A stretch of DNA of 64,000 bases, from assembly GCA_028282805.1 (NCBI GenBank), contig JANQHD010000033.1:1-64000 (forward strand). The letters run 5' to 3'. Below the pieces are notes generated by a model. The model was given only the letters and a program-made list of their open reading frames with translations, was not told the origin of the DNA and made no database searches. This document shows, piece by piece, positions 1 through 64,000 of the stretch (position 1 is its first letter; each line of letters starts with the position of its first letter). Source of the DNA: Phycisphaeraceae bacterium. Its GTDB lineage: Bacteria > Planctomycetota > Phycisphaerae > Phycisphaerales > Zrk34. The position numbers and the translations under genes are program-made.

Positions 1-60
1 GAGCGTGCCTTGTTCGCCGAGGCCGCGATGAAGGTGCTCACCTATGCCATCCGGCGTTAG
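1..60 (+). CDS. 3' end of an unidentified gene
   Basis: Only the last 19 codons and a TAG stop are inside the window. The third codon positions are strongly GC-rich, like the main chromosome and unlike the ORFs that follow, so this is probably the true end of a resident gene. The C-terminus ends in the residues VLTYAIRR. That is too short to assign a family. The next frame is also open through the left edge, so a frameshift or a fusion with the following ORF cannot be excluded from this window. Confidence 0.5.
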   Translation, partial: ERALFAEAAMKVLTYAIRR

Positions 61-80
61 GCAAGGCCCCGCAAGACGGA

Positions 81-512
81 ATGGATTCTACTGAGCAGAC
101 GGTCAACATAACTGCTAAAAGACGTGGTGCCGCTACGTTCCTACATCAGTCATTTACACTCGACGCAACCGCGACCGATGATCAGGATTGCACTTGGATT
201 CTGACTGCAAGTGGTAGCGAAACTACTGGACTCAAAGGAGGAATATTTATTGGTGCGGGAACTTCATCGGCTAGTGCGAGATTTACATTCAAGGGTACTT
301 GTAACCCAGTCAGCAAGAACGACGAACTACAAGTTGGAATACTCGAGATTGGAATATGGGAAATTGGTGCCCATTTCATCAACTACCAGATCGGATCATT
401 TGACCATAGTGAAGGGGGACTAGGAACAACAACGACAGGAGCCTCATTAGGCGGAGGTTTCAAGGTCTCTGTAGATAAACACAAACTTGTGGGCCCACTC
501 ACACCTAAGTGA
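81..512 (+). CDS. hypothetical protein, AT-rich region
   Basis: This is a 143-residue ORF with an ATG start. Its composition is clearly lower in GC than the genes from 2088 onward. I do not recognise the protein. It is rich in Thr, Gly and Ser, has two cysteines (in DCTW and GTCNP), no membrane segment and no obvious signal peptide, and reads like a beta-rich domain. The same frame stays open upstream to the window edge, so the ATG may not be the true start and the ORF may be the tail of a longer gene. No clear ribosome-binding site precedes the ATG. It lies with three other low-GC ORFs and may be part of a transferred cassette; that is inference. Confidence 0.4.
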   Translation: MDSTEQTVNITAKRRGAATFLHQSFTLDATATDDQDCTWILTASGSETTGLKGGIFIGAGTSSASARFTFKGTCNPVSKNDELQVGILEIGIWEIGAHFINYQIGSFDHSEGGLGTTTTGASLGGGFKVSVDKHKLVGPLTPK

Positions 513-638
513 TTATGGTAATTCACGTGGTAGTGATATGATTCTGATGTAAGTAAGTAGGCCAACTATTCAGTATCATCTGATGTAGTGTACGGTGCTA
601 GACCGCGGCAGGCAGCGAGAGTTGCATCGAGTTTATTC

Positions 639-1184
639 ATGCCCTGCACCTCAAAAACGAGTATCTATGCACGTGGAGGGTTGCTTATTAGGTTGATCAT
701 TGTCTTATGCGTACTAGCGGCTGCTGTAGGGCTCCTAATTGTGGTTGATTGTAGTCTGCAGATACGTCAGGCCAAATCATCCGCTTTTAGTTCGTTGGAA
801 AGCAGCCATAGTTACCCGTTGACCGACCCGCGGTCCTTGCTTTACGGATTGGATATTACAAGTTCGCCTCAAAACACGCTTGACGCATTTAAAGATATCG
901 CACTAGATGTTGTTGGGCCGTATGCCGAAGATGAGAATGCCCTCACACATATCAGAGTAGAACTCGAATATCTGGGAAACAGTGCTGGCGGCATAGTCTG
1001 TGGCCCTAAGAATCACGCAATATACGATATCGTGTACTTCTCGTTTGATTCAGAGTCGCGGTTACGTGGTGTAGAATCGCACGTGCACGGCACAGGCCGT
1101 TTGCCGCTTGTTCGAGAGGTCAGACTAGATAACGGCCGAGCCAAGTGGGTTACCCCGCCTACGCTTCGTCCAAAAACCCAATGA
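639..1184 (+). CDS. hypothetical membrane-anchored protein
   Basis: This 181-residue ORF is AT-rich compared with the chromosome. I chose the ATG at 639; an in-frame GTG at 588 would add 17 residues before the hydrophobic stretch. A single membrane segment is visible at about residues 15-36, followed by a soluble domain of about 145 residues with no motif I recognise. The layout (short basic head, one helix, exported or cytosolic domain) fits a membrane-anchored protein of unknown role. It is followed within 30 bases by another small ORF on the same strand. Confidence 0.45.
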   Translation: MPCTSKTSIYARGGLLIRLIIVLCVLAAAVGLLIVVDCSLQIRQAKSSAFSSLESSHSYPLTDPRSLLYGLDITSSPQNTLDAFKDIALDVVGPYAEDENALTHIRVELEYLGNSAGGIVCGPKNHAIYDIVYFSFDSESRLRGVESHVHGTGRLPLVREVRLDNGRAKWVTPPTLRPKTQ

Positions 1185-1212
1185 ATCATTGTATCGCCGC
1201 GCATAGATAGTA

Positions 1213-1404
1213 TTGGATAGACGACGGGCGGATCATGCCATTGAAGGGCGGCTGTGCGGCCCGCTAAATATTGACTGGATTTTGTACGACAAATACGATT
1301 TCGCTGCATGGAATCTTTGGGGTTGGGTCCCGTGGTCAGATCCCTATCATGTATATGGTCATTGGCAAACAAAAGCTGGAGGGACGGTCAAGTCGGCTAG
1401 ATGA
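1213..1404 (+). CDS. short ORF, possible polymorphic-toxin tail
   Basis: This ORF has 63 residues and would need a TTG start, because a stop codon lies just upstream at 1204. The C-terminal half is unusually rich in Trp, Tyr and Asp (DWILYDKYDFAAWNLWGW), a composition seen at the ends of some secreted repeat proteins and polymorphic toxins. The stop overlaps the next ATG as ATGA, which suggests translational coupling with the following small membrane protein, an arrangement seen in toxin/immunity pairs. The similarity is compositional only, and it may be a remnant rather than a working gene. Confidence 0.3.
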   Translation: MDRRRADHAIEGRLCGPLNIDWILYDKYDFAAWNLWGWVPWSDPYHVYGHWQTKAGGTVKSAR

Positions 1405-1616
1405 ATATGATGTCACGATATCAAGTATTAGTATGTGTTTTTAGGGCCATGGTTGTGTGTGTTTTATGCGCTTTAATCCTGAGTTTCCTTGCGATGTGGT
1501 CAGGTATCGGCAATGGCTCTGGAATGGATGCCGCATTAGGTGTTGGCATTTGGGCGATTTCATTGCTGATTGGAATTCTAGAAGGTGTACGAAGTGTTAA
1601 GGGTAAGCGTAGTTAA
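1401..1616 (+). CDS. small two-helix membrane protein
   Basis: The product has 71 residues with two hydrophobic segments, at about residues 9-33 and 43-62, and a basic C-terminal tail (KGKRS). The ATG overlaps the previous stop (ATGA), so the two ORFs are probably co-translated. No family is recognisable. Small two-helix proteins next to a toxin-like ORF are often immunity proteins, but here that rests only on position. The codon use is AT-rich like its neighbours. Confidence 0.4.
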   Translation: MNMMSRYQVLVCVFRAMVVCVLCALILSFLAMWSGIGNGSGMDAALGVGIWAISLLIGILEGVRSVKGKRS

Positions 1617-2087
1617 TCGGGTGCAATCTATCATTGTCATCGATGCTTGTACTCTTAGTAACTGTTCGTTTGGCTTGCTCTAGCTATTCAGCGTCCCTCT
1701 TCGAGATCCGGGCAGAGGGTATCCCTACAAACTGGGTTGGCCTAATCGTGGGACGCAACCAATACCATGGAAGCGGTTTGTCAGACTGACGTGACCCCAG
1801 ATATCGTGATCGAAATCAACGCGATCTATGGATCTCTGGAACGACCTATCGCGCAAAGACATTACCCTATGGCACAAATGTGACGTGAAGAATCCCCATT
1901 CTTGGTCCACATCTCGCTGTGTTTCCTTATAATGCGGCACGGGAATTGTTCCGATAAGATCATGCAAGGTGCCTCATAAGGTTGCTCGCCCAAACAGTCG
2001 ACAATAGGAGTGGACGCTGGAGGTCTGGGTCTGCCCCCCGGTCCCTTTGAGAGAGACAAACCTCAACCGAACAGGACGTTACAAAAG
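1617..2087 (+). other. non-coding region upstream of the phosphorylase
   Basis: There is no convincing gene in these 471 bases. The short ORFs on both strands lack the codon bias of the chromosome. A perfect TATAAT hexamer at 1928-1933 could be a -10 box for the phosphorylase gene, but no good -35 box stands 16-18 bases upstream. The AT-rich composition continues from the left and ends close to the phosphorylase start. Confidence 0.4.
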
Positions 2088-4721
2088 ATGCTCACCCCCG
2101 AACAAGCTCGGATTTATTCGTTCAAGGTCGTGCCCTCGCTGCCGGACAACCTCAAGCCGCTGCTCGAAATCGCGCAGAACATGTGGTGGACTTGGCACCC
2201 CGAGGCCGTGGACCTGTTTGTGCGCGTCGACCGCCAGCTGTGGACCGAGTCCGGCCACAACCCCGTCAAGCTGCTCGGCTCGGTCAGCCAAGACCGCCTC
2301 GACGAGCTGGCCAACGACGAGTCGTTCATCGCCGCCATGCAGCGCGTGCACGAACGGCTGAGCCTGCACCTGCGCCAGACCACCTGGTACCAGAGGAACC
2401 ACCCCGAGACCGACAACTGCTGCATCGCCTACTACTGCGCCGAGTTCGGGCTGCACGAGTCGCTGCCGATCTACTCCGGCGGCCTGGGCATCCTCGCCGG
2501 CGACCACGTCAAGAGCGCCTCGGCGCTGGGCCTGCCGTTCGTCGGCGTCGGCCTGCTCTACCGCCACGGCTACTTCCAGCAGTACCTCAACGCCGACGGC
2601 TGGCAGCAGGAGTTCTACCCCGACCTCGACTTCGCCAACCTCTCGGTGCAGCCCATCGAAGCGTCCGGCGGCGAACAGCTGACCGTGCAGGTGCGGCTGC
2701 CGGGGCGCGACGTGACCGTCGCCGTGTGGCGGGTGAACGTGGGGCGGGTGCGGCTGTTCCTGCTGGACACGAACCTGCCCGACAACGAGCCCGGCGACCG
2801 CGCCATCACCAGCCAGCTGTATGGCGGCGACATGGACATGCGCATCCGCCAGGAGATCGTGCTCGGCATCGGCGGCACCCGCGCCCTCGAAGCGATGGGC
2901 ATCAGCCCGACCGTCTACCACATGAACGAGGGCCACGCCGCGTTCCTCGCCCTCGAGCGCATCCGCCGACTGATCGAAGACCACGGCGTGTCGTTCGACG
3001 AGGCCCGCACCGCCGGCGCCGCGGGCAACGTGTTCACCACGCACACCCCCGTGCCCGCGGGCATCGATCGCTTCCCCGCCGACATGGTCGAACGCTACTT
3101 CGCCGACTACGTCGGCTCCATCAAGCTCGACAACGAGGGCCTGCTGGCGCTCGGCCGCGAGAACGTGTTCAACAAGAACGAATCGTTCTCCATGGCCGTG
3201 CTCGCCCTGCGCTGCAGCGACTCGGCCAACGGCGTCAGCAAGCTGCACGGCAAGGTCTCGCGCGACATGTGGAAGAGCATCTGGCCCGGCGTGGCCAGCG
3301 AGGAGGTGCCCATCGGCTGGGTGACCAACGGCATCCACGCCCGCACCTGGCTCAGCGCCGACCTGACTAGGCTGTTCGACCGCTACCTGTCGGCCGACTG
3401 GCAGACCACGCCCGAGGCCCACTCGGTGTGGGAGTCGGTCAAGGACATCCCCGACGAGGAGTTGTGGCGCGTCCGCCAGGACCGCCGCCAGCGCCTGGTC
3501 ACCTGGGTCCGCTGGAAGATGCGCGAATCGCTCAAGCGCCGCGGCGCCGGCTCCGCCGAGATCGCCAAGGCCGGCGAGGTGCTCGACCACGAGGCGCTGA
3601 CCATCGGCTTCGCCCGGCGCTTCGCGACCTACAAGCGCGCCAACATGCTGCTGCGCGACCCGGCGCGCCTCGCCCGCATCCTCAACAACACCGACCGGCC
3701 CGTGCAGTTCGTGCTCGCCGGCAAGGCCCACCCCGCCGACACCCAGGGCAAGGAGCTGATCCGCGAGATCCTCCACTTCGCCCGCGAGCACAACGCCGTG
3801 CGCCGCATCGTGTTTGTTGAAAACTACGACATGAACGTCGCCCGCTACCTCGTGCAGGGCGTCGACGTCTGGCTCAACAACCCCCGCCGTCCGATGGAAG
3901 CCTCCGGCACCAGCGGCATGAAGGCCGCGATGAACGGCGTGCTGAACCTGTCCATCCTCGACGGCTGGTGGGACGAGGCCTACCGCGAGGCCGAGAACAA
4001 GGACCTCGGCTGGGCCATCGGCTCCGGCGAGCTCTACGCCAACTACGAGTACCAGGACCAGGTCGAGAGCCAGGCCCTCTACGACCTGCTCGAAAAGCAA
4101 GTCGTGCCCATGTTCTACAACCGGCCCGACGGCCTGCCGCACGAGTGGGTCGCGTGGGTCAAAAACTGCCTGCGCACGCTGGGCCCGGCGTTCAACACCA
4201 CCCGCATGGTCCAGGAGTACGCCGAGAAGTTCTACATCCCCGCGCACAACCGCTCGGTCAAGCTCACCGGCGACGGCCTCGACGACGCGGTCGACCTGAC
4301 CACCTACGTCGACCACCTCCGCGCCCACTGGGGCGAGGTGAAGGTCGAAACGATCGAAGCCGACACCGCCCAACCGCTCGGCGTCTCGCAGCCGATGGGC
4401 GTCCACGCCGTGGTGCAGCTCGGCCGCATCGAGCCCGACCAGGTCAAGGTCCAGCTCTACTACGGGCCGCTCGACGGCGACGGCCGTATCCGCAAGGCCA
4501 CCTCGGTCGACATGAACCACGTCGAGGGCCTCGGCGACGGCCGCTTCCGCTACCACGGCGAACTGTCCGCGCCCAACTCAGGCCAGCACGGCTTCGCCGT
4601 CCGCGTGATCCCCGGCGACCAGCGCCTCGCCACGCCGTTCATCCCCGGCCTGATCCTCTGGGATTCCCAAGCCGCGCCCACGCCTAAGACCGCCAAGCCC
4701 AAGCCCGTCGCGGTCTCGTAA
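2088..4721 (+). CDS. glgP: alpha-glucan (glycogen) phosphorylase, GT35
   Basis: This enzyme removes glucose 1-phosphate from the non-reducing ends of glycogen or maltodextrin, with pyridoxal phosphate as cofactor, in the cytoplasm. The N-terminus carries a DUF3417 domain (about residues 10-115, with the motif NMWWTWHPEA) typical of the short bacterial alpha-glucan phosphorylases. The GT35 catalytic fold follows. The cofactor-binding segment GTSGMKAAMNG contains Lys612, the expected Schiff-base lysine. At 877 residues the length fits this subfamily. I chose the ATG at 2088 because DUF3417 proteins start close to this point; an in-frame upstream start at 2010 would add 26 low-complexity residues. 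The gene stands alone and ends in a clear terminator. Confidence 0.95.
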   Translation: MLTPEQARIYSFKVVPSLPDNLKPLLEIAQNMWWTWHPEAVDLFVRVDRQLWTESGHNPVKLLGSVSQDRLDELANDESFIAAMQRVHERLSLHLRQTTWYQRNHPETDNCCIAYYCAEFGLHESLPIYSGGLGILAGDHVKSASALGLPFVGVGLLYRHGYFQQYLNADGWQQEFYPDLDFANLSVQPIEASGGEQLTVQVRLPGRDVTVAVWRVNVGRVRLFLLDTNLPDNEPGDRAITSQLYGGDMDMRIRQEIVLGIGGTRALEAMGISPTVYHMNEGHAAFLALERIRRLIEDHGVSFDEARTAGAAGNVFTTHTPVPAGIDRFPADMVERYFADYVGSIKLDNEGLLALGRENVFNKNESFSMAVLALRCSDSANGVSKLHGKVSRDMWKSIWPGVASEEVPIGWVTNGIHARTWLSADLTRLFDRYLSADWQTTPEAHSVWESVKDIPDEELWRVRQDRRQRLVTWVRWKMRESLKRRGAGSAEIAKAGEVLDHEALTIGFARRFATYKRANMLLRDPARLARILNNTDRPVQFVLAGKAHPADTQGKELIREILHFAREHNAVRRIVFVENYDMNVARYLVQGVDVWLNNPRRPMEASGTSGMKAAMNGVLNLSILDGWWDEAYREAENKDLGWAIGSGELYANYEYQDQVESQALYDLLEKQVVPMFYNRPDGLPHEWVAWVKNCLRTLGPAFNTTRMVQEYAEKFYIPAHNRSVKLTGDGLDDAVDLTTYVDHLRAHWGEVKVETIEADTAQPLGVSQPMGVHAVVQLGRIEPDQVKVQLYYGPLDGDGRIRKATSVDMNHVEGLGDGRFRYHGELSAPNSGQHGFAVRVIPGDQRLATPFIPGLILWDSQAAPTPKTAKPKPVAVS

Positions 4722-4772
4722 CCCCGGCCGACCAACACCACGCCCGACACAGGGCGTCAACCCGCATACCCC

Positions 4773-4806
4773 AGCCCGTGAGCCACCCCGCTCGCGGGCT
4801 GTTTTT
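4773..4806 (+). terminator. rho-independent terminator of glgP
   Basis: A 10-bp stem (AGCCCGTGAG paired with CTCGCGGGCT, one G-U) closes a short loop and is followed by GTTTTT. It lies 51 bases after the phosphorylase stop. Confidence 0.85.
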
Positions 4807-4837
4807 CACTTGAGCCAAGCTACTTCGTGCTACTTTA

Positions 4838-4869
4838 TTATTCTAATATTCTTGAGAACATTAGAATAA
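4838..4869. repeat. 32-bp palindrome, copy 1
   Basis: Outer arms of 10 bp (TTATTCTAAT and ATTAGAATAA) enclose the inner palindrome TTCTTGAGAA. The left flank reads CCAAGCTACTTCGTGC and is shared, with one change, by the second copy at 5205-5236. The AT-rich core contrasts sharply with the GC-rich surroundings. It could be an operator, a duplicated terminator-like element or a short mobile palindrome; the sequence does not decide. Confidence 0.7.
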
Positions 4870-5204
4870 GAATCTCGCAAAACCATCGCAATGATCCCGC
4901 CGCAATCGAGCGGCAAACCTCGACCATCACACGACCCACGACCCGCGAGCCATGGCACACAACCCACAACCCGCGAACCATGGCACGCGGCATGCGGCAC
5001 ACGCATGTGTGCGTGCGGTTGGACGATCGTGTGGTCGTGATTCGGTCTGGCTTGACGTCGCTGATCGTTGGGGCGTGCGAATCATTCGCGCATGCACCGG
5101 CGTGATGCGTCACGAGCAAGCCCACCCCCAGCCGGCACATCCACGACCCACCCCGGGACCTTGAGCCGTTTTTACCTTGCACCAAGCTGCTTCGTGCGTA
5201 TTTT

Positions 5205-5236
5205 TTATTCTAAAGTTCTTAAGAACATTAGAATAA
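5205..5236. repeat. 32-bp palindrome, copy 2
   Basis: This is the second copy of the palindrome at 4838-4869, with TTCTTAAGAA at its centre and the outer arm word TTATTCTAAA on the left. The flank CCAAGCTGCTTCGTGC is shared with copy 1. Arm changes are partly compensated, which suggests that the dyad symmetry, rather than the exact bases, is maintained. Confidence 0.7.
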
Positions 5237-5277
5237 TGACCCCCACAAACACAGCGGCGGTCGCGCGATCAACTGAA

Positions 5278-5325
5278 GGCAATCAACAGCCGGCAATCGT
5301 AAATCGGCAATCGGCAATCGGAATC
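5278..5325. repeat. AATCGGCA-type repeat, one arm
   Basis: Slipped copies of the word AATCGGCA lie directly against the 3' end of the next gene, whose stop codon is in the last bases of the repeat. Related two-armed copies are found at 23509, 37941 and 45049. Confidence 0.7.
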
Positions 5326-5776
5326 AAACGTCCGGCGCGACCTGGTTGACTACCGCGCGCAGGTACTCGCCGAGGTACTTGTTCTCGAACAGCTGCACGG
5401 CCGAGGCGGTGTGGCGGTGGTCCATGCCCCACATCGCCGCGCGCAGGTCCACGAACTCCACGTCGAGTTGGATCACCAGTTGGTCCTCGACCGCCAACGC
5501 CGTCGGCAGCTTCTGGTAGAGGTAGGCGCTGAGCGCGTTGACGCCGGGCCCGCCAACCGACAGCGCCGGCCGGCCGTGCAGCTGCTCGTGGTTGAGGTAC
5601 CACACGTCGGTGCACACCACCGGGTGGATCGGCCAGGCCGTCGAGTTCGTCGCGCGGTGCAGCCAATCCTGCACGCGCTCCTGCAGCCCGTAGGCGTGCG
5701 GCCGGTCCCCCGCCTCCGCCCGCAGGTCCGCCCCGACGACGATCAGCATCAGGTTGTCCGGATCAACAGTAGGCAT
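5324..5776 (-). CDS. conserved-looking hypothetical protein
   Basis: The gene encodes 150 residues with normal high-GC codon use, so it is a real gene. I do not recognise the family. The protein looks globular and soluble, with a hydrophobic first strand (LMLIVVGADL), a central GGPGVNALSAYLY loop-helix segment and no membrane span. The first strand and the glycine loop would suit an alpha/beta fold, but that is a guess. The stop codon lies at the edge of an intergenic repeat, and another repeat begins just upstream of the start. It is read in the same direction as argBF, but the 236-base repeat-filled gap argues against one operon. Confidence 0.75.
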   Translation of the reverse strand: MPTVDPDNLMLIVVGADLRAEAGDRPHAYGLQERVQDWLHRATNSTAWPIHPVVCTDVWYLNHEQLHGRPALSVGGPGVNALSAYLYQKLPTALAVEDQLVIQLDVEFVDLRAAMWGMDHRHTASAVQLFENKYLGEYLRAVVNQVAPDV

Positions 5777-5788
5777 GTTCGTATTCTA

Positions 5789-6008
5789 ACCACAGAGGCA
5801 CAGAGACACAGAGGTATTTTGATGCATGGCGTTTAGCCGCGACCCGCAGGGGAGCGCGTGAGCATGAGGCAACAGGCAAGAGCCAACAGGCAACAGGCCG
5901 ATGTGACTGCTCGGCGGCTTGGTGGCGATTGTGATGCCGCGCTCCCCTTCGGGTCGCGGCTAAACGCCAGACACAAAAACAACCTCTGTGTCTCTGTGTC
6001 TCTGTGGT
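5789..6008. repeat. nested inverted repeat (CACAGAGG family)
   Basis: Outer arms of about 27 bases at 5789-5815 and 5982-6008 are built from the words CACAGAGG and ACAGAGAC. Inside them a second pair of arms, at 5827-5858 and 5939-5968, carries GTTTAGCCGCGACCCG and its complement. The centre has slipped copies of CAACAGGCAA. The inner arm recurs singly at 41778-41806. The element fills the space between argF and the upstream gene; the argF stop lies five bases beyond the right arm. Confidence 0.8.
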
Positions 6009-6012
6009 CAAA

Positions 6013-6903
6013 TCACATGTTCCCCATCAGCACGGCAAGCAAACCCTTCTGCGCGTGCAGGCGGTTGTGGGCCTGGGCGAACACCCGGCTCTGCGGGCCG
6101 TCCATCACCGCGTCGGTGATCTCGACGCCCCGGTAAGCCGGCAGGCAGTGCAGCACGATCGCGTGGCCGGGCGCCGCGGCGACGAGCGCCTCGTTGACCT
6201 GGTAAGCCTCGAACACCTTCAACCGCGCGGCCTTCTCGCCTTCTTGGCCCATCGACACGAACGTGTCCGCGTAGACCGCGTCGGCCCGCTTGACCGCCTC
6301 GCGGGGGTCGGCGACCGCTTGCACCGGCGCGGGGCAGTCGGTCAGCGGGTAGTCGGCCGGGCCCGAGTGCACGAACGTCATGCCCAGCTTTTCGCAGATG
6401 ACCGCCAGCGAGCGGGCGACGTTGTTGCCGTCGCCGATGAACGCGATCGTCCGCCCGGCCAGGTCGTCGCCGAACTCGTCCTGCATGGTCATGATGTCGG
6501 CCAGCGCCTGGCAGGGGTGCGAGTGATCCGACAGGGCGTTGATCACGGGCACGCCGCTGAACCGGGCCATCTCTTCCAGCGCCGCGTGGTGGTACACGCG
6601 GGCCATGATGCCCTGCACCATGCCGGCGATGACGCGCGTGAAGTCGGCGACCGATTCGCGTTGGCCGAGGCCCACCTCGTCTTGCCCGAGCACGATGGCG
6701 TTGCCGCCGAGCTCGTACATGCCCTGCTCGAAGCTGACGCGCGTGCGCAGCGAGGGCTTCTCGAAGAACATGCCCAGCGTCTTGCCGGCGAGTATCGGCT
6801 CGTTGCCGCCGGCATCGCGCTCGGCGCGCAGCCGGTGGCCGACGGCGAGCACGTGCTGTATCTCGTCGGTCGTGTGGTCGGTGAGGTTGATCAGGTGCTT
6901 CAT
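6013..6903 (-). CDS. argF: ornithine carbamoyltransferase
   Basis: The enzyme forms citrulline from ornithine and carbamoyl phosphate in arginine biosynthesis. All expected motifs are present: the carbamoyl phosphate loop SLRTR at residues 51-55, HPCQ at 129-132, the ornithine-binding DTFVSMG at 213-219 and HCLP at 252-255 with the catalytic cysteine. At 296 residues it is near the usual length. The gene lies 47 bases downstream of argB on the same strand and is probably in one operon with it. The ATG at 6903 gives the standard N-terminus (KHLINLTDHT). The stop lies five bases from the CACAGAGG repeat. Confidence 0.96.
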   Translation of the reverse strand: MKHLINLTDHTTDEIQHVLAVGHRLRAERDAGGNEPILAGKTLGMFFEKPSLRTRVSFEQGMYELGGNAIVLGQDEVGLGQRESVADFTRVIAGMVQGIMARVYHHAALEEMARFSGVPVINALSDHSHPCQALADIMTMQDEFGDDLAGRTIAFIGDGNNVARSLAVICEKLGMTFVHSGPADYPLTDCPAPVQAVADPREAVKRADAVYADTFVSMGQEGEKAARLKVFEAYQVNEALVAAAPGHAIVLHCLPAYRGVEITDAVMDGPQSRVFAQAHNRLHAQKGLLAVLMGNM

Positions 6904-6950
6904 GGCAACGACCCAAATGTATAACGCCGACCCGGTCGGCCACGGTGGTG

Positions 6951-7826
6951 CTAGTCCAGTTCGATCATGGTGCCGACGCCCTTCTTGGAGAAGATCTCCA
7001 GCAGCAGGGCGTGTTGGAATCGGCCGTCGATGATGTGGGCGCGTTTGACGCCGCCGGACAGGGCGGTGAAGCACGCCTCGACCTTCGGCAGCATGCCGGC
7101 GCCGACGATGCCGTCGTCGATGAGCTGTTGGATCTCGCTGCGTTTGAGCCGGCTGGCGAGGGTTTCGTCGCTGTCGCCGGTGCGGATGCCGTGGGTGTCG
7201 CTGACGAGCACGAACTTCTCGGCGGGCATGGCGGCGGCGACCTTGCCGGCGGCGGAGTCGGCGTTGATGTTGAGCTTGCCGCCGGACGCGTCGCGCGCGA
7301 TGGGGGCGATCACCGGCACGTTGCCCGCGTCGACCAGCGCCCGCAGCAGCTCGGCGTTGACCGACTCGACCTCGCCCACGAAGCCGATGTCGATCTTCCG
7401 ACCGTTCTCGCCTTCGAGGAACAGCCGCTTGCCGAACACGACGCAGCTCGACAGCGAGTGCAGGCCCATCGAGGCGTGGCCCTGGTCGCGGATGGTGTGG
7501 ACGAGGTGCTGGTTGACGTCGTTGACCAGCACGCGCTCGGCGATGGCGAGGGTGCGTTCGTCGGTGTAGCGCCGGCCCTGCACGAACTGGGCTTCGAGGC
7601 CGGAGTCTTTCATGGCCTGGGTGATGGACTTGCCGCCGCCGTGGATGAGGATCGGCTTCATGCCCACCGCGTGCAGGAAACACACGTCGCGCAGCAGCGA
7701 CTCGAGCGTGTCGGGCTCGTCCATGATCGACCCGCCGACCTTGACCACCACGACCTTGCCCGCGAACGCGCGGATGTAGTGGTAAGCTTCGACGAGCACC
7801 TTGGCTTTGGCGATGGCTTCCTGCAT
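6951..7826 (-). CDS. argB: acetylglutamate kinase
   Basis: The enzyme phosphorylates N-acetylglutamate in the arginine pathway. The protein has the amino acid kinase fold: the phosphate-binding VVKVGGS, the IHGGGK loop, and near the C-terminus the GVGTMIELD ending typical of the arginine-sensitive type. I chose the ATG at 7826 (MQEAIAKAK), which gives 291 residues; the frame is open further upstream but runs across the divergent outer-membrane gene. argF follows. The N-terminal helix before the kinase core is the kind that mediates hexamer formation and arginine feedback in other species; that role here is inferred. Confidence 0.95.
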   Translation of the reverse strand: MQEAIAKAKVLVEAYHYIRAFAGKVVVVKVGGSIMDEPDTLESLLRDVCFLHAVGMKPILIHGGGKSITQAMKDSGLEAQFVQGRRYTDERTLAIAERVLVNDVNQHLVHTIRDQGHASMGLHSLSSCVVFGKRLFLEGENGRKIDIGFVGEVESVNAELLRALVDAGNVPVIAPIARDASGGKLNINADSAAGKVAAAMPAEKFVLVSDTHGIRTGDSDETLASRLKRSEIQQLIDDGIVGAGMLPKVEACFTALSGGVKRAHIIDGRFQHALLLEIFSKKGVGTMIELD

Positions 7827-7857
7827 CTGTCGCTTTCCCAAAAGGGGAAAACGTGCG

Positions 7858-7886
7858 ATGATACAGCCGTTTCCGGGCCGCCACAA
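7858..7886 (-). promoter_or_regulatory. probable argBF promoter
   Basis: On the minus strand, TTGTGG and TATCAT stand 17 bases apart, with the -10 about 32 bases before the argB ATG. Between them and the start lies a short dyad (TTTCCC-AAAA-GGGGAAA, 7834-7850). Confidence 0.6.
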
Positions 7887-7920
7887 ACGACCCACACTCA
7901 CGATCAAGGGAACCGAAAAC

Positions 7921-8895
7921 ATGATCAAGCGCAGCACGGTTGGATGGTTGATGATGACGATGGTACTGGCTCTGCCGACACTGGCCTGGGCCCAGAGCGG
8001 CCCGGCGCTGCTGCTGCGTCCGTGGCAGGCCGGCAGCCAGGGCGAGCTGGTCAACGAGGTGCTGTTCGTCGGCGACGGCTCGACCGACAACGCCGGGCCC
8101 GACGACTACGACCTGACCTGGTTCGAGGGCCACGGGCGCGTGCGCCTCGACTTCGGCGACCCGCAGAGCCCGGCGCTGGGTTACCGCTACGTGCACCTCG
8201 ACGTCGACACCAACGACCCGCGCGTCATGGACGACACGCTCACCGACGTCTCCGTCTCGGCGGGCGCTACGCTCGGCGAGTGGGAGGGGTGGGACGTGCA
8301 GCTGGTGGCGGGCGTGGGCTTCGCCGGCGACAGCGCGTTCGACGACAGCGAGGCGGTGTACGGCCTGGGCTACCTTTACGGCTCGAAGAAGGTCAGCGAC
8401 GACGAGACGTGGCTGCTCGGCGTGGCGTACGACGGCAACCGGGTGATCTTCCCCGACGTGCCGCTGCCGCTGGTCGAGTACCAGCGCCGCGTCGACGACA
8501 CGCTCCAGTTCGCGATCGGCCTGCCGTACGCGCGGGTGTACTGGCAGCCGGCCGAGAAGTGGACCGTGACCGCCGCGTACTTTGCGCCCACGACGTTCGA
8601 GGCGAACGTGACGTACGAGCTGACGGAGCAGCTGCGCTTGTTCGCGGCGTTGGAGAACCACCTCGAGGCGTTCCACGCGCAGAACGCCGGCGAACACGAC
8701 CGGCTGTTCGTGCAGCAACGGCGGGTCGAGGGCGGCGTGCTGTGGGCGCCGAGCGGGTGGCTCGAGGTCAGCGTGGCCGGCGGCTACGCGTTCGACCAGG
8801 AGATCGAGATCGGCTTCGACGTGCGTGACACGTCGAGCGTGGCGGACCTTTCCGACGAGGCTTACCTGCGCGTGGGCGTGGGCGTTCAGTTCTGA
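7921..8895 (+). CDS. outer-membrane beta-barrel-like protein
   Basis: The product has 324 residues with a typical signal peptide (cleavage after about residue 24, LAWA/QS). The mature part alternates hydrophobic and polar residues, is rich in Tyr, Trp and Asp, and ends in VGVGVQF, the C-terminal aromatic residue expected for recognition by the barrel assembly machinery. The overall pattern resembles the DUF6268-type barrels common in planctomycetes; that assignment is tentative. The ATG follows AAGGGA by a suitable distance. It is divergent from argB and lies 14 bases upstream of the M24 peptidase gene, perhaps co-transcribed. Confidence 0.7.
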   Translation: MIKRSTVGWLMMTMVLALPTLAWAQSGPALLLRPWQAGSQGELVNEVLFVGDGSTDNAGPDDYDLTWFEGHGRVRLDFGDPQSPALGYRYVHLDVDTNDPRVMDDTLTDVSVSAGATLGEWEGWDVQLVAGVGFAGDSAFDDSEAVYGLGYLYGSKKVSDDETWLLGVAYDGNRVIFPDVPLPLVEYQRRVDDTLQFAIGLPYARVYWQPAEKWTVTAAYFAPTTFEANVTYELTEQLRLFAALENHLEAFHAQNAGEHDRLFVQQRRVEGGVLWAPSGWLEVSVAGGYAFDQEIEIGFDVRDTSSVADLSDEAYLRVGVGVQF

Positions 8896-8909
8896 GAAGA
8901 AGTACCAAC

Positions 8910-10052
8910 ATGGCAAAACAAACGAGTAGTGACCGTGACCCGGGCAAGCGTTTTGCGGATCGGCGGCGGGCCGCGCTGCGCGCTTTAAAGCAACAGACCA
9001 ACGCCGAGGCGATGCTCGTCACCCACGGGTGCGACATCCGCTACCTCACGGGCCTGACCGAGGGCAGCCGGACGCTGCTGATCGCCAAGGGGTTGTCGGT
9101 GGTGATGACCAACCGCATGTTCGCCGGCGTCGCGCCGGCCGAAGCGATCGGCAGCGACGTGATCATCACCACGCAACCCGACGACAAGCACCTGGCGGAG
9201 CTGGTCCGCAAGCACAAGATCAAGAAGCTGGCGTTCCAGGAAGACCTGATCACGCTGGCGCGTTACCGGGCGCTGGCCGAGGCGGTCGGCGAGCGGAAGC
9301 TGGCGCCGACGCGCGGGCTGATGGTGGCGGTGCGCTCGGTCAAGGACGAAGACGAGATCGCCACGACGCGCAAGGCCATCCGCATCGCGGAAATAGCGCT
9401 CAAGCAGATGATGGCGCAGGGCGCCAAGCATTTTGTGGGGCGGACGGAGAAGTCGATCGCCACGGAGCTGGAGTACCGCATGCGCGAGTGCGGGGCCGAC
9501 CGGCAGGGCTTCCCGTTCAACGGCATCATCTGCGCCGCGGGGCCGAACAGCGCCTCGTGCCACCACTTCCCCACGAGCCGGAAGATCCGCACGAACGAGC
9601 CGCTGCTGATCGACTGGGGCGCGGAGGTCGACGGCTACCGCAGCGACATGACGCGCGTGCTGTTCATGAACAAGCCCCCGGAAATCTACCACGAGATCTA
9701 CCCGCTGGTGGAGCGCGCCTACAAGGCGGGCATCGCGGCGCTGAAGCCGGGCGTGACCAACCACACCATCGACCGCGCGTCGCGCGGCGTGATCGAGGCG
9801 GGCGGCCACGGCGAGCTGTTCCGCCACGGCCTCGGTCACGGCATCGGCCTGGAGATCCACGAAGACCCGCGCCTCGCCGGCTCGGGCCCCGCGGTGCGGC
9901 TGAAGAAGGGCCAGATCGTCACCATCGAGCCGGGCGTGTACTTCGACGGCCACGCGGGCTGCCGGTTGGAAGACGATATTCTGATCGTGCCCGGCGGACA
10001 CAAAAACCTGTGCACGATGCCGACGCGCATGGAGCGCATGGTGTTGCGGTAA
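8910..10052 (+). CDS. M24 family Xaa-Pro aminopeptidase
   Basis: This is a dinuclear metallopeptidase of the creatinase/prolidase group, likely releasing N-terminal residues before proline in the cytoplasm. The N-terminal creatinase domain spans about residues 15-150. The catalytic pita-bread domain carries all five metal ligands: Asp235 (IDWG), Asp246 (SDMT), His310 (LGHGIG), Glu340 (TIEPGVY) and Glu354 (RLEDD). The 380-residue length is usual for the YpdF/PepQ-like enzymes. The exact substrate (dipeptide versus longer peptide) cannot be told. It follows the barrel gene closely and ends before a strong palindromic terminator. Confidence 0.92.
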   Translation: MAKQTSSDRDPGKRFADRRRAALRALKQQTNAEAMLVTHGCDIRYLTGLTEGSRTLLIAKGLSVVMTNRMFAGVAPAEAIGSDVIITTQPDDKHLAELVRKHKIKKLAFQEDLITLARYRALAEAVGERKLAPTRGLMVAVRSVKDEDEIATTRKAIRIAEIALKQMMAQGAKHFVGRTEKSIATELEYRMRECGADRQGFPFNGIICAAGPNSASCHHFPTSRKIRTNEPLLIDWGAEVDGYRSDMTRVLFMNKPPEIYHEIYPLVERAYKAGIAALKPGVTNHTIDRASRGVIEAGGHGELFRHGLGHGIGLEIHEDPRLAGSGPAVRLKKGQIVTIEPGVYFDGHAGCRLEDDILIVPGGHKNLCTMPTRMERMVLR

Positions 10053-10067
10053 ACACAACGCGGCAAC

Positions 10068-10096
10068 GCCCAGGCATGGCCATGCCTGGGCTTTAT
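10068..10096. terminator. palindromic terminator between convergent genes
   Basis: A perfect 24-bp palindrome (10068-10091, half-site GCCCAGGCATGG) is followed by TTTAT. It sits between the convergent M24 and NYN genes and may serve both. The same 24 bases occur after rpoC at 57621-57644. Confidence 0.75.
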
Positions 10097-10098
10097 GG

Positions 10099-10749
10099 TC
10101 ATTCGAGGTCGTCGTCGCGGGACTCGTCGTCGCCGAAGCCGAACTCGCGGAGCCAGTAGTCGGCCTCGGACTCGCCGATGGCCGGCGCATCGTCGAACTC
10201 GCAGGCGGGGTTGTTCTCGTGCGGGTCGCGCTGCGGGGTCGGCGGGGCGGGCGTTTGTTCGGCTTCGGCCAGCTCGCGCTCGATGCGGTCGGCCGACTGG
10301 TCGTCGAGGTCGAACTCGGCCAGCCACTGCTCGGTGGTGCCGATCGCGGTGGGCTTGGGGTCGGTGGCCTGGGGTCGGCGCTGCGTGATGAGCAGGCGGA
10401 GGAACTGTTCGCTGGACATCTGCCGACACCGCCGGCGGCGCGCGGCACGGATGATGCGGCGGTCGTTGGACACCACGACCAACGCCCGCGGCACGTCGCT
10501 CGCCTCGATGCGCCGCTCGATGACCGAATCGGCGTCGGACGCGCCGCCGGAGTAGACCAGCTCCACCGGGCCGTCGTAGAGGCCTTCGTTGGGCTTGGGC
10601 ACGCCGTCGCACACCACCGCCGCCGGCTCGTCGGCCCAGCGGCTCTGCTCGATGAGCCGACACAGATCCGTCACGCTGATCATCGCGTAGCGCGACGGCA
10701 GTTCGTGTGTGCAGTGCAACACGTTGTAGGCGTCGATCAGCAGCCCCAT
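10099..10749 (-). CDS. NYN (YacP/Rae1-like) domain protein
   Basis: The N-terminal 150 residues match the NYN/PIN-like nuclease fold. LLIDAYNVLH has the first acidic residue, a second cluster sits in SDADSVIERRI and a third in VVSNDRRI, as in YacP-type proteins that cut RNA on or near ribosomes. The C-terminal 70 residues are acidic and low-complexity, ending in DDESRDDDLE. Nuclease activity is inferred from the retained acidic residues. It is convergent with the M24 peptidase gene and 45 bases from the end of purE, in the same direction. Confidence 0.82.
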   Translation of the reverse strand: MGLLIDAYNVLHCTHELPSRYAMISVTDLCRLIEQSRWADEPAAVVCDGVPKPNEGLYDGPVELVYSGGASDADSVIERRIEASDVPRALVVVSNDRRIIRAARRRRCRQMSSEQFLRLLITQRRPQATDPKPTAIGTTEQWLAEFDLDDQSADRIERELAEAEQTPAPPTPQRDPHENNPACEFDDAPAIGESEADYWLREFGFGDDESRDDDLE

Positions 10750-10794
10750 GCGGTCACCATAACAGCATAGATCGGCGATCGGCGTCGGGCTTGT

Positions 10795-11310
10795 TCAGAG
10801 CTGCGCTTGCAGTTTTGCGTCTTTTTCGTTGACCACGTCGACCTGCTGGGCCCGCCAGTCGGCCACGCGCCGGGCGACGTCGGCGTCGGCGACGGCGATG
10901 ATCTGGGCGGCGAGGATCGCGGCGTTCTTGGCGCCGGCGGAACCGACGCCGACCGTGGCGACCGGCACGCCCGGGGGCATCTGCACGGTCGACAGCAGGG
11001 CGTCGAGCCCGTCCATCATGCCGCCTTCCATCGGCACGCCGATGGTCGGGCAGTGGGCGTGGGCGGCGACGACCCCGCCGAGGTGGGCGGCCATGCCCGC
11101 GGCGCAGATGAACACCTTCACCCCGCGCGCGGGCGCGGCTTCGACGATGCCCAGCACCTTGGCCGGCGTGCGGTGGGCCGAGGCGACGTGCACCTCGTGG
11201 GTGATGCCCAGCTCGTCGAGCAAGGCATGGCAACGGCTCATCGCGTCCCAGTCGCTGTCGGAACCCATGAGCATGATGACCTGAACGTTGTTGTCGGCGG
11301 CAGCCTGCAT
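10795..11310 (-). CDS. purE: N5-carboxyaminoimidazole ribonucleotide mutase
   Basis: The enzyme rearranges N5-CAIR to CAIR in purine synthesis. Class I PurE motifs are all visible: MGSDSDWDAM at the N-terminus, the catalytic ASAHRTP, CAAGMAAHLGG and MPPGVPVATV. At 171 residues it is full length. No purK lies beside it. A candidate promoter is present directly upstream on the minus strand. Confidence 0.95.
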   Translation of the reverse strand: MQAAADNNVQVIMLMGSDSDWDAMSRCHALLDELGITHEVHVASAHRTPAKVLGIVEAAPARGVKVFICAAGMAAHLGGVVAAHAHCPTIGVPMEGGMMDGLDALLSTVQMPPGVPVATVGVGSAGAKNAAILAAQIIAVADADVARRVADWRAQQVDVVNEKDAKLQAQL

Positions 11311-11342
11311 CGGCGGGTCTCCAATGGTGTGGTTGGTGCGAG

Positions 11343-11370
11343 ACTATAGCGTGCCTGGCGGGCGAATCAA
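11343..11370 (-). promoter_or_regulatory. probable purE promoter
   Basis: On the minus strand TTGATT and TATAGT are 16 bases apart, about 33-60 bases before the purE ATG. The -35 lies against the terminator of the anti-sigma gene. Confidence 0.6.
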
Positions 11371-11407
11371 CAAAAACCCCGGCCGCGTTCTGCCGCGGCC
11401 GGGGTTG
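11371..11407 (-). terminator. terminator after the anti-sigma gene
   Basis: A GC-rich stem (ACCCCGGCCGCG with CGCGGCCGGGGT) is followed on the minus strand by a T-run, 42 bases beyond the stop of the upstream gene. Confidence 0.85.
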
Positions 11408-11448
11408 GGGGAGAAGGAGGAAGCTGATGAATCACTCAGTGCTTGGTG

Positions 11449-12405
11449 TCACTGTGCGAGGAAGGAGTCGTTTTCGTCGGCGGGCTGCTCGTGGCCCTCG
11501 AGCGTTTGGTTCTCGCCGTTGGTCCAGATGTTGTCGCCGTTGAGGTAGGGCGTGGTGATCCACAGGACCCGCCCGTCGCGGAGCAGCACGTGCTGGCCGC
11601 CGAGGTCGCCATGGTTCGCCGAGTTGGCGTCGGGGGCGACGTGGGCGTTGAACTTCCCGTCGCCGACCAGCGGGTTCTTGTCGCCCATGACGGCGGCGGT
11701 GTGTTTCGCTTCGAGCTTGACGGGGCCGACGACGAACAGGTTCTGCATCGAGTAGCTCTGCTCGCGTGCGTTGTCCCAGTCGCGCTTGGCGACGACGTTG
11801 ATCCGCACCGGGGCGTAGCGGTTGGTGGGGCTGATCAGCACCTTGGGCTGGGCGTAGCCGTTGCGGAGCAGCACGAACTGGTTCATCGAGTTGCTCAGGG
11901 CATTGCCGTCGGCGTCGACGCGGTTGTAGTGCCACCACTGCGAGCCGGGCTTGAATTGGACCTGCGGCAGGCGGCCGTCGTTGGCCTCGGCGTACTGGGT
12001 CAGGCCGGTGAACGCGCCGAGCATGTTAGCCTGGCTGGTGGCTTTGTGGGAGTTGGCCCGGCTGTGGTCGAGCGAGGGGATGGCGATGGAGATCGCCACG
12101 ATGAGCACCGCCGCGACGGCGACCAGGTCGCGCAGCCGCACCGGGGGTTTCCAGCCGCCGGCGCTGCCGAAGTCGGCGTCGGCGCCGTGGTAGCGCGCCC
12201 GCGTCGCGGCCGCGATGGTCCGCTCGGCCAACAGGTCGCCCGGGCTGGGCGCCGGCAGGTGGTCGAGCAGGCCCATGACCGCCGCCAGCTTCTCGCCGCG
12301 CTCGCGGTCGGGCTCGGGCAGGGCGGCGGGGTCGAAACCGACCCCGATCAAGGCGTCCAACACCCGCTGATCTTCCGTGCTCAGTTGGGTCAGTTGCTCG
12401 GACAT
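11449..12405 (-). CDS. probable membrane anti-sigma factor
   Basis: The 318-residue protein has a cytosolic N-terminal domain (about 1-90, with EDQRVLDALI and leucine-rich helices), one membrane helix at 92-110 and a periplasmic domain. The outer part resembles the DUF1559/H-X9-DG pseudopilin-like proteins of planctomycetes (QYAEANDGRLP and GGQHVLLRDGRVLW). It lies 127 bases downstream of an ECF sigma factor gene on the same strand. That pairing and the topology point to an anti-sigma factor that holds the sigma until an envelope signal arrives. No canonical zinc-binding anti-sigma motif (HXXXCXXC) is seen, so the role is inferred from context. Confidence 0.7.
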   Translation of the reverse strand: MSEQLTQLSTEDQRVLDALIGVGFDPAALPEPDRERGEKLAAVMGLLDHLPAPSPGDLLAERTIAAATRARYHGADADFGSAGGWKPPVRLRDLVAVAAVLIVAISIAIPSLDHSRANSHKATSQANMLGAFTGLTQYAEANDGRLPQVQFKPGSQWWHYNRVDADGNALSNSMNQFVLLRNGYAQPKVLISPTNRYAPVRINVVAKRDWDNAREQSYSMQNLFVVGPVKLEAKHTAAVMGDKNPLVGDGKFNAHVAPDANSANHGDLGGQHVLLRDGRVLWITTPYLNGDNIWTNGENQTLEGHEQPADENDSFLAQ

Positions 12406-12532
12406 CGCGCTTCAGATCACCTTTCAGATGGTTTTCGCGTCGCTGGGGCTTCCGGGAGCTTCCGGGGGTTGCGGGGCCGGAATCGGCCGGTTATCGGGCC
12501 CGGTCGTGCCGTCCATGACCTGCGTGTTGGTA

Positions 12533-13153
12533 TTACGTTTGCCCCGGGTCGGGGTTCGCGTTTTTCCAATTTTTTGCGAACGTGCCCACCGCCGTGTGCA
12601 GCCGGCTCTTGACCGTGCCCAGGGGGATGCCCAACACGTCGGCGATCTCCTGGTAGCTGAACTTCTGGAAGTACGCCAACAGCACGATCTCCCGCAGGTG
12701 GTCGGGCATCTTGTCCACGCACGCCTTGACCCGCTCGCCCAGCTCCTGCACGCCCAATTGGTCGGGGGCGCTGGGCAGGTCGGCCTCGAGGATATCGACA
12801 AAACTCCGCCCCTCCGTCGGGTCGCCCACCGGCGCATCCAGCGGCACCGCGGGCCGGCGGGCCTTGCGCCGAAGGTGATCGCGGGCCTTGTTCGCCGCGA
12901 TCGTGAACAGCCACGGCTTGAACCGCCGGGCGGTGTCGAACGTGTCGGCCGAAAGGTGCACCTGCAAAAACGCGTCTTGGAACACGTCCTCCGCCGCCGC
13001 GCGGTCGCCGCAGAAACGGATCAGAAAATGGAACAGCTCCGCGCGGTAGCGGTGGACCAGCGTGTTGAACGCCTCGGCCTGGCCCATGCGATACCGCTCG
13101 ATGAGTTGTTCATCTTTGAGCTCATCGAGTTGGACCGGCTGATCGTGGTTCAT
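12533..13153 (-). CDS. ECF-type RNA polymerase sigma factor
   Basis: The 206-residue protein has sigma region 2 (DVFQDAFLQVHLSADTF and RRFKPWLFTIAANKARDHLR) and region 4 (REIVLLAYFQKFSYQEIADV, then a helix-turn-helix LGIPLGTVKSRLHTA). It lacks regions 1 and 3, as expected for the extracytoplasmic function group. I chose the ATG at 13153 (MNHDQPVQLD); the upstream extension runs across its own promoter. It is transcribed ahead of the likely anti-sigma gene. Target promoters cannot be predicted from the window. Confidence 0.93.
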   Translation of the reverse strand: MNHDQPVQLDELKDEQLIERYRMGQAEAFNTLVHRYRAELFHFLIRFCGDRAAAEDVFQDAFLQVHLSADTFDTARRFKPWLFTIAANKARDHLRRKARRPAVPLDAPVGDPTEGRSFVDILEADLPSAPDQLGVQELGERVKACVDKMPDHLREIVLLAYFQKFSYQEIADVLGIPLGTVKSRLHTAVGTFAKNWKNANPDPGQT

Positions 13154-13178
13154 CGCGCCCGCTGCAGAATCGGGGCGG

Positions 13179-13207
13179 ATTATACGAGCCGGGATTGCCA
13201 GGGCCAA
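13179..13207 (-). promoter_or_regulatory. promoter of the sigma/anti-sigma unit
   Basis: TTGGCC and a perfect TATAAT stand 17 bases apart on the minus strand, with the -10 about 26 bases before the ATG. This is a housekeeping-type promoter, not an obvious ECF autoregulated one. Confidence 0.7.
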
Positions 13208-13435
13208 TGCGGTCAACTTCGTCCACCTCTCACGGAAAGCCGTTGCAACGTGCTTGTTACGCGCCCCGGGCGAATAAAGTTCACCCCCGCACGCCACGAT
13301 TTGTGGTGCTTTTGGTAGTCCGATACATCGTCGCGTTCCGGCTGGTGGGGGCGGTGAGTTGCCCGCGGCCCGGTGGCGGGTACGATATGGCATTCGCCGC
13401 TGTCGAACGTGGTTTACGCGAGGATCACCCACGCC

Positions 13436-14581
13436 ATGGGCGTACCGATATCACAGATGTGGACCGTGGCCAGCTACGTGCTGGGCCAGAAGCTGCGCCG
13501 GCGTAAGCGTTACCCGCTGGTGCTGATGCTCGAGCCGTTGTTCCGCTGCAACCTCGCGTGCGCCGGGTGCGGCAAGATCCAGTACCCCGCCCACGTGCTC
13601 AAGCGCAACGTGCCGCTGGAAGACTGCCTCAAAGCGGTCGACGAATGCGGCGCGCCGATGGTGTCGATCCCCGGCGGCGAGCCGTTGCTCTACCCGCACA
13701 TCACCGAGCTGGTCGCCGAACTCATCAAGCGGCGGAAGTACATCTACCTCTGCACCAACGCGCTGCTGCTGAAAGACAAGCTCGAAGCCGGCTGGTTCAA
13801 ACCGAGCAAGTACCTCACGTTCAGCGTGCACATGGACGGCCAGGCCGAGCACCACGACTTCGCCGTCTGCCGCGACGGCACGTACGAGCGGGCGGCGGCG
13901 GGCATCCGGTTGGCCGTCGAGCAAGGCTTCCGCGTGACGACCAACACCACGCTGTTCGACGGCGCCGACCCCAACAGCGTGCGCGCCTTCTTCGACGAGA
14001 TGATGGACCTCGGCGTCGAGGGCATGATGGTCAGCCCCGGCTACGCCTACCCCAAGGCCCCCGACCAGCAGAGCTTCCTCGCCGAACGCAAGAACACCGA
14101 GCAGCTGTTCGAGATGATCCTCGCCAACCGCAAGAAGCGTTGGAAGTTCAACCAGAGCCCGCTGTTCCTCGAGTACCTGATGGGCCGGCGTCACTACGAG
14201 TGCACGCCGTGGGGCAACCCGACGTTCAACCTGTTCGGCTGGCAGAAGCCGTGTTACCTGTTGCAGGACGGCTACGCCGACAGCTTCGAGGAGCTGATGA
14301 CCACGACCGAGTGGGACAACTACGGCCGGGCGTCGGGCAACCCCGCCTGCCAGCAGTGCATGGTGCATTCGGGCCACGAGCCCAGCGCCGTCGACCACAC
14401 CTTCGCCAGCTTCGGGGGCATGTGGGCGAACCTCAAGGCGATGCTGTTCAACCGGTACGCCAACCCCGGCGCGCTGGACCGGCTGGAAGAGGAGAAGGCC
14501 AGGCCGCACGGCCCGATGGCCGCGATCGCGCACCTCACCATCGACGGCAAGCCCGTCAAGGACCTGATCGACGCGGCTTAA
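13436..14581 (+). CDS. hpnH: hopanoid radical SAM protein HpnH
   Basis: HpnH joins a 5'-deoxyadenosyl group to diploptene to make adenosylhopane, the first step toward extended hopanoids. The radical SAM motif CNLACAGC places the iron-sulfur cluster cysteines at 38, 42 and 45, followed by GKIQYP and the SIPGGEPLLYP segment typical of HpnH. The C-terminal half matches the DUF3463 region found in this family. I chose the ATG at 13436 because it gives the family N-terminus (MGVPISQMWTVASYVLGQKL); a GTG at 13373 is in frame. No squalene-hopene cyclase or other hpn gene is in the window. Confidence 0.93.
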   Translation: MGVPISQMWTVASYVLGQKLRRRKRYPLVLMLEPLFRCNLACAGCGKIQYPAHVLKRNVPLEDCLKAVDECGAPMVSIPGGEPLLYPHITELVAELIKRRKYIYLCTNALLLKDKLEAGWFKPSKYLTFSVHMDGQAEHHDFAVCRDGTYERAAAGIRLAVEQGFRVTTNTTLFDGADPNSVRAFFDEMMDLGVEGMMVSPGYAYPKAPDQQSFLAERKNTEQLFEMILANRKKRWKFNQSPLFLEYLMGRRHYECTPWGNPTFNLFGWQKPCYLLQDGYADSFEELMTTTEWDNYGRASGNPACQQCMVHSGHEPSAVDHTFASFGGMWANLKAMLFNRYANPGALDRLEEEKARPHGPMAAIAHLTIDGKPVKDLIDAA

Positions 14582-14611
14582 GGCGGGCGTTTGAAGTTGA
14601 AGGCAAACGAA

Positions 14612-14641
14612 AAAGCCCGCGGCGTTCGCCGCGGGCTTTGT
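14612..14641. terminator. bidirectional terminator after hpnH
   Basis: A stem of GCCCGCGGCG with its complement around a TT turn is flanked by A and T runs on both sides. It lies between the convergent hpnH and S1C protease genes and can end transcription from both. Confidence 0.85.
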
Positions 14642-14658
14642 GTTTGGGGTGGCGGCGT

Positions 14659-16542
14659 TTACTCTTGGCCGTGCAGGTCGAGCATGAACCCGTGCTGGAG
14701 CACGACGAAGCCGCGGTCGAAGGCGCTGGTGGCCTTGCCGGCGACGATGCCGCCGACGAGCACGGGCTGGCCGGGGATGATCGCGTCGTCCTGCATGATC
14801 ATGTCGTGCAGGAGCATGAACTTGTTGCCGGGCATGACCAGGACGGCGGTCAGCGTCTTGTCCTGCTCGAGGTCGGGGTGGGGCAGCTCGCCCCAGTAGG
14901 CGGCGCGGGTCACCATGGTGATGCCGCCCTTGACCTCTTTCTGGGCGAGGATGCCGCGGACCCTGCGGCCGAGCGTCTCGAGGACCTTGGGGTTGCGGCC
15001 GACCTGGTTGAGCAGCGCGTCGTACGCCTCCTGCATGACCACCGAGCTGTCGCGGTGGTCCTTGTCCATCTCGGCCAGGCCGTTGATCACGTTGTTCATG
15101 ATCCGTTCCAGGTGGGGGTTGACGTACCGGCCCTGGCCCCGGCAGCGAGTGCAGACCTGCTGGGGCCCCCGGCCGCTGTAGCCGGTGGTGCGCCCGCTGC
15201 CGCCGCACTTGCTGCAGGTGAGGACCGTGTGGTTCTGGACGGCGTAGAGCGTCTTCTTCACGTAAGAGGGCAGCCTCTTCTTCTTGATCTCCCACTCGGG
15301 CACGTTGCGCGGCAGCATGGTGAACACCGAGTCGATCTTGCCGAACTTCTCGCGGGCCTTCTTGAAGGTCATCGCCTCTTCGGGCCGCTTGTCGAAGTAG
15401 GGCTGGATGTGCTCGGAGCTGAGGGCGAAGAAGAGGTTGGAGCCGACGTTGTAGACCCAGGTGTTGACGCCGACGATCTGCCCGCTGCGGTTGACCAGCG
15501 GGCCGCCGGAGTTGCCGGCGTTGATGGTGCAGTCGGTCTGCACCCAGTGCGAGTCCTTGCTGTAGCGGGCGGAGCGTTGGACGCCGGCGGGCAGCTTCTC
15601 GAAGTCGCGCACGCCGTTGACCACGCCCTTGGTCACGGTGTAACCCATGCCCAGCGGGTAGCCCACCGCCCAGCAGTCGTTGCCGGCGTCGGGCCGTTCC
15701 TGCGCGATCGACACGATCATCGGCGACTTGCCCGGGTCCTCGTTCTTGAAGTCCCCGAGGTCGATCTTGAGCAGGGCCAGGTCGTAGTCGGGCGTGGCGT
15801 GCCAGAGCTTGGCGTCGATCAGTTCGCCGGACGCCGCGTGCAGCACCTTGCACTTGGACCCGCCGTGGATCACGTGGAAGTTGGTGAGGATGTACCCGTC
15901 TTCGTGGATGAGCGAGCCGCTGCCGGTGCCGAGCTTGCCGTCTTTGTCGTCGAACATCTGGATCTGGAACGCGCCGCGTTTGACGGTCTCGAGCATCACG
16001 GGGATGGGCGTCTTGTCGTCCATGTTGGACTTGCCGGCGCCCACGCCGCTCGACGCCGAGCCGGTGGCTTTGATGTTGACGTAGCTGGCGCTGCGGAACT
16101 CGAGGCTGACGGTGGTGGACTTCTCGCGCATCAGCACGCTGAGCCAGCGGCCCTTGATGGTGTTGTCGGCCTTGCCGTCGATGAGCACGGCGGGGGCGGG
16201 CTTGGCGCGGAAGATGACCTGGCCGTCCTTGCCCTTGACCTTGAGGGGGAAGGAGGAGGCGCCGCACTTGACGAGGACGTTCTTGGCGTCGGTGTCGAAC
16301 TTGAGCGTGACGTCGCCGGCCGCGAACGCCTCTTTGCGCATGGGCAGGCGGAAGGCCTTGCCCTCGCCGCCTTCGCCAAGGTAGGTGATGTTGTCGTCTT
16401 CGCTGGAGAAGAACCAGTCGCCTGCGCCGGCGCCGGTCACCAGCCAGTGGGCATCGGCGGCGCGGGCCGTGTGGGCCGGGCCCATGGTGAGCAACGCGAG
16501 CAAGGCGACGAGGAATGTGGCGGCGAACTTCGGTTGGTGCAT
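14659..16542 (-). CDS. secreted S1C serine protease with DnaJ-type zinc finger
   Basis: The 627-residue protein has a signal peptide (cleavage near residue 29), a beta-rich N-terminal region of about 170 residues, then a trypsin-like protease domain with a full triad: His223 (TNFHVIH), Asp254 (DYDLALL) and Ser345 (AGNSGGP). No PDZ domain is apparent. After it come two CxxC pairs, C443/C446 (CSKCGGSG) and C464/C467 (CTRCRGQG), the pattern of the DnaJ/HSP40 central zinc finger. The C-terminal 130 residues are unassigned. I chose the ATG at 16542, directly before the signal peptide. Degradation or folding control of envelope proteins is inferred. Confidence 0.85.
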   Translation of the reverse strand: MHQPKFAATFLVALLALLTMGPAHTARAADAHWLVTGAGAGDWFFSSEDDNITYLGEGGEGKAFRLPMRKEAFAAGDVTLKFDTDAKNVLVKCGASSFPLKVKGKDGQVIFRAKPAPAVLIDGKADNTIKGRWLSVLMREKSTTVSLEFRSASYVNIKATGSASSGVGAGKSNMDDKTPIPVMLETVKRGAFQIQMFDDKDGKLGTGSGSLIHEDGYILTNFHVIHGGSKCKVLHAASGELIDAKLWHATPDYDLALLKIDLGDFKNEDPGKSPMIVSIAQERPDAGNDCWAVGYPLGMGYTVTKGVVNGVRDFEKLPAGVQRSARYSKDSHWVQTDCTINAGNSGGPLVNRSGQIVGVNTWVYNVGSNLFFALSSEHIQPYFDKRPEEAMTFKKAREKFGKIDSVFTMLPRNVPEWEIKKKRLPSYVKKTLYAVQNHTVLTCSKCGGSGRTTGYSGRGPQQVCTRCRGQGRYVNPHLERIMNNVINGLAEMDKDHRDSSVVMQEAYDALLNQVGRNPKVLETLGRRVRGILAQKEVKGGITMVTRAAYWGELPHPDLEQDKTLTAVLVMPGNKFMLLHDMIMQDDAIIPGQPVLVGGIVAGKATSAFDRGFVVLQHGFMLDLHGQE

Positions 16543-16719
16543 GGCGGATCCCCGATTCTGCGTGAGTCGTCTAGGGCTGAATTTCAAGGATGAAAACGTC
16601 TTGAATGAGCTTATCACCCCCGCGGGGCGGTCGCAACAAATTGCACCGCACAAGCGCGCATTTCTAAGCGGTTTGCGCAATGCCGACACGGTTTTCGCGT
16701 CTTTGCGCCGGGGCATGAA

Positions 16720-16748
16720 AAAACCCACGCCCGCCGGGCGTGGGTTTG
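16720..16748 (-). terminator. terminator of the CBM48 gene
   Basis: The stem ACCCACGCCC with GGGCGTGGGT is flanked by A-runs on the left and TTTG on the right, giving a T-run on the minus strand 28 bases after the CBM48 stop. Confidence 0.8.
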
Positions 16749-16775
16749 TGCGTTTGTTTTGTGAGCCGGCGGGGT

Positions 16776-17090
16776 TTACGCGGCCATGGTCTCCGCGGCG
16801 GACGCGGCGGCTTCGGCGACGTAGAGCACGCTGGTCCACCCGCCGATCTTGCACATCTCCACGCCGTAGGCCGCGAAGTCCGCTTCCCACACCGTCTCGT
16901 CGATCACGTACTTGAAGCGGTACTCGCCCGGCTGCATCGCCAGGCGCAGGCGCCACCAGCCCTGCTCGTCCTTGCGCAGCTTGTGGCGTTCGGCATCCCA
17001 ATGGTTGAAGTCGCCGGCCAGGGTCACCTGCTGGGCGCTGGGGCGGTAGTAAGCGAACTCGACTGAACCATCGGGACGGATGTGTACCAT
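16776..17090 (-). CDS. CBM48/isoamylase early-set domain protein
   Basis: The 104-residue protein is almost entirely a glycogen-binding early-set domain: VTLAGDFNHWD at residues 22-32, then GWWRLRLAMQPGEYRFKYVID and a Trp in VWEADF, the aromatic residues that grip alpha-glucans in AMPK-beta and isoamylase domains. There is no catalytic domain. The ATG at 17090 follows GAGAGGC on the minus strand. Stand-alone proteins of this type probably target partners to glycogen; the phosphorylase at 2088 is the only glycogen enzyme in the window. Confidence 0.85.
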   Translation of the reverse strand: MVHIRPDGSVEFAYYRPSAQQVTLAGDFNHWDAERHKLRKDEQGWWRLRLAMQPGEYRFKYVIDETVWEADFAAYGVEMCKIGGWTSVLYVAEAAASAAETMAA

Positions 17091-17405
17091 TTCAAATCGC
17101 CTCTCTTTTGGGGGCCCTTGCAGCCCGGGTGGATGGACCCCGTGCTCCCATTTCATCGGCCGACCGAAGGGGCGACTTGGGCGGCGAGGGTGGCGTGGGG
17201 CGATATTTCTGCCGCCGCGCACGGGCAGGCCGACCGCACGCCGCGGCCGGGCGCGGCCCGGGGGATATCGGGCGTTGACCGCGAGACCCCGGGCGGGTAG
17301 AACGCGGAGCCCACACCCGAGATGGGGGTCGTTGGCACGGTGATTGCAAACCCTGCCTTACCCATAAAAACCCTCAGCAACTCGCTGAAAAAGGATGATT
17401 TGGCT
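17091..17405. other. 315-base divergent intergenic region
   Basis: No gene is seen. The region separates the CBM48 gene (minus) from the histone-like gene (plus), is very GC-rich in its middle, and contains the sigma-54 promoter at 17332-17349 near its right end. Confidence 0.6.
17332..17349 (+). promoter_or_regulatory. sigma-54 (RpoN) promoter
   Basis: TTGGCACGGTGATTGCAA matches the -24/-12 consensus YTGGCACG-N4-TTGCW at every fixed position, with the GG and GC pairs separated by 10 bases. Transcription would begin near 17360, about 46 bases before the ATG of the histone-like gene and its AAGGA ribosome-binding site. Confidence 0.8.
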
Positions 17406-17726
17406 ATGGCTGCCAAGAAGAAGACGACCAAGAAGAAGACGGCCAAGAAGTCGGCCGCGAAGAAAACCACCAAGAAGAAGACGGCGAAGAAGGCCACGAC
17501 CAAGAAGAAGACCACCGCCAAGAAGGCGGCTGCCAAGAAGACCACCAAGAAGAAAACCACCAAGAAAAAGACCAAGAAGTCGGCCAAGGCCTTCGTGATC
17601 ACCGACGAGATGATCGCCAAGCGCGCCTACGTCGTCTGGGAGTCCAAGGGCAAGCCCTTCGGCCAGGACGAGGCGAACTGGAACGAGGCGAAGTACCAGC
17701 TCCAGGCCGAGCTGGGCGTGGCCTGA
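17406..17726 (+). CDS. histone-H1-like tail fused to DUF2934
   Basis: The 106-residue protein has a Lys/Ala/Thr-rich tail (residues 2-62) made of irregular KKTTKKK and AAKK units, like histone H1 C-terminal tails and bacterial Hc1-type proteins. A DUF2934 domain follows at about 66-103 (IAKRAYVVWESKGKPFG). The tail should bind DNA or RNA without sequence preference; the function of DUF2934 is unknown. The ATG at 17406 follows AAGGA; an upstream in-frame GTG is less likely because it precedes the promoter's likely transcript start. A near-perfect sigma-54 promoter implies activator-dependent expression. Confidence 0.88.
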   Translation: MAAKKKTTKKKTAKKSAAKKTTKKKTAKKATTKKKTTAKKAAAKKTTKKKTTKKKTKKSAKAFVITDEMIAKRAYVVWESKGKPFGQDEANWNEAKYQLQAELGVA

Positions 17727-17738
17727 GGCCGGCGGCCC

Positions 17739-17772
17739 GGTGAATCCGTGAATCGGTGAATCGGTTTCACCG
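17739..17772. repeat. GTGAATCG-type slipped repeat
   Basis: Several copies of the word GTGAATCGG, closing with TTTCACCG, lie between the convergent histone-like and MazG-like genes. Longer elements made of similar words lie at 18118 and 60011. Confidence 0.65.
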
Positions 17773-17807
17773 CGCCGGCGGGCGCGGTGTGCTGTGGCGT
17801 GGGCGGG

Positions 17808-18098
17808 TTAAGCCTTGACGCCCTGCGGCCCGCCGTTTTCGAAGTACTTGGCGTGCAGGGCCGCTTCGAGGTCGACGCCGTTGATGTTCGCCAGCGTGCA
17901 CAGCCACGCCAGCACGTCGGCAAACTCCTCGTCGAGGTTGGCCTTGTCGTCGCCGTGCAGCGCGGTGGCCAGTTCGCCGACCTCTTCGACGAACCACATG
18001 AACGTGCCCGCCGTGCCGCGGGCGGCGTCGGTCTCGTAATACCGGTCACGGACGAACTCCTGGAAGCCGGCGACGGTCATGGGGGGCTGATCGCTCAT
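17808..18098 (-). CDS. MazG-like nucleotide pyrophosphohydrolase
   Basis: The 96-residue protein is a single all-alpha NTP pyrophosphatase domain. The metal-binding residues are in EEVGELATAL and EEFADVLAWL, the EExxE and ExxD pattern of MazG/iMazG proteins. It probably hydrolyses non-canonical nucleoside triphosphates, but the substrate is unknown. I chose the ATG at 18098; a second ATG at 18080 is possible. The upstream frame is open only because it reads into an intergenic repeat. The gene is divergent from lnt. Confidence 0.85.
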   Translation of the reverse strand: MSDQPPMTVAGFQEFVRDRYYETDAARGTAGTFMWFVEEVGELATALHGDDKANLDEEFADVLAWLCTLANINGVDLEAALHAKYFENGGPQGVKA

Positions 18099-18117
18099 GA
18101 CGCGGATGATAACCGAG

Positions 18118-18266
18118 CGATCGGTGAATTGGTGAATCGGTCGACTGGTCAACCAGATTGTATTCGGCTGACCCGGCCCGCTGAAGCGGGCCTCGCCGAT
18201 TGCCCGATTGACTGATTGACTGATCAACCGATTCACTGATCAACCAATTCACCGATTCACCGATTC
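18118..18266. repeat. long imperfect hairpin (GATTGACTGATT type)
   Basis: Slipped words such as GGTGAATTGG on the left and CCAATTCACCG on the right form the arms, with a GC stem GGCCCGCT/AGCGGGCC at 18175-18192. A core CAGATTGTATTCGGCTGAC matches, in reverse orientation, the core of the element at 60011. The element fills the space between the MazG-like gene and lnt. Confidence 0.75.
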
Positions 18267-18312
18267 ACATGCGTCATAGCTCCCGCTGCGGACATCAGTT
18301 ACCATTCCCCGC

Positions 18313-20046
18313 ATGACCCCCACGTCCCACGCGATGCGCGTGACCATCCGTTCGCCGTTGGCGATCGGCGTTCTGCTGGGCGTCTGGGCGCTGTTCAGCT
18401 GGCTGATGTTCCCCCGGCCGAACGTCTGGCCGCTGGCTTACGTGGCGCTGGCGCCGCTGGCGCTGGTGGCGGTGCGGGGGCACTCGGCGAAGCTGGTGGC
18501 GATCTCGACGTACGTCGCGGGCGTGGTGTGGTGGATCGTCGCCGTGTCGTGGCTGTACGACGTGGCGACGTACGGCTACCTCGTGCTGGCGGTCTACCTC
18601 GGGCTGTACCCGATGGGCTTTGCGCTGGTGCTGCGGGCGATCCAGCGGCGCATGCACGTGCCGATGTTCGCCGCGGTGCCGCTGGTTTGGGTCACCTTCG
18701 AATACGCCCGCGGCCTGATGTTCAGCGGGTTCCCCTGGTTCCTGCTCGGCCACAGCCAGCCGACGGTCGTGATCCAGATCGCCGACTTCGCCGGGGCGTA
18801 CGGCGTGTCGTTCGTCGTCGCCGCGTGCGGCGGGCTGGTGGTCGACCTGCTGACCCAGCCGCTGTTCGTCGCCGGCCGGCTGGGCAAGACCGTGCGTTAC
18901 GGCCTGGCGTGCACCGGGGGGCTTTTGGTGTTCACGGTCGTGTACGGCTCGTGGCGCCTCTCGCAAGCGCCGGGCGCCGATGCGCCGTCAGTCGTCGTGG
19001 CGGTGGTGCAGTCCGACCTGCCGCAGGAGCGCAAGATCGCGCGGCTGTCAACCGAAGACATCGCCGCACGCGACGCGGCCGACCGCGCCGACTTCGACGC
19101 GATGGTGGCGATGACCCGTCAGGCCGCCGCCGACCAGCCGCACCTGATCGTCTGGCCCGAGACGATCGCCCCGCGCGCCCTCAACGACGCGATGGTCGAT
19201 TCCGCCGCCGCGATCCGCCGGGAGCTCGAAAGCGGCCTGGTGCCGCCGGAAGACCGCGATGTGTTCGTGAGTTGGGCCCTGACGCTCGACTACCGCACGG
19301 AGATCGAGCGGCTGGCGCGCGAGCTGGACACGTCGCTGATCATCGGCGCCCACACCTACGGCGACGTGCGCCGGCTCATGGATACCAAGTACAACTCCGC
19401 GTACCTGTTCGACGCCACCGGCCGGCTGGTCGACCGCTACGACAAGGTCCACCGCGTGCCGTTCGGCGAGTACGTGTTGTTCGAGGATTCGATGCCCTGG
19501 CTGGCAGACCTGCTGCGCAAGCTGGCGCCGCTGCCGGAGTACTCGCTGCGGCCGGGCGAGCGGCGCAACCTGTTGTCGGTCGACGCCCCCCAGCCGTTGG
19601 GCACGATCCGCACGGGGGCGCCGATCTGTTTCGAGGACGTGGTCAGCTACGTGTGCCGGCAGCTGATGTACCGCGACGGCGACAAGGTCGGCGACCTGTT
19701 GGTGAACCTGACCAACGACGGCTGGTACCCCGAGCGTGCCGAGGCCCCGCAGCACGAACAGATCGCGCGGTTTCGGTGTATAGAGAACCGCGTGCCGATG
19801 GCCCGGGCGGTCAACCGCGGGGTCAGCGGCTTCATCGACTCGTCCGGCCGGGTCGTCGGGCGGGTCGAGGTCGACGGCAAACGCCAGAACGTCGCCGGCG
19901 TGGCGGTGGCGCGATTGCCGTTGGATAGCCGATCTACCTTGTTTGGGCGGGTTGGCGACGCCGCGGCCTTGCTCTGTTCGGTGATCACGGGGATCGTATT
20001 GCTGCTGGCGCTGGCCGTGCCCGGCGCAAGAAAGGGAACGCGATGA
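18313..20046 (+). CDS. lnt: apolipoprotein N-acyltransferase
   Basis: Lnt adds the third acyl chain to the N-terminal cysteine of lipoproteins in the inner membrane, a step of diderm bacteria. About six hydrophobic segments occupy residues 10-215. A nitrilase-type domain follows, with the triad Glu283 (WPETIAP), Lys378 (DKVHRVPFGEY) and Cys439 (GAPICFEDV), then a last membrane helix near the C-terminus. At 577 residues it is a little longer than the E. coli enzyme. The stop overlaps the next ATG (ATGA), so the HEAT-repeat protein is probably translated with it. Confidence 0.95.
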   Translation: MTPTSHAMRVTIRSPLAIGVLLGVWALFSWLMFPRPNVWPLAYVALAPLALVAVRGHSAKLVAISTYVAGVVWWIVAVSWLYDVATYGYLVLAVYLGLYPMGFALVLRAIQRRMHVPMFAAVPLVWVTFEYARGLMFSGFPWFLLGHSQPTVVIQIADFAGAYGVSFVVAACGGLVVDLLTQPLFVAGRLGKTVRYGLACTGGLLVFTVVYGSWRLSQAPGADAPSVVVAVVQSDLPQERKIARLSTEDIAARDAADRADFDAMVAMTRQAAADQPHLIVWPETIAPRALNDAMVDSAAAIRRELESGLVPPEDRDVFVSWALTLDYRTEIERLARELDTSLIIGAHTYGDVRRLMDTKYNSAYLFDATGRLVDRYDKVHRVPFGEYVLFEDSMPWLADLLRKLAPLPEYSLRPGERRNLLSVDAPQPLGTIRTGAPICFEDVVSYVCRQLMYRDGDKVGDLLVNLTNDGWYPERAEAPQHEQIARFRCIENRVPMARAVNRGVSGFIDSSGRVVGRVEVDGKRQNVAGVAVARLPLDSRSTLFGRVGDAAALLCSVITGIVLLLALAVPGARKGTR

Positions 20047-21065
20047 TTCGAGTCACACGCAGCCGTTTGCTGACCGCGACGCTGTGCCTGGCGCTGGCGT
20101 CGGTGGCGGGGGCCCAGAGCGTCGAGATCCGCATGCCCGGCGACGAGCCGGCGGGCCCCGATGCGCGCGAGCGCGCGATCCAGGTGCTGATCGAGGCGTC
20201 GGTCGGCGACAACGCGGCGCTGCGCGCCAACGCCATCGAGGCGATGCAGGTCGCCCCCCAGCGCTGCCTGCCGTTGACGCAGAAGGGCCTGGGCGACCCG
20301 AACCCCGGCGTGCGGTTCGCGGCCGTGGTCACCGCGGCCATGCTCGACTTCGATTCGCTCGTGCCGCTCATCCGCCCCCTGGCCGAAGACGAGAACCCCT
20401 CGGTCCGCGCCGCGGCGATCTACGCCCTGCACGACCTCGGCCAGACCGTCGACCTCACGCCGCTGGCCGACCTGCTCGTCAGCGAAGACCCCGGCACCCG
20501 CGCCAACGTCGCGATGCTGCTCGGGCTCATCGGCGACCGCAGCGCCGTGTCCATGCTCAAGCAGGCCAGCGCCGCGCCCATGCCCCGCGTCGGCGGCGGG
20601 CGCATCGCCGTCGTCCGCTGCCAGGTCGCCGAGGCCATCTGCAAGCTCGGCGACAACTCCGAGCTCGACACCATCCGCGCCGGCGCGTTCAACAAGAACT
20701 TCGGCGAGGTCCGCGTGATCTCCATCAAGGCCATCGGCGAGGTCCGCGACGAGAAGATGATCCCCGCGCTCGAGCGCTTCCTCGACGACACCTACGGCCC
20801 CGAGGCCCCGGAGGTCAAGCTCGCCGCCGCCGAGTCGCTGGCGAAGATGAACAAGGCCGCCGGCACCACCCTCACCCTCCAGCTGACCTACGACATCCAG
20901 GACCCCATCCGCGCCCAGGCCGCGTGGGTGCTCGGCTGGTACAACGACCAGGCGACCTACAACCGGGCGGTGCAACTGCTGGACGACCAGAACCCCCTGG
21001 TGCGTGTGACCGCGGCGTCTTCGGTGCTCCGCCGGGGCGCTTCGACCCGCCTTTCCAACCGATAA
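20043..21065 (+). CDS. exported HEAT-repeat protein
   Basis: The 340-residue protein has a signal peptide (cleavage near residue 24, VAGA/QS) followed by helical HEAT-like repeats: NAALRANAIEAM, NPGVRFAAVVTAAM, NPSVRAAAIYALHDLG and DPIRAQAAWVLG mark successive units. Such solenoids bind other proteins in the periplasm or at the envelope; no partner is evident. The start codon overlaps the lnt stop, so the two genes are coupled. Confidence 0.8.
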   Translation: MIRVTRSRLLTATLCLALASVAGAQSVEIRMPGDEPAGPDARERAIQVLIEASVGDNAALRANAIEAMQVAPQRCLPLTQKGLGDPNPGVRFAAVVTAAMLDFDSLVPLIRPLAEDENPSVRAAAIYALHDLGQTVDLTPLADLLVSEDPGTRANVAMLLGLIGDRSAVSMLKQASAAPMPRVGGGRIAVVRCQVAEAICKLGDNSELDTIRAGAFNKNFGEVRVISIKAIGEVRDEKMIPALERFLDDTYGPEAPEVKLAAAESLAKMNKAAGTTLTLQLTYDIQDPIRAQAAWVLGWYNDQATYNRAVQLLDDQNPLVRVTAASSVLRRGASTRLSNR

Positions 21066-21227
21066 ATGCCCACCCGCCCGCTCGCGGCGGTTGACAGCCA
21101 CCCCACAAGCCGTTTGAATACCTGCAATTGAGGCCCGGGTAACCGACCTGCCTGAACCACGGTTGCCCCGCAGTGGAGGCCGAGCAATCAACCCCGCTAT
21201 GCCGTGTCCGGCAGCCTGGAGGCTCAC

Positions 21228-22070
21228 GTGGGTATCCTGACCAAGATCTTTGTTGTGTTGGTAGCTGTGTTGTCCGTGGCGCTCGCCGCGTTTACCGCGA
21301 CGTACGTCAAGAACAACGCCACCGTCAAGCAAGACCACGACACCCTCAAGGCGCAGCTCGTGCGGGCCGACAGCGCCGCCGCGATCGCCACCCAGGCCAA
21401 GGCCCGCCTGGAAGCCTCGTTCAGCAAGACCCGCGGCGAACTCGACGCCGAGATCGGCGAACTCCGCGACGAGAGCAGCGACCTCAGCGGCCAGCTCAAG
21501 GTCCAGGTCGACAAGAACGCCGCGCTCCAGAGCGACGTGGACATGAAGGGCTCCCAGCTCCAGCAGGCGATCGCCGGCTCCGAGCAGCAGGCCGCCATCA
21601 TCGCCACGCTGCGTGACGAGCTGAAGGAAGCGCGCAGCAAGCAACTGAAGTTCGAGCGTTCGGCGACCGAGCTGACCGACGCGCTGCAGCGCAAGAGCAC
21701 CGAGCTCGACACCGCCGTCGAGAACATCCGCCTGCTCAAAGAGAACATCGCCGACCTCCAGACCCAGCTCGAAGAGTCCCGCACCCAGACCACGGCCGTC
21801 GCCGCCGGGCCCGACCTGCCCATCGGCGACGTCCCGCAGGTCCGCGGCCTGATCACCGCGGTGAAGATGGTCGGCGAGGACCTGTTCGTCTCGGTGAACG
21901 TCGGCTCCAACGACAGCGTCGCGCCGGGCATGGAGTTCATGATCCACCGTGACGACGCCTACCTCGGCTCGCTGGAGATCAGCAAGGTCGACCTGAACTC
22001 CAGCGCCGGCCGGGTCACGCTCAAGACCGGCGAGATCGTCGCGGGCCTCGAGATCACCGCTTCGTTCTAA
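21228..22070 (+). CDS. membrane-anchored coiled-coil protein
   Basis: The 280-residue protein has one N-terminal membrane helix (about residues 4-24), a coiled coil of about 160 residues rich in Lys, Glu and Gln heptads, and a C-terminal beta domain of about 85 residues (from DVPQVRGLITAV). I chose the GTG at 21228 because GGAGG stands about seven bases before it; another GTG at 21204 has no such site. The layout resembles MreC in outline, and it lies just upstream of mreB, so a role in cell-wall organisation is plausible but unproven. Confidence 0.75.
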   Translation: MGILTKIFVVLVAVLSVALAAFTATYVKNNATVKQDHDTLKAQLVRADSAAAIATQAKARLEASFSKTRGELDAEIGELRDESSDLSGQLKVQVDKNAALQSDVDMKGSQLQQAIAGSEQQAAIIATLRDELKEARSKQLKFERSATELTDALQRKSTELDTAVENIRLLKENIADLQTQLEESRTQTTAVAAGPDLPIGDVPQVRGLITAVKMVGEDLFVSVNVGSNDSVAPGMEFMIHRDDAYLGSLEISKVDLNSSAGRVTLKTGEIVAGLEITASF

Positions 22071-22107
22071 AGCACCAGCCGTTCACCCTCGCAGGGAGTC
22101 GCACGCG

Positions 22108-22290
22108 ATGAGCCAGTTCGATTCGGGCAGCACCGCCCTCCGCCGCAAGTCCTCGGGCCCCACGGTCTACACCGCGCTGTTGCTGGTCGCCGCGATCGCG
22201 CTGGGCGCCGCCTGCGGCTACGTCTGGGTGGCCAACAAGCAGTTGACCGGCAACGCCAACCCGGTGCACGTGCTCGAGTCCGGCGGCTGA
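22108..22290 (+). CDS. small single-helix membrane protein
   Basis: The 60-residue protein has a short polar N-terminus and one membrane helix at about residues 20-42 (TALLLVAAIALGAACGYV). The gene lies 37 bases after the coiled-coil gene and ahead of a stem with a T-run, so both may form one transcript. GGGAG precedes the ATG at a suitable distance. The family is not known. Confidence 0.65.
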   Translation: MSQFDSGSTALRRKSSGPTVYTALLLVAAIALGAACGYVWVANKQLTGNANPVHVLESGG

Positions 22291-22316
22291 CCCGCACGAC
22301 GCGGGCCCCGTTTTTT
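22291..22316 (+). terminator. probable terminator before mreB
   Basis: A short CCCGC/GCGGG stem is followed a few bases later by six Ts, directly after the small membrane-protein gene. The stem is weak, so it may be leaky. Confidence 0.5.
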
Positions 22317-22328
22317 GCCCGCGGCGCT

Positions 22329-22357
22329 TTGTTCGCACCCGTTTTTTTTGATATTCT
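22329..22357 (+). promoter_or_regulatory. candidate mreB promoter
   Basis: TTGTTC and TATTCT are 17 bases apart, separated by a run of eight Ts. The position, about 94 bases before the mreB start, fits an own promoter for mreBCD. Confidence 0.5.
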
Positions 22358-22450
22358 CAGCCCGTCCCATCCGATCAGGGGACTATCGGACCGATTGTTA
22401 CGTCGGCTTGCCGATACCAATGACCACAAGGCCGAAAGGGCGGCGTCAGC

Positions 22451-23506
22451 TTGTTCTTCGACAGTCTGCTAGGTTGGTTCAGCGTCGACATGGGCATCGA
22501 CCTGGGCACGTGCAACACCCTCGTCTGCGTGCGGGGTGAGGGTATCGTGCTCAACGAACCGTCCGTGGTCGCCGTCAAGAAGGGCACCAACAAGGTCCTT
22601 CAGAACGGCAACGCCGTCGGCTGGGTCGCCAAGGAGATGCTCGGCAAGACGCCCGGGTCCATCACCGCCATCCGCCCGCTCAAGGACGGCGTCATCTCCG
22701 ACTTCGAGATCACCGAGTCCATGCTCGGCTACTTCATCCGCAAGGTCCAGGGCCGCAACCGCTTCTTCGGCCCCCGCGTGGTCATCGCGATCCCCTCGGG
22801 CATCACCGCCGTCGAGAAGCGGGCCGTGCTCGACTCGGCCGAACGCGCCGGGGCCCGGCGGGTCTACCTCGTCGAGGAGCCCATGGCCGCCGGCATCGGC
22901 GCGGGCCTGCCCATCGTCGAGGCCACCGCCTCGATGATCGTCGACATCGGCGGCGGCACCACCGAGGTCGCCATCATGTCGCTGGCCGACATCGCCGAGT
23001 GCACCTCGGTCCGCGTCGCCGGCGACGACATGGACGAGTCGATCATCAACCACATGAAGAAGACCTACAACCTGATGATCGGCGAGCAGACCGCCGAGCG
23101 CATCAAGATCGACATCGGCTCGGCCGCGCCGACCGCCAACGAGGAGTCGACCCTCGAGGTGCGCGGCCGCGACATGATCTCCGGCCTGCCCCGCAAGACC
23201 GTCGTGACCTCCGAGGAGATCCGCGAGGCCCTGCAGGAACCGCTCAGCGCCATCATCAACACCGTCACCCGCACGCTCGAACGCGCCGAGCCCGAGCTCG
23301 CCGCGGACCTGGTCGACAACGGCCTGGTCCTCGCCGGCGGCGGGGCGCTGCTCCGCGGCATCGACGTGGTGCTCTCCAACGCGACCGGCCTGGACGTCCG
23401 CATCGCCGACGACCCGCTGACCTGCGTCGCACGCGGCACTTCCATCTACCTCGAAAACATCGAGGACTGGAAGAGCACCATGGAAAGCGACATGGACGAC
23501 TTTTAA
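22451..23506 (+). CDS. mreB: rod-shape determining protein MreB
   Basis: MreB is an actin-like ATPase that forms filaments under the inner membrane and guides lateral wall synthesis. Phosphate 1 (MGIDLGTCNTLV), phosphate 2 (MIVDIGGGTTEVA) and the adenosine motif (LAGGGALLRGID) are intact. The usual GTANT of MreB is GTCNT here. The start is TTG (MFFDSLLGWFS), the only start in the frame that keeps the amphipathic N-terminus. It is followed by mreC and mreD, separated from mreC by an intergenic hairpin repeat. Confidence 0.96.
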   Translation: MFFDSLLGWFSVDMGIDLGTCNTLVCVRGEGIVLNEPSVVAVKKGTNKVLQNGNAVGWVAKEMLGKTPGSITAIRPLKDGVISDFEITESMLGYFIRKVQGRNRFFGPRVVIAIPSGITAVEKRAVLDSAERAGARRVYLVEEPMAAGIGAGLPIVEATASMIVDIGGGTTEVAIMSLADIAECTSVRVAGDDMDESIINHMKKTYNLMIGEQTAERIKIDIGSAAPTANEESTLEVRGRDMISGLPRKTVVTSEEIREALQEPLSAIINTVTRTLERAEPELAADLVDNGLVLAGGGALLRGIDVVLSNATGLDVRIADDPLTCVARGTSIYLENIEDWKSTMESDMDDF

Positions 23507-23508
23507 GT

Positions 23509-23593
23509 CATTGCCGATTTTCGATTGGCGATTGCCGATTTGGCCCTGAACGTGACGCGCAATCGGCAATCGAAAATCGGAAATCGAAAATCA
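23509..23593. repeat. AATCGGCA-type hairpin in the mreB-mreC gap
   Basis: A left arm of ATTGCCGATTTT-type words (23509-23541) faces a right arm of AATCGGCAATCG-type words (23561-23593) around a short spacer. It begins two bases after the mreB stop and ends eight bases before the mreC ATG, so it would be transcribed in the mre operon. Confidence 0.8.
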
Positions 23594-23601
23594 GAACCCC
23601 C

Positions 23602-24477
23602 ATGCGTCTTCCCGCACTCCGCCCACTGCTGACCTACGGCCTGATCCTGGCGGTATTCGTCTGCGCGTTTGTGCCGACCGACGGCGGGCTCGGCGACCTC
23701 TACCAGGGCCTCAGCAAGCGGCTGCGCGGCGTGGCCGTCTTCGCGGTGCAACCCATCGCCCACGTCTTCTCGCTCGTCGGCACGCTGCGCGACGAGCAGA
23801 AACGGCCCGTGTACCAGCAGGACCTGGTCGCCGCCAACGAGCTGCTGCAACTGCGGCAGGGCGAGATCGCCCGCCTCCGCGCCGAGAACCAGCGCCTGCT
23901 CAAGGAGAACGCGGCGCTGCAGAAGCTGACCGAGATCTTCGACCCGAAGCTCAACGACTACGTCCGGCCCACCGTGACCGGGCGCTCGGCCGACCCCGCC
24001 GGCGCGGTGCTGACCATCAACGCCGGCCGCGACGCGCAGCTGGTCGAGGGGCTGATCGTCGTTTCGGGCCCGAACCTGCTCGGCCGGGTGGTCGAGGTCG
24101 GCGGGCGCAGCGCCTCGGTCGAGCTGATCACCGCGCCGGGCACGCGCATCAACGCCCACATCAAGCCCGCGGTCTGGCCCGCCGACGCCTTGCCCGAAGC
24201 GCGCCAGCGCCTCTGCCAGTTCGACGCCAAGCCCGACGGCACGCTCGAGGCGATCGTCGAAGAAGACTTCGTCGCCGAGGTCGGCGACCTGGCCCGGCTG
24301 GAAGACAGCGACTGGCCCTACGCGGCGCGCGGCATGGTGCTCGGCGAGGTGGTCGCCGTGGAAGACACCGAAGAGCTGGCCCTGCGCAAGCGGGTCGTCG
24401 TCCGCCCGATCCCCAGCGTCCGGTTCCTCGGACGGGTGACCGTCGTCGTGCCCCGCGAGGGGGGGGGGACGCCATGA
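23602..24477 (+). CDS. mreC: rod-shape determining protein MreC
   Basis: MreC spans the inner membrane once and organises the elongasome in the periplasm. It has an N-terminal hydrophobic segment (residues 9-25), a coiled coil at about 70-112 (ELLQLRQGEIARLRAENQRL) and then the beta-rich MreC domain with VLTINAGRDAQLVEGLIVVS. The ATG at 23602 follows the repeat directly, and no strong ribosome-binding site is seen. The stop overlaps the mreD start (ATGA). Confidence 0.92.
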   Translation: MRLPALRPLLTYGLILAVFVCAFVPTDGGLGDLYQGLSKRLRGVAVFAVQPIAHVFSLVGTLRDEQKRPVYQQDLVAANELLQLRQGEIARLRAENQRLLKENAALQKLTEIFDPKLNDYVRPTVTGRSADPAGAVLTINAGRDAQLVEGLIVVSGPNLLGRVVEVGGRSASVELITAPGTRINAHIKPAVWPADALPEARQRLCQFDAKPDGTLEAIVEEDFVAEVGDLARLEDSDWPYAARGMVLGEVVAVEDTEELALRKRVVVRPIPSVRFLGRVTVVVPREGGGTP

Positions 24478-25022
24478 ACTGGCTCGTCTTCACGCTGTTC
24501 GGTTACCTGTTTCTGGCCATGCACCAGGGCCTGGCCGGGGCGTTGCAGGTCGAAACCAACTGGGGCCTGGTCGTACCGCAGTTCGTGCTGGTCTACGCGG
24601 TGTACCTCGGCTTCTTCGCGCCCCGCGGCGCGGTGATGTGGTCGTGGGGCTTGCTCGGTTTTGCGCTCGACCTGTTGACCGTTTACACCGGCGGCGCGGT
24701 GCTCATCGGGCCCTGCACGCTGGGCATGCTGGCCGGCGCGGTGGTGGTGATCCAGCTGCGCGCGATGGTGCTGCGCACGCACCCGATCAGCCACGGGTTC
24801 TGCGTGGCGCTGTGCGGGCTGGGCTACGTGCTGGTGTCGGTGGGCGTGTTGGCCGTGCGCCGGTTTTACGACGCGGTGCCCGACGCCAGCCCGCTGGGCA
24901 TGTTCGGCGCGCAGCTGTTGGCGGTGCTGTACACCGCGGCGCTGTCGGTGCCGATCGCGTGGGTGATGGTCAAGCTGCTGCCGGTGTTCGGCTTTCAGGG
25001 CGTGAAGCTCGGCCGGCGCTGA
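24474..25022 (+). CDS. mreD: rod-shape determining protein MreD
   Basis: This is a small integral membrane protein with about five or six hydrophobic helices in 182 residues. Sequence conservation in MreD is low, so the call rests on topology plus its place directly after mreC with a 4-base overlap. The gene ends exactly where the convergent zinc-ribbon gene ends, with no spacer. Confidence 0.85.
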   Translation: MNWLVFTLFGYLFLAMHQGLAGALQVETNWGLVVPQFVLVYAVYLGFFAPRGAVMWSWGLLGFALDLLTVYTGGAVLIGPCTLGMLAGAVVVIQLRAMVLRTHPISHGFCVALCGLGYVLVSVGVLAVRRFYDAVPDASPLGMFGAQLLAVLYTAALSVPIAWVMVKLLPVFGFQGVKLGRR

Positions 25023-25361
25023 TCAGGGGTTGAGCGTGCGGTAAGCCATGAACGCCACCGCCCCCAGCGCCAGCAGCACGAACGCGATGGCGACCCACAA
25101 CGCGCGGCGCGAGGCTTGTTTGTGCCGGCGTCGGCGGGCGAGGCGCTGCTCGGTGGTGGACTGGGTGTGTTGCGGGGTGTCGGTGGTGATGTCGAGCGGG
25201 CTGTCGGGCCGGTCGTTGGGCGCCGCGAGCTGCGCCCCGGTGCGGCGCTTGCGCGGCACGCGGATCAGCGCGCCGCAGGCGTGGCACCGGCACACGCTGC
25301 CGCGGAACGCCGAGTCCATTTCCAACTCGGTGCCGCATTTGGGACAATCCAGGTGAATCAT
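25023..25361 (-). CDS. zinc-ribbon membrane protein
   Basis: The 112-residue protein has an N-terminal zinc ribbon (CPKCG at residues 6-10 and CHACG about 17 residues later), a polar linker, and a C-terminal membrane helix (WVAIAFVLLALGAVAFMAY). The ATG at 25361 places the ribbon right at the N-terminus, as in similar planctomycete proteins. The role is unknown. The stop touches the mreD stop on the other strand. Confidence 0.75.
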   Translation of the reverse strand: MIHLDCPKCGTELEMDSAFRGSVCRCHACGALIRVPRKRRTGAQLAAPNDRPDSPLDITTDTPQHTQSTTEQRLARRRRHKQASRRALWVAIAFVLLALGAVAFMAYRTLNP

Positions 25362-25402
25362 GCAGGGGATTGTAGCAAGGCCGACCAACTGGTATTGATC
25401 TG

Positions 25403-26326
25403 ATGGTGAACGAAACCCCGCAGCACATCCCGGTGATGCCCGACGAGGTGGTCGCGCAGCTTGCGCCCCGGCCGGGCGAGGTCGTGCTTGATTGTACGCT
25501 CGGCCGCGCCGGCCACGCGCAGCTGATCATGCCCATGATCGCGCCGGGCGGGCGGTACATCGGCCTCGACGTCGACCCGGCCAACCTCGCGTACGCCCGC
25601 GACGCGGTCGATTCGCCGCCCGTGCCGATGGAGCTGGTGCACCGCAACTTCGCCGAGGCCGGCGACGTGCTCGACGAGCTCGAAGTTGACGGCGTGGACC
25701 TGTTATTAGCGGACCTCGGCTTCGCGTCGACGCAGGTCGACGACCCGGGGCGCGGGCTGAGTTTTTTGCAGGACGGGCCGCTCGACATGCGTTTGGACCC
25801 GACGATCGGGCGGACCGCGGCGGACCTGGTCAACCGCACGCCGCAGAACGAACTGGCGGATTTGATCTACCGTTACGGCGACGAGCGCTTCAGCCGGGCG
25901 ATCAGCCGAAAAATTGTCGAACGCCGTCGCCGCACGCCGATCAATACAACGAGCGAGTTGGCGGAATTGTGTTGCGCGGTTTACGGCCCGCGCGCCCGGC
26001 GACAAAGGATCCACCCGGCGACGCGCACGTTCCAGGCCCTGCGGATTGCGGTCAACGACGAGCTGGGCCGGCTCGAGGCGCTGCTCGGTGCGATGGGGCG
26101 TTTGCTCAAGCCCGACGCCAGGGCCGTGATCATCAGCTTCCACTCGTTGGAAGACCGCGCCGTCAAGCAGGCGTTCCGCCGCTTCGCCTCGGACGGGTTG
26201 GCCGAGCTGCTGGTCAGCAAGCCGCTGCGCCCGAGCGACGAGGAGCGCCACGCCAACTCGCGCAGCCGGTCGGCCCGGCTCCGCGCCTTGCGATGGTTGG
26301 CGGCGCGCGGGCGTGCGAGCAGTTGA
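25403..26326 (+). CDS. rsmH: 16S rRNA m4C1402 methyltransferase
   Basis: RsmH (MraW) methylates N4 of C1402 in 16S rRNA using S-adenosylmethionine. Motifs include HIPVMPDEV at the N-terminus, the SAM site VLDCTLGRAGHA, LLADLGFAS, the RGLSFLQDGPLDMR segment, TRTFQALRIAVN and IISFHSLEDRAVK. The usual GGGGHS of the SAM loop is replaced by GRAGHA. At 307 residues it is normal length. It heads a partial division cluster (LysM protein, ftsL-like, ftsI); no mraZ is upstream. Confidence 0.95.
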   Translation: MVNETPQHIPVMPDEVVAQLAPRPGEVVLDCTLGRAGHAQLIMPMIAPGGRYIGLDVDPANLAYARDAVDSPPVPMELVHRNFAEAGDVLDELEVDGVDLLLADLGFASTQVDDPGRGLSFLQDGPLDMRLDPTIGRTAADLVNRTPQNELADLIYRYGDERFSRAISRKIVERRRRTPINTTSELAELCCAVYGPRARRQRIHPATRTFQALRIAVNDELGRLEALLGAMGRLLKPDARAVIISFHSLEDRAVKQAFRRFASDGLAELLVSKPLRPSDEERHANSRSRSARLRALRWLAARGRASS

Positions 26327-26384
26327 TACAATAACGCCGCGTCGAAGGATCGGCGTCGTTTCACTTTCGTCACGGACGGACACC

Positions 26385-27155
26385 ATGACCAGGGAAACCA
26401 AGATCGGCCTGCTCGTGGGGATGGGCGTCATCGTCTTCATCGCCATCCTCATCTCCGAGTACTTCTCGCACACCCAACACCAGGCGGACCCGCAACTCAG
26501 CCAGCTCGCCGACCAGCGCGACCCGGCGCCGATCCGCGTCGAGCCGCCGGTCACTGACCGGCAGACCGAGTTGCCGACACCCGGCGAAGCGGTTGGCCCG
26601 GTCGACACGCCCGTGGTCGTCGGCCGCGACCAGCCCCGGCCGTTCCACCAGCGCAGCATCCCGCTGATGGCGCAGGAAAACGACAGCGACGGCTTCGAGG
26701 CCGACAGCCTGGTCATGGGCCAGCCGGCCGAGCCGACGCCCGCCGAGACCCACACCGCCGACCGCTGGTACACCGTCAAGGAGGGCGACAACCTCACCAA
26801 GATCGCGCGCAAGGTGTACGGCGACGGCGACTACGCGCAGGTGATCTACGAGGCCAACCGGCATCGCATGACGTCGATCAACAGCGTGCGTGTGGGCGTG
26901 CGGCTGCTGATCCCCGACCGCGCCGGGCGCGCGACGCCCGCGCCGGCCGAGACGCGCACCGAAACGCCGAGCGCACCGCGCGACACGGCGACCACCGAGT
27001 ACAAGGTCAAGGACGGCGAGACGCTGACCGAGCTGGCCCAACGGTTCTACGGGTCGCAACGCCACTGGAACAAGCTTTACGAGTTGAACCGCGACCGCAT
27101 CGACGACCCCGACCGGGTCAGGGCGGGCACGGTGATCCGCGTGCCGCGACGCTGA
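26385..27155 (+). CDS. membrane-anchored protein with two LysM domains
   Basis: The 256-residue protein has an N-terminal membrane helix (residues 7-25), a Pro/Gln-rich linker and two LysM domains (about 126-177 and 206-255), each with the YTVKEGDNLTKIA-type start and an IPD or VP end. LysM binds N-acetylglucosamine of peptidoglycan, so the protein probably links the inner membrane to the wall. The ATG at 26385 puts the helix at the N-terminus. Its place between rsmH and ftsL is unusual for the division cluster and suggests a part in division or wall binding. Confidence 0.85.
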   Translation: MTRETKIGLLVGMGVIVFIAILISEYFSHTQHQADPQLSQLADQRDPAPIRVEPPVTDRQTELPTPGEAVGPVDTPVVVGRDQPRPFHQRSIPLMAQENDSDGFEADSLVMGQPAEPTPAETHTADRWYTVKEGDNLTKIARKVYGDGDYAQVIYEANRHRMTSINSVRVGVRLLIPDRAGRATPAPAETRTETPSAPRDTATTEYKVKDGETLTELAQRFYGSQRHWNKLYELNRDRIDDPDRVRAGTVIRVPRR

Positions 27156-27183
27156 GGCGCGGCGAGGGACGAGGCGCAGGCGC

Positions 27184-27495
27184 ATGTACATCAAGCTCAT
27201 GGTGCTCACGATCGGCCTATTGGCGATCGCGGCGGGCGTGCTCAACGCCCGTCACCAACGCGCCCAGCTCACGCACGAGCTGATGCAGCGCCAGCGCGCT
27301 GCGCGCACGCTCCAGCGCGAGGTGTGGGTCGCCCAGGCCGCCGCCGCCCGGCGGTTGCAGCTCGACAACCTCCGCCAGACCATCGCCGCCCACGACCTGC
27401 GGCTCGAACCGGCCACGCCGCCGCTGGCCACGCCCCTGCGCTCCGCGGTCGCCCGCGGCCACGACGACCCCTACGCGATCTACCGCCAGCCATGA
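27184..27495 (+). CDS. ftsL: FtsL-like division protein
   Basis: The 103-residue protein has a short N-terminus, one membrane helix (residues 3-20) and a coiled coil rich in Gln, Arg and Leu (about 22-70). FtsL proteins are too variable to identify by motif. The call rests on size, bitopic topology, the coiled coil and the position directly before ftsI, which is the FtsL position in most bacteria. The stop overlaps the ftsI ATG (ATGA). Confidence 0.7.
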   Translation: MYIKLMVLTIGLLAIAAGVLNARHQRAQLTHELMQRQRAARTLQREVWVAQAAAARRLQLDNLRQTIAAHDLRLEPATPPLATPLRSAVARGHDDPYAIYRQP

Positions 27496-29246
27496 CCCGC
27501 CACGTGAAGTTACAGACCGACTCCGCCGAGGCGGCGCAGCTGCGCCGCAGCCTGTGGGTCGGGTACCTCGGCGTGGCGCTGATCAGCGTCGTGCTGGTCG
27601 CGCTGCTCGGCCGGGTGGCGCAGCTGCAACACCGCCCGCCGGCGCAGCTCGCCGACCAGGCCGGCCCGCGGCAGACGACCAACCAGCTGCTGTCGCGCCG
27701 CGGCGCGTTGCTCGACCGCAAGGGCCGACGCCTCGCCGTGACCCACGTCGGCTACCGCCTGTTTGTCGACCCGCAGCTCATCGAAGACTTCAGCACCTTT
27801 TCGTTCTACCTCGCGCAAGCGACCGGCGACGACCCGGCACGCATCGACCGGCTGATCGCCGCCAACACCGACCGGCGCTACGTGGTGGTCAAGCCGTTGC
27901 TTGACGACGCGTTGGTTCAGAACGTGCGCCAACTCAACCGCCGGGCGGTCGGGCTCGAGCCGGTCTCGGTGCGCAGCTACCCGCAGGGGCCGCTGGCCGG
28001 GCAGGTGATCGGCTTCGTCGGCGCCGAGCACCGCGGGCTCGACGGGTTGGAGTTTTCGCTGAACGACCGGCTGGCCGGGCAAGACGGCGCGGTGCGCTTC
28101 GTGCGCGACTCGGAGCGCCGGCCGGTGTGGGTCGAGCGCGACGCCTACCGACCGCCGACGCACGGCGACGACCTGCGCCTGAGCCTCGACGTCGCCGTGC
28201 AGGCCATCGCCGAGCGCTACCTCGCCGAGACGTGCGGCAAGCACAAGGCCGAGGCGGGCGAGGCGATCGTGATGGACGCCGTCAATGGGCAGGTGCTGGC
28301 CATGGCGAACTGGCCGGCGTACGACCCGTCGAGCGGGGGCAAGGGTGACGCGAACCTCCGCCGCAACCGGTGCGTGACCGACCCGTACGAGCCGGGCTCG
28401 ATCTTCAAGCCCTTCGTGCACTCGGCGGCGACGATGATGCAGATCGCCAACCCCACCGAGAAGATCGACTGCACCGACGCCGGCTACTGGGTCAGCCCCG
28501 CCGGCCGGCGCCTGCGCGACGCGCACGGCGTGGGCGAGGTGACGTGGGACGAGGTGCTGGTCAACAGCTCGAACATCGGCATGGCGCAGGTCGGCCTGCG
28601 CATGGGCAAGCGGAAGATGCACGCCACGCTGCAACGGTTCGGCTTCGGCGCGCCGACCGGCTCGCGCCTGCCGGGCGAGTCGGCGGGCATCGTCAACCCG
28701 CTGCGCCGGTGGAACCACTACTCGCTGACGTCGGTGCCGATGGGCCAGGAGGTGGCGGTCACGCCGTTGCAGATGGTCCGCGCGTTCGCCGCGTTCGCCA
28801 ACGGCGGGCTGATGCCCACGCCCACGCTGATCGCTGATCACGAGGCGACGCCGATCTACCAGCGCGCCATCGCCCCGCAGGCCGCCGACCACACCCGCGC
28901 CGTGCTGCGGCGCGTCGTCGCCGAGGGCACGGGCCGGCGGGCCAACTCCAAGCGCTACCGCATCTGGGGCAAGACCGGCACCGCGCAGGTGCCCGACCCG
29001 GTCAACGGCGGGTTCATCGAGGGCGGCTACACCGGCTCGTTCGTCTGCGGCGCGCCGCTCCGCAACCCGCGCATCGTGGTCATCGTCGTCGTGCACCAAC
29101 CCAAAAAATCGCTCGGCTACTACGGCGGCGTCGTCGCCGCGCCCTACGCCCAGCGCATCGTCGAAGACACGCTGCAGTACCTCGGCGTCCCCGAAGACGG
29201 CGAACTCGACGACACCCCGCCCACCCGGGTCGCCGCCACCCATTGA
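27492..29246 (+). CDS. ftsI: division transpeptidase FtsI (PBP3 type)
   Basis: This class B penicillin-binding protein cross-links septal peptidoglycan. It has an N-terminal membrane helix (residues 20-42), a dimerisation/pedestal domain, and a transpeptidase domain with SIFK (Ser303, Lys306), SSN (359-361) and KTG (from Lys494). At 584 residues it matches FtsI/PBP2-type proteins without PASTA domains. The ATG at 27492 overlaps the previous stop. No murE follows; the cluster ends here and the next gene is convergent. Confidence 0.92.
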   Translation: MTRHVKLQTDSAEAAQLRRSLWVGYLGVALISVVLVALLGRVAQLQHRPPAQLADQAGPRQTTNQLLSRRGALLDRKGRRLAVTHVGYRLFVDPQLIEDFSTFSFYLAQATGDDPARIDRLIAANTDRRYVVVKPLLDDALVQNVRQLNRRAVGLEPVSVRSYPQGPLAGQVIGFVGAEHRGLDGLEFSLNDRLAGQDGAVRFVRDSERRPVWVERDAYRPPTHGDDLRLSLDVAVQAIAERYLAETCGKHKAEAGEAIVMDAVNGQVLAMANWPAYDPSSGGKGDANLRRNRCVTDPYEPGSIFKPFVHSAATMMQIANPTEKIDCTDAGYWVSPAGRRLRDAHGVGEVTWDEVLVNSSNIGMAQVGLRMGKRKMHATLQRFGFGAPTGSRLPGESAGIVNPLRRWNHYSLTSVPMGQEVAVTPLQMVRAFAAFANGGLMPTPTLIADHEATPIYQRAIAPQAADHTRAVLRRVVAEGTGRRANSKRYRIWGKTGTAQVPDPVNGGFIEGGYTGSFVCGAPLRNPRIVVIVVVHQPKKSLGYYGGVVAAPYAQRIVEDTLQYLGVPEDGELDDTPPTRVAATH

Positions 29247-29264
29247 CTCACAATCACCCTCAAG

Positions 29265-29293
29265 CACCGGGGCGAGCCCCGCGAGCCCCGGTG
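29265..29293. terminator. hairpin after ftsI, no T-run
   Basis: CACCGGGGC pairs with GCCCCGGTG around an 11-base loop, 18 bases after the ftsI stop. Without a T-run it is only a possible end of the rsmH-ftsI transcript. Confidence 0.4.
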
Positions 29294-29342
29294 GTCTGCC
29301 GGCCGGGTCAATGAGCTTGAAGGACGCGCGCCGCCTTCCCCC

Positions 29343-30791
29343 TCACCCGCCTCGCTTTCGCTCGGCACCCTCTGCCGGTGGAAGAGGGGGCGCGCGCCCC
29401 GGCTCGCGTTGCCCCTTACCCCTGCGGTTGTGGTCGCCCAGGTCGGCGCGGGCGCGTTCGGCCAACGCTTTCAGCTCTTCGACTAGTTGCGGGTGCTTGT
29501 CGGCCACGTTGTAAAGCTCGCGCGGGTGCTTGCCCACGTGGTACAGCTCGTAACCCGTCCGCCCACGCGCCAGCGGCCCCGGCTTGCCGTCGGCGCCGGG
29601 CTTCACGCCTTCGTACGAACGGTACTCGTGCGGCAGGTGCAGCTTCCAATCGCCGCGCCGCACCGCCTGTAATTGACGCCCGTAGTAGAAATAGTATTCG
29701 TTGCGCGGGTTGGCGTTCGGCTCGCCTTCGAGCAAGGGCAACAGGTTCACGCCGTCGATCGGGTGCCGGGGCAGCTCGCCGCCCGTGACCGCCGCGAGCG
29801 TGGGCAGCACGTCGATGGTCGCCGCCATCTTGTCGCACACCGTGTTCGGCTTGACGTGTCCGGGCCAACGCACGATCGCCGGCACGCGGCAGCCGCCTTC
29901 CCACATCGTGCCCTTGCCCTCGCGCAGCGGGAAGGCCGAGCCCGCGTGGTTGCCGTAGTTCAGCCACGGCCCATTGTCGCTGGTGAACCACACGATCGTG
30001 TTGTCGGTCAGGCCGTGCTTGTCGAGCGCTTCGAGTATCCGGCCGACCGACCAGTCGATCTCCATGATCACGTCGCCGTACAGGCCCCGGCCCGATTTGC
30101 CCTTGTGTTTGTCGCTGACCGCCAGCGGCACGTGCGGCATGCTGTGCGGCAGGTACACGAAGAACGGCCGGTCCTTGTGTCGCTCGATGAAGTCGACGGC
30201 CTTGTCGGTGTACAGCGTGGTCAGCGCCGCCTGGTCTTCGAGCGTGTCGATCGGTCGCACGGGCCCGTCGTTGTCGTACAGCCACAGCCGCGGGAAGGCC
30301 TTGGCGCGGGTCGGGTGGCCGGGCCACATGTCGTTGGAGTAGGGTAGGCCGAGGTATTCGTCGAAGCCGTGATGGCGGGGCAGGTGCGGCTGGTGGTGGC
30401 CGAGGTGCCACTTGCCGAACACGGCGGTCGCGTAGCCTTTGTGTTTGAGCAGTTCGGCGATGGTCAGCTCGCCGGGGTGCAGGCCGATCTTCCACTTCGG
30501 GCCCAGCGCGCCGAGTATGCCGACACGGTTCGAGTAGCAGCCGGTCAACAGCGACGCGCGCGAGGCGCTGCACACGGCCTGCGAGACGTAAAAACTGGTG
30601 AACCGCATGCCGTCGGCCGCGAGCCGGTCGAGGTGGGGCGTGGGGATGTCGCTGCCGTAGCAGCCGATGTCGTGGTAACCCTGGTCGTCGGTGAAGATGA
30701 TGACGACGTTTGGCGTCGCCGCCGTGACCGCCGCGGTGATGACCAGCAAGCACGCCGCCCCCGCGAGCACGGCGATCGAGCGCATACCCAT
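29343..30791 (-). CDS. type I sulfatase, exported
   Basis: The enzyme removes sulfate esters, probably from sulfated polysaccharides, as in many marine planctomycetes. The protein has a signal peptide (cleavage near residue 25) and the sulfatase fold: TDDQGYHDIG metal site, CSASR with Cys74 as the residue converted to formylglycine, GKWHLG, and TSDNGPW near the second metal site. I chose the ATG at 30791, preceded by AAGGG on the minus strand. The last 25 residues are low-complexity (Pro, Arg, Gly) and read into what looks like intergenic DNA, so the original stop may have been lost. No maturation enzyme gene is nearby. Confidence 0.92.
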   Translation of the reverse strand: MGMRSIAVLAGAACLLVITAAVTAATPNVVIIFTDDQGYHDIGCYGSDIPTPHLDRLAADGMRFTSFYVSQAVCSASRASLLTGCYSNRVGILGALGPKWKIGLHPGELTIAELLKHKGYATAVFGKWHLGHHQPHLPRHHGFDEYLGLPYSNDMWPGHPTRAKAFPRLWLYDNDGPVRPIDTLEDQAALTTLYTDKAVDFIERHKDRPFFVYLPHSMPHVPLAVSDKHKGKSGRGLYGDVIMEIDWSVGRILEALDKHGLTDNTIVWFTSDNGPWLNYGNHAGSAFPLREGKGTMWEGGCRVPAIVRWPGHVKPNTVCDKMAATIDVLPTLAAVTGGELPRHPIDGVNLLPLLEGEPNANPRNEYYFYYGRQLQAVRRGDWKLHLPHEYRSYEGVKPGADGKPGPLARGRTGYELYHVGKHPRELYNVADKHPQLVEELKALAERARADLGDHNRRGKGQREPGRAPPLPPAEGAERKRGG

Positions 30792-30862
30792 GGTTGCCCT
30801 TTCGTCAAACGACAACAGGCATGACGCTCGACCCCGCCGGTCACGTTCAAGTTATTTTCGGT

Positions 30863-32182
30863 TCAGCGGCCCGCCAGGCGTGCGAACAGGCCGTCGACCT
30901 TGCCGCTGGGCCCGATGGTGACGGTGAAGCTGACGCGCTTGTGGTAAGTGGTTTTCGCCACCACGCGGTACGCCGCGGTGCCCTCGTCGAGGTTCATCGG
31001 CAAACGCTGCCGCGAGATGATGCCCGCGAACTTGCCCGCCTCGTGGCGGATGCCGTCCATCGCCTCGGCGATGCCGTCGGCCGTGACCCGCTGGCGGTGG
31101 GCCGGCGAGAAGTAACCGGTCGCGTCTTCGTAGTGGCCGTTGATCAGCGCGATCACCACGTGCGTGAGCACCTGCGAGTGGTTCGGGTCGATCTCGTCGG
31201 TGACGGTGACGGTGGTTTGCGTGCGGGTGTTGGTCGGCGCGCCCGGCTCAATCGTGTGGCCGGTCGCGGTTGGCTCGGGCGTTGGCGCCTGGCTCGAAAC
31301 GTCGATGCGCTCGGCCAGCGAAGCGAGCCGCTGCTCCAGCGTGTTGATCGATTGGTGCAGGTCTTGCCACTGGGCCACCTCGCTCTGCCGCGCCGTGTCC
31401 AGGTGCATGCGCAGCTCGGCGATCGAACGCGCCGCCTCGTCCGCCTCGGCCGACGCGCCGTCGGTCTCGTCCGCCGCTTGCGCCTCACCCTGCGCCTGGT
31501 GCGCCGAAAGCTCCGCGAGCCGTTGGCCCATCTCCGCGAGCTTCGCTTCGTTTTGCGCGGCGCGCTGTTGGGCGTGGTCGAGCGTCGCCTTCAGGTCAAA
31601 CAACGCCTCGACCACCTGCGCGCGGTGCGTTTGGTCCGTTTCGCTTGTCTCGTCCGTATCCTCTTGCGCCGCGGCCTTGCTCAACGCCTCGGTCAATCGC
31701 TGGATCGTTTCCGCCTGCTGCTTCTGCGCCCGCCGTTGGGTCTCCAGGTCGCCCAGCAGCTGCGCCATGGCGCGCGTCTGCGAGTCGGTCAGCTTGCTGA
31801 GTTCTTCGAGCTTCTGCTCGACCGCCGGGTCGGGGGCCGCCTGTTGCACCACGACCGTCGTCGGCGGTGGCGCCGCGGTTTCGGTCCGCGTCGTGTCGGC
31901 CGGTTGTGCCTCCGCCCCGGCGGGTTCCGGCTCGACCGACCACAGGCTCTGGTTCATCGGTTCGATCGGCTCGGCGCTCGTCCACCGCTCGGCCGGGGCG
32001 TACACGGCGTTGGTGGCGCTGGCCGATTCCGGCGAAGGCCACCACACCACCATCGCCACGACCACCACGAGGATGAGCGTGATCACCGCCTCGGTCAGCG
32101 GCACGCGCAGCCGTTTGTCCTGCCCCGCGTGCTCGTCGGGCGCGTCGTGAATCGGTTTGTCGTTCTGTTGGTGCTCTGTCAT
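30863..32182 (-). CDS. membrane coiled-coil protein, DUF3887-like C-terminus
   Basis: The 439-residue protein has a cytosolic N-terminus of about 28 residues, one membrane helix (about 30-48), a long Gln/Ala/Glu-rich coiled coil (about 115-300), a Thr/Pro linker and a C-terminal domain of about 100 residues (from HVVIALINGHYEDATGYF) that resembles DUF3887. The function is unknown; the shape suggests an envelope scaffold. It lies 71 bases upstream of the sulfatase gene in the same direction, so the two may share a transcript. Confidence 0.7.
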   Translation of the reverse strand: MTEHQQNDKPIHDAPDEHAGQDKRLRVPLTEAVITLILVVVVAMVVWWPSPESASATNAVYAPAERWTSAEPIEPMNQSLWSVEPEPAGAEAQPADTTRTETAAPPPTTVVVQQAAPDPAVEQKLEELSKLTDSQTRAMAQLLGDLETQRRAQKQQAETIQRLTEALSKAAAQEDTDETSETDQTHRAQVVEALFDLKATLDHAQQRAAQNEAKLAEMGQRLAELSAHQAQGEAQAADETDGASAEADEAARSIAELRMHLDTARQSEVAQWQDLHQSINTLEQRLASLAERIDVSSQAPTPEPTATGHTIEPGAPTNTRTQTTVTVTDEIDPNHSQVLTHVVIALINGHYEDATGYFSPAHRQRVTADGIAEAMDGIRHEAGKFAGIISRQRLPMNLDEGTAAYRVVAKTTYHKRVSFTVTIGPSGKVDGLFARLAGR

Positions 32183-32304
32183 TGCCTGGTCCCGACACTG
32201 GTTTCCCGTTTCTGTATCGACGGGCGGGCGGGGCGAGTGTTGCCGCGCGACAACGCGCCGGGCATTTACCCCGCGGCGCGTGCGGCCTGTAGCGGTTGTA
32301 CCGG

Positions 32305-33801
32305 TTAGCCCTGGGCTTTGATCTTCTCGACGATGTTCGTCGTGCTCCGGCCCTCGACGTGGGGGATGGTGACCACCCGCCCGCCGTACGCCTCGACGAT
32401 CTCCCAGCCGACCACCTCGTCGTGGGCGTACTGGCCGCCCTTGACCAGCACCTCGGGCCCGATCGCGCGCAGCAACGGTTTGGGCGTGTCGTTCTCGACA
32501 GGGTCGTCGGCTTCCTCATCGCCGAACAACACGATGTAGTCCACGCACGCCAGCTCGCTCAGCAGCTTCACCCGGTCCTGCTCGGGCACGATCGGCCGGT
32601 CGGGCCCCTTGAGCCGGCGGATCGACGCGTCGCTGTTGACCGCCAGCACCAAAAGGTCCGCGGTGTCTCGCGCCTTGTGCAGCAGGTCCACGTGCCCCGC
32701 GTGCAAAATATCGAAGCACCCGTTGGTGAACGCGACCTTCTTGCCCTGCGAGCGGTACGCGGCCAGCTCGGGCAACAGCTGCTCGAGGTTGCGGATCTTG
32801 CCGAGCTTTGCCCCGCGCTGTTGCAGCAGACGGAAGTGCACCTGCTCGATCGGTATCGGCACCATGTCGAACTGTTCGACCTCGAGCCCCGCGGCGAAGT
32901 TCGCCAACTCCACCGCCTTCGGCCACTCAGCGCCGTTCGCCCGCGCCACCGCCAAAGTGCCGAACAGCACGTCGCCCGCGCCGGTCACGTCGTACACGTT
33001 CCGCGCGATCGTCGGCACCGCGGTCGGCGGCTCGCCCTTGATTTGCAGCAACGAGCCGTGCCGGTCGAGCGTGAGCACCACCGCGTCGAGCTCGATGTCG
33101 TTGATAAGCTTGCCCGCCATCGCCGCCGTCTCGCTCGCCGCCGAACAGCCCGTGGCCAGCTCAGCCTCCGTGCGGTTGGGCGTGATGCACGTCGCGCCGC
33201 GGTACTTGCCGTAGTCGTCGATCGGCGCCGGGTCGACGTACACCGGCACACCCTTGGCCCTGGCCGAAGCGATCAACCGCTGGCACAGCTCCGGGGTGAG
33301 CAAACCCTTGTTGTAATCTTCGAGCAACAGGGCGTCGGCGTCGTCGAGCGTCGCCTCGGCCGCCTCGGCCACGCGGTCGAGCGTCTCGGCGTCGATCGGC
33401 GACGTGTCCTCGATGTCCACGCGGAACATCTTCTGCGGGTGGCGGTGCTGCGCCAGGCCGATGAGGTTGCGCTTCACCGTGGTCGGCCGCTTAGGGATCG
33501 CGACCATCGCGTCGGTGTCGCAGCGGTTGTGGTTGAGCTGGGTGAGCAACTCTTCGCCAGCCGCGTCTTGCCCCACGACGCCGATGCAGCGCACGTCGCA
33601 GCGCATGGCGACCAGCGCCAGGCACAGGTTCGCCGCGCCGCCCGCCGTGGTGGTTTCGCGCACGACCTTCAGCACCGGCACCGGCGCATCGGGGCTCAGC
33701 CGCTCGGCGTCGCCGAACACCGCCTGGTCCAGCATGAAGTCGCCCACCACGACCATGCGTTTCGTCTGCCAACCGTCGATGAGCGTGATCAGGTTCTGCA
33801 T
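32305..33801 (-). CDS. hldE: bifunctional heptose 7-phosphate kinase/adenylyltransferase
   Basis: HldE makes ADP-heptose for lipopolysaccharide core synthesis. The N-terminal PfkB-type kinase (about residues 1-320) has TTAGGAANLCLAL and the catalytic VTGAGDVLFG. The C-terminal nucleotidyltransferase starts at Gly361 with GCFDILHAGHVDLL. At 498 residues it is slightly longer than the E. coli protein. The ATG at 33801 overlaps the end of lpxK by 13 bases. It is the last gene of the operon that starts with the GT9 transferase at 37083. Confidence 0.94.
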   Translation of the reverse strand: MQNLITLIDGWQTKRMVVVGDFMLDQAVFGDAERLSPDAPVPVLKVVRETTTAGGAANLCLALVAMRCDVRCIGVVGQDAAGEELLTQLNHNRCDTDAMVAIPKRPTTVKRNLIGLAQHRHPQKMFRVDIEDTSPIDAETLDRVAEAAEATLDDADALLLEDYNKGLLTPELCQRLIASARAKGVPVYVDPAPIDDYGKYRGATCITPNRTEAELATGCSAASETAAMAGKLINDIELDAVVLTLDRHGSLLQIKGEPPTAVPTIARNVYDVTGAGDVLFGTLAVARANGAEWPKAVELANFAAGLEVEQFDMVPIPIEQVHFRLLQQRGAKLGKIRNLEQLLPELAAYRSQGKKVAFTNGCFDILHAGHVDLLHKARDTADLLVLAVNSDASIRRLKGPDRPIVPEQDRVKLLSELACVDYIVLFGDEEADDPVENDTPKPLLRAIGPEVLVKGGQYAHDEVVGWEIVEAYGGRVVTIPHVEGRSTTNIVEKIKAQG

Positions 33802-34865
33802 GCTTGCTTCAGCGCCTCTAAAACCAACGTTTCCAACGCCGCGCCGCCGTCGAGGCAGGCCAGCTCCAACTCCGCCCGCCACACCGCCGGCACATCATCG
33901 GCCGATTCTAACAGCGGCCGCAGCTTCACCCAATCCTTGCCCGTCGTCAGCAGCGCTACCGCGTCGTTTTCACGCGCCACCGCCGCCAGTTGCGCCAAAT
34001 CGTCGTGCGTGTAGTGGTGGTGGTCCGCAAACGCGATCGTCTGCTTGACTTCGGCGTGCTGCACCGCCTCGTCGAAAAACGGCCGCGGGTTGCCCACCCC
34101 GCAAAACGCCACCGCCGGTCGGCCGACGCTTTCGACCGGCGCGTCATTCGCATCGACCACGTTCGCCCAGCGGTGCGCAAAGTGCGCCACCGGCGGCTTG
34201 CCGTGGTAGCGCGCGACCCGCTCGTTCAGCTCCGCCGCCGCTTGCGGGTCGCGCCCGAGCGGCGAGCGCGTCACCACCACCGCGTCGGCCCGCCTCAGCC
34301 CGCCCGGCCCCTCGCGCATCATGCCGCGCGGCAGCACCCGCCCGTAACCGAACGGGTTGGTCGCGTCGATCAACACCACGTCGAGGTCACGCGCGATCCG
34401 CCGGTGCTGGAAGCCGTCGTCGAGCACGATCACGTCGACCTCGGCGTGCCGACGCGCGACCTGACGCGCCGCCGCGACGCGGTCGCCGTTGACCACGACC
34501 GCCACCCCCGGTAGCGCCTCGCGCAGCAGCGTCGCCTCGTCGCTCGGTCGCTCGTCGGTCTGTTTGTACCCCCGCAGCACCACCGCGGGCGCCCGGCCGT
34601 GCCGTTGCAGCAGCTCGACCAGGTGCACGACCATCGGCGTTTTGCCCGTGCCGCCCGTGGTCAGGTTGCCCACGCTGATCACCGGGCAGTGCGCCTTGGC
34701 CGTCACGCGCAGCCCGAAGTCGAACGCCCGGTTGCGCAAGGCGGTCGCCACGCGGTAAAACGGCTCGGCCGCCGCCGCCGCGCCGCGCAGCAACGCCGCG
34801 CCCGCCGAGCGGTCGTCGCCCGACATGATCGCGTGGGTGCGCAGCGTTTTCGCGTTTCGGTTCAC
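33789..34865 (-). CDS. lpxK: tetraacyldisaccharide 4'-kinase
   Basis: LpxK phosphorylates the 4' position of the lipid A disaccharide precursor at the inner membrane. The P-loop GNLTTGGTGKT is at residues 66-76. LDDGFQHRR, PRGMMREGPGGLRRAD and LLTTGKDWVKL are further LpxK signatures. The 358-residue length is normal. Overlaps with maf (4 bases) and hldE (13 bases) show tight coupling. Together with lnt and hldE it shows that the organism makes lipid A. Confidence 0.95.
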   Translation of the reverse strand: MNRNAKTLRTHAIMSGDDRSAGAALLRGAAAAAEPFYRVATALRNRAFDFGLRVTAKAHCPVISVGNLTTGGTGKTPMVVHLVELLQRHGRAPAVVLRGYKQTDERPSDEATLLREALPGVAVVVNGDRVAAARQVARRHAEVDVIVLDDGFQHRRIARDLDVVLIDATNPFGYGRVLPRGMMREGPGGLRRADAVVVTRSPLGRDPQAAAELNERVARYHGKPPVAHFAHRWANVVDANDAPVESVGRPAVAFCGVGNPRPFFDEAVQHAEVKQTIAFADHHHYTHDDLAQLAAVARENDAVALLTTGKDWVKLRPLLESADDVPAVWRAELELACLDGGAALETLVLEALKQACRT

Positions 34866-35467
34866 GGAGCGGTCGTATCCGGGTCGGTGAAGCGCGGCAG
34901 CCTCTCAGTCAGCCGTTCCATCGGCAGGCCCACCACGGTCGTCGGGTCGCCCTCGACTTTAAAACACCAGCGGTCGGCCAGCTCGGCCAGATTATACCCG
35001 CCCGCCTTGCCTCGCCATTCGCCCGAGTCGAGGTAGCGTTCGAGCGTCTCGTCGCCGAAGTTTTCGATGGTGACGCGCGTGCGGTCGGCGAACACCTCGC
35101 AACGCCGGGTGGCGGCGTCGATCAACGCCACGCCCGTCACCACGTCGTGTGGTTGGCCGATCAACGATTGCAGTATTCGCGTCGCGTCGTCGCGGTCATT
35201 CGGCTTGCCCACGGCCCGGTCACCCACCGCGAGCATCGTGTCGCAGCCGATCACCACGCCCGCCCGCACGCCCTCCGCCGCGCTGGCCGCCTTGAGGTAC
35301 GCCAGCGCCTCGACCGCCAGGTGCGCCGGCGTATCGCCCATGTCCACCGCCGAATCGTCGAACGGCGGGGCGATCGGCTCGAACGCAAACCCCGCCTCGC
35401 GCAGCAGCTTCGCGCGCCGCGGCGAGGTGCTCGCCAGGTACAACGGTTTGGCAGTCGCCTCGTACAT
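34862..35467 (-). CDS. maf: Maf nucleoside triphosphate pyrophosphatase
   Basis: The 201-residue protein starts with the Maf signature ASTSPRRAKLL (residues 12-22), followed by GCDTMLAVGD and GGYNLAELAD. Maf proteins hydrolyse dTTP/UTP or modified nucleotides as house-cleaning enzymes and affect division in some species. The subtype (YhdE or YceF) is uncertain. The stop overlaps the lpxK start by four bases, and the start touches the stop of the upstream DUF2062 gene. Confidence 0.9.
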   Translation of the reverse strand: MYEATAKPLYLASTSPRRAKLLREAGFAFEPIAPPFDDSAVDMGDTPAHLAVEALAYLKAASAAEGVRAGVVIGCDTMLAVGDRAVGKPNDRDDATRILQSLIGQPHDVVTGVALIDAATRRCEVFADRTRVTIENFGDETLERYLDSGEWRGKAGGYNLAELADRWCFKVEGDPTTVVGLPMERLTERLPRFTDPDTTAP

Positions 35468-36016
35468 CTACGCCCCGTCCTTGCGCGGCACGGTGAAGCT
35501 GCCGAACCGCTTGAGCCGGTACTGCTTGACCATCGCCGACACCGCCGCGTAGCTGGCCAGCCCGGCCAGTGTCGCCGTGACCATGCTGCCCACCCCCAGC
35601 GGCCCGATGTGGTCGAGCGTGAACTGAAAGTACGTGTCCACCGTCTGCCACCACGAGCCGTCTTGCACCCGCAACATCTTCCAGTCCACCGCCCACGGGT
35701 CGCGGTTCAGCACGGTCGCGCCGACCCAGTACTGCGCCATGTACACCGGCACCACGGTCACCGCGTTGGTGATCCACAAGATCGGGAACCCCACCACGCT
35801 GTTGCCGCGCAGCAGCCAGCAGATCGGAAAAAACAGCACGATCTGAATACCGAACGTCGGCGTGAACGCGATGAACGCCCCGATCGCGCAGCCCAACGCC
35901 AGCCGGTGCGGCGAGTCGTCGGCGTGCAACACCTTGAGCATCACGAACCGGCGGATCGCGATCGATACCCGCTTGATCCGTCGCAGCACCGGGCTTTTTT
36001 TGATCGGCTTGATCAT
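35468..36016 (-). CDS. DUF2062 membrane protein
   Basis: The 182-residue protein carries a basic N-terminus, then two or three membrane segments with the family motif SPHRLALGCAIGAFIAFTPT, PILWITNAVTVVPVY, and a C-terminal helix. DUF2062 proteins are often found next to glycosyltransferases and lipopolysaccharide genes; their job is not known. The start overlaps the upstream GT9 stop by four bases and the stop abuts maf. Confidence 0.9.
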   Translation of the reverse strand: MIKPIKKSPVLRRIKRVSIAIRRFVMLKVLHADDSPHRLALGCAIGAFIAFTPTFGIQIVLFFPICWLLRGNSVVGFPILWITNAVTVVPVYMAQYWVGATVLNRDPWAVDWKMLRVQDGSWWQTVDTYFQFTLDHIGPLGVGSMVTATLAGLASYAAVSAMVKQYRLKRFGSFTVPRKDGA

Positions 36017-37083
36017 GCGTCGCTCGCCCGCCCGTGAACCGTCGTCGGTGGCGGCGCGTCGAGCACGCGGCGGGCCGCTTCGCTTACCTCGTCCAACGTG
36101 ATCCGCGCAATCACTTCCTGCCCCAGGCCCGTTTGCCGGTAGTGCGTCTCGTCGACCCCGGGCGCGGTCACCGTGCCCACATCGTACCGGTAGGGCCCGA
36201 CCTTTGCCGGGTCGGTCGGCCCGAACAGCCCCACGCAGCGCCGGCCCAGCCCGACCGCCAGGTGCAACGCCGCGCTGTCGTTGCTCACCGCCAGCGCCGA
36301 CCGCTCGATCAACGCCATCAGCTGGCCCACGCTCGTTTTACCCACCGCGTCGACCAGCCCCGCGTCGACCAGCGGCCGGGTGAGCTCGACCTCGCCCGGG
36401 GCGCCGACCACCACCGCCCGGCCGAGGTTCATGCCGCCCAGCCGTTCGGCGAGCGCCGCGAACCGCTCGATCGGCCACTGCTTGCTCACCCACTGGGCCG
36501 TGGGCGCAAACACCGCGAAGTCGTCGCCGAGCTGGTGTTCGCCGATGAAGTTTTGCGCCCACGCGCGGTCGGCGTCGGCGGTGTACAGGCGCATGTCGCG
36601 CACGGCCGGCACGCCGTCGGCTTCGAGCAAGCCGAGCATGCGGTCGACCGTGTGCGGCCGATCGCCCACGTCGTGCTTCACGTTGTAACCCAGCCACGCC
36701 AGCTCGCGCGCCCCGCGAAAACCCACCCGGCGCTTGGCCCGGGTCCACCAGGCGAACAACCCGCTGCGCGACAGGCCTTGCAGGTCGTACACCGCGTCGT
36801 ATTTGCGGGCCTTGAGCTGGTTCAACCACGCCAGCGTCTGCCGCGTGGTCGACCAGCTCCGGCCGAACTTCGCGAAGCGCGCCCGGGGGAACGCGACGAC
36901 CTCGCCGAGGTCGGGGTGGTGTCGCACGCAATCGACGAACGTGTCGCGCACCAGCCAATCGACCTGTGCCTCGGGGTGCGCCCGCTTGAGGCTGGCCAGC
37001 GCCGGCACGGTCCGCGCCACGTCGCCCAGCGCGCTGGGGCGCACGATCAGCACGCGTTCGGGTTTGCGACCGGCCTCGGGCAT
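36013..37083 (-). CDS. GT9 heptosyltransferase family protein
   Basis: The 356-residue protein has the GT-B fold of WaaC/WaaF: VLIVRPSALGDVARTVPAL at the N-terminus, FAPTAQWVSKQWPIERFAAL and SNDSAALHLAVGLGRRCVGLFGPTDP in the nucleotide-binding half. It probably transfers heptose, made by the hldE product of the same operon, onto the lipid A core. The exact acceptor is unknown. It is the first gene of the minus-strand operon and is divergent from the PTPS gene 54 bases away. Confidence 0.9.
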   Translation of the reverse strand: MPEAGRKPERVLIVRPSALGDVARTVPALASLKRAHPEAQVDWLVRDTFVDCVRHHPDLGEVVAFPRARFAKFGRSWSTTRQTLAWLNQLKARKYDAVYDLQGLSRSGLFAWWTRAKRRVGFRGARELAWLGYNVKHDVGDRPHTVDRMLGLLEADGVPAVRDMRLYTADADRAWAQNFIGEHQLGDDFAVFAPTAQWVSKQWPIERFAALAERLGGMNLGRAVVVGAPGEVELTRPLVDAGLVDAVGKTSVGQLMALIERSALAVSNDSAALHLAVGLGRRCVGLFGPTDPAKVGPYRYDVGTVTAPGVDETHYRQTGLGQEVIARITLDEVSEAARRVLDAPPPTTVHGRASDA

Positions 37084-37137
37084 GGGTGCATCATACTGAT
37101 CTGCCGGTTGAATGCCCGCCGCGTGTGGGCCTACCAT

Positions 37138-37935
37138 GTGCCCGTGCCGACCGACCTGACCCGAACCGTGCGTTTCTGCCTGGGCCCCGACGGGGCGTTG
37201 GCCGACGATGCGCCGGTCGACAACTCGTACGCCGCCTGGCCGCCGATGCGCGGGCTCGGCCGGTACTACGAGCTCGACATCACCGCGTCGGGCACCGTCG
37301 ACCCGCAGACCGGCTACATGGTCAACATCAAGCGCATCGACACCGCCGCCCGCGAGCACGTGCTGCCGATCGTCGCACGTTTCGCGCAGCGCGGCGATGC
37401 GCCGCTGGGCACGCTGCTGCGCGAGGCGCTGGGCGCGATGCGCGGCCGGCTGGCCCACCCCGTCGTCCGCGTGGCGCTGCGGCTGACGCCGACCTACACG
37501 ATCAGCTACGAGGAGCGAGACATGGCCCACGTGCTCATCCGGCAGACCTTCGACTTCTCCGCCGCCCACCGCCTGCACGTGCCGCAGCTCAGCGACGAAG
37601 AAAACCGCGCCACCTTCGGCAAGTGCAACAACCCCTCGGGCCACGGCCACAACTACCGCCTCACCGTCGAAGCACGCTGCCCGATCGACGACGCCGGCCA
37701 CGTCGCCAACGTCGAACAGCTCGACGCGGTGGTCAACGCCCACGTCGTCGAGCGTTACGACCACAAGCACCTGAACCTCGACACGCCCGAGTTCGCCGAG
37801 CTCAACCCGTCCGTCGAGCACATCGCAAAGGTGTTTTACGAACAGCTGGCCGAGCCGATCGCCGCCCTCGGCCTGTCGCTCGAATCGGTCAGCGTGTGGG
37901 AGACGGACAAAACCGTCGCGACGTACCGCACCTGA
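37138..37935 (+). CDS. tandem 6-pyruvoyl-tetrahydropterin synthase/QueD protein
   Basis: Two T-fold domains lie in one chain. The C-terminal half (about residues 130-265) is canonical: zinc ligands His144 (AAHRL), His169 and His171 (GHGHNY), catalytic Cys163 (GKCNNP), and WETDKT at the end. The N-terminal half (about 5-125) has the same strand pattern (YYELDITASG, YMVNIKRID) but lacks the histidines and the cysteine, so it should be inactive. The product may be 6-carboxytetrahydropterin for queuosine or a pterin. The start is GTG at 37138 or 37144; no ATG is in frame before the first strand. Confidence 0.88.
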   Translation: MPVPTDLTRTVRFCLGPDGALADDAPVDNSYAAWPPMRGLGRYYELDITASGTVDPQTGYMVNIKRIDTAAREHVLPIVARFAQRGDAPLGTLLREALGAMRGRLAHPVVRVALRLTPTYTISYEERDMAHVLIRQTFDFSAAHRLHVPQLSDEENRATFGKCNNPSGHGHNYRLTVEARCPIDDAGHVANVEQLDAVVNAHVVERYDHKHLNLDTPEFAELNPSVEHIAKVFYEQLAEPIAALGLSLESVSVWETDKTVATYRT

Positions 37936-37940
37936 GGGGT

Positions 37941-38011
37941 ATTTGCAATTTTCGATTGCCGATTTCCGATTCAGGGGCCAATCGGCAATCGCAAATCGGA
38001 AATCGGCAATC
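37941..38011. repeat. AATCGGCA-type hairpin between convergent genes
   Basis: Arms of TTTCGATTGCCGATTT and AATCGGCAATCG type words face each other across CAGGGG. The element starts six bases after the PTPS stop, and its last base touches the stop codon of the pseudopilin gene on the other strand. Confidence 0.8.
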
Positions 38012-38767
38012 TCAGTGGTCGAGCCGCTCGAACACTTCGAGGCAATGCCGCACGGTGTCGTAGAAGCCGAGGTCTTCGTACGCCGGGTCGTCGTGGAAGA
38101 ACCACGGGTCGTTGACCCACTGCACGGAGCTGTCGGCGTAGATGGTGTTGAAGCCCCGGCCCTGGTGGTGGGTGCGCGTGTAGTTGGGGAAGTAGTTGAC
38201 GTCGGACGCGATCGCGGTGCCGGGCTCGAGGGCGTCGAACCTCATGTAGCTCAAACCCAGCCGGCGGTTGTAGCTGCTGAACACGTCGTTCCAGAACTTG
38301 AACTCGGCGTCGTCGGGCAGCCGTTTGGGTGGTTGCGGGGGCCAGGGGTTGCGGTCGTTGCCGAGCGTGAACTCGGCGTGGGTCTGCGAAGGGCAGTCGA
38401 AGACGTCGATGTCTTCCACGTCGCCGCGTCGCCAGAGCACGCCGAAGTTTACGTAGTCGCTGGACGCTTCGTTGGGTGGGGCGTTGATGTGGTAGATCGC
38501 CGACGAGAGGTACCACGGCACGGTGAGCTGCTTGTTGGTTTGGAAGGGGGGCTTGGCGTCGAGCTGCCGGGTGAGCTTGGGCAGGCGGGGCTCGTCGTGC
38601 AGGTAGCTGCGCATGGCGATGACGATCTGGTGCTGGTTCGAGGCGCACACCACCCGCCGCGCCGCGTGGCGGGCCTGGCCCAGCGCCGGCAGGAGGATCG
38701 CGATCAACAACGCGACGATCGCGATCGTGACCAGCAGTTCGACCAGTGTGAATGCGCGACGTGTCAC
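38012..38767 (-). CDS. prepilin-type N-terminal cleavage protein
   Basis: The protein starts with a type IV prepilin signal: [19 protein letters not shown], with the +5 Glu and a hydrophobic helix, as in the DUF1559/H-X9-DG pseudopilins expanded in planctomycetes. The rest is a globular domain with several Trp, Tyr and His residues. I chose the GTG at 38767 ([12 protein letters not shown]); a TTG at 38785 would lengthen the leader by six residues. No pilus or type II secretion gene is beside it. The stop abuts a hairpin repeat. Confidence 0.85.
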
Positions 38768-38788
38768 GAGCGTACCCGTCTGCAAGCG

Positions 38789-39952
38789 TCAGCGTGAGCC
38801 CGTTCGCCCGAACGGTAACATGATAGCCACACCGGCGCCCACGGTCGCGAGCAAAGCGGCGCCGACCGCGTACGGTCGCAAGGTCGCCGCGCCCGCCGGG
38901 TCCCACGCCAACAAACCAAACAAGATGGGCCCGCTGATGAACGCCGAGCCGGCGATCGCCTCCATCCAGCCGACGCTCTGGCTTTGGGTGTGCGGGTCGA
39001 GGTTGGCGTAGTACAGGCCGTGGTAGACGACGACCGCTTCCATGACGCCCACGCCCGCGACGCACGCGAGGGTCAGCCCAAAACTCGGCGCGAAGGGGAT
39101 GGCGAGGAAGCACGCGCCGCCGAGCGCCATGGCGGCGAACATGAAGTAGGGTTTTTTCAGGTGCCAGCGCAGCCGAGCCATGATCATGCTGAAGATCGGC
39201 ACGGGGATCATCAGCACGAACATGCCCAGTCCGGGTTTGAGCCCGGTCCAGCCGTTTTCCTTGCAGAGGTAGGGCCAGAGCGTGATGTACAGGCCGCGGA
39301 TCACCAGGCCCACGACGGCGAAGCACCAGCGGCCGGCCAGGCGGTGGGTGCGGGTCGAGGCGAAGGCGGCGGTGTGCGGCTGGTCGTGTTCGACGGGCGG
39401 GGCGCACATCGCCGCGACGTGGATCGCCACGTGCCCCAAGAGCAGCCCGGCGATGAGCCAGAGCAGGTGCGCGGTGGGGCGTTGCTCGAACCACGCGCCG
39501 AAGAACGGCCCGACCGCCGCGCCCGTGCCCCACGCCACGCAGTAGAACGCCACCGACCACGCCGTCGTGCGGAACGGGCGCACGTGCACCATGTTGATCT
39601 GGAACGGCACGTAGTAATGGCCGACGCACGCGCCGAACACGAACGCCAGGGCGATGAACGCGGGGTAGCTGTTGAGCACGATCGCCGTGCTGCCGACGAG
39701 GGCCGCGGTCACGATCGTGCCGAGCATCAGGCCCGGCGCCCACCTGGGCTTGACCCAGTGACCGGCGAGCAGCGAGCTGAACGCGTAGCCCGCGGCGCTC
39801 GCGGCCGGCACGAGCATCTGCTGCCACGGCGGGTGCTTCATGGCGACGATCCGCACCGCCATCCACGCGAGGATGAGCGTGCCCAGCGTCTCGACGACCA
39901 TGGGGCCGGCGAGCAGTTGACCGAGCTTGCGGATGGAAACGCCACGCCACAT
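38789..39952 (-). CDS. MFS-type transporter
   Basis: The 387-residue protein consists of about 11-12 hydrophobic helices with the pseudo-two-fold layout of the major facilitator superfamily, short loops and a basic loop (RLRWHLKKP) near the middle of the second half. No substrate-specific motif is recognised. I chose the ATG at 39952 because an intergenic repeat begins 27 bases upstream and the in-frame extension to 39988 reads into it. It is followed by the pseudopilin gene. Confidence 0.8.
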   Translation of the reverse strand: MWRGVSIRKLGQLLAGPMVVETLGTLILAWMAVRIVAMKHPPWQQMLVPAASAAGYAFSSLLAGHWVKPRWAPGLMLGTIVTAALVGSTAIVLNSYPAFIALAFVFGACVGHYYVPFQINMVHVRPFRTTAWSVAFYCVAWGTGAAVGPFFGAWFEQRPTAHLLWLIAGLLLGHVAIHVAAMCAPPVEHDQPHTAAFASTRTHRLAGRWCFAVVGLVIRGLYITLWPYLCKENGWTGLKPGLGMFVLMIPVPIFSMIMARLRWHLKKPYFMFAAMALGGACFLAIPFAPSFGLTLACVAGVGVMEAVVVYHGLYYANLDPHTQSQSVGWMEAIAGSAFISGPILFGLLAWDPAGAATLRPYAVGAALLATVGAGVAIMLPFGRTGSR

Positions 39953-39978
39953 GGCGGGTAGCTTAATAGCGCGGGGCC

Positions 39979-40122
39979 GAATGACCAATGTTCAATGCCC
40001 AATGACCAATCAAATCCCAAGGCCCAAATCCCAAACCGACGCGATCATTCGAACTTCAGTCATTGGACATTCATTGGTTATTGGTAATTGGGTCTTGGTC
40101 ATTCCGCCGTCGCAAGACGGCG
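39979..40122. repeat. composite hairpin element (CCAATGACCAAT family), copy 1
   Basis: Slipped words such as AATGACCAATG and TCATTGGACATT form long arms, joined through GGAATG (here in reverse) to a GC hairpin CGCCGTC-GCAA-GACGGCG at 40105-40122. Similar composites are at 43430 and 58505; copies without the GC stem lie at 44521 and 47940. Confidence 0.8.
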
Positions 40123-40133
40123 CGCCGTGCGCA

Positions 40134-40163
40134 TAAAAAAACCGCTCTTGATCAGAGCGGTTT
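40134..40163 (-). terminator. rplU terminator
   Basis: AACCGCTCT pairs with AGAGCGGTT around TGATC, with six Ts on the minus strand, 18 bases after the rplU stop. Confidence 0.9.
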
Positions 40164-40181
40164 GATTCAACTCGCAACTGT

Positions 40182-40493
40182 TCAGGCGGCGATCTTCGTG
40201 ATCCGCACGCGCAAAAACTTCTGGCGGTGGCCCCGCTTGCGGCGGTAGCCCTTGCGGCGCTTCATCTTGATGACGGTGATCTTCTCGCCGCGCACCTCGG
40301 TGAGCACCTCGGCGGACACCTTGGCGCCCGACACGGTGGGGGTGCCGACCTTGGCCTCGTCGCCGCCGACCATCAGCACGTTCTCGAACGTGATGTCGGT
40401 CGCGTCTTCCGGCAGGTCGCGCAGGTCCACACGGATGATGTCGCCCTCACTGACCTTGAACTGGCTGCCGCTATCTTCGATGACTGCGTACAT
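40182..40493 (-). CDS. rplU: 50S ribosomal protein bL21
   Basis: This is a 103-residue component of the large subunit, binding 23S rRNA domain I/VI. The family pattern is clear: MYAVIEDSGSQFKVSEGD at the start and KRRKGYRRKRGHRQKF near the end. Unlike in most bacteria, no rpmA (bL27) follows; a terminator stands right after the stop and a promoter right before the start, so the gene is monocistronic. Confidence 0.97.
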   Translation of the reverse strand: MYAVIEDSGSQFKVSEGDIIRVDLRDLPEDATDITFENVLMVGGDEAKVGTPTVSGAKVSAEVLTEVRGEKITVIKMKRRKGYRRKRGHRQKFLRVRITKIAA

Positions 40494-40524
40494 GGCTTAT
40501 TCCTCGTTTCAAATCGAGCCGCGT

Positions 40525-40553
40525 ACTATAACGAGGCCGCTTGGGGTTGCCAA
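40525..40553 (-). promoter_or_regulatory. rplU promoter
   Basis: TTGGCA and TATAGT lie 17 bases apart on the minus strand, with the -10 about 32 bases before the rplU ATG. Confidence 0.75.
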
Positions 40554-40571
40554 GCGGAGGGGCGGGGGCGG

Positions 40572-40652
40572 AAGGTCAAAAATCAAAGGGCAAAAGCCAA
40601 AACGGCGAGTTACGGGGCCGTTTTGTCATTTGCATTTTGCCCTTTGGGCTTC
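40572..40652. repeat. inverted repeat overlapping the DUF3179 gene end
   Basis: CAAAGGGCAAAAGCC on the left faces GCATTTTGCCCTTTG on the right, with ACGG/CCGT near the centre. The stop codon and the last few codons of the DUF3179 gene lie inside it. Confidence 0.7.
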
Positions 40653-41713
40653 CCCCAAAGCTCGCTTTGGGGATAAAACGCCTGCCAGGCGAACCAGAAC
40701 GTGTGGCTGACCGCCGCGCCTTCGGGGGCGCGGATCACGCGGACGCCGTTTTCGTCGGCCACGACCTCCACCTGCCCGCCGCCCAGTTCGTCGACCACCC
40801 GGCCGCCGGGCGCATCGGCGATGGCCCCGATCAGGTACGCCTTGGTGGTGTCGCCGACCTTCACGCCGATCACCGGGGTCTTGTGGGCCAGCTTCTTGTC
40901 GAGGCCCTCGATCTCGAACATCAGCCGGTCGCTGGCGAAGTAGTTGGCGTAGGGGTCGCCGTCGTAGCGCCGCTCGTAACCCGTGTCGCGGTCCAGCACG
41001 GTCGCCTTGGGGTATTCAGCCTTGAGCTGCGCGAAGGTCAACAGCTCGATCGTGTTGATGTGCTTCGGCGACTTGCCCGCGTTGGGCCCGCTCAGCGCCA
41101 TCAGGCCCATCTGACTCCACAGCGCTTGGTCGGTGCGGTCGTAGAACACGACGTTGGACTTGTGCAGCAGGCCGCTGACGCCGAACTCGTAGACGTTGTC
41201 GCCCAATTTGCGCGAGAGCACCGACGCCGAGTCGCACAGCGGGCAGTAGATCGCCGCGATCGGCTCGCCGCCGAGCTGGTCGTTAACGATCTCGTGCCAG
41301 TTGAGCACGTTCAGCGGGTAGGCGCGCGTCTGTTGGTTGATCGTGACCACGAGTACGCGGTCGTCGTCGGCGAGCCAGTCGATCTTGTCGGGCGCCACGA
41401 GCGAGGGCGGCTTGACGGGGTATTTTGCGTCCTTGCGCCGCGCCGCTTTGGTGGTCAGCGACGGGATGCCGTCCTTCCAAGGCCCGCCGCGCAACAACGT
41501 GTCGCGCTCGACCTGTAGGTTCGCGGTGTTGTACAGGTCGATCAGCTTGCGCTTCGGCTCGGACGGTTGCGTGTCGGCGTGGGCGTACGGCTGACTGGCG
41601 AAGTAGTGGTACGACAGCGTGGTCGCGAGCAGCGCAAGCGCAGCGATCGCGCCCGTCGCGACCGCGATGCGCCGGGTCGTCCACTCGTATGCCTGGTCGG
41701 GTGGTTCGTTCAT
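40610..41713 (-). CDS. DUF3179 domain protein
   Basis: The 367-residue protein has an N-terminal membrane helix (about 15-38) and a DUF3179 domain with LNVLNWHEIVND, IYCPLCDSASVLSR and VSGLLHKSNVVFYDR. The CPLC pair is typical for the family. Its function is unknown; the anchor suggests it faces the periplasm. The last ~12 residues (PKGQNANDKTAP) are encoded by an intergenic inverted repeat, which probably replaced the original stop. Confidence 0.88.
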   Translation of the reverse strand: MNEPPDQAYEWTTRRIAVATGAIAALALLATTLSYHYFASQPYAHADTQPSEPKRKLIDLYNTANLQVERDTLLRGGPWKDGIPSLTTKAARRKDAKYPVKPPSLVAPDKIDWLADDDRVLVVTINQQTRAYPLNVLNWHEIVNDQLGGEPIAAIYCPLCDSASVLSRKLGDNVYEFGVSGLLHKSNVVFYDRTDQALWSQMGLMALSGPNAGKSPKHINTIELLTFAQLKAEYPKATVLDRDTGYERRYDGDPYANYFASDRLMFEIEGLDKKLAHKTPVIGVKVGDTTKAYLIGAIADAPGGRVVDELGGGQVEVVADENGVRVIRAPEGAAVSHTFWFAWQAFYPQSELWGKPKGQNANDKTAP

Positions 41714-41777
41714 GTCGCCTGCCAACGAAGTGCCAGACCGGCCGGCGCTATTCCCAAGTTCCCGGGGCCGCATTTCA

Positions 41778-41806
41778 CGCGCTCCCCTGCGGGTCGCGGC
41801 TAAACG
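41778..41806. repeat. single copy of the GGGTCGCGGCTAAACG repeat
   Basis: It matches the inner arm of the element at 5789-6008. It stands in the 134-base gap between the DUF3179 and UDG genes, which holds no gene. Confidence 0.65.
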
Positions 41807-41847
41807 TGTGGTGCGGGCGATTCCGGACCCCGGACCCCGGATTCGCC

Positions 41848-42687
41848 TCACTTCTCCGGCACCTTCATGCCGAGGCGGCCCATGACTTTCTTGAGGTCTT
41901 CCCACACCCGCCGGCGGTTGTCGGGGGTGTACTGGCGGAGCAGGTAGGCCGGGTGGAAGGTGGGCATCACGTCGATGCCGCGCCACGTGCGCCACTGGCC
42001 GCGGGCGCGGGTGATGGCGATCTTCATGTCGTCCAGCAGGTACTTGGCGGCGGTGGCGCCGAGCGTGACGATCACCTGCGGCTGGATGATGGCGATCTGC
42101 TCCTCGAGGTACGGCGTGCACCGCGCCGCTTCCTCCGGCGTCGGCACCCGGTTGCCGGGCGGGCGGGTCTTGACGATGTTGGCGATGTACACCTGGTCGC
42201 GCGCCAGGCCCATCGCGGCGATCTGCTTGTCCAGCAGCTGCCCGGCCCGGCCGACGAACGGCAGGCCCTGTTTGTCCTCGTCGGCGCCGGGGCCCTCGCC
42301 GATGAACAGCAGGTCGGCGTTGGCGTCGCCCGTGCCGAACACGACCTTGTTCCAGCCGTTCTGCTCCCACGAAGCGTGCAGCCAGTCGGTCATCTTGGCT
42401 TGCAGCTCCGCCAGCGCCGCGACCTTCTCGTCGCGCGTCATGGTGTTGGGTGGCAGGTCGGCGGCGAGGGGCGTGTCGTGGCTCATCACGGGCTCCGGTG
42501 CGGGCTTGGGCGGCGCGGGGGCGGGGCGGGTTTGGTCGACCGGCGCAGGGGCAACCGACGGTGGGGCGGCGGGGGTTTGCACGGCCTCGGCGTCGAGCGG
42601 CACGGCGTCGACGCCCAATAACCGGTCGGTGGCCACCATCTGTCGGGCGCGGCGGGCGGCACGCGGATCCCGGGGGTTCTCGTCCAT
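41848..42687 (-). CDS. family 4-type uracil-DNA glycosylase, cluster cysteines lost
   Basis: UDG family 4 removes uracil from DNA. After a 95-residue Pro/Ala-rich N-terminus, the catalytic domain has [41 protein letters not shown] and [11 protein letters not shown], all diagnostic. Family 4 enzymes normally hold a [4Fe-4S] cluster with four cysteines. Here only one remains (Cys190 in ARCTPYL): the CxxC before the domain is absent and the third site reads KTRPP instead of KCRPP. The fold and active site appear kept, so a cluster-free enzyme is inferred. The ATG at 42687 avoids the upstream extension over the RNA promoter. Confidence 0.85.
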
Positions 42688-42798
42688 GATCGGCCTCCAT
42701 CCTCTAGCGCAAAACAGCCTCCCACGGCCCGGCCTCCGGGGCAAGCGCGGAACCGGGCAAGGGGTGCGTGAAAAGGAAATAATTTTGTCCATAATCGG

Positions 42799-42827
42799 TT
42801 GACAGCCCCCGGGATCGCCGACATAAT
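42799..42827 (+). promoter_or_regulatory. near-consensus sigma-70 promoter
   Basis: A perfect TTGACA and CATAAT (one mismatch) are spaced by exactly 17 bases. It is the best housekeeping promoter in the window and points into a region without a credible gene. Confidence 0.85.
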
Positions 42828-42833
42828 GAGACA

Positions 42834-43253
42834 AGTTGGTTATCTTTGACATTCGAACTCATACCGGCGAGTCACGCTCTGAGGCGGACTCCCGAGCCGC
42901 GTCTTACGCACACCGAACGAGCGGCACCCGACACTCGGACGCATCACGGCATGCCTGTGAGGCGACCGAACCCAAGCGCCAGGCCGACCCCATTTGGCAC
43001 TTCTTAATAGGCCTGGTTTCGCGTAAGACGAGGACAGCAGGCTGACGCTCGAACTCCCGCGAGCTCAGCCACGGACCAGACACAACTTCCGGGGATTTCT
43101 GTGTCAGGTTCGAGCCCCCCTCAGAGCGATCGCCGGTGTGTTCGACCTAATTAGTTGGGCCGTCTTTGAAACGGAATCGGGTGTGGGGTGAGGCGGCCCA
43201 AGGGTCGGCGAGCCGGCGGCGGTCGCCAGTCTCGCCGGCCCTTCTTTTGTTTT
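42834..43253 (+). ncRNA. candidate structured non-coding RNA, family unknown
   Basis: A promoter upstream and a terminator downstream frame about 420 bases with no ORF of chromosomal codon bias. The ends of the core pair in three perfect blocks: TCGAAC (42853-42858) with 43140-43145, ACCGGCGA (42863-42870) with 43130-43137, and CGCTCTGAG (42875-42883) with 43120-43128. Nested stems follow: CGTCTTACGC (42900-42909) with 43021-43030, CCAGGCC (42979-42985) with 43010-43016, an 11-bp hairpin at 43040-43070 and GACACA/TGTGTC at 43079-43105. I find no RNase P, SRP, 6S or tmRNA signature. Expression and 5' end are inferred. Confidence 0.65.
43201..43253 (+). terminator. terminator of the candidate RNA
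   Basis: GGGTCGGCGAG pairs with CTCGCCGGCCC, followed by CTTCTTTTGTTTT. Confidence 0.8.
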
Positions 43254-43429
43254 CGCCCCGGTTTTTGTCATACACCGCTGGGCTTCGCTTGAGCCCGCGT
43301 TTGGCAGTCGGAATCATTCGCATCCGTTGATTGCAGTCCCCCGGGGATGGGCCAATCAAGACACCAGACCCGCGAACCGCCTTGCAACCAAACGCCAGCT
43401 CGCCACAGCTCAGCGGTTATTTTGTGCGC

Positions 43430-43576
43430 CCGCCGCCGCTCGGCGGCGGAATGATCAAGTCCCAATGACCAATCACCAATCAAATCCCAATGCCCAAGCC
43501 CCAAACCGTGGCGGGCTCATTGGGCATTCGGGCATTGGTCATTGATTGGTCGTTGAACATTGATCATTGGTCATTT
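43430..43576. repeat. composite hairpin element, copy 2
   Basis: The GC hairpin CGCCGCCG-CT-CGGCGGCG (43431-43448), the joint GGAATG and then CCAATGACCAATC-type arms facing CATTGGTCATTGATTGG. The right end contains the stop codon of the isoaspartyl peptidase gene. Confidence 0.8.
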
Positions 43577-44479
43577 AATTCCCCCGATCCCCACCGTCCG
43601 CTCGCGTGCGCCGTCGATCGATGCGCGGAACATGCTCGCCGTGTTGTGCGGCAGGGCGATGTGGCCCCGCGCGTCCACCGCGACCAGGCCGCACGTGTCG
43701 GCCGGCAGCTCGTCGACGGCGCGCCGCGCCGCCTCGGCCAACGACAAGCCCGCCAGTTCCACCAGGTCCGCCACACGCCGCGCCGTCGCGTGTTCCATGA
43801 TGCGCTCGCCCATGCCCGTGCCGCTGACCGCGCAGCGTGCGTCCGCCCACGTGCCCGCGCCCACGATCGGCGAATCGCCCACGCGCCCCGGCAGCTTGTT
43901 GATCATGCCCCCCGTGCTCGTCGCCGCCGCCACCCGGCCCTGCGCATCGCACGCCACCGCGCCCACCGTGCCCTTCGTGTCGTGGTCGATCGACGTCGTC
44001 TCACCCGCCGCGACCTTCAGCCACTGCTTGTGGCGCAGCTCGGTGATCAGCGCCGCGTCGTCGACGCGCTCCATGCCGATCAAATCCGCGAACCGCCCCG
44101 CGCCTTGCCCGGCGAGCAGCACGTGCGGGGTCTGCTCCATGACCGCCCGCGCCAGGCTCACCGGGTGACGCACGCCGCGCACGATCGCCACCGCGCCGCT
44201 GCGGCCGGTCGGCCCGTCCATGATCGACGCGTCCATCTCGACCCGCCCGTCGGCGTTCAGCGTCGAGCCGCGGCCCGCGTTGAACACCGGCTCGTCTTCC
44301 AGCAGCCGCACCGCCAGCTCCACCGCGTCCAGCGCGCCGCCGCCACCGGCCAACGCCTCGGCGCCGGCGTTGACGATCTCCGTCAACACCCGCTCGTAGT
44401 AGGCGAGAGGGTGGGGCAGCTTGGCCGGGTCGATCTTCCCCGCCCCGCCGTGGATCGCGATCGCGTATTTCTTTGCCAT
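43571..44479 (-). CDS. iaaA: isoaspartyl peptidase/L-asparaginase (Ntn hydrolase)
   Basis: The 302-residue precursor should cleave itself before Thr171 in TKGTVGAVACD to give alpha and beta subunits, with that Thr as the nucleophile. It hydrolyses isoaspartyl dipeptides and asparagine. Other family features are IAIHGGAGKID, VFNAGRGSTLNADG and ATSTGGMINKLPGRVGDSP. The ATG at 44479 gives the standard start. The stop codon lies within the CCAATGACCAAT repeat at its 3' end. Confidence 0.94.
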   Translation of the reverse strand: MAKKYAIAIHGGAGKIDPAKLPHPLAYYERVLTEIVNAGAEALAGGGGALDAVELAVRLLEDEPVFNAGRGSTLNADGRVEMDASIMDGPTGRSGAVAIVRGVRHPVSLARAVMEQTPHVLLAGQGAGRFADLIGMERVDDAALITELRHKQWLKVAAGETTSIDHDTKGTVGAVACDAQGRVAAATSTGGMINKLPGRVGDSPIVGAGTWADARCAVSGTGMGERIMEHATARRVADLVELAGLSLAEAARRAVDELPADTCGLVAVDARGHIALPHNTASMFRASIDGARERTVGIGGIK

Positions 44480-44520
44480 AAGCCGCATTCTACCGCCGTC
44501 ATAAGCCGCTTGAGCGGGCG

Positions 44521-44546
44521 GTTGGTCATTGGGCATTGGGCGTTGG
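44521..44546. repeat. partial CCAATGACCAAT-family repeat
   Basis: A single arm of TTGGTCATTGGGCATTGGG type lies between the isoaspartyl peptidase start and the rplK promoter. Confidence 0.6.
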
Positions 44547-44553
44547 TTTTTCC

Positions 44554-44593
44554 GCCCCAGGGCCTTGGCAAGGCCCTGGGGCGTCGTTACACT
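44554..44593 (+). promoter_or_regulatory. rplK promoter with overlapping palindrome
   Basis: TTGGCA (44565-44570) and TACACT (44588-44593) are 17 bases apart. A strong palindrome (GCCCCAGGGCCTTG and complement, 44554-44582) covers the -35 and most of the spacer, and could be an operator. It is 30 bases upstream of the rplK ATG. Confidence 0.6.
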
Positions 44594-44623
44594 ACCCGGC
44601 TCGCCAGATATTGAGGTAATGCC

Positions 44624-45049
44624 ATGGCCAAGCAGGTCATCCAAACGCTGAAGATTCAAGCCCCCGGCGGGCAGGCCACGCCCGCGCCGCCGCTGGGCCC
44701 CGCGCTGGGCCAGGCCGGTGTCAACCCCGGCCAGTTCATCCAGCAGTTCAACGACGCGACCCGCCAGCTCAACGGCAAGGTCGTCGGCTGCCTGATCTCG
44801 GTCTACAACGACCGCTCGTTCACGTTCGAGATCAAGAGCCCGCCCGCCGCGGTGCTCATCAAGGACGCGGCCGGCATCGCCAAGGGCTCGGGCGTGCCCA
44901 ACAAGGACAAGGTCGGCAACCTGACCCGCGCGCAGGTCGAAGAGATCGCCAAAGAGAAGATGCCCGACCTGAACACGACCGACCTCGACGCGGCCTGCCG
45001 CATCATCGAGGGCACCGCCCGCAACATGGGTGTGGTCTGCGAACTGTAA
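44624..45049 (+). CDS. rplK: 50S ribosomal protein uL11
   Basis: The protein binds the GTPase-associated region of 23S rRNA. The N-terminal [17 protein letters not shown], the [17 protein letters not shown] segment and the C-terminal [12 protein letters not shown] are typical; 141 residues is the normal length. It leads the rplK-rplA-rplJ-rplL cluster, but secE and nusG, which usually precede it, are absent. The stop codon runs directly into an AATCGGCA-type repeat. Confidence 0.98.
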
Positions 45050-45100
45050 TTGCCGATTTGCAGGCCAATCGGCAATCGGCAATCGGAAATCGAAAATCAA
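45049..45100. repeat. AATCGGCA-type hairpin in the rplK-rplA gap
   Basis: A short left arm (TTGCCGATTTG) and a longer right arm of AATCGGCAATCG words begin inside the rplK stop codon. It is transcribed within the ribosomal protein operon. Confidence 0.75.
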
Positions 45101-45123
45101 ACGCCTGACCACGGGCGACAACA

Positions 45124-45170
45124 GTGGGAGTGAAGCCCCGGACTCGAAAGCGGGGCGTTACGAAAGGAGC
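45124..45170 (+). promoter_or_regulatory. possible L1-binding leader of rplA
   Basis: GTGGGAGTGAAG, a GCCCCG/CGGGGC hairpin (45135-45156) and the AAGGAG site stand directly before rplA. L1 represses its own mRNA in many bacteria through a mimic of its rRNA site; whether this is one is uncertain. Confidence 0.3.
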
Positions 45171-45177
45171 AAGCCGC

Positions 45178-45858
45178 ATGGCTCGCAAGGGAAAGCGCTA
45201 CCGCAGCGATAGCGAACTCGTCGAACAGAACACACCGCTGCCGCTGGCCGGCGCGGTGGACAAGGTCAAGAGCTTCAAGCCCGGCAAGTTCGACCAGTCG
45301 GTCGAGATCTGCATCCACCTGGGCATCGACGCCAAGCAGGCCGACCAACTCGTGCGCGGCTCGGTGAGCCTGCCGCACGGCATCGGCAAGGCCAAGCGCG
45401 TCGTCGCGTTCTGCCCGCCGGAGAAGGTCGACGACGCCAAGTCCGCCGGCGCGATGGAGGCCGGCGGCGAGGACCTGGTCAAGAAGATCGAAGGCGGCTG
45501 GATGGACTTCGACGTGGCCGTGGCCACGCCCGACATGATGCGGGTGATCAGCAAGCTCGGCCGGGTGCTCGGCCCCCGCGGCCTGATGCCCAGCCCCAAG
45601 GCCGGCACCGTCGACAAGGACATCGCCAAGACCGTCGCCGACTACGCCGCGGGCAAGGTCGAGTTCCGCAACGACGCCGGCGGCAACGTGCACGCCGTGG
45701 TCGGCAAGCAGTCGTTCGCCGCCGACAAGCTCGTCGACAACGCCCAGCACTTCATCAACACCATCGAGAAGCTCAAGCCCTCGGCCGTCAAGGGCCAGTA
45801 CGTCAAGAAGATTTCCCTCTCCGCCACCATGACCCCCGGCGTGCAGGTCCAGGCGTAA
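45178..45858 (+). CDS. rplA: 50S ribosomal protein uL1
   Basis: The protein forms the L1 stalk and helps release deacylated tRNA. The 226-residue product has [19 protein letters not shown] and the two-domain L1 pattern with [17 protein letters not shown] at the end. The ATG at 45178 follows AAGGAG by eight bases; an in-frame upstream GTG would include the leader hairpin and is rejected. Confidence 0.98.
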
Positions 45859-45882
45859 GCCGATACCGAACGGAGCATCAAC

Positions 45883-46425
45883 ATGAGCAAGACAGTCAAA
45901 AACCTGATCTCCAAGGCCTACGCCAGCCAGTTCGGTGACCTGACCGAGGCCATGATCATCGACATCCGCGGCATCGACGCCATCGAAAACAACCGGCTCC
46001 GCAACGACTTGGCCGGCAAGTCGATCCGCATCGCCGTGGTCAAGAACTCGCTGGCCAAGGCGACGTTCGCCGGCGGCCCGCTCGAACCGCTCAACGACCT
46101 GATCGAAGGCCCCACCGCCCTGTGCTACGGCGGCGAGAGCGTCGTCAACGTCGCCCGCGAACTGATCGAGCACGCCAAGAAGATCAAGGAACTGGAACTC
46201 AAGGGCGCCGTGCTCGACGGCCAGGTGTTCACCGCCGACCAGATCGACGCCCTCAGCAAGTACCCCACCCGCGAAGAGGCCCAGGCCCAGGTCATCCAGG
46301 TCGTGCTCGGCCCGTCCGCGCAGGTCGCCGGCGCCCTCGTCGGCATCGGCAACGAGATCGCCTCCATCCTCAAGAGCATCGAAGAGAAGCTCGAAGACGG
46401 CGAGACGATCACCAAGGTCGCATAA
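45883..46425 (+). CDS. rplJ: 50S ribosomal protein uL10
   Basis: This is the base of the ribosomal stalk that carries the L7/L12 dimers. The 180-residue protein has IIDIRGIDAIENNRLRNDL, VVKNSLAKATF and EGPTALCYGGE; the C-terminal helices (NEIASILKSIEEKLE) hold L12. It is followed by rplL after a 160-base gap that contains a repeat. Confidence 0.97.
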   Translation: MSKTVKNLISKAYASQFGDLTEAMIIDIRGIDAIENNRLRNDLAGKSIRIAVVKNSLAKATFAGGPLEPLNDLIEGPTALCYGGESVVNVARELIEHAKKIKELELKGAVLDGQVFTADQIDALSKYPTREEAQAQVIQVVLGPSAQVAGALVGIGNEIASILKSIEEKLEDGETITKVA

Positions 46426-46429
46426 GAAT

Positions 46430-46493
46430 GTGCGATGTGCGATCGACGATCTGCGATCGGGCAGATCGGACATCGCCGATCGAAGATCGAACA
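46430..46493. repeat. GCGATCTGCGATCG-type repeat in the rplJ-rplL gap
   Basis: Slipped GATCG and GCGATCT words with partial inverted symmetry lie between rplJ and rplL, followed by a GGCCGA/TCGGCC hairpin near 46531-46549. The words differ from the AATCGGCA family, though the layout is the same. Confidence 0.6.
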
Positions 46494-46585
46494 TAACCAT
46501 AAGCCCCCCGACTGGCCCGCAAGGGTTAAACGGCCGAAGGTCGGCCGCCTCTCGGAAGGCAACGTGAATAGGAACAGGTGAAACC

Positions 46586-47005
<420 letters not shown>

Positions 47006-47038
47006 GACCCCCCTCACCCCCGCTTGCGACGGATCGCG

Positions 47039-47067
47039 AACCGCCCCCACCCGTGGGGCGGTTTTTT
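47039..47067 (+). terminator. terminator after rplL
   Basis: AACCGCCCC pairs with GGGGCGGTT around a short loop and is followed by TTTT. Confidence 0.9.
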
Positions 47068-47123
47068 CATGGCCCAAGCGTGTGCGTAACAACAGCGAGC
47101 CGGCTCGCGGGTGAGTTGTGTGC

Positions 47124-47753
47124 TTACCGCTGCGCCGTGACCAGCTTCAGCGCCAGCGCGGCGTAGATGGTGCCGGCGATGCGGTTGGTGATGACCTGTG
47201 CTTTGGGCGAGTGTTTGAGGCGGTTGCCGAGGTAGCCAGCGGAGAGGCTGATCGTGCCGAAGATCAGCAGGGCGGAGACGATGAAGACCAGGCCGAGGAT
47301 GACGATCTGCACCCACAGCGAGCCGCGCTGTGGGTCGGCGAACTGCGGGAGGAACGCGAGGAAGAAGATCGACACCTTCGGGTTGGTGATGTTCATGAGG
47401 ATGCCGCGCCGGTAGAGCCGGCCGAGCGATGCGCCGTTCTGCGCACCGTCGTCGAGCTTCGCCGCCGAGGCCCGGAACGCCAGGTACGCCAGGTACAGCA
47501 GGTACGCGGCCCCGACGATCTTCAACGCGGTAAACGCCACCGCCGACACCTGGAAGATCACCGCCACGCCCGATGCGACGGCCAGCGTGTGCACGATCAG
47601 CCCGGTGCACAGCCCGAGCGTGATGACCAGGCCCGCCCGGCTGCCCCGCAACGCCGCCTGTGTGAGCACGAAGATGTTGTCCGGCCCCGGCGCCAACGCC
47701 AGCAGGATCGAGGCGGAAAAGAAGACAGCCAACACGCCGATCGGGATCATCAT
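47124..47753 (-). CDS. LysE/RhtB family amino acid exporter
   Basis: The 209-residue protein has about six membrane helices and the family signature LALAPGPDNIFVLTQAALRGSRAGL near the N-terminus (residues 15-40), with a NPKVSIFFLAFLPQF segment. It probably exports amino acids such as threonine or homoserine lactone; the substrate cannot be told. ATG codons at 47762, 47753 and 47750 are all possible starts. The gene is convergent with the rplL cluster. Confidence 0.88.
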   Translation of the reverse strand: MMIPIGVLAVFFSASILLALAPGPDNIFVLTQAALRGSRAGLVITLGLCTGLIVHTLAVASGVAVIFQVSAVAFTALKIVGAAYLLYLAYLAFRASAAKLDDGAQNGASLGRLYRRGILMNITNPKVSIFFLAFLPQFADPQRGSLWVQIVILGLVFIVSALLIFGTISLSAGYLGNRLKHSPKAQVITNRIAGTIYAALALKLVTAQR

Positions 47754-47837
47754 GCGCCCCATTGTCCGCCGCCGTCGTCGCCAGTCAAACGCCGGGCGCC
47801 GCACGTCATGCGTCGAGCGCCGGGCGTGCACGCAAAA

Positions 47838-47877
47838 CCGTTTATAGTTTATAGACTAAAAACTATATAATAAACGG
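47838..47877. repeat. AT-rich palindrome
   Basis: CCGTTTAT and ATAAACGG form the outer arms and AGTTT/AAACT an inner pair, within 40 bases of otherwise AT-only sequence. It abuts the GGGGCTT array. Confidence 0.7.
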
Positions 47878-47938
47878 GCTTGGGGCTTGGGGCTTGGGGC
47901 TTGGGGCTTGGGGCTTGGGGCTTGGGGCTTGGGGCTCG
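47876..47938 (+). repeat. GGGGCTT heptamer tandem array
   Basis: Seven perfect GGGGCTT units plus a partial unit at each end run without interruption. Four or more G-tetrads could stack, so the plus strand may form a G-quadruplex. The unit number is likely to vary by slippage. Confidence 0.9.
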
Positions 47939-47939
47939 A

Positions 47940-48050
47940 GGAATGACCAAATCCCAATCGCCAATGACCAATCAAATCCCAATGCTCAAGCACCAAATCA
48001 CAAGCCGGCCGTCGCGATTGGGTATTTGGTCATTGATCATTGATTGGGTA
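47940..48050. repeat. CCAATGACCAAT-family hairpin, copy 4
   Basis: Arms of AATGACCAAATCCC and ATTTGGTCATTGATC type words face each other around a GGCCG centre. It begins with the same GGAATGACC joint as other copies but has the G-rich array in place of the GC hairpin. Confidence 0.75.
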
Positions 48051-48166
48051 TCCCCGTGCGCACGGCTCGCTAATGCGGTCCTTGTGTTCGATTGGCCCCG
48101 GCGTGATACACTTTCTTGCCGCGAAGCGGGTGTCGCGCACCGAGACGCACAGCATGCGAGGACGCG

Positions 48167-48811
48167 ATGGATTCCAGGAAGCCCAAAGAGATCCTGCTCG
48201 AGCGCCTGGCTAACGACGTTGGGCCCGTGCTGACCGAGAAACACGGGTTCAGCTTCTCGCCAAGCCAGCTCAAGTTTTCGCGCACGGTTAAACCCTTCAC
48301 GCAAACCATCGAAGCATGCATCGACAGCAAGTACAGCGAACGAAACCATTGCTTGTTCTGGACCATCTTCCGGGTTCGTTCGCGCGCATTCAAAGCCTGG
48401 CAGGTGGAGCAATGGGGCAAGGAGTTGGCGTCCGACTGGGTGTGGTGGACACAGGACTGCAACGTCGCGGGGTGGGAGAGGCCCGACGATAATCCGGTCA
48501 GCCTGTGCCTGATCAACGAACCGGCAAACGATGTCAAAGTGGCCGAGATCCTGACCCGCAACATCGAGACCCTCGCGATCCCGCTGATGGATCGGATGTC
48601 GGATTACGAGCAGGCGGCGGGTTCTTTCGCCGACGGAACCGCGTTCGATCATGCGGTCGACCTGTACATGATGGCGGGCAACACCGAGGCCGCGCGGGAA
48701 CTGTTGGAGCTTGAAATCCCGCAATACGAGGACAGCCGCCTCCCCCACAAGCAGGACACCTACCGCTGCCTCAAAGCGCGATGGGACAAGTTCTTCGCGG
48801 CGCGCGCGTAG
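48167..48811 (+). CDS. hypothetical protein, possibly DUF4304-like
   Basis: The 214-residue protein is soluble, with many aromatic residues (FWTIFRVRSRAFKAWQ, SDWVWWTQDC) and a C-terminal pair of helices that resemble a TPR-like turn (HAVDLYMMAGNTEAARELLEL). The start pattern (LLERLANDVGPVLTEKHGF) recalls DUF4304 proteins, but I am not sure. GC content is lower than in its neighbours, so it may have been acquired. The ATG at 48167 was chosen because upstream codons are repeat-derived. Confidence 0.6.
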   Translation: MDSRKPKEILLERLANDVGPVLTEKHGFSFSPSQLKFSRTVKPFTQTIEACIDSKYSERNHCLFWTIFRVRSRAFKAWQVEQWGKELASDWVWWTQDCNVAGWERPDDNPVSLCLINEPANDVKVAEILTRNIETLAIPLMDRMSDYEQAAGSFADGTAFDHAVDLYMMAGNTEAARELLELEIPQYEDSRLPHKQDTYRCLKARWDKFFAARA

Positions 48812-49239
48812 GCGAACGGTCAATCGGTCGCCAGGTCACGCCGATCGCGCAGGTGGGTGTGATCCGTTTTGCGATCACCCGATGGGTACATCGTCTGAGG
48901 GGCTTTTTGGGCGAAAAACAGCGATGCGCGACGGGGGGCTTTGCTCAGGCTGACCCCCGATGGGGCGCGCCTGGGGCATGAAGGGTGTAAGTCTTCTGTG
49001 TGTCGGGTGTTACAGTCGGCGTGGTTTTCTTAAAAAAATATAAAAAATGTCTTGTGCTGCAATTTGCGGGCCAAAGGGGGGATTGATATACTGCTCCGCT
49101 TGGCGAAGCGTTGAGGTAAGCGGTTTAAAGGCGGTAATCCAGTACTTGAGTCCGAACACTGATGTTGGTCGAGTGGGCGCTGTCCAACACTCCACAATTT
49201 CTGGCAAATTCTCATCCTCTCATTGAGACGAGGTGATTG
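48812..49239 (+). other. rpoBC leader and upstream region
   Basis: These 428 bases have no gene. A GGGTGTGATC/GATCACCC hairpin (about 48855-48880) without a T-run may end the previous transcript. An A/T run at 49031-49049 precedes the rpoB promoter like an UP element. The leader from about 49100 to the ATG is about 140 bases. Confidence 0.55.
49064..49092 (+). promoter_or_regulatory. rpoBC promoter
   Basis: TTGCGG and TATACT are 17 bases apart. An AT-rich block lies directly upstream and could bind the alpha subunit C-terminal domain. The promoter separates rpoBC from the rplL cluster, which ends in its own terminator two genes away. Confidence 0.7.
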
Positions 49240-53037
<3,798 letters not shown>

Positions 53038-53115
53038 GCCGACCCGCGTTTGTCAGGTGAATCGAGCAGCTTGTTTTGAGAAACCAACGCCCGCGAGGGC
53101 TGGAGCGAATAAGAA

Positions 53116-57588
<4,473 letters not shown>

Positions 57589-57618
57589 GCCAGACCGCTC
57601 ACATCCAACCGACCCACA

Positions 57619-57650
57619 AAGCCCAGGCATGGCCATGCCTGGGCTTTTTT
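57619..57650 (+). terminator. rpoBC terminator
   Basis: It has the same perfect 24-bp palindrome as at 10068-10091 (57621-57644), followed by six Ts, 32 bases after the rpoC stop. Confidence 0.9.
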
Positions 57651-57864
57651 CGTGCCCGCGCCGCACCGGTGGGGGATGTTCGCCAAATAGGCACCGGTTG
57701 CCCCGCGTGCTTGCACGGTGCTGCAAAAGCGCGCAAGGTAGCTGTCAACCGGGCAGTGCCCCGCGGGGCGGCGGAAAGTTTTTGCTATCACAGTCAGGTG
57801 TAAAGCGTTGTATGACAATGCTTTGAGATGTATGGCGGTTCCGGGGGCCCGGGGTGGAGGTTTT

Positions 57865-57881
57865 TAGGCATCGGCTTTGCG
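57865..57881 (+). promoter_or_regulatory. candidate sigma-54 promoter of glnB
   Basis: TAGGCATCGGCTTTGCG keeps the -24 GG and -12 GC at the right spacing (10 bases between) and the TTTGC block, with mismatches in the CACG part. It is about 135 bases before glnB, a gene that RpoN controls in many bacteria. Confidence 0.5.
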
Positions 57882-57937
57882 AAACAGACGGCTGCCCGCC
57901 TCGCAGGCGGGGCAGGGACCCCCATGTGCTGCTGATG

Positions 57938-57992
57938 CGAGGTCGGCAGCCCCGCCGCGTTCCCCGCGTGAGCGCGGCGGCATCACACCTCG
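57938..57992 (+). promoter_or_regulatory. hairpin in the glnB leader
   Basis: CGAGGT pairs with ACCTCG and, inside it, CCGCCGCG with CGCGGCGG. It would form in the leader RNA 23 bases before the glnB ATG. No known riboswitch pattern matches. The rest of the 427-base gap after rpoC shows no gene. Confidence 0.5.
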
Positions 57993-58015
57993 GCCAAGCG
58001 ACTGGAGACGCGCAG

Positions 58016-58354
58016 ATGCAAATGATCGAAGCCATCGTCAAGCCCCAAAAGCTGGACGACATCAAGGCCGCCCTCACCCGGTTGGGCATCCTTGGCGTGA
58101 CCGCCTTCGAAGTGAAGGGCTTCGGCCGCCAGAAGGGCCACACCGAGCGCTACCGCGGCACCCGCATGGACGTCGGCTTCGTGCCCAAGGTCATGGTGCA
58201 GATCGCCGTGCGCGACGAAGACCTCGACAAGGCGATCGAGGCCATCGTCACCAACGCCCGCACCGGCGAGATCGGCGACGGCAAGATCTTCATCTCGCCG
58301 ATCACCAAGACCATCCGCATCCGCACCGGTGAGGAAAACGACGACGCGCTCTAA
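58016..58354 (+). CDS. glnB: nitrogen regulatory protein PII
   Basis: This trimeric signal protein binds ATP/ADP and 2-oxoglutarate to report nitrogen and energy status. The 112-residue protein has GFGRQKGHTERYRG (start of the T-loop), the B-loop TGEIGDGKIF and the C-loop RIRTGEE. Tyr46 of the T-loop is kept, but residue 51, the uridylylated tyrosine in E. coli GlnB, is Met (YRGTRMDVGF). The ATG at 58016 follows GGAG. No amtB or glnA is adjacent. Confidence 0.95.
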   Translation: MQMIEAIVKPQKLDDIKAALTRLGILGVTAFEVKGFGRQKGHTERYRGTRMDVGFVPKVMVQIAVRDEDLDKAIEAIVTNARTGEIGDGKIFISPITKTIRIRTGEENDDAL

Positions 58355-58462
58355 GTTAAGCCGTCTTAGCCGTTAACCGATGGTTGGGTTTAACGTGCTG
58401 TCCGCCCATCCGCTGCTGGCCGAGGGCGCAACCGGCACCCGGGTAAGGTGTAAACCTGACAG

Positions 58463-58497
58463 AACAAACGCCCGCTCACGCGGGCGTTTGTTGTTTT
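58463..58497 (+). terminator. terminator after glnB
   Basis: AACAAACGCCCGC pairs with GCGGGCGTTTGTT and is followed by GTTTT, 109 bases after the glnB stop. Confidence 0.85.
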
Positions 58498-58504
58498 ATG
58501 GGAC

Positions 58505-58651
58505 GCCGCCGCCGCCGCTTCGCGGCGGCGGAATGTTCAATGACCAATTCCCAATAACCAATCAAGCCCCAATTCTCAAACTGTGTGCATTGGTCATTGG
58601 TCATTGGGATTTGGTCATTGATTGGTTATTGGGAATTGGTCATTGGTCATT
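58505..58651. repeat. composite hairpin element, copy 5
   Basis: The best preserved copy. The GC hairpin CCGCCGCCGC-TTC-GCGGCGGCGG (58509-58531), the joint GGAATG, then perfect 27-bp arms at 58539-58565 and 58618-58644 made of AATGACCAATTCCC-type words. Confidence 0.85.
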
Positions 58652-58805
58652 CTGTTCACACCCACGCCACCTGCACCACTTGCGCCGATCCTTCCGGTCC
58701 CACAATTAATTCCACTCACGACGCCCCGGCCGGTTAACTCGGCGGAGGATCGGCCCGATCCGAGTCTACAGGACACAGGTTTTTACGGACGCAGGGGCTC
58801 TGACG

Positions 58806-59921
58806 ATGAGACGTGTGATTGGTCGACGCTGGCGTACCGCCCTGGCCGCGCTTGTGCTGTTTGTTTTCACCGCCACGCCGGCCGGCGCGATGACCATCGC
58901 GACGGAACTGATCGGCGTCGATCACCTGAATGCGATGGCGCCGAACATCGACGGCGTCAACGACCTGACCGGCGCGGTGCAGCGCGTGGCGATCGTCGAC
59001 ACCGGCCTCGACGTCGACCACCCCGGCCTCGGCGGGCGCGTGGTCGCCGGCGTCAACTACGCCGCGGGCGGCGCGTGGGGCTCGACCTCGCCCGGCGCCT
59101 ACGAAGACGGCAACGGCCACGGCACGTTCGCCGCCGGCGTGATCGGCTCAAACCGGCCCGACCGCGTGGGCATCGCGCCGTTGATCGAGTTCGTGGCCGT
59201 GCGCGTGTTGGCCGACGACGGCAACGGCGGGTTCCTCGACGTGGCGCGCGGCCTGGAGTGGGTTGCGCGGAACGCCGCGAACCTGAACATCACCGCCGTC
59301 AACGTCTCGATCGGCACCTCCAGCGTGTTCGAAAACCCGCAACAGGTCACCGACTACACCGCCTTCAAACGCATCGAGGCGGCGCTGGATGACCTCGAGT
59401 CGCTCGACATCGTGACCGCGATCGCCAGCGGCAACGGCGGGTCGACCACCGGGCTCAGCGTGCCGGCGATCTACGAGCAATCCATCTCCGTGGGCGCGAC
59501 GACCGACGCGGACGCCGTCTGGCACGACACCAACCGCAACGCGCTGTTGGACCTGATGGCGCCCGGCGCTTCGATCGACTCGCTGTGGATGGCTGGCGGG
59601 ACCAGGAACGGCACGGGCACCAGCTTCGCCTCGCCCATGGTCGCCGGCGCCGCGGTGCTGCTGCGTGACGCCTACGAACAGTTCACCGACGACCTGGCCG
59701 GCGACTTCCCCAGTTTCCAGGACCGCGTGGTCGACGTGTTGCAACAGACCGGCACGCCGATCTACGACCCCGATTCGAGCCGCACTTATTTCCGCATCAA
59801 CGTCGACGCCGCCGTCGAAGCCGTCTACGCCGAGTTCGGTCATTCCGTGCCCGAACCGGCGAGCCTCGGCCTGCTGCTGGCGGGGACGTTGGTGTGCTTA
59901 CAACGACGCGAGACCGCATGA
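58806..59921 (+). CDS. subtilisin-like S8 protease with PEP-CTERM tail
   Basis: The 371-residue exported serine protease has a signal peptide (about residues 1-28), then the S8 triad: Asp65 (IVDTGLD), His105 (NGHGTFAAG) and Ser273 (GTSFASPM), with the oxyanion region ASGNGG. The C-terminus is a PEP-CTERM sorting signal: VPEPASLGLL, a hydrophobic helix and a basic end (QRRE). Such proteins are processed at the membrane by an exosortase; no exosortase gene is in the window. Role and substrate are unknown. Confidence 0.9.
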   Translation: MRRVIGRRWRTALAALVLFVFTATPAGAMTIATELIGVDHLNAMAPNIDGVNDLTGAVQRVAIVDTGLDVDHPGLGGRVVAGVNYAAGGAWGSTSPGAYEDGNGHGTFAAGVIGSNRPDRVGIAPLIEFVAVRVLADDGNGGFLDVARGLEWVARNAANLNITAVNVSIGTSSVFENPQQVTDYTAFKRIEAALDDLESLDIVTAIASGNGGSTTGLSVPAIYEQSISVGATTDADAVWHDTNRNALLDLMAPGASIDSLWMAGGTRNGTGTSFASPMVAGAAVLLRDAYEQFTDDLAGDFPSFQDRVVDVLQQTGTPIYDPDSSRTYFRINVDAAVEAVYAEFGHSVPEPASLGLLLAGTLVCLQRRETA

Positions 59922-59976
59922 GACCGACACGCCGGCTTAACGCCGGCGCCCACGGGGCGATGCAGGGGAGGATGAA

Positions 59977-60007
59977 CCCGGAGTCGGCAACGACTTCGGG
60001 CTTTTTT
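59977..60007 (+). terminator. terminator after the subtilase gene
   Basis: CCCGGAGTCG pairs with CGACTTCGGG (one G-U) and is followed by CTTTTTT. Confidence 0.9.
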
Positions 60008-60010
60008 GTT

Positions 60011-60103
60011 AGTCAATCAGTCAATCAGTCAACTGGTTAGTCGGACCGAATATAATCTGATTGACCAGTTGACCAGTTGACCAGTTGACCAGTTGACCAA
60101 TCA
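60011..60103. repeat. TTGACCAG-type slipped repeat
   Basis: AGTCAATC words on the left and five copies of GTTGACCA-type words on the right surround a core that matches, in reverse, the core of the element at 18118. The stop codon of gpsA lies at the right edge. Confidence 0.75.
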
Positions 60104-61114
60104 CCCGATGGTCTCCGCCTTGGGCGCGCGCGTCATTAGCTGGCTGATGCCGTCGATGGGGTCGAGGCCCTCGAACAGCACCGCGTGCACCGCGGCGGTG
60201 ATGGGCATGTCGATCCGTTTGTCGGCGGCGATCTGCATGACCGACCTGGTCGTCGGCACGCCCTCGACCACGCCCGGCACCTTCGCCAGCACGTCGTCGA
60301 GCTTCATGCCCTTGCCGAGCAGCTCGCCCGCCGAGCGGTTGCGACCGGTGGGGCTGAAGCACGTGGTCGCCAGGTCGCCGACGCCGGTGATGCCGAAGAA
60401 CGTCTCGCGGCTCGCGCCGAGCGCCACGCCGAAGCGTGTGATCTCCGCCAGGCCGCGCGAGAGCAGCGCGCTCTTGGCGTTGTTGCCCGCCTGCAAGCCG
60501 TCGAGGATGCCCGCGGCCACGGCGATCACGTTCTTCAGCGCGCCGGCGAGTTCGACGCCGAGCACGTCGTCGTGCGTGTACACCCGGAACCAGCTGGTGG
60601 TAAACGCGTCCTGCAACTGTTGTGCGAGCGGCGCGTCGTCGCTGGCCACGCACACCGTCGCCGGCAGGCAGCGGGCCAGCTCGTCGGCGACCGACGGCCC
60701 CGACAGCACGGCCAGCGGGCCGGGCCGATCATCTTTCAACACCTCGGCGATGATCTCGGTGGGGCGCAGCGACGTGTCGTTCTCGATGCCCTTGGCGACG
60801 GACACGATCGGCACGCCCGCCGGCAGCTTGCCGACGAGGCGCTGCCAGACCGCCCGCTTGTACTGCGTGGGGATCGCGCTGACGACCAGCTGCGCCCCGG
60901 CCATCGCCTCGTGGTCGTCGGCGGTGAGCTTCAGCGAACCGGGCAGCGGGATGCCCGGCAGGAAGTGTTTGTTCTCGCCGGCGCGGATGGTGTCGGTGAC
61001 CTGATCGGCGAAGGGCCCCCAGATCGTGACCGGGTGCTGCTTGGAATCGAGGATCAGGGCGCAGGCCGTGGCCATCGCGCCGTCGCCGATGACGGTGATG
61101 CGGGTGTTGGACAT
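60101..61114 (-). CDS. gpsA: glycerol-3-phosphate dehydrogenase [NAD(P)+]
   Basis: The enzyme reduces dihydroxyacetone phosphate to glycerol 3-phosphate, the backbone of phospholipids. The 337-residue protein has a Rossmann loop GDGAMA (residues 10-15, Ala in place of the usual third Gly), VSVAKGIE, LSGPSVADELA, VELAGALKNVIAVAAGI with the catalytic Lys, and TGVGDLATTCFSPTGRNR. The altered loop might affect cofactor preference. The stop codon lies in the repeat at 60011-60103. Confidence 0.95.
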   Translation of the reverse strand: MSNTRITVIGDGAMATACALILDSKQHPVTIWGPFADQVTDTIRAGENKHFLPGIPLPGSLKLTADDHEAMAGAQLVVSAIPTQYKRAVWQRLVGKLPAGVPIVSVAKGIENDTSLRPTEIIAEVLKDDRPGPLAVLSGPSVADELARCLPATVCVASDDAPLAQQLQDAFTTSWFRVYTHDDVLGVELAGALKNVIAVAAGILDGLQAGNNAKSALLSRGLAEITRFGVALGASRETFFGITGVGDLATTCFSPTGRNRSAGELLGKGMKLDDVLAKVPGVVEGVPTTRSVMQIAADKRIDMPITAAVHAVLFEGLDPIDGISQLMTRAPKAETIG

Positions 61115-61168
61115 GGGATTAGTTTACACGATGCGCCGGTGGGTCGGGGAGCGCTAAGCCGCAAGCGG

Positions 61169-61753
61169 CTAGCGGCCGTAGCGGTTGATGGCCTGGACGA
61201 CGCGGCGGTGCACGGCGGCGGGGCGGTGGGCCATCAGCCAGTACGACTCGGGCGCGGCGGTGCCGGCGGTGGCGAAGGCGATCGTGCCCAGGTTGAAGAT
61301 CCGCTCGCGCAACAGCTGGAGCATGTACGTGTGCTGGAGCTTGCGCAGCGGCGCCTCGAACACGAACCGCCGCAGGATGCCGGTGCGCGTGATCACGCGC
61401 TGGTCGGTCAGCACGTACAGCTGGAAGTACCAGTCGAGCATCTGCCAGGTCAGGCGCGCCAGCAGCGCCAGCACGCCAAGCAGCAGCGCCTGCGACTGGT
61501 TGATCAACAGGGACAGGTACGGGTCGGCCGCGAGGTAGACCACGGCGGTCAGGCCGACGATGAACAACAGGTGCCCGAGGCAGCCGAGCACGATGTACAG
61601 CGGCGAGGGCTTGAGCAGCAGGATGATCGTCTCGCCGCCCTGGATCAGGTCCGCGGGGAGGATGTCTTCGGCGCGGTCGAGGTTCAGCCCCAGCGCCGGC
61701 TCGCCGGGCTCGGTGAGGTGGGGCTGCGGCGGGATGGGGCTTTTGTCGTTCAA
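61169..61753 (-). CDS. bacterial PH domain membrane protein
   Basis: The 194-residue protein has two membrane helices (about 51-76 and 86-108) followed by a bacterial pleckstrin-homology domain (YVLTDQRVITRTGILRR, the bPH2/YdbS pattern). The start is TTG at 61753, overlapping the stop of hpt (TTGA), so the two genes are coupled. The function is not known. Confidence 0.8.
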   Translation of the reverse strand: MNDKSPIPPQPHLTEPGEPALGLNLDRAEDILPADLIQGGETIILLLKPSPLYIVLGCLGHLLFIVGLTAVVYLAADPYLSLLINQSQALLLGVLALLARLTWQMLDWYFQLYVLTDQRVITRTGILRRFVFEAPLRKLQHTYMLQLLRERIFNLGTIAFATAGTAAPESYWLMAHRPAAVHRRVVQAINRYGR

Positions 61754-62322
61754 GCCATCGCGCTCTGGGTCAGGGTGACGACGTCGGGCAGGTTGCGGTA
61801 GTAGCCGTCGTAGTCCAGCCCGTAGCCGACGACGAACTCGTCTTCGATGTCGAAGCCCACGTAGTCGGCGTGCACCGCCATCGCGGAGTCGATCTTCTTG
61901 CGCAGCAGCACGCACACCTTGATCGACGCGGGGTGGCGCGCCAGCAATTGCTCGCGCACCGCCGTGATGGTCCGGCCGGAGTCGAGGATGTCGTCGAGGA
62001 TCAGGATGTGCTGGTTGGACAGGTCATCGGGCAGCGCTGACTCGATGGTCACGCCCCGGTTGGACGTCGCCTTGCCGGGGTAGCTGCTGACGGTCAGCAA
62101 CCGGATGCGCATCATCAACGGCAGGTGGCGGATCAGGTCGGCGAGGAAGATCACGCTGCCGGTCATCAACGGCACGAGGGTGACGTCCTTGGGGTCTTCG
62201 GATTCGACGTGCGCATCGCCGACGTCGCGCGCGATGTCCTCGGCGATCTCCGCCGCGATCCCCGCCACCCGGTCGGCGATCGTGTGGCGGTCCAGCAGGA
62301 CTCGGTTGATCCGCATCGGCAT
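61750..62322 (-). CDS. hpt: hypoxanthine phosphoribosyltransferase
   Basis: The enzyme recycles hypoxanthine (and guanine) to nucleotides. The 190-residue protein has the PRPP-binding LILDDILDSGRTI and the DYVGFDIEDEFVVGYGLDY hood region of purine PRTases. The ATG at 62322 was chosen; upstream codons come from an intergenic repeat. Coupled to the PH-domain gene downstream. Confidence 0.93.
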   Translation of the reverse strand: MPMRINRVLLDRHTIADRVAGIAAEIAEDIARDVGDAHVESEDPKDVTLVPLMTGSVIFLADLIRHLPLMMRIRLLTVSSYPGKATSNRGVTIESALPDDLSNQHILILDDILDSGRTITAVREQLLARHPASIKVCVLLRKKIDSAMAVHADYVGFDIEDEFVVGYGLDYDGYYRNLPDVVTLTQSAMA

Positions 62323-62339
62323 TTCGGAAGGATAACAGG

Positions 62340-62436
62340 CAGATAGCCACCTAGCCATCGAGCCACCAAGCCACCGAGAACAAGGTGGCGCCCGCAACTT
62401 CTGGATGGCTGGTTGGCTCGATGGCTAGGTGGCTAC
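62340..62436. repeat. GGTGGCT-type inverted repeat
   Basis: AGCCACCTAGCCATCGAGCC faces GGCTCGATGGCTAGGTGGCT around a short centre with further GGATGGCTGG words. The cdsA stop codon lies inside the right arm, and the hpt start is 18 bases from the left arm. Confidence 0.85.
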
Positions 62437-63264
62437 GTGGAGCACCCAATACGCGACCGGCGCGACGAGCAGGGGGGAGTCGATGACGTCGAGGACGCCG
62501 CCGAAGCCGGGGATGGTGGCGCCGGAGTCTTTGACGCCGGCGTCGCGCTTGAACAGGGACATCATCAGGTCGCCGGCGTGGCCGACGAGGGCGAAGGTCA
62601 CGCCGCACAGCGCCGCGAGGCCGAGGGGGTAATCGCCGATGTCGTAGTGCCGGGCCAGCCAAGCTGCGCCGAGCGCGACGAGGATCGCGAAACCCACGGC
62701 GCCGGCCAGGCCTTCCCACGTCTTCTTCGGGCTGAGGAAGGGGATGAGCTTGTGCCTGCCGAGGGCGCGGCCGGTGAAGTACGCGCCGATGTCGCCGGAC
62801 TTGGTGATGAGCATGACGGCGAGCACGACGTAGGCGCTGTGGTCGTGGCGCATGGCGAGGAAGAAGCCGCCCATCACGCCGAGCGCGGTGACGATGAGCA
62901 GTGTGCCGCCCGCCGCGGCCATTGCGCCGACGAGTTCGGCCTTGCGGATGTGGAACGCGAGCGCGGCGACGCACACCACCGCCATCACGATCGCCACAAC
63001 CGGTGACGGCTGCGGGCAGTACACCGCCCACGCCGCGGCGACCGTGCCGAGCGCGGCGATCGCCTTGTTGACCGCCACGCCCTTCGCCTGGATCAGCTCC
63101 GCAAACTCGATCGCCCCCAGCGGCAGCAGCACCGCCGCGGCCGCGGCCAGCGCCAGGCCGGCGGGCCAGTCGGATAACCGCGTTTCGAGCAATGCGTCGA
63201 GCCAGAACAAACCGAGCAGGCCGGCGATCATGACGGGGCCGAAGATCAGGCGGTATTTGAGCAT
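62425..63264 (-). CDS. cdsA: phosphatidate cytidylyltransferase
   Basis: The enzyme makes CDP-diacylglycerol, the branch point of phospholipid synthesis, in the inner membrane. About seven hydrophobic helices are followed by the signature SLFKRDAGVKDSGATIPGFG, then GVLDVIDS. The usual H-G-G and D-R of this signature read F-G-G and D-V, while the key Lys-Asp and final Asp are kept. The last codons (HVAT and stop) come from the repeat at 62340-62436. uppS lies upstream in the same direction, 43 bases away. Confidence 0.9.
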   Translation of the reverse strand: MLKYRLIFGPVMIAGLLGLFWLDALLETRLSDWPAGLALAAAAAVLLPLGAIEFAELIQAKGVAVNKAIAALGTVAAAWAVYCPQPSPVVAIVMAVVCVAALAFHIRKAELVGAMAAAGGTLLIVTALGVMGGFFLAMRHDHSAYVVLAVMLITKSGDIGAYFTGRALGRHKLIPFLSPKKTWEGLAGAVGFAILVALGAAWLARHYDIGDYPLGLAALCGVTFALVGHAGDLMMSLFKRDAGVKDSGATIPGFGGVLDVIDSPLLVAPVAYWVLHVAT

Positions 63265-63299
63265 GGTGGGTAGTTTAGCAATGAATAGGCTTGGCCGGC

Positions 63300-63319
63300 G
63301 TGGTCACTTAAGTGACCAC
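63300..63319. repeat. 20-bp perfect palindrome at the uppS end
   Basis: The half-site is GTGGTCACTT. It covers the uppS stop codon (63308-63310). It could be a binding site or a short stem in the transcript; there is no T-run. Confidence 0.7.
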
Positions 63320-64000
63320 GCCACCCGGAGCGGTGGGCGCGGCCCCGAAATTGCGGCGACGCCGCGCGAAGTCGAGCAGCGCCCGGTGCAGCACGGCGAC
63401 GTCGAAGTCGGGCCAGAGCGTGTCGGTCACCCAGATCTCGGCGTAGCTGATCTGCCAGAGCAAAAAGTTGCTGATGCGCTGCTCGCCGGCGGTGCGGATC
63501 AGCAGGTCCGGCTCGGGCATGCCGGCGGTGTACAGATGGTTTTCGATGAGCTGCTCGTCGACGGCGTCGGGTGACAGGTTGCTGGTTTTCACCTGGTTGG
63601 CGATGTTGCGCACGGCGTCGGTGATCTCCTGGCGTGAGCCGTAGTTCAGCGCTAGCGCCAGCTGCATGCCGGTGTTGTCGCGCGTGGTCTCGGTGTTGCG
63701 GTCGAGTTCGGCGAGCACGGCCTGCGGCATCCCCTCGCGCCGGCCGATGTGGCGGAAGCGCAGGTTGTTGTCGAGCAGCTGCTGGCGTTCGCTGACAAGG
63801 TACTGCTCGTACAAGCCCATCAGCGCGCCGACCTCGTCGTCGGGCCGACGCAGCAGGTTCTCCGTGCTCAGCGCGTAGAGCGAGACGGCCTGAACACCCA
63901 GCCGCGCGCACTCGGCGACGATCGGCAGCACGGCTTCGGCGCCGCGTGCGTGGCCCACCGTGCGGCTCTTGCCCTGCGCCTGCGCCCACCGGCCGTTGCC
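63308..64000 (-). CDS. uppS: undecaprenyl diphosphate synthase, 5' end cut
   Basis: This cis-prenyltransferase makes the C55 carrier lipid for peptidoglycan and O-antigen synthesis. The gene runs off the right edge; the last visible residues before the cut are GNGRWAQ, part of the MDGNGRWA active-site motif, so only about 25-35 residues are missing. Further motifs are SLYALSTENL, LNYGSRQEI and PDLLIRTAGEQRISNFLLWQ. It is transcribed toward cdsA, the usual uppS-cdsA pairing. Confidence 0.95.
   Translation of the reverse strand, partial: GNGRWAQAQGKSRTVGHARGAEAVLPIVAECARLGVQAVSLYALSTENLLRRPDDEVGALMGLYEQYLVSERQQLLDNNLRFRHIGRREGMPQAVLAELDRNTETTRDNTGMQLALALNYGSRQEITDAVRNIANQVKTSNLSPDAVDEQLIENHLYTAGMPEPDLLIRTAGEQRISNFLLWQISYAEIWVTDTLWPDFDVAVLHRALLDFARRRRNFGAAPTAPGGVVT

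Follow-up and report, generated by a model that had tools for sequence, protein, structure and literature searches.

Which gene, if any, lies at positions 42799-43253 of the window (i.e., the whole 64-kb stretch of DNA that was analyzed), between the UDG gene on one side and an asparaginase gene and rplK on the other (neighbors assigned with Pfam)? A first-pass annotation had proposed a structured RNA, either a housekeeping RNA that had diverged beyond recognition or a new one.

Predicted transcription unit and fold

The gene was assigned to the + strand because of its promoter, its terminator, and the conservation of both in relatives. The promoter is of the sigma-70 type (TTGACA-17-CATAAT, 42799-42827, + strand) with 11 of 12 consensus matches, and the pattern TTGACA-(16-18)-NATAAT occurs only this once in the 64-kb window when both strands are scanned (chance expectation 0). 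At the other end, a 17-bp terminator hairpin (43201-43242) is followed by CTTCTTTTGTTTT; this terminator was absent from the output of a simple consensus scanner. The transcript limits (42833 and 43250) were inferred from these two signals. Two relatives carry a counterpart: the congeneric G001 (JANQJT010000176.1, Phycisphaeraceae bacterium PL25a_bin.124), which is the only congeneric genome compared, and G006 (JANQHK010000087.1, PL23b_bin.93), from another genus of the same family. Open frames exist within the RNA body, and comparing those of the window with those of G001 revealed no corresponding frame and no conserved peptide. The near-consensus promoter, the terminator with a T-rich tail, and the lack of a credible ORF, all read by eye in the first-pass annotation, were thus borne out. 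The features of the locus are as follows.

42799-42827 (+): sigma-70-type promoter, TTGACA-17-CATAAT; unique in the window, with counterparts in G001 and G006
42833-43250 (+): whole inferred transcript, ~420 nt; fold z = -5.6, no Rfam match, no conserved ORF
42853-43145 (+): structured body, ~293 nt, closed by helix P1; present in the window and G001, absent from G006
42853-42891 (+): 5' strand of P1, pairing with 43112-43145; 31 end-to-end pairs, four two-sided pairing-keeping changes relative to G001
42897-42909 (+): 5' strand of P2, pairing with 43021-43033; 12 bp
42918-42938 (+): invariant core CGAGCGGCACCCGACAC-N-CGG, inside P2; 17 of 17 positions and then CGG identical in G001
42935-42969 (+): P3 hairpin, with a conserved CGG/CCG base and a replaced upper stem; 13 bp in the window, 11 bp in G001
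42966-42977 (+): second conserved strip, CCGAACCCA-N-GC, from the comparison with G001
43021-43033 (+): 3' strand of P2, partner of 42897-42909; 12 bp
43040-43070 (+): P5 hairpin, its C-rich loop AACUCCCG (43052-43059) conserved; loop AGCUCCCG in G001, compensatory stem change
43073-43111 (+): P6 hairpin; counterpart in G001 weaker and shorter
43112-43145 (+): 3' strand of P1, on the same basis as its 5' strand
43156-43200 (+): hairpin of the 3' module, loop UCGGGUGUGGGGUGA; GGGUGUGGGGUGAGGCG (43179-43195) identical in three genomes
43201-43253 (+): intrinsic terminator made of a 17-bp hairpin and a T-rich tail; 17 bp in the window and G001

The minimum-energy fold of the transcript reached -194 kcal/mol, versus -162 +/- 5.7 kcal/mol for shuffled sequences (z = -5.6; 0 of 100 shuffles equal), and the body alone gave z = -6.6. 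In this fold P1 includes three blocks (42853-42858/43140-43145, 6 bp; 42863-42870/43130-43137, 8 bp; 42875-42883/43120-43128, 9 bp), and the interior holds 42900-42909/43021-43030 (10 bp), 42979-42985/43010-43016 (7 bp), and the 43040-43070 hairpin (11 bp). Every stem that had been listed by eye is present. A 6-bp hairpin placed earlier at 43079-43105 does exist, and its extent had to be corrected to 11 bp (43073-43084/43100-43111). The opposite strand likewise folds well (z = -4.7), as expected from the strong inverted complementarity.

Repeats of the CCAATGCCCAATGACCAATGACCAAT type were also observed in intergenic spacers of the window, one at 43456-43580, which adjoins the RNA and has its two halves inverted, and another at ~39990-40120, near rplU.

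Structure conservation and distribution among relatives

In G001 the RNA stands at the same place, between UDG and the asparaginase gene with rplK, with a promoter TTGACA-17-AATAAT and a conserved terminator, while its body is strongly diverged. The two bodies nevertheless fold alike: that of G001 gave z = -6.5, and the tree edit distance between the folds was 140, versus 253 +/- 26 when the second sequence was shuffled (0 of 200 as close). Since a MAFFT alignment of the two bodies misplaced the helices, pairs were counted helix by helix on our own alignment, anchored on the invariant segments. End-to-end pairs of P1 numbered 31 in the window (reached by 0 of 300 shuffles) and 26 in G001 (4 of 300). 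The P1 sequence differs between the two genomes: where the window has AUACCGGC/GCCGGUGU, G001 has ACGUUGGC/GCCAACGU. Three two-sided, pairing-keeping changes fall in this block and one in the next. The 12-bp P2 of the window has as its counterpart in G001 a helix of 11+9 bp that is unrelated in sequence, yet paired. In P5 the loop A-N-CUCCCG is kept and the stem passes from CUCG/CGAG (window) to CUUG/CAAG (G001), a compensatory change. One pair of the 3' hairpin reads C-G, U-G, and U-A across the three species, the step from C-G to U-A being compensatory, and the terminator hairpin shows one compensatory G-C to A-T change in G006. With only two homologues of full length and a single short one available, these counts rest on few independent events.

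From the aligned sequences, the pattern of changes is the one expected of an RNA in which shape and exposed islands are maintained. Chance folding of functionless, GC-rich intergenic DNA would agree with the base composition and with the good folds of both strands, but it is very improbable in view of z-scores of -5.6 to -6.6, a conserved promoter and terminator, and an architecture conserved with compensatory changes. We consider it highly likely that this is a real structured RNA gene. The second option of the first-pass annotation (i.e., a new structured RNA) and the compensatory changes by which it was to be checked therefore found support in G001, which keeps the architecture at the syntenic place with helices that have changed and re-paired.

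The order UDG - RNA - (asparaginase) - rplK is common to the three genomes. The gene is bipartite, composed of a conserved 3' hairpin module found in three species and an optional structured domain of ~300 nt found only in the genus of the window, because the G006 short form, located between UDG and rplK, has the promoter (TTGACA-17-GATAAT), the G-rich 3' hairpin, and a hairpin resembling a terminator whose T tail is weaker (L035 1380-1680), but lacks the 300-nt body at the syntenic place. A body confined to one genus and missing at the same place in G006 could also be a non-autonomous mobile element (an inverted-repeat element or intron) inserted into a small RNA gene and devoid of function at the RNA level, and an imperfect AGTT-GG...TCTTTGA repeat on either side of the body would agree with this. 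We regard such an origin as improbable: the genome holds no further copy, the flanking repeat is weak (matched in 66 of 2000 shuffles for the window and 292 of 2000 for G001), no Rfam intron family matches, and the end helix keeps its pairing rather than its sequence, unlike terminal repeats.

Beyond these genomes, no RNA was present upstream of UDG in G003 and G005. In G007 and G008 no copy was recognized on either side of UDG; in G002 and G004 the contig stops too near UDG for the presence of the RNA to be judged. A covariance model of the 3' module (R1) scored 111.5, 110.7, and 72.2 bits in the window, G001, and G006, the three sequences from which it was built, and gave no convincing match elsewhere when run on 298 genomes from the class and 400 genomes from the order. 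Likewise, a model of the core (R2) found nothing convincing outside the three genomes in 400 genomes from the order and 392 from the phylum. Both sets were sampled from larger groups and filtered strictly, so that rare relatives may be missed. The RNA is thus lineage-restricted, with relatives only in G001 and G006 among the hundreds of Phycisphaerae and Planctomycetota genomes examined.

Several candidate relatives were rejected. DNA-query matches in relatives (L003-L007) were short and GC-rich and covered only the terminator stem and no other part of the RNA, and the pattern matches with 2-3 mismatches that were inspected outside the family (L017, L022, L029) lay in sequence without the hairpin. 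In weak matches to R1 (G107, G036) and to R2 (G579, G447, G462, G510, and others), the loop or core was missing, and they are probably chance similarities. The 16-mer core also occurs in viral contigs, but the structure that should follow it was missing from all eight that were inspected; phage and plasmid collections gave no match. One weak core match in another family (G508:C56:14084-14147, L093/L102) is oddly placed, on the opposite strand just downstream of the UDG gene; it was judged to be chance because it lies on the other side of UDG, lacks a visible promoter, and is missing from the relatives of that genome.

Comparison with known RNA families

The first-pass annotation had recognized no RNase P, tmRNA, SRP, or 6S layout at this locus and had named an Rfam search as a check. 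Rfam release 15 (4227 models) gave no match in the whole window at gathering thresholds, and only unrelated weak matches at the RNA locus at E values up to 10. The G001 and G006 loci gave no match at E up to 1, and ARAGORN found no tmRNA in the window. In agreement with the absence of those layouts, none of the RNase P, tmRNA, and SRP models matched the locus. These RNAs resemble the one described here in belonging to the 100-400 nt class and in being independently transcribed. In contrast to the locus, each was found elsewhere in the same genome above the cut-off: RNase P RNA (RF00010) at C50:60697-61096 (247 bits), tmRNA (RF00023) at C17:16623-17002 (170 bits), and SRP RNA (RF00169) on C47 (53 bits). 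6S RNA (RF00013) shares with this RNA a stand-alone gene, a sigma-70-type promoter, and a long closing helix; it differs in being one long bubble hairpin, whereas the fold at the locus is multibranched and has no covariance match to 6S. A candidate at C51:10847-10966 (28.7 bits, below the Rfam cut-off) does fold into a single long bubble hairpin, closely preceded by TATAAT, and is probably the 6S RNA of this genome.

Since RNase P RNA, tmRNA, SRP RNA, and a 6S-like RNA are all located elsewhere in the genome, the locus does not represent an overlooked housekeeping RNA. A diverged member of one of these families would have the size, promoter, and closing helix expected of its kind, but the lack of Rfam matches in all three genomes and the presence of the four RNAs elsewhere make it scarcely credible, and the first option of the earlier annotation was refuted. 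The RNA almost certainly falls outside all known Rfam families, and we found no publications on the RNA of this locus (42799-43253).

Comparative genomics has described 104 candidate structured RNAs, large orphan bacterial ones among them (Genome Biol. 2010, PMC2864571). Like these, the present RNA is intergenic and non-coding with a conserved structure; unlike them, it combines a very narrow distribution with an optional body domain and no Rfam match. Large, complex bacterial ncRNAs are few and their roles have often been unexpected, and here the support comes from comparative structure, beyond folding alone. This also points to RNA genes of Planctomycetota that family libraries have missed. 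On present evidence, we describe a new RNA family and not a new kind of system.

Invariant islands and candidate modes of action

Three fixed islands stand amid diverged sequence, namely the 17-nt core, the C-rich hairpin loop, and the G-rich loop of the 3' hairpin. Within the body, the core CGGCACCCGACAC and the C-rich loop ANCUCCCG are invariant and unpaired, and the core CGAGCGGCACCCGACAC-N-CGG and the strip CCGAACCCA-N-GC stand on either side of P3. The promoter and terminator of the gene itself are kept in relatives (the terminator being weaker in G006), and conserved unpaired stretches that could serve as seeds are present in three species for the G-rich 3' loop and in two for the C-rich P5 loop. 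On sequence grounds, we read the gene as an independently transcribed structured ncRNA and, with moderate confidence, as a probable base-pairing regulator in trans; trans rather than cis action is favored because of the terminator and of the opposite-strand asparaginase gene in the window and G001. A constitutively expressed RNA would then offer its invariant loops as seeds. RNAIII of Staphylococcus aureus is a large regulatory RNA whose C-rich hairpin loops bind Shine-Dalgarno sequences. By analogy only, the C-rich P5 loop might pair in the same manner with Shine-Dalgarno-like, G-rich sites of mRNAs. The G-rich 3' loop might be an ancestral seed or a protein-binding site. The 3' module would be the common part in the three species and the body a lineage-specific accessory domain. 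The likeness to RNAIII extends to a length of several hundred nucleotides, many hairpins, a long-range closing pairing, a strong promoter and terminator, and C-rich loops suited to Shine-Dalgarno sites; however, this RNA is unrelated in sequence, has no conserved small ORF, and belongs to another phylum.

Targets of the G-rich loop were searched with up to 2 mismatches. Sites in G006 were at control level, and, apart from the RNA locus itself, none of the orthologous pairs among the examined loci shared a complementary site. Because no shared complementary target was detected, binding of a protein or of the ribosome is the main rival. Here the RNA would be a scaffold or sponge, its invariant loops serving as recognition sites for the ribosome or an RNA-binding protein, and the body would stabilize or regulate it. 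GGGGUGA in the 3' loop, for instance, is similar to a Shine-Dalgarno sequence, and pairing over 7 bp would be possible with the anti-Shine-Dalgarno UCACCUC, which we take to be the canonical 16S end rather than this genome's own. Such a role, which remains a tentative alternative, gains from the invariance of the G-rich loop in three species and from a strong, apparently constitutive promoter as in 6S-like RNAs. It is weakened by the lack of any recognized protein-binding site of known type and by an anti-Shine-Dalgarno match of only 7 bp to a presumed 16S end.

The gene order suggests another origin: the locus might have begun as a leader or attenuator acting in cis on the L11 (rplK) operon and have become stand-alone in the genus of the window after the asparaginase gene intervened. 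The G006 RNA lies directly upstream of rplK on the same strand, with ~135 nt from terminator to start, and in that genome it could serve as a leader of the rplK operon. On the other hand, in the window and G001 the opposite-strand asparaginase gene separates the RNA from rplK and the 3' module is still unchanged, and G005, a family member in which UDG adjoins rplK, has no RNA. We consider this origin unlikely.

Returning to a regulator that acts by base pairing, the core and the G-rich loop are themselves complementary: CACCC-G-ACAC-N-CGG can pair with UCGGGUGU-G-GGGUG over 12-13 bp around one G-G mismatch. In both genomes with a body, no other part of the body is a better partner for the G-rich loop than the core (-23.5 kcal/mol in the window, ~-21 kcal/mol in G001), although 24 of 200 shuffled window bodies attain -23.5 kcal/mol as well, and the G001 energy is unexceptional. 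Pairing of the core with the loop inside the long form is therefore suggestive at this stage; if it occurs, it could lock or tune the RNA. A more far-reaching reading, in which the RNA would form a new class of large RNAs whose optional 300-nt domain controls the 3' hairpin through an on-off switch between core and G-rich loop, or whose body is itself catalytic or sensing, seems doubtful. The natural short form in the sister genus makes the role of the large domain approachable by comparing long and short RNAs. In G006, which is without the core, the first two bases of the loop are CU instead of UC, a single observation, which would agree with a loosened constraint on pairing inside the molecule.
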